Virus record (IMG/VR): IMGVR_UViG_3300017739_003884
Location: 1 to 21,060 of that record
DNA length: 21,060 nucleotides
Direction: 5' to 3' (one strand)
Source of the DNA: a virus
Both the position numbers and the translations under genes were made by a program. Under the pieces are notes generated by a model that saw nothing but the letters and a program-made list of their open reading frames with translations, was not told where the DNA came from and made no database searches. Positions 1 to 21,060 of this stretch are shown here, one piece after another (the stretch's first letter is position 1; every line of letters begins with the position of its first letter).

Positions 1-263
1 CTTCTGTAGGAGGAGAACAGGTTGTTGCTGCGGTAATGAACGCTATTGCAGGGAGTGGTACTTCTACCACAGTAGGACAAGGTACTTCAATTCATTCAAA
101 AGTAACTACTGCTTTACAAGGAGGAGGAGCCATTACACTTGTAGCGGGAGGTGGATATACTTCTGCCGAACGCACTATACACTGCCAGGTTACTGCTAGT
201 GCACTTGGATTTAACAATGATACTGGTGCTTTTAGGGTAATAGGTAAGTATTATAATCTGTAA
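1..263 (+). CDS. C-terminal fragment of an unidentified, probably structural phage protein
   Basis: The reading frame is open from the left edge (first full codon at base 3) to a TAA at 261-263, so this is the last ~86 residues of a longer gene and the internal ATG at 36 is not a convincing start. The visible peptide is rich in Gly, Ser, Thr and Ala, with a glycine cluster (QGGGAITLVAGGG) and a C-terminus ending in GKYYNL. That composition suits beta-rich virion proteins such as fibres or baseplate proteins. No family motif is recognisable. It is followed directly by a terminator, so it is the last gene of an upstream transcription unit. Its role is unknown; a structural function is inferred only from composition and from neighbouring head genes. 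Confidence 0.6.
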   Translation, partial: SVGGEQVVAAVMNAIAGSGTSTTVGQGTSIHSKVTTALQGGGAITLVAGGGYTSAERTIHCQVTASALGFNNDTGAFRVIGKYYNL

Positions 264-279
264 TAGTAAAAATTTTATA

Positions 280-300
280 AACTAGATTCACATCCTAGTT
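280..300 (+). other. Short inverted repeat before the terminator
   Basis: AACTAG (280-285) and CTAGTT (295-300) form a 6-bp stem with a 9-nt loop, just after the end of the first gene. It has no T-run, so it is not a terminator by itself. It may be an RNA-processing or stabilising hairpin, or chance in A+T-rich DNA. Confidence 0.3.
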
Positions 301-319
301 GATTTAAAACTAATTCGAG

Positions 320-352
320 AGATGTGGCCTCAATTTGGGGTCACATCTTTTT
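320..352 (+). terminator. Rho-independent terminator
   Basis: Bases 320-331 pair with 337-348 (12 bp, including G-T wobbles) around an AATTT loop, followed by a T-run at 348-352. It separates the truncated first gene from the oxidoreductase cluster. It also shows that an upstream in-frame ATG at 335 lies inside the hairpin and is not the oxidoreductase start. Confidence 0.8.
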
Positions 353-357
353 GTTCG

Positions 358-367
358 TATATTTAAA
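358..367 (+). promoter_or_regulatory. Promoter-like motif TATATTTAAA
   Basis: TATATTTAAA lies just after a terminator and 15 nt before the ATG at 383. It resembles the (T/A)ATATTTATA element seen before other genes in this window. A promoter role is inferred from recurrence and position. Confidence 0.4.
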
Positions 368-382
368 CGTTTAAACTTACAA

Positions 383-1918
383 ATGGAAAAAATAGTAATA
401 GTTGGAGCTGGTGTAGCAGGTGTTAATGCTGCAACAAAATTAGTAGATAATGGATATGATGGAAGTTGTATCACAATTATTGATATGGGTAATGACCCAT
501 ACAATCGTAAGCCAGAAGAAGTAATGACAGGGTTTATGGGTGCTGGTGGTTGGAGTGATGGTAAATTAACTTACCATACTGCTATTGGTGGTCATATGTC
601 TAAGTATTGTGGTGAAGAAAAAGCAATGGAATTATTTGATGAAGTAATTAATAATTTTAAACGTTTTCACCCTAAGCCAGAGGAAGTACAATGCTCTAAC
701 CCTGTAGCAGAACCCGATTTTATTAAACCATATTTTGGGCTACGTTTATTCCCAGTATGGCACGTAGGTACAGATTATTTACATGAAATAGGTAAAAATT
801 GGTATGATTACCTTTGTGATAAAGGTGTTAAATTTATTTGGAAAACTAAGGTTACATCAATTGATTTTGACACTCAACAATTACACACTGATAAAAGTAC
901 AGAAGATAATGATTGGATAGGATATGATAAACTCATTTTTGGTGTAGGTAAATCAGGCATTGACTTTGGTAAGAAATTAGCTGAACAATATACATTGCCA
1001 ACAGAATCAAAACCAGTACAAATTGGTGTTAGATTTGAAGCACCACAAAAACACTTCCAAAAACTTATTGATGTAAGTTATGATTTTAAATTGTATCGTA
1101 AATTTGAAGATGAAGGTGTATCACTTCGTTCATTCTGTACAAACAATAATGCAGCATATGTAGCACTTGAAGAAACTTATGGTGACTATAGTTACAACGG
1201 CCATGCTAAAAAAGGAGAAGAACATAGAAACAATATGACTAACTTTGGTATCTTGATGGAAGTTAAAGGTATTGATAAACCATTTGATTGGTCTCGTGAA
1301 TTAGTTTCTAAGGTAAATAGAATGAGTATTGTAAGTGGGGAAGGACGAGGTAGTAGAAAAGCCATAGGACGTTTCCAATCCAAATATAAAGCAGGCCTTT
1401 ACTACAGTCCCTCAGGTAAAGATAAAACACTTACATCTGAAGGTGATTGGGTTAAAGCCCACTATATTGGTAAATCAGAATTACAAGTGGTAAGGGATGC
1501 ATTTAAAGGGTATTTCCAATATATTGAAGATTTTATTGAGGATATGAAAAAAGTATTCCCAACACTTGGGGATGATTGGGGAATTTATGTACCTGAAGTT
1601 AAATACCTTTCCCCAGAACCCCTTGTAGACTATGATACATTAGCATTAGCTGATTATAACAATGTACACTTTGTAGGTGATGCTCTTAGTGCTCGAGGTA
1701 TTACAGTATCGGGGGCACAAGGAACATATGTTGCCGAATGGATTTTACAATGTTTAGAAGATAAAACATCATGGGAAAATGACCCTGAAGTAATAGAATT
1801 TTTAGAAATGCAAGACACTCCTGGAACATGGTCTGAAGAAGATGATGCAATTCATCTTGTAGGAGGATTAACTAATGATAAAGATAATAGTTTTATGAAA
1901 TTTGTAAATAAAAAATAA
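383..1918 (+). CDS. FAD-dependent oxidoreductase, COG2509-like
   Basis: A 511-residue protein starting MEKIVIVGAG. The N-terminal Rossmann motif GAGVAG (residues 8-13) binds the ADP part of FAD. At residues 53-63 lies GAGGWSDGKLT, matching the GAGxxSDGKL signature of the uncharacterised FAD-dependent dehydrogenases of COG2509. Near the C-terminus (~428-455) a VHFVGDALSARG...GAQGT segment resembles the second FAD-contacting motif of that group. Substrate and reaction are unknown. The start at 383 is chosen because the upstream ATG (335) lies inside a terminator and the Rossmann strand begins right after M1. No Shine-Dalgarno is visible. The stop overlaps the next ATG (TAATG), so it heads a coupled cluster. 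It lacks the GxWxWxIP motif of tryptophan halogenases. The FAD fold is sure; the physiological role is not. Confidence 0.8.
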   Translation: MEKIVIVGAGVAGVNAATKLVDNGYDGSCITIIDMGNDPYNRKPEEVMTGFMGAGGWSDGKLTYHTAIGGHMSKYCGEEKAMELFDEVINNFKRFHPKPEEVQCSNPVAEPDFIKPYFGLRLFPVWHVGTDYLHEIGKNWYDYLCDKGVKFIWKTKVTSIDFDTQQLHTDKSTEDNDWIGYDKLIFGVGKSGIDFGKKLAEQYTLPTESKPVQIGVRFEAPQKHFQKLIDVSYDFKLYRKFEDEGVSLRSFCTNNNAAYVALEETYGDYSYNGHAKKGEEHRNNMTNFGILMEVKGIDKPFDWSRELVSKVNRMSIVSGEGRGSRKAIGRFQSKYKAGLYYSPSGKDKTLTSEGDWVKAHYIGKSELQVVRDAFKGYFQYIEDFIEDMKKVFPTLGDDWGIYVPEVKYLSPEPLVDYDTLALADYNNVHFVGDALSARGITVSGAQGTYVAEWILQCLEDKTSWENDPEVIEFLEMQDTPGTWSEEDDAIHLVGGLTNDKDNSFMKFVNKK

Positions 1919-2175
1919 TGACTCAAGATAATAAGTGGCCAAAGCCAACAAGAATGAAAACACCTGATGGGACTATTTTACATCATTGGGATGGTAAATT
2001 ACATAATTGGGAAGGACCTGCTTTAGTACCTGAGGGTGTTTATCGACATAGGGAATATTATATTTATGGGATTTATCACACTGAAGAACAATGGAAAGAA
2101 GTTCGAAGAGACAGAAACGGAGTTCCATGGTATAAAAATCCAGCAATGCGTGAATCATCAAGACAAGGAGGATAA
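1918..2175 (+). CDS. Small hypothetical protein with LHxxxGPA-type motif
   Basis: An 85-residue hydrophilic protein rich in Trp, Tyr and His. The core reads DGKLHNWEGPALV, then a YRHREYYIYGIYHTEEQW segment. This looks like one unit of the short LHRxDGPA repeats found in many phage and bacterial proteins, where a Trp/Tyr-rich strand is followed by EGPA; the resemblance is by eye. It has no membrane segment or signal peptide. Its ATG overlaps the stop of the oxidoreductase gene by one base (TAATG) and its own stop overlaps the next ATG in the same way, so translation is probably coupled across all three. The function is unknown. Confidence 0.7.
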   Translation: MTQDNKWPKPTRMKTPDGTILHHWDGKLHNWEGPALVPEGVYRHREYYIYGIYHTEEQWKEVRRDRNGVPWYKNPAMRESSRQGG

Positions 2176-2693
2176 TGAAAATAGGACTTACAGGAACAAT
2201 GAGTGTAGGAAAAACTACACTAGTAAAGGAATTAAAAAAATTACCTATATTTAATGGGTATAAGTTTGCTACTGAACGTAGTAAATATCTTAATTCACTA
2301 GGTATTCCATTAAATCACGAAACAACTATTGAGGGTCAAACTATATTTTTAGCTGAACGTGTTACTGAGTTAATGCATGAAAATCTTATAACGGATAGAA
2401 CAATTATTGATGTAATGGCCTTTACTAATTGTGCTAAAAAAGTAAGTTATTTAGATGGAGATGCATTTAAAGAATATGTTAAACGTTTTATTAAACAATA
2501 TGATTTTATTTTTTATATTTCACCTGAAGGTATAGGAATAGAAAATAATGGAATACGAGAAACAAACGCTGAGTACAGAAAAGAAATTGATGAAGAAATT
2601 CAAAAATTGTTGTTTGAATGTCGTCCTATTTTCCATACTATTAAAGGATCAACTGAAGAACGTATTCAACAAATTTTAAAAACTATTAAATAA
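2175..2693 (+). CDS. P-loop NTPase/kinase, AAA_28 / NadR-kinase-like
   Basis: A 172-residue single-domain protein. The Walker A loop GTMSVGKTT is at residues 7-15, directly after the first beta strand. Later features fit the AAA_28/NadR C-terminal kinase group: an ITDRTIIDVMAFT segment (Walker-B-like strand and DR), then FYISPEGIGIENNGIRETNAEYR, corresponding to the lid with its invariant Gly-x-Arg. Members phosphorylate nucleosides such as nicotinamide riboside or are uncharacterised ATPases, so a nucleotide- or NAD-salvage role is plausible but not shown. Its start has one of the few good Shine-Dalgarno matches here: AAGGAGG at 2165-2171, inside the end of the preceding gene, with TAATG coupling. 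Length matches the kinase domain alone, without the NadR adenylyltransferase domain. Confidence 0.75.
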   Translation: MKIGLTGTMSVGKTTLVKELKKLPIFNGYKFATERSKYLNSLGIPLNHETTIEGQTIFLAERVTELMHENLITDRTIIDVMAFTNCAKKVSYLDGDAFKEYVKRFIKQYDFIFYISPEGIGIENNGIRETNAEYRKEIDEEIQKLLFECRPIFHTIKGSTEERIQQILKTIK

Positions 2694-2694
2694 T

Positions 2695-2703
2695 AATATT
2701 TAT
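2695..2703 (+). promoter_or_regulatory. AATATTTAT motif upstream of the small membrane protein gene
   Basis: AATATTTAT ends 4 nt before the ATG at 2708, in the only gap of this cluster. It matches the recurrent motif before several other genes. If it is a promoter, the transcript would be almost leaderless. Confidence 0.4.
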
Positions 2704-2707
2704 CGCC

Positions 2708-3001
2708 ATGAAATTATGGAAATACATTTTGGGAGCTATTGCTTTTATAGGAGGATTATTAGCTGTTAATTCTTCTAAAGAAAAAAAATCAATTAAAAAA
2801 AAGGTTGAAGCTAATAAAAAAGAAATTAAAACAGTTAAGGCTAAAGCCAAAAAAGTAGAAGCTAAAAAAGCAGAAACTAAAAAAGCTATTAAAAATCAAG
2901 ATAAAAAAATAGCAAAAACTAAGGCTAAAGTTAAATCAACTAGCAGTGCTAAAAAAACTACTAGTGATTTTAAGAAAAAATACAAAACTAAGAAAAAATG
3001 A
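2708..3001 (+). CDS. Small membrane-anchored lysine-rich protein
   Basis: A 97-residue protein. Residues ~4-20 (WKYILGAIAFIGGLLAV) form one hydrophobic N-terminal membrane segment or uncleaved signal anchor. The rest is a very lysine-rich, Ala/Glu-containing helix (KKVEAKKAETKKA) resembling histone-H1-like tails or a coiled coil. The basic tail would be on one side of the inner membrane. The stop overlaps the next ATG (ATGA at 2998-3001), so it is coupled to the exported protein that follows. An N-terminal anchor plus long helix is the topology of inner-membrane spanins, but the high Lys content is unusual and other roles (DNA or membrane binding) are possible. No family was recognised. Confidence 0.6.
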   Translation: MKLWKYILGAIAFIGGLLAVNSSKEKKSIKKKVEANKKEIKTVKAKAKKVEAKKAETKKAIKNQDKKIAKTKAKVKSTSSAKKTTSDFKKKYKTKKK

Positions 3002-3366
3002 AACATATACTAACTACACTATTATTATGTGTATCTAGTTTATGTTTTTCACAAGATACTCTTCAAATTCCTGCTATAGAACTTGAAGAATTTTTTTTAG
3101 CTTTAGATACTTTAGAAACACAAGATTCTATTAAAACTATTCTAATTGAACAATTAGAAAAACAAATAGAATTTCATTTAGAGTTAAATGACCATAATGA
3201 AAATCTTTTTTTATATAAAGATCAAGAAATAGAATTATTAAATAATCAAATAGATTTACACCTGGAACATTTAAATCAAGTAGATAAATGGTATAAAAAA
3301 CCTTGGGTGGGGGTAGTGGGAACACTTTTATTACTACATGCAGTGGATTATACACTTCCTCAATGA
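2998..3366 (+). CDS. Exported coiled-coil protein with C-terminal TM segment; possible unimolecular-spanin-like protein
   Basis: A 122-residue protein. Residues 1-19 form a signal peptide (MKHILTTLLLCVSSLCFSQ) whose FSQ end is typical of Bacteroidetes secreted proteins. Residues ~25-95 are predicted helical and heptad-like, rich in Leu and Glu (for example IEQLEKQIEFHLEL and IELLNNQIDLHLEHL). Residues ~101-118 (WVGVVGTLLLLHAVDYTL) are a C-terminal membrane segment. An exported N-terminus, periplasmic coiled coil and C-terminal TM is the topology of unimolecular spanins, which fuse the two membranes during lysis. No standard lipobox is seen, which weakens that idea. The gene is coupled to both neighbours by ATGA overlaps and sits right before the terminase. 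Confidence 0.6.
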   Translation: MKHILTTLLLCVSSLCFSQDTLQIPAIELEEFFLALDTLETQDSIKTILIEQLEKQIEFHLELNDHNENLFLYKDQEIELLNNQIDLHLEHLNQVDKWYKKPWVGVVGTLLLLHAVDYTLPQ

Positions 3367-4934
3367 GTGATTTAAAAAAAGTAATAAGGCAAGAATACAT
3401 AAAGTGCGCCCAAGACCCAGTGCATTTCATGAAAAAATATTGTATGATTCAACACCCACAGAGAGGTAGAATCCATTTTCATCTATACCCCTTTCAGGAA
3501 AAAGTCTTACGATTAGTTCAGGATAATCCTTATTCAATTATACTAAAATCTCGTCAGTTAGGTATTTCAACTTTATCTGCTGGATATTCTTTATGGTTAA
3601 TGACTTTTCATAAAGATAAAAATATTCTTTGTATAGCTACAAAGCAGGAAACTGCTAAAAATATGGTTACAAAGGTTAAATTTATGTACGAAAATTTACC
3701 TTCATGGCTTAAAGTAGATTATGAAGAAAATAACAAGCTAACCCTTAGATTAGCTAACGGTTCTCAAATTAAAGCCACTTCAGCATCAAGTGATGCTGGT
3801 AGATCAGAAGCCGTTTCTCTTCTATTAATTGATGAGGCGGCATTTATTGAAAATATTGGTGAAATATGGGCTTCGGCTCAACAAACACTTGCTACTGGTG
3901 GTGGGTGTATAGCATTATCTACTCCTTATGGAACTGGTAATTGGTTTCATCAAACTTGGACAAGAGCGGAGGCTAGTGAAAATGATTTTTTACCTATTAA
4001 ATTACCCTGGTATGTTCATCCTGAAAGAGACCAAGATTGGAGAGATAGACAAGATGAATTGCTAGGAGATCCTAGAATGGCCTCCCAGGAGTGTGACTGT
4101 GATTTTAGTACATCAGGAGATATTGTATTTTATCCTGAATATTTAGAATTTATAGAAAAATCTACTATTCGTGACCCCTTAGAAAAAAGGGGTGCAGATC
4201 AAAATTTATGGATTTGGGAACCTGCGGATTATACAAGACAATACCTAATATCGGCTGATGTAGCTAGGGGTGATGGTAAAGATTATTCGGCATTTCACAT
4301 TTTTGATGTTGAAAATGCTACACAAGTAGGCGAATATAAAGGACAGGTATCAACTAAAGATTTTGGAAATATACTTACGGCAATTTCAACAGAATATAAT
4401 AATGCATTATTAGTAGTTGAAAATGCTAATATTGGGTGGAGTACAATTCAAACTATAATTGAACGTAATTATCCTAACTTATACTATTCACCTAAATCGG
4501 ATACAGTTAATATAGATTCATATTTACAAAATTATGAAAATAATTCTAGTATGACTGCGGGATTTACTATGTCAACTAGAACCCGTCCTATGGTTATTGG
4601 TAAATTTCAAGAATATGTAGGTGATAAAGGAGTTACAATTCAATCAAAGCGTTTACTAGAAGAAATGAAGACTTTTATTTGGAAATATGGTAGGGCTGAA
4701 GCTCAAATAGGTTATAATGATGATTTAGTAATGAGTTTTGGTATTGGGTTATATGTAAGGGATACTGCACTTAAATTTAGACAACATGGGGTAGACATAA
4801 CTAAGGCTGCTTTAGGTTCATTTCATAAATCAACAACTAATTACCAAGGAGCTTATTTTTCAACAGGACAAGACAACCCATATCATATGGATGATGGGAA
4901 GGGAGGAACTGAAGATTTTAGCTGGCTCCTGTAA
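3363..4934 (+). CDS. gp17: Terminase large subunit (T4 gp17-like packaging ATPase/nuclease)
   Basis: A 523-residue DNA-packaging motor. The N-terminal ATPase has a variant Walker A, KSRQLGIST (residues 62-70), with the lysine at the front as in several terminases and not in the classical GKT position. Walker B is LLLIDEAAF with D157/E158, and a coupling motif ALSTPYGTGNW lies at ~184-194. The C-terminal RNase-H-fold nuclease has three acidic clusters: DVARGDGKDYS (D299), VVENANIG (E353) and NDDLVMS (D453/D454). It cuts concatemeric DNA and pumps it through the portal. The start at 3363 is chosen over an in-frame ATG at 3303 because it gives the common ATGA overlap with the preceding gene and avoids a 60-nt overlap. 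The portal follows immediately. Confidence 0.95.
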   Translation: MSDLKKVIRQEYIKCAQDPVHFMKKYCMIQHPQRGRIHFHLYPFQEKVLRLVQDNPYSIILKSRQLGISTLSAGYSLWLMTFHKDKNILCIATKQETAKNMVTKVKFMYENLPSWLKVDYEENNKLTLRLANGSQIKATSASSDAGRSEAVSLLLIDEAAFIENIGEIWASAQQTLATGGGCIALSTPYGTGNWFHQTWTRAEASENDFLPIKLPWYVHPERDQDWRDRQDELLGDPRMASQECDCDFSTSGDIVFYPEYLEFIEKSTIRDPLEKRGADQNLWIWEPADYTRQYLISADVARGDGKDYSAFHIFDVENATQVGEYKGQVSTKDFGNILTAISTEYNNALLVVENANIGWSTIQTIIERNYPNLYYSPKSDTVNIDSYLQNYENNSSMTAGFTMSTRTRPMVIGKFQEYVGDKGVTIQSKRLLEEMKTFIWKYGRAEAQIGYNDDLVMSFGIGLYVRDTALKFRQHGVDITKAALGSFHKSTTNYQGAYFSTGQDNPYHMDDGKGGTEDFSWLL

Positions 4935-4941
4935 TATTTAT
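4933..4941 (+). promoter_or_regulatory. AATATTTAT motif upstream of portal gene
   Basis: AATATTTAT overlaps the terminase stop and lies 17 nt before the portal ATG. A 12-bp A/T palindrome (4945-4956) lies between them. It is one of the recurrent motif copies; a promoter role is inferred. Confidence 0.4.
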
Positions 4942-4958
4942 TCATATATTAATATACT

Positions 4959-6866
4959 ATGGCTGATACAAGCGTATTTACAAGATTAAAAAGATTATTT
5001 TCTACAGACGTATTAATTCGTAACGTAGGAGGGGACAAACTAAAAGTATTAGATTTTAGCAATTACCAACAAACAGGTCAAGTTGAAACTAATTCAATGG
5101 TTGATAGATATAACCGTTTATATACTACAAACCAAGCTCCTATTTATAATCCTGCTTTAAATTATCAAACTTTAAGAACACAATTATATTCTGATTATGA
5201 AGCAATGGATACTGATGCTATTATTGCTTCTGCTTTAGACATTATATGCGATGAATCCACCCTTAAAAATGCTATGGGTGAGGTAATACAGATAAAATCA
5301 TCTGATGAAACCTTACAGAAGATTTTATATAATCTTTTTTACGATGTCTTAAATATAGAATTTAACTTATGGATGTGGGTCCGCCAGATGTGCAAGTATG
5401 GTGACTTTTTCTTAAAACTTGAAATTGCTGACAAATTTGGTGTTTATAATGTAATCCCTTATACAGCATATAATATTATAAGAGAAGAAAAAATAAGTGA
5501 ATCTAATAATAGTCAAGTAGAAGTTAAATTTAAATTTGACCCCGATGGGTTAAGTGGTGGGGGTGAGTATGGTGGTTATTTTGGGGGCTTACAAAGTTCA
5601 ACAGGTAATACTAATTCAAGAGCAATTTATTTTGATAATTATGAAATTGCTCATTTTAGACTCCTTTCGGATGTAAATTATCTCCCATATGGTAGAAGTT
5701 ATATAGAACCAGCACGTAAATTATTTAAACAATATGTGTTGATGGAAGATGCAATGTTAGTACATAGAATCGTACGTGCACCTGAAAAACGTATTTTTTA
5801 TATAAATGTGGGTGCTATCCCACCTGCCGAGGTAGAAAACTTTATGCAGAAGACTATCTCAAAGATGAAACGTACTCCATATGTAGATCAACAAACCGGA
5901 GATTATAATTTAAAATATAACATGCAAAACATGTTAGAAGATTTTTACATTCCCTTAAGAGGTAATGATGCATCTACTAAAATAGAAACCACACCCGGAC
6001 TACAATATGATGGTATTACTGATATAGAATACTTAAGAGATAAGCTATTTGCAGCTCTTAAAGTACCTAAAGCATTTTTAGGCTATGCCGAAGATGTTGA
6101 AGGTAAAGCTACATTAGCCTCTATGGATATTAGATTTGCCCGTACTGTAGAACGTATCCAACGAATCATTCTTTCGGAATTGTATAAAATTGCAGTTGTC
6201 CATCTTTACACTCAGGGATATGATGGTGATGACTTAGTTAACTTTGAACTTAATCTAACTACTCCTTCAATCATTTATGACCAAGAAAAGGTAATATTAA
6301 TGAAAGAAAAAATGGAATTAGCAACCCAAATGGTTGATTCTAAATTATTCCCCTCTGACTTTATATATGATAATTTATTCCATTTAAGTGAAGATGAATA
6401 TGCTGAATTTAGAGATTTAGTTAGAGAAGATTCTAAACGTACTTTCCGCAATGTCCAAATTGAAACAGAAGGAAACGATCCATTAGAAACAGGTGAATCA
6501 TATGGTACCCCACATGATTTAGCTTCGCTATACGGCAAAGGTAGATACTATGACGAACCAGATAATGTACCTGCAGGATATAATGAAAAGGAATTAGGTC
6601 GACCTGAGGAAAAAGTTTCTAATATTGATACTCAAGATGGTAATTTTGGTAAGGATAGATTAGGAACAAAGAGGATGAAAGATACTGATAAAAATGATTC
6701 TGATTCAATAAAACCTACATATAAAGGAGGTTCTCCATTAGCTTTAGAAGCAAAAACTGCTTATTTACAAAATAAAGATATGCTTAAGAAAATTCCTGTT
6801 AATCGTAAACAATTAGTATTTGAACAAGAAGGATCGCTATTAGATGAAAATAATTTAAAGGAGTAA
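4959..6866 (+). CDS. gp20: Portal vertex protein (T4 gp20-like)
   Basis: A 635-residue protein that forms the dodecameric portal ring at the head vertex, through which the terminase packages DNA. The N-terminal and central parts carry gp20-family features: LYSDYEAMDTDAIIASALDI, a WMWVRQMCKYGDFFLKLEI segment, YGRSYIEPARKLFKQYVLMEDAMLVHRI and the APEKRIFYINVG strand, followed by the conserved KVPKAFLGY region. It is longer than T4 gp20 (about 520 residues). The extra length is mostly a hydrophilic C-terminal tail (~500-635) rich in Asp, Gly and Lys, probably disordered. The gene sits directly after the terminase, whereas T4 has sheath and tube genes between. No Shine-Dalgarno is visible. Confidence 0.93.
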   Translation: MADTSVFTRLKRLFSTDVLIRNVGGDKLKVLDFSNYQQTGQVETNSMVDRYNRLYTTNQAPIYNPALNYQTLRTQLYSDYEAMDTDAIIASALDIICDESTLKNAMGEVIQIKSSDETLQKILYNLFYDVLNIEFNLWMWVRQMCKYGDFFLKLEIADKFGVYNVIPYTAYNIIREEKISESNNSQVEVKFKFDPDGLSGGGEYGGYFGGLQSSTGNTNSRAIYFDNYEIAHFRLLSDVNYLPYGRSYIEPARKLFKQYVLMEDAMLVHRIVRAPEKRIFYINVGAIPPAEVENFMQKTISKMKRTPYVDQQTGDYNLKYNMQNMLEDFYIPLRGNDASTKIETTPGLQYDGITDIEYLRDKLFAALKVPKAFLGYAEDVEGKATLASMDIRFARTVERIQRIILSELYKIAVVHLYTQGYDGDDLVNFELNLTTPSIIYDQEKVILMKEKMELATQMVDSKLFPSDFIYDNLFHLSEDEYAEFRDLVREDSKRTFRNVQIETEGNDPLETGESYGTPHDLASLYGKGRYYDEPDNVPAGYNEKELGRPEEKVSNIDTQDGNFGKDRLGTKRMKDTDKNDSDSIKPTYKGGSPLALEAKTAYLQNKDMLKKIPVNRKQLVFEQEGSLLDENNLKE

Positions 6867-6875
6867 AAATCTTTA

Positions 6876-6885
6876 TATATTTATA
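6876..6885 (+). promoter_or_regulatory. TATATTTATA motif
   Basis: TATATTTATA lies in the 32-nt gap after the portal gene, 13 nt before the ATG at 6899. It matches the recurrent element. The portal stop region contains AAGGAG (6858-6863), but this is too far from the next start to act as its ribosome site. Confidence 0.45.
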
Positions 6886-6898
6886 AAAAAGCCTATCA

Positions 6899-7756
6899 AT
6901 GAGAATCAAACATTCTAAGTATAAAAATACAGGCCTTTTATTTGAGCTTTTAGTGAGACAAATAACTGCTGACACCTTATCTGGTGGTGAGTCTCCTTCC
7001 CTTAATATTTTAAAAAAATCATTTGCTAAAACTGAATTAGGAAAAGAGTATAAACTCTATGAATCATTATTTAAAAATAAAAATTTAAGTGAGGGCAAAG
7101 CAGATATTACTTTAAATACTGTATTAGAAGCAACTCGTAAATTAAATAGAAGTGCTTTAAGAAGAGAAAAATATAATTTAATTAATGAAATTCGTAAACA
7201 TTATAACTTAGAAGAATTTTTTAGACATCAAGTTCCTAATTATAAAGGATATGCTGCTTTTTATAAATTAATTGAAATATTTAATTCAGATAAATTATCT
7301 GAAACTGATGAAATTATAAGTAATAAAATAACTATATTAGAATGTTTAACTGAACGTCCTGTTAATCAAAAGAAAGTAAAACAAGATTTAGTTGAAGAAT
7401 TTAGTAAATATGATAAGGATTTAAGAATTCTTACTTATAAAGTAATGCTTGAAAAATTTAATGGCAAGTATGCAAATTTAAATAAAGGACAAAAAGAAGT
7501 CCTTAAAGAGTTTATGAACTCTATTGATAATACTCCTCGTTTAAAAGAAATTTATAATACTAAAATTATTGAAGTAAAAAAAGTATTAAATTTACAAATT
7601 AAAAAAGTAAAGGACGAAACTACTAAAATTAAGTTATTGGAGGTAATTAAATTACTTAAAGAAATAGATAAAGGTTCTCGTATTAATAATGATGATTTAA
7701 TTAATCTTCTTCAATATTATCAATTAACTGAAGAATTATCTAAAGTGATTAAATAA
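6899..7756 (+). CDS. Conserved phage protein of unknown function between portal and protease
   Basis: A 285-residue, Lys/Leu/Glu/Asn-rich, mostly helical protein. It opens with RIKHSKYKNTGLLFELLVRQITADTL, a strongly patterned start suggestive of a conserved N-terminal domain. The rest is amphipathic helix without Cys-rich, membrane or catalytic motifs. It lies between the portal and protease genes, the slot occupied in T4 by small prohead-core genes (67, 68). A role in head assembly is therefore plausible but rests on position only. Its TAA overlaps the next ATG by one base, so the two are coupled. Not recognised as a named family. Confidence 0.7.
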   Translation: MRIKHSKYKNTGLLFELLVRQITADTLSGGESPSLNILKKSFAKTELGKEYKLYESLFKNKNLSEGKADITLNTVLEATRKLNRSALRREKYNLINEIRKHYNLEEFFRHQVPNYKGYAAFYKLIEIFNSDKLSETDEIISNKITILECLTERPVNQKKVKQDLVEEFSKYDKDLRILTYKVMLEKFNGKYANLNKGQKEVLKEFMNSIDNTPRLKEIYNTKIIEVKKVLNLQIKKVKDETTKIKLLEVIKLLKEIDKGSRINNDDLINLLQYYQLTEELSKVIK

Positions 7757-8292
7757 TGGCCGTAACTGTTAAACCTGAAGATTTATCACCTCAATTTCTT
7801 AAAAGAGTTGAAGGTAGATATGGAAAAATTCATCCAAATGATTTCTTTAGTGCTAATTTAGGCACCTATTACAAATTTGATCCTTCATACAAATCTGAAG
7901 GAGGGGGAAAAACCCATAAAGTATTACCTTTAGCCAGCTTTATTGATTTATATAAAAACTTGGGCCAATCTAAAAACTCAGCAAAATCACTTAAAACAAA
8001 ACCTGAATTAAGGGGTGATAAGGAGTATCAAACCCAAGCAGATAAAGTAATTAATACATTTAATTCATTTAGAACCTTTTTTAGAAAAAATTATCCTGAT
8101 CAATATTCTTTAGTAAAAAACAGTATTAAAGAAATAGAAGGCATGGGGTATAATACACCATTTGCATTTAAAAAAAAAGGCTCTTCTGCTAATATTTCAC
8201 AATACCTTAAAATGGGGTATAAACCTGTAAATCAAAAAGCTCTTAGAAAAAAATCAAAGGGATTTGAGTTTATAGATTTGTATAAAGATTAA
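7756..8292 (+). CDS. Hypothetical protein in head module
   Basis: A 178-residue basic protein. It begins MAVTVKPEDLSPQFLKRVEGRYG and ends with a Lys-rich stretch and KGFEFIDLYKD. There is no signal peptide, membrane segment or recognisable catalytic motif. The start is fixed by TAATG coupling to the preceding gene. It is flanked by probable head-assembly genes, so a structural or assembly role is likely by context only. Confidence 0.65.
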   Translation: MAVTVKPEDLSPQFLKRVEGRYGKIHPNDFFSANLGTYYKFDPSYKSEGGGKTHKVLPLASFIDLYKNLGQSKNSAKSLKTKPELRGDKEYQTQADKVINTFNSFRTFFRKNYPDQYSLVKNSIKEIEGMGYNTPFAFKKKGSSANISQYLKMGYKPVNQKALRKKSKGFEFIDLYKD

Positions 8293-8300
8293 TATTTATA
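8291..8300 (+). promoter_or_regulatory. AATATTTATA motif
   Basis: AATATTTATA overlaps the preceding stop and ends 3 nt before the ATG at 8304. If it is a -10-like element, the transcript would start inside the coding sequence, so it might instead act as an A/T-rich translation-start context. It is still one of the best copies of the motif. Confidence 0.4.
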
Positions 8301-8303
8301 AAC

Positions 8304-9362
8304 ATGAAGACACTTCAAGAACAATATAATTTAATTAAAGAAGGAAAGGGACATAAAAATACATTTATGAAAGAAGCAAAACGTTTGTTTCCTAATATTG
8401 TTCCTAATGCTGCTACATTTAATCAAACTACTAAGTTATTAAAGCAACGTAGTGTAATTAGTGAAAATATATTCCCTTTAATGCCCTCTTCTGGGTTAAA
8501 CCCATTTACAACCTTTGATAAATTTGTAAATGAAGATGTAAAGGCAACTGAAACTAAAACTACTAAAGAAGTAGAAGAAGCTGAAATAAAAACTTACGAC
8601 TATAAGGACCCTAAAAATTTAAATAACCAAATTTTTGATCAATACCTTAATGGTTTAAGAGTTGAAATGGAAAAGGATCCTAAATTAACTATGGATGAAG
8701 CTAAAGAAGTAGTTGCTAAAAACTTAGAAAAAGATTCAATTTTTTATACTAAAAATGCTGCTTTTAAAGTAGATGGTTTAGGATATGAAGAATTAAAACA
8801 ACAAGAAGAACCAAAAGGAAAATACAAATCATCCGGCTACGGAGACTTAAAAGAAAATAAAATGAACCAATCAGAAGACTTAAAAGAATTATTAGAAGAA
8901 GCAGTAGCTGGAATCCCATCTATTGGCAACCCCTTTGCAGATAAGAAAAAAGAAAACTACGAATCTAAGTTTGAAGCTTTTTTAAATGAAGAAAAGGAAG
9001 AAAAAAACGAAGGCAAAGAAGAAGTAGAAGAAGGTGAAGCTGCCTATGAGTACGAAAAAGGAAAAAAAGCAGGTGAAAAAATAAAAGAAGAGGAGAAAGA
9101 GCCTAAAAAAGAAGGCAAAATGAAATATGCTGAAGTAGTTAAAAAAGCCGAAAAATTAGGTGAAATGGCTAAAAATAAAGTAATGATGGAAGTTTATGGT
9201 AAGAAAAAAAGAGAATTAGAAGAAACTTTAGGCACTATAAATGAAGATTCTAACCTATCAGAATTTATTGATGAAGGAAAAAAGAAAGAACTTCAATCCG
9301 AAATTACTTTATATGAAAAAGCATACATGACTGCTGAAGCTAACTACAACACTAATGCATAA
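8304..9362 (+). CDS. Charged phage protein with N-terminal YNLIKEGK-type domain; possible prohead core component
   Basis: A 352-residue protein of two unlike parts. Residues 1-~56 (LQEQYNLIKEGKGHKNTFMKEAKRLFPN..., then TTKLLKQRSVI) form a compact domain of a type I recall from phage structural proteins of marine and Bacteroidetes phages; it has no assigned function. Residues ~80-352 are extremely rich in Glu and Lys, helical and low-complexity (EEKEEKNEGKEEVEEGEA). Position between portal and protease, and charged helical composition, suggest an internal prohead core protein like T4 gp67/gp68. Several (L/I)xE tripeptides could be protease sites. The stop overlaps the protease start (TAATG). 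The functional assignment is inferred. Confidence 0.65.
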   Translation: MKTLQEQYNLIKEGKGHKNTFMKEAKRLFPNIVPNAATFNQTTKLLKQRSVISENIFPLMPSSGLNPFTTFDKFVNEDVKATETKTTKEVEEAEIKTYDYKDPKNLNNQIFDQYLNGLRVEMEKDPKLTMDEAKEVVAKNLEKDSIFYTKNAAFKVDGLGYEELKQQEEPKGKYKSSGYGDLKENKMNQSEDLKELLEEAVAGIPSIGNPFADKKKENYESKFEAFLNEEKEEKNEGKEEVEEGEAAYEYEKGKKAGEKIKEEEKEPKKEGKMKYAEVVKKAEKLGEMAKNKVMMEVYGKKKRELEETLGTINEDSNLSEFIDEGKKKELQSEITLYEKAYMTAEANYNTNA

Positions 9363-9976
9363 TGCAAACCCTTATAGAGACTCAACTTTTTGAAATTTCT
9401 CCTCAATCATTAACCGAGGCTAAAACATCTGAAAAAGGTAATTTACTTGTTTCAGGCAGGTTACAAGCAGCACAAACCAAAAACGGTAATGGCAGGTACT
9501 ACCCCAGAGAAATTTTACAAAGAGAAGTTAAAAACTATAAAGATGGTCCTGTTAAAGAAAACAGAGCATTAGGTGAATTAGATCATCCTGATTCTTCTAT
9601 TATTAATTTAAAAAATGTATCTCATAATATTAAAGATATTTATTTTGAAGAAGATGATGTAATGGGTTTAGTAGAAATCCTCCCAACCCCTTCAGGCAAC
9701 ATATTAAAAGAGTTATTTAAAAATGGGATTTCAGTAGGTATTTCTTCTAGAGGCATGGGTAGTTTAAAACCTGGACAAAATGGAGTACAAGAAGTACAAG
9801 ATGATTTTGAATTATTATGCTTTGACTTTGTATCAACTCCTTCAACCCCAGGAGCTTATATGCATACTATTAAAGAAGGATTAGATTTTTCGTCCCTAGT
9901 TATTGATGAGTATAATAAAATTAATGAAGTAATTACGGAAATACTATGTAACAATGGCCAATGCCCAGTAGTATAA
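9362..9976 (+). CDS. gp21: Prohead core protease (T4 gp21-like, S80 peptidase)
   Basis: A 204-residue serine protease that degrades the scaffold and trims capsid proteins before packaging. Conserved blocks are visible in order: NGNGRYYPREIL (41-52), LGELDHPDS with the probable catalytic His75 (70-78), GISVGISSRGMGS with the probable nucleophile Ser128 (122-134), and FDFVSTPSTPGAYM (154-167). These match the gp21/S80 family, whose size is about 210 residues. The start is fixed by TAATG overlap with the previous gene. The gene is followed by a strong terminator, which separates it from the abundantly needed scaffold and capsid genes. Exact catalytic residues are assigned by motif and not proved. 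Confidence 0.93.
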   Translation: MQTLIETQLFEISPQSLTEAKTSEKGNLLVSGRLQAAQTKNGNGRYYPREILQREVKNYKDGPVKENRALGELDHPDSSIINLKNVSHNIKDIYFEEDDVMGLVEILPTPSGNILKELFKNGISVGISSRGMGSLKPGQNGVQEVQDDFELLCFDFVSTPSTPGAYMHTIKEGLDFSSLVIDEYNKINEVITEILCNNGQCPVV

Positions 9977-9994
9977 AAGTTTATTTTTTAATAT

Positions 9995-10037
9995 AAAAAA
10001 AGAGGATGCAAAAAAAAATGCATCCTCTCTTTTTTTT
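9995..10037 (+). terminator. Rho-independent terminator after the protease gene
   Basis: A perfect 10-bp stem, AGAGGATGCA (10001-10010) with TGCATCCTCT (10019-10028), closes an eight-A loop. An A-run precedes it and a T-run (10030-10037) follows. The A- and T-runs could allow function in both orientations, but no minus-strand genes are present. Confidence 0.9.
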
Positions 10038-10038
10038 A

Positions 10039-10046
10039 TATATTTA
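10039..10046 (+). promoter_or_regulatory. TATATTTA motif before the scaffold leader
   Basis: TATATTTA directly follows the terminator T-run and precedes the ~100-nt leader of the scaffold gene. It is a weaker copy of the recurrent element, well placed to start a scaffold/capsid transcript. Confidence 0.4.
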
Positions 10047-10055
10047 CCCATGAAT

Positions 10056-10121
10056 GTGTCGTCAGTCTATACGACACCGATTTTATATTAATCACTATTA
10101 CGCTTCTACAGAATAAGCGTA
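10056..10121 (+). promoter_or_regulatory. Two-hairpin leader of the scaffold gene
   Basis: Two perfect 7-bp inverted repeats lie in tandem. GTGTCGT (10056-10062) pairs with ACGACAC (10071-10077), and TACGCTT (10099-10105) pairs with AAGCGTA (10115-10121), with loops of 8 and 9 nt. This 168-nt gap is the longest non-coding stretch in the window. The hairpins are G+C-rich relative to their surroundings and lie between terminator and ATG, where they could stabilise or regulate the scaffold/capsid mRNA. No known riboswitch is recognised. Confidence 0.5.
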
Positions 10122-10144
10122 TTTTCCCAAAAAATTTAGGAACT

Positions 10145-11254
10145 ATGGCAAACAGAGACTTGTTAGCAGACGCTATTGCGGATGCAAAAGCAGTTAAAGA
10201 AGTAGCTATCGCTAATGCGAAAGCCGCTTTAGAAGAAGCTTTTACACCTCATCTTAAAGACATGCTTGCTCAAAAAATTAACGAAATGGAAGATTTGGAA
10301 GAAACCGAACTTGCAGAAGTTGATAAAGAGAAAAAGATGGACGAAGAGAAAGAGATGGATGAAGCTTACGGTAAAAAAGACATGGACGAAATGAAAGACA
10401 TGGACGAAGAAAAGGACATGGATGAAATGAAGGACATGGATGAAGAACTCGATTTAGAAGAAATTCTAGCCGAGTTAGAACTCGAGGAAGAAAAGGACAT
10501 GGATGAAATGAAAGACATGGATGAAGCTAAGGACATGGACGAAATGAAAAAGGACATGGACGAGGAAAAAGACATGGATGAAATGAAAGACGTGGACGAA
10601 ATGAAAAAGGATATGGATGAAGACATGGACATAAAGGACATGGATGATGCCGAAATAAGCCTCGAGGACATGAGTGAAGATGAGTTAAAAACCATGATTG
10701 AAGATGTTATTGAAGACATGATTGAAGATGGTGAACTCGTTCCTGGCCCAAATGCAGATGAGTCTGAAGAAGAAGAAATGGAAGACACAGATGATGGTAT
10801 GGAAGGAGACGCTGACGTAGATATCGAAGTTGATGATATTGATCTTGAAGAAGGTAAAGAAAAAGTTGATGAGGAAAAGGATAAAATGGAAGAAGAATTA
10901 GCGGAAGCTAAAGAAGCAATCACCCAATTACGTTCTGATCTTAATGAAGTTAACTTATTAAACTCTAAATTACTCTATACTAATAAGATTTTCAGAGGTA
11001 AATCCCTTACAGAAAATCAAAAAATTAAGGTTTTAAAGGCTTTTGATAAAGCCGAAACAGTTAAACAAGCAAAAACCATTTTTGAAACTCTTAATGAAAA
11101 TTTAGTTACTAAATCTACTAAATCTAACATTAGAGAATCATTAGGTTCTGCTTCTAAACCTGCGGGTGTTGCTCCTAAGCGTAATCTGAATGAAGGTATT
11201 ATTCAAGAAGATGCTATGATAGCACGCTTCCAAAAATTAGCAGGTATTAATTAA
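10145..11254 (+). CDS. gp22: Prohead core scaffolding protein (T4 gp22-like) with acidic Met-rich repeats
   Basis: A 369-residue, extremely acidic protein in the gp22 position between protease and capsid genes. Residues 1-48 form an Ala-rich helix. Residues ~65-168 are a low-complexity array of MDEMKD and MDEEKD units. Residues ~169-245 are an Asp/Glu tail region. Residues ~245-330 form a coiled coil (DEEKDKMEEELAEAKEAITQ) and a conserved-looking segment, NLLNSKLLYTNKIFRGKSL. The C-terminus is QEDAMIARFQKLAGIN. The scaffold fills the prohead and is digested by the gp21-type protease; IIQE near the C-terminus fits the (L/I)xE cleavage preference of T4. Identity rests on context, composition and the C-terminal segment. 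It has a dedicated leader and probably shares a transcript with the capsid gene, 23 nt downstream. Confidence 0.8.
   Translation: MANRDLLADAIADAKAVKEVAIANAKAALEEAFTPHLKDMLAQKINEMEDLEETELAEVDKEKKMDEEKEMDEAYGKKDMDEMKDMDEEKDMDEMKDMDEELDLEEILAELELEEEKDMDEMKDMDEAKDMDEMKKDMDEEKDMDEMKDVDEMKKDMDEDMDIKDMDDAEISLEDMSEDELKTMIEDVIEDMIEDGELVPGPNADESEEEEMEDTDDGMEGDADVDIEVDDIDLEEGKEKVDEEKDKMEEELAEAKEAITQLRSDLNEVNLLNSKLLYTNKIFRGKSLTENQKIKVLKAFDKAETVKQAKTIFETLNENLVTKSTKSNIRESLGSASKPAGVAPKRNLNEGIIQEDAMIARFQKLAGIN
10337..10648 (+). repeat. 18-nt-type tandem repeat coding for KDMDEM units
   Basis: The DNA repeats variants of GACATGGATGAAATGAAA (six codons), sometimes shortened to four codons, coding for MDEMKD, MDEEKD and MDEAKD units. 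The array is interrupted around 10450-10495 by a segment coding for LDLEEILAELELEEE. Copies differ at third-codon positions (GAC/GAT, AAG/AAA), so the array is not a very recent expansion. Confidence 0.8.
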
Positions 11255-11277
11255 TCTTAACTTTTAAAAACAAAAAA

Positions 11278-12942
11278 ATGTCAAATTTAAATTCTCTTTT
11301 AGAGAGCGCTAATCAGTGGAAATCAGTTCAGTCTGATGCCGCTAAATTAGCCTCAAAATGGGATAAGACAGGGTTGTTAGAAGGCCTCGGAAATGAGGTT
11401 GAAAAAAACAACATGTCTTTAATCCTTGAAAACCAGGCGAAACAACTCGTTGTTGAATCGTCTCAAACTAGTGGTGGTATCGGTAATGGTGCCTCCTTTG
11501 CAGGTGGTCAAGGTGAACAGTGGGCTGGTATTGCTCTTCCTCTCGTAAGAAAGGTATTTGGTCAAATTGCAGCGAAAGATTTCGTTAGCGTTCAACCAAT
11601 GAGCTTACCTTCAGGCCTCGTGTTCTTCCTTGATTTCCAATATGGTGGTGGTAAAGCTCTTGATAGCGGCACTAGCATTGATGGTGGTAAATTCACTGCA
11701 GGTGGTGATGTATTTGGTGCTGGCTCTATGTACGGTCAAACTGATACTGCTACTGCCCCAACTGGTGGTTTATATGGTGCAGGTAAGTGGACTTACTCTA
11801 CTAACGTAACCCAATCTTTACCTCTTACTCCTGGTGGATTCGTTTCTGCTTCTTGGGCAGATCTCGGATACGATTCTGATCTTTCAGCTTCTGTTTCTGC
11901 TGGTGATATTGTAAAAGTAACTATTGCAGGTACTAACTTCAAAAACGCAGATGAAGAAGGTGCAAGAGGTATGAATATTAGTGCAGGTGGTGGTGTAGAT
12001 ACAAATAATAATTATGCAGCCTACAATAACTTTGATGGTACTAACTTTAATTTATTTGTTTCTTCATCTCCTCAGGATGCACCTACTGATGTTCAGGTAG
12101 TTTACCCACAACAAACCACAGCTCAATTGAGAGGTGATTTCGAAGACGGTAATACTAACTTAAACGAGGAAAACAATCCTATTGATATCCCAGAAATCAA
12201 TGTTAAATTAAAGTCTGAAGCTATTGTTGCTAAAACTAAAAAGTTAAAGGCTGTATGGACTCCTGAATTTGCTCAAGATTTGAATGCTTACCACAGCTTG
12301 GATGCTGAGGCTGAGTTAACTTCAATCATGAGTGAATACATCGCTCTTGAGATTGATTTGGAAATCCTTGGTATGTTGATCGAAAATGCTCTTACTACTG
12401 ACTACTGGTCAGCTGTTAATAACAGAGCATATGATGGCACTACTGATACTCCTTCAACTAGTGATCTTGGATTCTTTAATACACAGGGTCAATGGTTCCA
12501 GACTTTAGGTACTAAATTAAATAAGGTATCTAATAAGATTCACCAGTTAACTTTAAGAGGAGGCGCTAACTTCTTAGTTTGCTCTCCAACTATTGGTACT
12601 ATTTTGGAATCAATTCCTGGATTTGCTGCCTCTGATGGTGCTGATGCTGATTCTATGAATTATGCATTTGGTATCCAAAAAGTTGGTAACTTAAATAGTA
12701 AGTACCAAGTTTATAAGAACCCATACATGACTGAAAACACAATCTTGTTAGGATTCAAAGGCTCACAATTCTTGGAAACAGGTGCTACTTTCGCTCCTTA
12801 CATTCCATTAATTATGACACCTCTTGTATACGATCCAGATACCTTTACTCCAAGAAAAGGTCTCTTAACTCGTTATGCTAAGAAGATGTTGAGACCTGAA
12901 TACTACGCTAAGATCTATGTTAATGGTTTGAATACCCTCTAA
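11278..12942 (+). CDS. gp23: Major capsid protein (T4 gp23-like)
   Basis: A 554-residue HK97-fold shell protein. The gp23 signature is clear at residues ~81-112: QWAGIALPLVRKVFGQIAAK followed by VSVQPMSLPSG. The C-terminal part has the family features LGFKGSQFLETGATFAPYIPL and a PRKGLLTRYAKKMLRPEYYAKI ending. Residues 1-~60 are a helical delta-like segment probably removed by the gp21-type protease. Candidate sites are ILE51 and VVE60, the latter just before the Gly-rich SSQTSGGIG. Middle residues (~120-290) are Gly/Ser/Thr-rich and probably form a surface insertion. The start is preceded by AAAAACAAAAAA and no Shine-Dalgarno. Codon use is richer in C-ending codons (TTC, AAC, TAC) than its neighbours, as expected for the most abundant protein. 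Confidence 0.95.
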   Translation: MSNLNSLLESANQWKSVQSDAAKLASKWDKTGLLEGLGNEVEKNNMSLILENQAKQLVVESSQTSGGIGNGASFAGGQGEQWAGIALPLVRKVFGQIAAKDFVSVQPMSLPSGLVFFLDFQYGGGKALDSGTSIDGGKFTAGGDVFGAGSMYGQTDTATAPTGGLYGAGKWTYSTNVTQSLPLTPGGFVSASWADLGYDSDLSASVSAGDIVKVTIAGTNFKNADEEGARGMNISAGGGVDTNNNYAAYNNFDGTNFNLFVSSSPQDAPTDVQVVYPQQTTAQLRGDFEDGNTNLNEENNPIDIPEINVKLKSEAIVAKTKKLKAVWTPEFAQDLNAYHSLDAEAELTSIMSEYIALEIDLEILGMLIENALTTDYWSAVNNRAYDGTTDTPSTSDLGFFNTQGQWFQTLGTKLNKVSNKIHQLTLRGGANFLVCSPTIGTILESIPGFAASDGADADSMNYAFGIQKVGNLNSKYQVYKNPYMTENTILLGFKGSQFLETGATFAPYIPLIMTPLVYDPDTFTPRKGLLTRYAKKMLRPEYYAKIYVNGLNTL

Positions 12943-12964
12943 TATAAATTTTAGAATATACTAA

Positions 12965-12999
12965 GAGAAAGCCCCACTTCGGTGGGGCTTTTTTATTCT
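12965..12999 (+). terminator. Strong rho-independent terminator after the capsid gene
   Basis: AAAGCCCCAC (12968-12977) pairs with GTGGGGCTTT (12982-12991) around a C(UUCG)G tetraloop, with a T-run to 12994. Flanking GAGAA/TTCTC can extend pairing. This is the most G+C-rich structure in the window and a textbook terminator after a highly expressed gene. Confidence 0.95.
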
Positions 13000-13012
13000 C
13001 TAGTAAGTATAC

Positions 13013-13022
13013 TATATTTATA
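13013..13022 (+). promoter_or_regulatory. TATATTTATA motif before the enzyme operon
   Basis: TATATTTATA lies between the capsid terminator and the ATG at 13048 (25 nt away). Because a terminator precedes it, the downstream three genes need their own promoter, and this is the best candidate. Confidence 0.5.
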
Positions 13023-13047
13023 GTAAACCAATAAAAGTATATATTAA

Positions 13048-13962
13048 ATGAAAGAGACACCCTCTCAGTTGCCAATTCCGGCATTTGTTATGAATTTTCC
13101 CTTCACATTAGACACAGCAGTTCCAAATAATGTTTGGATGCAAGAATTGGAGGAAGAAGCGTTAAAAGTAAATAAAGGGAACGCTTATAGACAATTTTTA
13201 GATTTATATCAATTTGTAGCAGGTAATGGACTTGTATGTAATCTTCCTGCTAAAGGAAATTATCAAGATTTAGTTTACGTTGCTAACTTAGGTATTTACC
13301 TCCCTCACATCAAAGATTCAAATAATATTATTATGGCTAACTTCACTTCAGAACCTCGTCAAGGTGAAGAAGAAGTAGGAAAACCATTCTTTGAATTAAT
13401 GGATTATAAAGTCCATATGTGTCCTTTTAAATGGGAAGGAGAAGCTGATCTAAAATATCTTTATGATAATGTTTACATAGGGGGATATGGAATCCGTTCA
13501 GACATTAAAGCTTATGAATGGATGGAAAAAGAATTTAATATGAAAATCATTAAACTTGAAATGGTTGATGAATATTTATATCACCTTGATTGTTCTATTT
13601 TCCCGTTAACTATGAATAAAACATTAGTTTGTACGGAACTCTTTAATGAAAATGAGCTAGCCGAATTATCACAATATACTAACATAATAAACGTAGAAAT
13701 TGACGATGCTCTTAATGGAATCACTAATTCCGTACGTTTAGGTAACATGATTTTATGTGCTTCTAATATTTCAGAACTAACTAGAGCAGATGAAAATTAT
13801 GATGCCGAAAGACATAAAATAGAAAGTCTAGAAAAAATATGCTTTAATGAAGGCTTAGAACCAGTATTCTTTAACCTTTCGGAATATATGAAATCAGGTG
13901 CTATGCTAAGTTGTATGATGATGCATTTGAATTACGTTGATTATACTAAATCTTTACTTTAA
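13048..13962 (+). CDS. Guanidino-group-modifying enzyme (DDAH/amidinotransferase-like)
   Basis: A 304-residue protein with the motif order of the amidinotransferase/dimethylarginine dimethylaminohydrolase superfamily. The early DLVYVANLGIYLP strand and SEPRQGEEE (101-109) fit the conserved Arg/Glu segment. FKWEGEAD (127-134) fits the FEGGD motif with Glu130. GGYGIRSD (145-152) fits the G-x-R(T/S) loop. YLYHLDCSIFPL (176-187) provides His179, and GAMLSCMMMHLN (284-295) provides the C-terminal nucleophile Cys289. A Cys-His-Glu triad is thus intact. Family members hydrolyse or transfer the amidino group of arginine, methylarginines or agmatine; which one here cannot be told. It is the first gene of a unit with phosphatidylserine decarboxylase and PhoH genes (TAATG overlap). 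Superfamily confidence is high; substrate is unknown. Confidence 0.82.
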   Translation: MKETPSQLPIPAFVMNFPFTLDTAVPNNVWMQELEEEALKVNKGNAYRQFLDLYQFVAGNGLVCNLPAKGNYQDLVYVANLGIYLPHIKDSNNIIMANFTSEPRQGEEEVGKPFFELMDYKVHMCPFKWEGEADLKYLYDNVYIGGYGIRSDIKAYEWMEKEFNMKIIKLEMVDEYLYHLDCSIFPLTMNKTLVCTELFNENELAELSQYTNIINVEIDDALNGITNSVRLGNMILCASNISELTRADENYDAERHKIESLEKICFNEGLEPVFFNLSEYMKSGAMLSCMMMHLNYVDYTKSLL

Positions 13963-14711
13963 TGGCTCAATATTTAGAAGATTGGTTAGATGGAGAAGTA
14001 GCTGAGCTTTCAAAGTTAGAAGTAGGAGAATTATCCAACACATTCTTTTTTAGGGACCCAATGCGCCCTAACTACATAGACTACAAACATTTTTACTCCC
14101 CGGCCGACGGTACTATTTTATACCAAAAGTTTATAGAAAATCCTACTGATCCCATAGTAGAGATTAAAGGTATGAATTATACTTTACAAGATGTACTTGG
14201 TAATAAACATTATAATCAACCCTCTCTTGTAATTGGCATATTTATGTCATTTTATGATGTTCATATAAATAGAATACCGTATGCTGGTATATTACAGTAT
14301 AAAGGATTAGATCCTATAGAATCTACTAACAAGCCTATGCTTGCTGTAGAAAAAGATATTTTAAATGCTGCTATTAATCCTAATAATTTAGAATATCTTA
14401 AATATAATGAAAGAATGTTAAATAAAATATATTCTCCACAATTGGATTATACTTATTATTTAGTACAAATTGCGGATGAAGATGTTAATGTAATTGCTCC
14501 TTTTATTAATGACCAAAATGCACCCGTATCACAAAATGAACGTTTTTCACTTATAAGATGGGGCTCACAAGTTGATTTAGTTCTTCCTTTAGATGAAAGA
14601 TATGATTTTGATCTTGTTTTAGAAGATACAATGCATATAAATGCAGGATTAGACAAACTAGTTAAAATTAATTTTAGAAATGACCCATTTCAACAACACC
14701 CCCAAAGCTGA
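13962..14711 (+). CDS. psd: Phosphatidylserine decarboxylase-like proenzyme (short, type A-like)
   Basis: A 249-residue protein matching the short (archaeal/type-A) phosphatidylserine decarboxylases. Blocks in order: FYSPADGTI (44-52) with the triad Asp49; VEIKGMNYTLQDVLG (66-80); GIFMSFYDVHINRIPYAG (92-109) with His101; LKYNERM (146-152); LVQIADEDVNVIAP (167-180); and NERFSLIRWGSQVDLVLP (192-209). The last contains Gly201-Ser202, where self-cleavage makes the pyruvoyl-bearing alpha chain. All three proenzyme-processing residues are present, so it looks active. Known members decarboxylate phosphatidylserine to phosphatidylethanolamine at the membrane; related enzymes use other substrates. No membrane segment is obvious. 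The gene overlaps its neighbours by 1 nt (upstream) and 32 nt (PhoH). Confidence 0.85.
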   Translation: MAQYLEDWLDGEVAELSKLEVGELSNTFFFRDPMRPNYIDYKHFYSPADGTILYQKFIENPTDPIVEIKGMNYTLQDVLGNKHYNQPSLVIGIFMSFYDVHINRIPYAGILQYKGLDPIESTNKPMLAVEKDILNAAINPNNLEYLKYNERMLNKIYSPQLDYTYYLVQIADEDVNVIAPFINDQNAPVSQNERFSLIRWGSQVDLVLPLDERYDFDLVLEDTMHINAGLDKLVKINFRNDPFQQHPQS

Positions 14712-15378
14712 AGATATCTTCAGAGAAAAAAAAGTAGTGAAAAACCCTATAAAATTTAAGATTCCACTTAATGAAGAACAAAAAGAAGCTAAACAGCTAA
14801 TTTTAGATAACACTATAACGTTATTAGCAGGTCAAGCAGGATCAGGAAAAACATTATTGGCATGTCAAGTAGCATTAGATGGATTACTTAGAAGAATATA
14901 CACTAAAATTATTATTACTCGGCCTACAGTAAGTAAAGAAGAAATAGGATTCCTACCCGGGGATTTAAGGGAAAAAATGGATCCTTGGGTTCAACCTATT
15001 TATCAAAACTTATATATGTTGTATGATAAAGCTAAAGTTGAAAAACTTATAGCGGACGGTAAGATAGAAATTGTTCCTGTATCATTTATGAGAGGTAGAA
15101 CATTTTTAGATTCATGTGTTATCGTAGATGAAGCACAGAATGTAACTCACGATCAAATGGAAATGATTACTACTCGTTTAGGTTTACGATCTAAAATGAT
15201 GGTATGTGGGGATGCTCACCAAACAGACCTAAAGAAAAAATCAGACTCAGGATTTAAATATTTATATAAAGCTTCTAAAAAAGTAAAAAATCTTGAAGCT
15301 ATAACCTTAAATTCTAACCATAGAAATGAAATTGTAGAAGATTTGCGAGATTATTACACTGATAATCCAATTTACTGA
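14680..15378 (+). CDS. phoH: PhoH-like ATPase
   Basis: A 232-residue P-loop protein. Walker A is GQAGSGKT (51-58), ITRPTVSKEEIGFLPGD (79-95) is the hallmark PhoH segment, and Walker B is VIVDEAQN with D150/E151. CGDAHQTD and a LNSNHRNEIV ending complete the superfamily-1-helicase-like core. PhoH-like proteins are common in marine T4-like phages; the biochemical role is unsettled (RNA-linked ATPase or helicase activity in relatives, and the phosphate-starvation link varies). The start at 14680 lies 32 nt inside the preceding gene; no later ATG would keep the P-loop, so overlap is real or an unusual start is used. No terminator was found after it. Confidence 0.92.
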   Translation: MTHFNNTPKAEDIFREKKVVKNPIKFKIPLNEEQKEAKQLILDNTITLLAGQAGSGKTLLACQVALDGLLRRIYTKIIITRPTVSKEEIGFLPGDLREKMDPWVQPIYQNLYMLYDKAKVEKLIADGKIEIVPVSFMRGRTFLDSCVIVDEAQNVTHDQMEMITTRLGLRSKMMVCGDAHQTDLKKKSDSGFKYLYKASKKVKNLEAITLNSNHRNEIVEDLRDYYTDNPIY

Positions 15379-15385
15379 TTTTTTT

Positions 15386-15399
15386 AATATTTATAAATA
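15386..15399 (+). promoter_or_regulatory. AATATTTATA motif plus perfect T4 late-promoter box TATAAATA
   Basis: AATATTTATA (15386-15395) overlaps TATAAATA (15392-15399), which is identical to the T4 late-promoter -10 consensus. The fibre ATG is 13 nt further on, giving a leader of a few bases if used. This is the only copy of the motif followed by the full consensus on the coding strand. Confidence 0.5.
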
Positions 15400-15412
15400 A
15401 ATCGATTTTAAC

Positions 15413-18400
15413 ATGGCAAAAATTAATTGGGACAATAGAGCAGATAGCGGGGCTAATAGTGCGGTTAGTGCCTCTATATTTAATGACACAAAAACCTCAG
15501 TAAATACTTTATATGACGTTGTAAATGCACGTTTAGGAACTACATCCTCTGATGCGACTGCTCGTGTAAACTTTACAGGACCTACTACAATTTCGGGTTC
15601 TATGCAAGTATCAGGTAGTATTATACCCAATGTAAAGGATGGGGCAACTACTTCTTCATTTGATTTAGGAAGCCCTACCCAAGCTTGGAGAGATATTTAC
15701 GTTTCTGATGGGTCTATAAAATTTGTTAAAGACGCAAGTGTTTCATCTTTTACTAAACAAGAATTAGATGATATACAAGCAGGTAAATCCGCCACTACTG
15801 GATCTAAAGGTGGTTTAGCTGCAGGTGAATGGCAAACTGCTAAGGCAATATTTGCTGAGGATGATGTAAATACCCTTGTAAGATTTGGTTCAGATAGAAT
15901 TTATTCCCAAACTAATAGTGGTATTTTAGTAGATTTAAACGGTAATACAATTACCTTAGGTAAAACAGGTAATACTACTACTACTACTATACTAGGTAAC
16001 ATAACCACTTCAGGATCTCTTACTATATATCCTCCCGATGATGATTGCCAGCAAGTAGTATTTGATCCTAATGGGTTTATTCTTATAGATTGTTGTGGTG
16101 GTTTAATAGCGGGCACGGGTGCTACTGTTGATTTTACTAAATGCGCTCCCTTTTCTATTGGAAATTTCACTCAAGCAGTAGGAGATTATTCTTTTGCTCA
16201 TGGATACCAATCATACGCCTCAGCTTCATATGCTTTTGCCCAGGGATTTCAAACCCATGCAGCAGGTAATGCTGCCCATGCTGAAGGTAGAGAAACCTCA
16301 GCTTCGGGTGTTCAATCTCACGCTGAAGGTAGAGATACTATTGTAACAACTGCAGGATCAAATGCCCACGCTGAGGGTAATTTTACAACAGCTTCTGCTC
16401 CCTTTTCCCACGTTGAAGGTCAATATAGTGAGGCAGCAGGTCTATCATCTCATGCTGAAGGTCATTTTACTAGAACTACGGGCCTAGCAGCCCACTCCGA
16501 AGGTTCACAATCACTAGCTTCAGGAGCACAATCTCATGCTGAAGGTAGACTTACAACAGCTTCGGGTGGTCAATCCCATGCTGAAGGCTTTAGCACAAAA
16601 GCAGTAGGTTCATGGTCACATGCTGAAGGTAGCTTTACAACAGCTACTGCTTTATACTCACACGTTGAAGGTTATAATACTGAAGCTCTTACAGGAGCTA
16701 ATTATTCACATGCCGAAGGAAGTGGTGTTAATACTAAAGGAGATTATTCACACGCTGAAGGTAAAAATACTGTAACTAATGGCCTTTATTCCCATGCTGA
16801 AGGTGAAAGTACTATAACAGCTGAAGTTGCAGATTCATCCCATACTGAAGGTTTAGGTACTATTACCTCAGCTTCACACCAACACGCTCAGGGTAAATAT
16901 AATACCCATAATAATACTACTTCGTTAATGATTATCGGTAATGGTAGTGATACTAATAACCGAAATGATTTAGCCTTATTTGATCCCACTGCTATTTTCT
17001 TAAATGCTTCTGTTACTGCTAGCCAAGTAGTAAGTGCAAGTGGTGCCTTATTTGCAGGCATCCCACAGGATACAAATGGTAGTGGCAGTACTACAGTAGT
17101 TTATGACCCAACTACAGGTGAATTTCTTTATACTGGGTCTTATGGAAGTGGAGGATCAGGAGTAGATGATGATTGGCACATATTAGCGGATAATAGTGCT
17201 ATTACTTCCTCTAGAACTGCTATAATTACAGGAAGTTTAGCTCAAGGTAGCACTATTCAAATTAGTGGTACTGACTCTCATGGTCAAGGATTTGGATCTC
17301 ATGCTGAAGGAAACTATTCTCATGCTGAAGGAAATACTACCCAAGCTAAAGGTGAAGGCTCACATGCTGAAGGTAGAGATACTATAGCATTAGGATCATA
17401 TTCCCATGCTGAAGGTAAAGATACCACAGCTACGGGATCATATTCCCATGTTGAAGGTAAAAATACTGATGCTAAAGGAAATTATTCACATGCTGAAGGT
17501 GATACAACCCGCACAGAAGGAGATTATTCACACGCTGAAGGTAGATTTAGTGTAGCTACTGGGGATTATTCACATGCTGAAGGTTCTTCGAACGTTGCAA
17601 CGGGTAGATATTCACATGCTGAAGGGGAACAAACCAGGGCCCTAGGAACTATATCCCACACAGAAGGTTCATTCACTGTTACTTTTGAAACAGGATCCCA
17701 CTCAGAAGGTCTATTTACTAGTGCTAGTGGCCAATATTCACATGCTGAAGGACAACAAACTAATGCAATTGGATTGGGTTCACATGCTGAGGGGCAGCTT
17801 ACTAGAGCAGCCTATGATTATTCCCATGCTGAAGGTAGACAAACTTTAGCTAGTGGATCATATTCTCATACCGAAGGCTACCTCACAACAGCTTCCGCAA
17901 ATTATAGCCACACCGAAGGTTATTTAACTAAAACTTTAGCAGCTTATGATCATGCCGAGGGTCAAGAAACAATAGCTAAAGGATCAGCATCACATGCCGA
18001 AGGACTTCAAACTGTAGCCTCAGGGGCGGCATCACATGCCGAAGGAATTAGTACCCTTGCAATAGGAGCATCTTCACATGCTGAAGGTAGGACTACTTTA
18101 GCCTTAGGACAACAATCTCATGCTGAAGGTTACTTTACTACAGCCTCAGGTTTAACTTCTCACGCAGAAGGTAAAGAAACAGAGGCAGTAGGTGAAGCTG
18201 CTCACGCTGAAGGTCAATACACATTAGCTTCTGGAAGTTTTGCTCACGCTGAAGGTTCAGGATCTATAGCTTCTGGAAGTTGGTCACACGCTGAAGGAGG
18301 TCAAACTTTAGCTACTGGTACAGCAGCTCATGCTGAAGGTATATCTACAATAGCTTCAGGCCCTACATCACATGCTGAAGGTGATACTACTATAGCTAGT

Positions 18401-20434
18401 AATAAATCCTCACATGCCGAAGGCAGACTTACTTTAGCCAGTGGTGCCTCATCTCATGCTGAAGGCGTTAGTACTTTAGCGTCCGTTCTTGGTGCCCACT
18501 CTGAAGGTAGATTCACTACAGCTTCAGGATTGTATTCTCACGCTGAGGGTCAGTTAAGTGTGGCATCTGGTCAAGAAGCCCACGCCGAAGGTAATAGCAC
18601 TTTAGCCTCAGGAGATCAATCCCATGCTGAAGGTGTATCTACAGTAGCTTCGGGTCTATATTCTCATGCTGAAGGTTCGGGTTCAATAGCATCATCCTTA
18701 TCTGCTCATGCTGAAGGTCAAGATACTAAAGCAACATCATATAATGCTCATGCTGAAGGTAGCAATACCCTAGCTTCAGGAATTTCTTCACATACTGAAG
18801 GATTACTTACTACGGCTTCAGCAAAAAATACCCATGCTGAAGGAGAGTTAAGTATGGCTGTTGAAAGAGGAGCACACGCAGAAGGTTTACATACAATTGC
18901 CTCGGCATCATACCAACATACTCAAGGTAAATATAATGTTACTAATACTACTTCATTAATGATTATTGGTAACGGTACTGATAATGATAATAGAAGTAAC
19001 TTAGCCTTATTTGACCCAAATGCTATTTTCTTTAACGCTTCAGTTACAGGTAGCCAAGCTATAAGTGCTAGTGGTGCTTTATTTGCAGGTATCCCACAGG
19101 ATACAGATAATAGTGGTACTAACACAGTAGTTTACAACCCAACTACAGGTGAATTTGAATATACTGGGTCCTATGGAACTGGAGGAGATGGGAATGATGA
19201 TGATTGGCACATAACAGCAGATAATAGTGCTATTACTTCCTCTAGAACTACCATAATCACAGGTAGTTTACTTGCGGGGGATGCAGGTAATATTGCTACT
19301 AACAATTCTGTTACTTTTGGTCAGAGTACACAAGCAACTGGTGAAAATTCACAAGTCCAAGGTATAAGCTCATTATCTTCTGGAAATTACTCTCATGCTG
19401 AAGGAGCTAGTACCATTGCTTCAGGACAAACTTCTCATGCTGAAGGTAAAGGTACTAGAGCTAGTGGTGAGGCATCACATGCTGAGGGTAATGAATCAAT
19501 AGCTTCGGGAGATTATTCTCATGCCGAGGGTTCGTCAACGAACGCATCAGCAGAAAGCTCACATGCTGAAGGAAGCCAAACTAGTGCACAAGCTGAAGGA
19601 TCACATGCTGAAGGTAGATTTACTACAGCTTCAGGAATTTATTCACATACCGAAGGTAGACTTACTGTAGCTACTGGTAGTTATTCCCACGCTGAAGGTT
19701 ATTTAACCTATACTTCTGGAGCATACTCACATGCTGAGGGTCTCCAAACAATAGCCTCAGGTACTTATTCACATGCTGAAGGTGAAAGTACTATTGCTCG
19801 AGGAAGTTATTCGCATGCTGAAGGTGATGATACTTTAGCATTGGGAGCAGGATCTCACGCTGAAGGTAAAATAACTTCGGCATCAGGTGATTATTCACAT
19901 GCTGAAGGATGGGATACTATTGCTGGAGGTAATTACTCACACGCTGAAGGTTATCTTTCTGAAGCACAAGGTGGATATTCTCACGCTGAAGGTAATGCTA
20001 CTGTAGCTTTAGGAATATCTTCACATGCTGAAGGTCAGTTAACATCAGCTTCTGCAAATTATTCACACGCTGAGGGTTATAAAACAGTTGCAGATGGGCA
20101 GTACTCCCATGTAGGAGGTGCTTTCTCAACGTCTTCTCATCAATATACCCATGTACATGGTTTAAACTTAAAAGATGGAAATACTCACCAAACAGTAGTA
20201 GGCCAGTATAATAATTCGGGTTCAGGTGCTGCGGGTATAGATAATATTTCGGATGCTTTATTTGTAATAGGTAATGGAACTAGCCTTGCAGCAAGAAAAA
20301 ATATAGTAGTAATAAACTTAGCAGATGGTATCTATATAGATTCTGGTGCATTACCTACATCTGCACCTGCTCAATCTAATAGACTCTGGAGACAAGATGA
20401 TGGTGCCGGAGGATACAACTTAAAAATTACTTAA
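15413..20434 (+). CDS. Giant tail fibre/adhesin with SHAEG (YadA-head-like) repeats
   Basis: A 1673-residue probable host-recognition fibre. Residues 1-~260 include MAKINWDNRADSG, SMQVSGSIIP and FDLGSPTQAWRDIYVSDGSIKF, the last a pattern I know from marine phage structural proteins, and probably attach it to the virion. Then come three blocks of a 14-residue repeat, SHAEGxxTxASGxY: 14, 39 and 17 copies by my count of HxEG. Each repeat is expected to form one turn of a left-handed beta-roll as in the YadA head, normally trimeric. Each block ends in a cap domain containing G(K/Q)YN and IIGNG or VIGNG (aa ~492, ~1170, ~1595). The C-terminus ends RLWRQDDGAGGYNLKIT. Its own promoter-like element precedes it. 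The exact tail position and receptor are unknown; an autoproteolytic chaperone tail was not identified. Confidence 0.85.
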   Translation: MAKINWDNRADSGANSAVSASIFNDTKTSVNTLYDVVNARLGTTSSDATARVNFTGPTTISGSMQVSGSIIPNVKDGATTSSFDLGSPTQAWRDIYVSDGSIKFVKDASVSSFTKQELDDIQAGKSATTGSKGGLAAGEWQTAKAIFAEDDVNTLVRFGSDRIYSQTNSGILVDLNGNTITLGKTGNTTTTTILGNITTSGSLTIYPPDDDCQQVVFDPNGFILIDCCGGLIAGTGATVDFTKCAPFSIGNFTQAVGDYSFAHGYQSYASASYAFAQGFQTHAAGNAAHAEGRETSASGVQSHAEGRDTIVTTAGSNAHAEGNFTTASAPFSHVEGQYSEAAGLSSHAEGHFTRTTGLAAHSEGSQSLASGAQSHAEGRLTTASGGQSHAEGFSTKAVGSWSHAEGSFTTATALYSHVEGYNTEALTGANYSHAEGSGVNTKGDYSHAEGKNTVTNGLYSHAEGESTITAEVADSSHTEGLGTITSASHQHAQGKYNTHNNTTSLMIIGNGSDTNNRNDLALFDPTAIFLNASVTASQVVSASGALFAGIPQDTNGSGSTTVVYDPTTGEFLYTGSYGSGGSGVDDDWHILADNSAITSSRTAIITGSLAQGSTIQISGTDSHGQGFGSHAEGNYSHAEGNTTQAKGEGSHAEGRDTIALGSYSHAEGKDTTATGSYSHVEGKNTDAKGNYSHAEGDTTRTEGDYSHAEGRFSVATGDYSHAEGSSNVATGRYSHAEGEQTRALGTISHTEGSFTVTFETGSHSEGLFTSASGQYSHAEGQQTNAIGLGSHAEGQLTRAAYDYSHAEGRQTLASGSYSHTEGYLTTASANYSHTEGYLTKTLAAYDHAEGQETIAKGSASHAEGLQTVASGAASHAEGISTLAIGASSHAEGRTTLALGQQSHAEGYFTTASGLTSHAEGKETEAVGEAAHAEGQYTLASGSFAHAEGSGSIASGSWSHAEGGQTLATGTAAHAEGISTIASGPTSHAEGDTTIASNKSSHAEGRLTLASGASSHAEGVSTLASVLGAHSEGRFTTASGLYSHAEGQLSVASGQEAHAEGNSTLASGDQSHAEGVSTVASGLYSHAEGSGSIASSLSAHAEGQDTKATSYNAHAEGSNTLASGISSHTEGLLTTASAKNTHAEGELSMAVERGAHAEGLHTIASASYQHTQGKYNVTNTTSLMIIGNGTDNDNRSNLALFDPNAIFFNASVTGSQAISASGALFAGIPQDTDNSGTNTVVYNPTTGEFEYTGSYGTGGDGNDDDWHITADNSAITSSRTTIITGSLLAGDAGNIATNNSVTFGQSTQATGENSQVQGISSLSSGNYSHAEGASTIASGQTSHAEGKGTRASGEASHAEGNESIASGDYSHAEGSSTNASAESSHAEGSQTSAQAEGSHAEGRFTTASGIYSHTEGRLTVATGSYSHAEGYLTYTSGAYSHAEGLQTIASGTYSHAEGESTIARGSYSHAEGDDTLALGAGSHAEGKITSASGDYSHAEGWDTIAGGNYSHAEGYLSEAQGGYSHAEGNATVALGISSHAEGQLTSASANYSHAEGYKTVADGQYSHVGGAFSTSSHQYTHVHGLNLKDGNTHQTVVGQYNNSGSGAAGIDNISDALFVIGNGTSLAARKNIVVINLADGIYIDSGALPTSAPAQSNRLWRQDDGAGGYNLKIT
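16193..16876 (+). repeat. SHAEG repeat block 1
   Basis: Tandem units of about 42 nt, each with a core like CAYGCTGAAGGT. There are 14 HxEG copies, preceded by two or three degenerate units (AHGYQSY, AQGFQTH). Some units are 45-48 nt, so the spacing is less regular than in block 2. Confidence 0.9.
16877..17239 (+). repeat. Inter-block cap/linker, copy 1 of a long direct repeat
   Basis: It codes for the QHAQGKYN...SLMIIGNG cap and a linker with GIPQD, TGEF and TGSYG. It is a diverged direct copy of 18911-19270; from 16915 on the two align without gaps for 325 nt, and many third positions differ. Confidence 0.9.
17297..18910 (+). repeat. SHAEG repeat block 2
   Basis: 39 HxEG copies with an almost unbroken 42-nt period (14 residues) over about 1.6 kb. 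Only the first unit is shortened to 7 residues (SHAEGNY). Synonymous changes between copies (CAT/CAC, GCT/GCC, GAA/GAG) are frequent. Confidence 0.92.
18911..19270 (+). repeat. Inter-block cap/linker, copy 2 of a long direct repeat
   Basis: Second copy of the cap/linker seen at 16877-17239, one codon shorter near the start (NTHNNTTS against NVTNTTS). Shared stretches include GALFAGIPQDT and DNSAITSSRT. It separates blocks 2 and 3. Confidence 0.9.
19391..20119 (+). repeat. SHAEG repeat block 3
   Basis: 17 HxEG copies plus a final degenerate SHVGG, on the same 42-nt period. It is followed by the third, diverged cap (VVGQYNN...VIGNGTS) at the protein C-terminus. Confidence 0.9.
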
Positions 20435-20448
20435 TATTATAGTAGTAT

Positions 20449-20775
20449 ATGGCTTCACGTACACCATTTAAATGGGGGAATGCTAATTTTGCTTGGAATG
20501 CTAACCCTTTTGGAGCAAAACAAAGCACGAACCCATTTACTTGGGACGATTGTGCATTAGTTGATGAAGTTGTAAAAGTTGTAAAAGCAGGAGGATCTTA
20601 CCAAGAAGTTTTTAAAGATCCAAAAAAGAAAAAACATTTTATAAAACTTATATGCCAAGTAGAGGGTGTAGAATATAAAGAAACTAAAGAAGTTAAGAAA
20701 AGGCAAATACGTATTACGGACGTAGCCTTAGTTGCTAAAGAAATATTAGGAATTGATATAAAAATAGATGTGTAA
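20449..20775 (+). CDS. Small phage protein, probably structural
   Basis: A 108-residue protein. The N-terminus is aromatic and Asn/Phe/Trp-rich (FKWGNANFAWNANPFGAK, then NPFTWDDCALV). The second half is basic and helical, with DPKKKKHFIKLIC and a KKRQIRITDVALVAKEILGI ending. No catalytic or membrane motif is seen. A TAATATTATA element (20432-20441), one T short of the recurrent motif, overlaps the fibre stop. The stop overlaps the next ATG by one base. Position directly after the fibre suggests a tail or virion component; function is unknown. Confidence 0.65.
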   Translation: MASRTPFKWGNANFAWNANPFGAKQSTNPFTWDDCALVDEVVKVVKAGGSYQEVFKDPKKKKHFIKLICQVEGVEYKETKEVKKRQIRITDVALVAKEILGIDIKIDV

Positions 20776-21060
20776 TGTATAAATTATTTACAGATAAAAC
20801 TGAACTCTTTGAGTGTAACATAAAATTAGAAGGTGCTTCTTTAAAAAATAGTAAAGCACGTTTATTAGTCGAATCTGAGGATTTAAATCTTGTATTTAAT
20901 GGAACTATTAACTCTACAGGTAAATGCCAAATCCCAGTAAAAAAACTTAAAGGATTATTGGATGAAAGTACTAAGGGTAATCTAAAATTAGAAGTAATTG
21001 CTGAAGATACTTATTTTACCCCTTGGGAATCTAAGTTTACAGTAGATACTTCAAGAAAAA
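20775..21060 (+). CDS. N-terminal part of a hypothetical phage protein, runs off the window
   Basis: The ATG at 20775 overlaps the previous stop (TAATG) and the frame stays open for 95 codons to the right edge. It starts MYKLFTDKTELFECNIKLEG, followed by KARLLVES, an LVFNGTINSTGKCQIPVKKLKGLLDE strand-rich segment and LKLEVIAEDTYFTPWESKFTV. The pattern of alternating hydrophobics suggests a beta-sandwich virion protein. Not recognised by name; the C-terminus is missing from the window. Confidence 0.65.
   Translation, partial: MYKLFTDKTELFECNIKLEGASLKNSKARLLVESEDLNLVFNGTINSTGKCQIPVKKLKGLLDESTKGNLKLEVIAEDTYFTPWESKFTVDTSRK

Follow-up and report, generated by a model that had tools for sequence, protein, structure and literature searches.

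A candidate arginine-to-putrescine cassette, pairing an arginine dihydrolase relative with a phosphatidylserine decarboxylase-like protein, in T4-like phages and bacteria

What would a phage do with a gene for a guanidino-modifying enzyme (GME) that runs directly into a gene resembling phosphatidylserine decarboxylase (PSD), both placed among structural genes? The arrangement occurs in a T4-like phage, on a viral fragment of 21,060 bases, the whole record of which is the window analyzed here. A first-pass annotation had read it as an overlapping operon of GME, PSD, and PhoH that might remodel membrane lipids before lysis. We propose instead, with a probability of about two in three, that GME and the PSD-like protein form a two-step module leading from arginine via ornithine to putrescine.

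Locus layout and transcription signals

The three open reading frames (ORFs) exist as first described, with overlaps of 1 nt (GME/PSD-like) and 32 nt (PSD-like/PhoH), and the flanking genes are those originally named, a capsid gene on the 5' side and a repeat-rich, fiber-like ORF on the 3' side. The features are as follows.

11278-12942, + strand: major capsid protein gene, upstream context (phrog_138 major head protein, 8e-67)
12965-12994, + strand: rho-independent terminator in the gap between capsid gene and cassette (fold and paired changes)
13014-13022, + strand: ATATTTATA, candidate promoter or start-proximal element (conservation in 14 aligned sequences; intergenic enrichment)
13048-13962, + strand: GME gene, 304 aa (ORF)
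13285-13287, + strand: codon of Asn80, equivalent to AgrE/ArgZ Asn71 (alignment, conservation)
13912-13914, + strand: codon of catalytic Cys289, equivalent to AgrE/ArgZ Cys264 (alignment, conservation)
13962-14711, + strand: PSD-like gene, 249 aa (ORF)
14562-14567, + strand: Gly201-Ser202, predicted self-cleavage site giving the pyruvoyl cofactor (conserved in 43/43 cassette proteins)
14680-15378, + strand: PhoH-like ATPase gene, 232 aa (ORF; Pfam PhoH, 4e-63)
15413-20434, + strand: fiber-like ORF with SHAEG-type repeats, downstream context (ORF)

The terminator 3' of the capsid gene proved to be real, folding at -21.5 kcal/mol (z -5.6) with a stem that is kept by paired changes among relatives. 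The promoter-like motif that had been assigned to the cassette fared less evenly. Sigma-70-like matches are at chance level in the window (23 observed versus 20.4 expected), the one at 13017-13045 stopping 3 nt short of the GME ATG, and a search for a T4-type TATAAATA late promoter directly 5' of GME gave nothing above chance. What stands is a conserved element, ATAT(T/G)TATA, located about 30 nt 5' of the first ATG and kept in 14 of 14 aligned sequences. The window contains six copies of ATATTTATA, four of which are intergenic (at 6877, 8292, 13014, and 15387, some 12 to 34 nt 5' of gene starts, that of the fiber gene included), though intergenic DNA makes up 3.9% of the window. This distribution makes ATATTTATA a possible promoter of this phage group.

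The PhoH protein matches PF02562 at 213 bits, against a cutoff of 27. It was considered as a functional partner and rejected; PhoH is the next gene in 63 of the 63 viral loci with room for it, but none was found beside bacterial cassettes. PhoH is part of the phage neighborhood and an ordinary neighbor that probably lies outside the metabolic module. Other genes of the window include one for a protein with long DMDEMKDMDE acidic-methionine repeats (10145-11254), just 5' of the capsid gene in the prohead-core position. SHAEG-type repeats, of the kind seen in the heads of YadA-like adhesins, make up most of the 1,673-aa fiber-like protein (15413-20434). A FAD/NAD oxidoreductase-like ORF (335-1918; Pyr_redox_2, 5e-9; phrog_12409) lies 5' of the structural genes, and a small nucleoside triphosphate kinase is encoded at 2175-2693 (AAA_28; phrog_2107, thymidylate kinase-like).

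The two cassette proteins

The GME protein, a member of PHROG 12759, had no match in a Pfam search. Its nearest PDB entries by sequence are AgrE and ArgZ (E value of 6e-18, or 7e-31 in a profile search). An AF2 model (pLDDT 93.6) matched ArgZ in Foldseek with an E value of 3e-22 and an rmsd of 2.4; the top 13 matches were all ArgZ/AgrE (3e-22 to 2e-18), and DDAH followed at 1e-12. Amidinotransferase or DDAH, our first identity for GME, was dropped as the best match after the structure search favored ArgZ/AgrE. In a profile alignment, window residues N28, D74, N80, R104, E130, R150, H179, and C289 correspond to AgrE N22, D65, N71, R90, E118, R139, H168, and C264, and all eight mapped active-site residues are invariant in 48 proteins. 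The roles assigned to these residues draw on PDB titles, in which the mutants N71S and C264S appear as trapped complexes with an intermediate and with substrate. Arg90 and Arg139 presumably hold the substrate carboxylate, a group that is absent from agmatine. The products of ArgZ are ornithine, CO2, and ammonia (PMC9952445, PMC8262935).

GME shares with the cyanobacterial ArgZ (Sll1336) and AgrE (Alr4995) the fold, the catalytic Cys/His/Glu, and the positions of Asn71, Arg90, and Arg139. It differs in being a stand-alone protein, about 24% identical, that lacks the ornithine cyclodeaminase domain and has a decarboxylase partner instead. The NCBIfam arginine dihydrolase model NF052232 scored 82 bits, below its cutoff of 450, and the dimethylargininase model scored a similar 78 bits, likewise far under its cutoff. 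By these scores, GME is a relative of the arginine dihydrolase family and not an equivalog, and it may have DDAH chemistry.

The PSD-like protein, PHROG 12670, belongs to PF02666 (1.2e-23; 84.3 bits versus a cutoff of 22) and not to PF02675, the AdoMet_dc fold. The residues of the Asp-His-Ser self-processing system and the Gly-Ser site (D49, H101, G201, and S202) are found in 43 of 43 cassette proteins, as are the PADG motif and the conserved His. The Pfam match and the intact self-cleavage residues would suit a true phosphatidylserine decarboxylase, and in 3 of 20 bacterial genomes the cassette protein is the only PSD. Against that, a second, better-scoring canonical PSD is present in the other 17, and the best score to any NCBIfam PSD equivalog model is 70.8 bits, far under the cutoff of 183. 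In a tree with canonical PSDs from the same bacteria, a branch with support of 90/92 separates the cassette proteins from the canonical ones, several branches being long and the exact root uncertain.

Several residues set the two groups apart. Cassette proteins have D172 (43/43) and D174 (42/43) where short canonical PSDs have G172 and V/I174, and Q203 and H225 (42/43 each) where these have R203 and K/R225. The canonical R176-R177 pair is also lost, being replaced by D/N and then mostly by S/C/V/T, and an extra segment at residues ~123 to 134 contains an invariant M126 and E130. The lost arginines appear anion-binding-like in canonical PSDs, and the loss of positive residues together with the gain of negative ones would suit a cationic substrate. 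Short-type phosphatidylserine/archaetidylserine decarboxylases (PF02666) have the superfamily, the PADG motif, the conserved His, and the Gly-Ser self-cleavage site in common with the cassette protein, which differs in having GSQ for GSR, Asp-x-Asp for the ARR segment, the extra segment, a separate branch, and a link to arginine metabolism. Foldseek searches with the AF2 model (pLDDT 84.7) gave E. coli PSD and the tryptophan decarboxylase PsiD as best matches; the similarity to E. coli PSD is modest (TM 0.47 to 0.49), and the cassette-specific insertion is poorly modeled. PsiD (PDB 8x4q) is also a PSD-superfamily protein and acts on a free amino acid, L-tryptophan, although it is fungal and its substrate is a different one. 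The cassette protein is most likely a repurposed look-alike of a membrane-lipid enzyme.

Distribution and replacement of the decarboxylase

Scans of viral contigs yielded 27 GME relatives at first; scans that used alignments gave 232 matches for GME and 177 for the PSD-like protein, of which 80 each were kept. The PSD-like gene is next to GME in 78 of 80 GME-centered viral loci with room downstream. The 1-nt overlap recurs in 73 of those 78, and the PSD-like/PhoH overlap is confined to close relatives. On the upstream side, 70 of 72 loci have the capsid gene. The pair of intact enzymes is therefore a conserved phage unit, as the first-pass annotation had it, found with its capsid gene and PhoH in many contigs and with its catalytic residues conserved in homologs; in the literature searched, no paper joining the two enzymes was found, also in line with that annotation.

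Among annotated phages, 46 records contain a close GME (40 Campylobacter and 6 Bacteroides) and 45 a PSD-like protein (39 and 6, in the same two groups). A further match of the GME search, from Xanthomonas, is a distant DDAH-like protein. Bacteroides phage DAC19 has the two genes side by side; in Campylobacter phage NCTC12673, about 40 kb separate them. In the latter (L031, 7694-10185), the PSD-like gene has a GroES homolog on one side and, on the other, a Hef homing endonuclease gene overlapping its end.

In bacterial and archaeal genomes, one scan found 63 loci. One of these, L166, was set aside as a phage contig binned with Flavobacteriales, a capsid gene being present, which left 62 bacterial loci. 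The PSD-like gene adjoins GME in 50 of the 62, or in 50 of 58 after removal of 4 of the 12 exceptions, three cut by a contig edge (L189, L216, and L225) and one masked upstream (L167). It is nearly always upstream of GME, so the gene order is swapped relative to phages. The pair occurs in at least eight phyla: Acidobacteriota, Actinomycetota, Verrucomicrobiota, Pseudomonadota, Campylobacterota, Bacteroidota, Latescibacterota, and Eiseniibacteriota. GME and PSD-like distance matrices covary across 30 bacterial pairs (r 0.84; 0 of 1,000 permutations as high). Most bacterial cassettes are followed by a MATE or ABC exporter, and a PotD-like polyamine-binding gene stands beside 10 loci, all in Verrucomicrobiota.

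GME loci without a PSD-like gene usually have another amino acid decarboxylase alongside, not lipid genes. In four cyanobacteria this is an AR-fold pyridoxal phosphate (PLP) decarboxylase, for which the nearest model is LysA and not ODC, at a score far under cutoff. In Spirulina the genome's only Orn/Lys/Arg decarboxylase adjoins GME, and in a Myxococcales MAG an NspC-like carboxynorspermidine decarboxylase does so. Immediately upstream of the two exceptional viral GMEs, L026 and L027, which come from one phage type, is an AdoMetDC-fold protein (PF02675; Pfam 1.7e-18), and a motif scan gave a second, independent partner of that fold in L309. The central region of the L026 and L309 proteins, GLSAIQLITTSSITFH...YLDIFSC, contains, in this order, Gln, Thr, Phe, and Tyr, the positions being assigned by our own comparison to T. 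maritima S63, H68, and C83 and not from a published figure. According to PMC10407285, these four residues are diagnostic of pyruvoyl ornithine decarboxylases. Four of five freshwater phage proteins of the SpeDC group acted on ornithine alone or with a mere trace of activity on arginine, and the fifth took both (PMC9992855). The AdoMetDC-fold swap is the strongest pointer to ornithine as the partner's substrate. Phage SpeDC catalyzes the reaction that we propose for the PSD-like protein, also by pyruvoyl chemistry, and its homolog fills the partner slot in L026/L027 and L309; the PSD-like fold is unrelated, and no dihydrolase partner for SpeDC is reported in PMC9992855 and PMC10407285.

When the AdoMetDC protein of L026 was used to search for relatives, only near-copies came back. 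Of the 49 loci from the motif scan, most are of another type with no nearby GME, and the ornithine-type loci L285 and L297/L307 have no nearby GME either. In L309 (771-1847, minus strand), the SpeDC-like ornithine decarboxylase domain, which directly precedes a GME, shares one reading frame with a long stretch upstream of it; this may reflect a fusion or a missed start. Three cyanobacterial clusters (L199, L201, and L213) combine the PLP decarboxylase and GME with an agmatine-deiminase-like protein and ABC exporter or ABC-transport genes, L201 having also an 1,815-aa NRPS-like ORF nearby; these may be natural-product or polyamine clusters.

Proposed pathway and its alternatives

From the observed genes, fold, residue conservation, adjacency in phages and bacteria, and decarboxylase swaps, we infer which substrates are used, which product is formed, how the steps are ordered, and what the cassette does in infection. 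GME would carry out the arginine dihydrolase reaction, in which hydrolysis of L-arginine yields L-ornithine, CO2, and two ammonia. The PSD-like proenzyme would cleave itself at Gly201-Ser202 to form a pyruvoyl group and would then decarboxylate L-ornithine to putrescine. Putrescine carries a positive charge, and phages use it for making and packing DNA; made alongside the structural genes, it would serve phage DNA synthesis, charge neutralization, and packaging. T4 in polyamine-depleted E. coli shows less DNA synthesis and less virion maturation (PMC7226272), which suits the position of the cassette beside capsid genes.

Bacterial genomes bear on the product in both directions. In the acidobacterial genome G007, an AdoMetDC and a Spermine_synth-family protein are encoded near each other, LysA is the only AR-fold decarboxylase, and there is no Orn/Lys/Arg type, so that putrescine in this genome could come from the cassette. 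G003, G004, and G008 also have only a LysA-type AR-fold enzyme, and they lack AdoMetDC; counts of Orn_Arg_deC_N per genome do not separate ODC from LysA. The absence of AdoMetDC from many cassette genomes is a point against our reading, and together with the usual neighboring exporter it suggests that the product may be exported and not spent on spermidine. AdoMetDC elsewhere in phage genomes was not found in 12 records, several of them fragmentary.

The same product could be reached in reverse order, the PSD-like protein converting arginine to agmatine and GME agmatine to putrescine. The agmatine-deiminase-like gene adjoining GME in cyanobacteria hints at agmatine and against an ornithine route, and in a pelagiphage, a relative of AdoMetDC decarboxylates arginine (PMC9992855). 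This order is nevertheless improbable in light of the two retained arginines of GME, equivalent to Arg90 and Arg139, and of the ornithine-type residues in the AdoMetDC partners of L026 and L309. We hold it equally doubtful that the exported product is instead a different amine or guanidine natural product (one derived from methylarginine or lysine, for instance), borrowed by phages for signaling or competition. The exporters after most bacterial cassettes, the NRPS-like genes near some GME loci, and the near-equal dimethylargininase score would fit such a product, but phage cassettes lack the exporter, and the SpeDC-type swap and the PotD-like neighbors point to a diamine. A true phosphatidylserine decarboxylase raising phosphatidylethanolamine late in infection, with GME separate, is less likely still, given the branch and lost basic residues described above, the constant pairing with an arginine enzyme, replacement by amino acid decarboxylases, and a search of 12 phage records, several fragmentary, in which no CDP-alcohol phosphatidyltransferase, a potential source of phosphatidylserine, turned up. 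Phosphatidylserine as substrate and lipid remodeling as function, both put forward in the first-pass annotation, are thus probably wrong. The separate lines of evidence are each circumstantial; jointly, they make the putrescine reading about twice as likely as all rivals combined.

Polyamine synthesis by phages and viruses is already known, via arginase or host ornithine and decarboxylases that are PLP dependent or of the AdoMetDC fold, and three folds are listed for ornithine decarboxylation, namely, AR, aspartate aminotransferase, and AdoMetDC (PMC9992855). In the literature searched, no PSD-type fold is described for this reaction. We lean, by a modest margin over an even chance, toward the wider claim that cassette PSD-like proteins are pyruvoyl L-ornithine decarboxylases of a fold new to the reaction and that, with the dihydrolase, they constitute an undescribed PLP-free pathway from arginine to putrescine that is present in at least eight bacterial phyla, mostly alongside an exporter, and was captured by several phage lineages. 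If true, ornithine decarboxylation would gain a further fold, that of a PSD-type enzyme partnered by a dihydrolase, PHROGs 12759 and 12670, so far of unknown function, would be explained, and the labels "phosphatidylserine decarboxylase" and "amidinotransferase" would be corrected in dozens of Campylobacter phage records. Phage PSD matches should accordingly not be read as lipid auxiliary genes, and putrescine gaps in bacteria would be filled.
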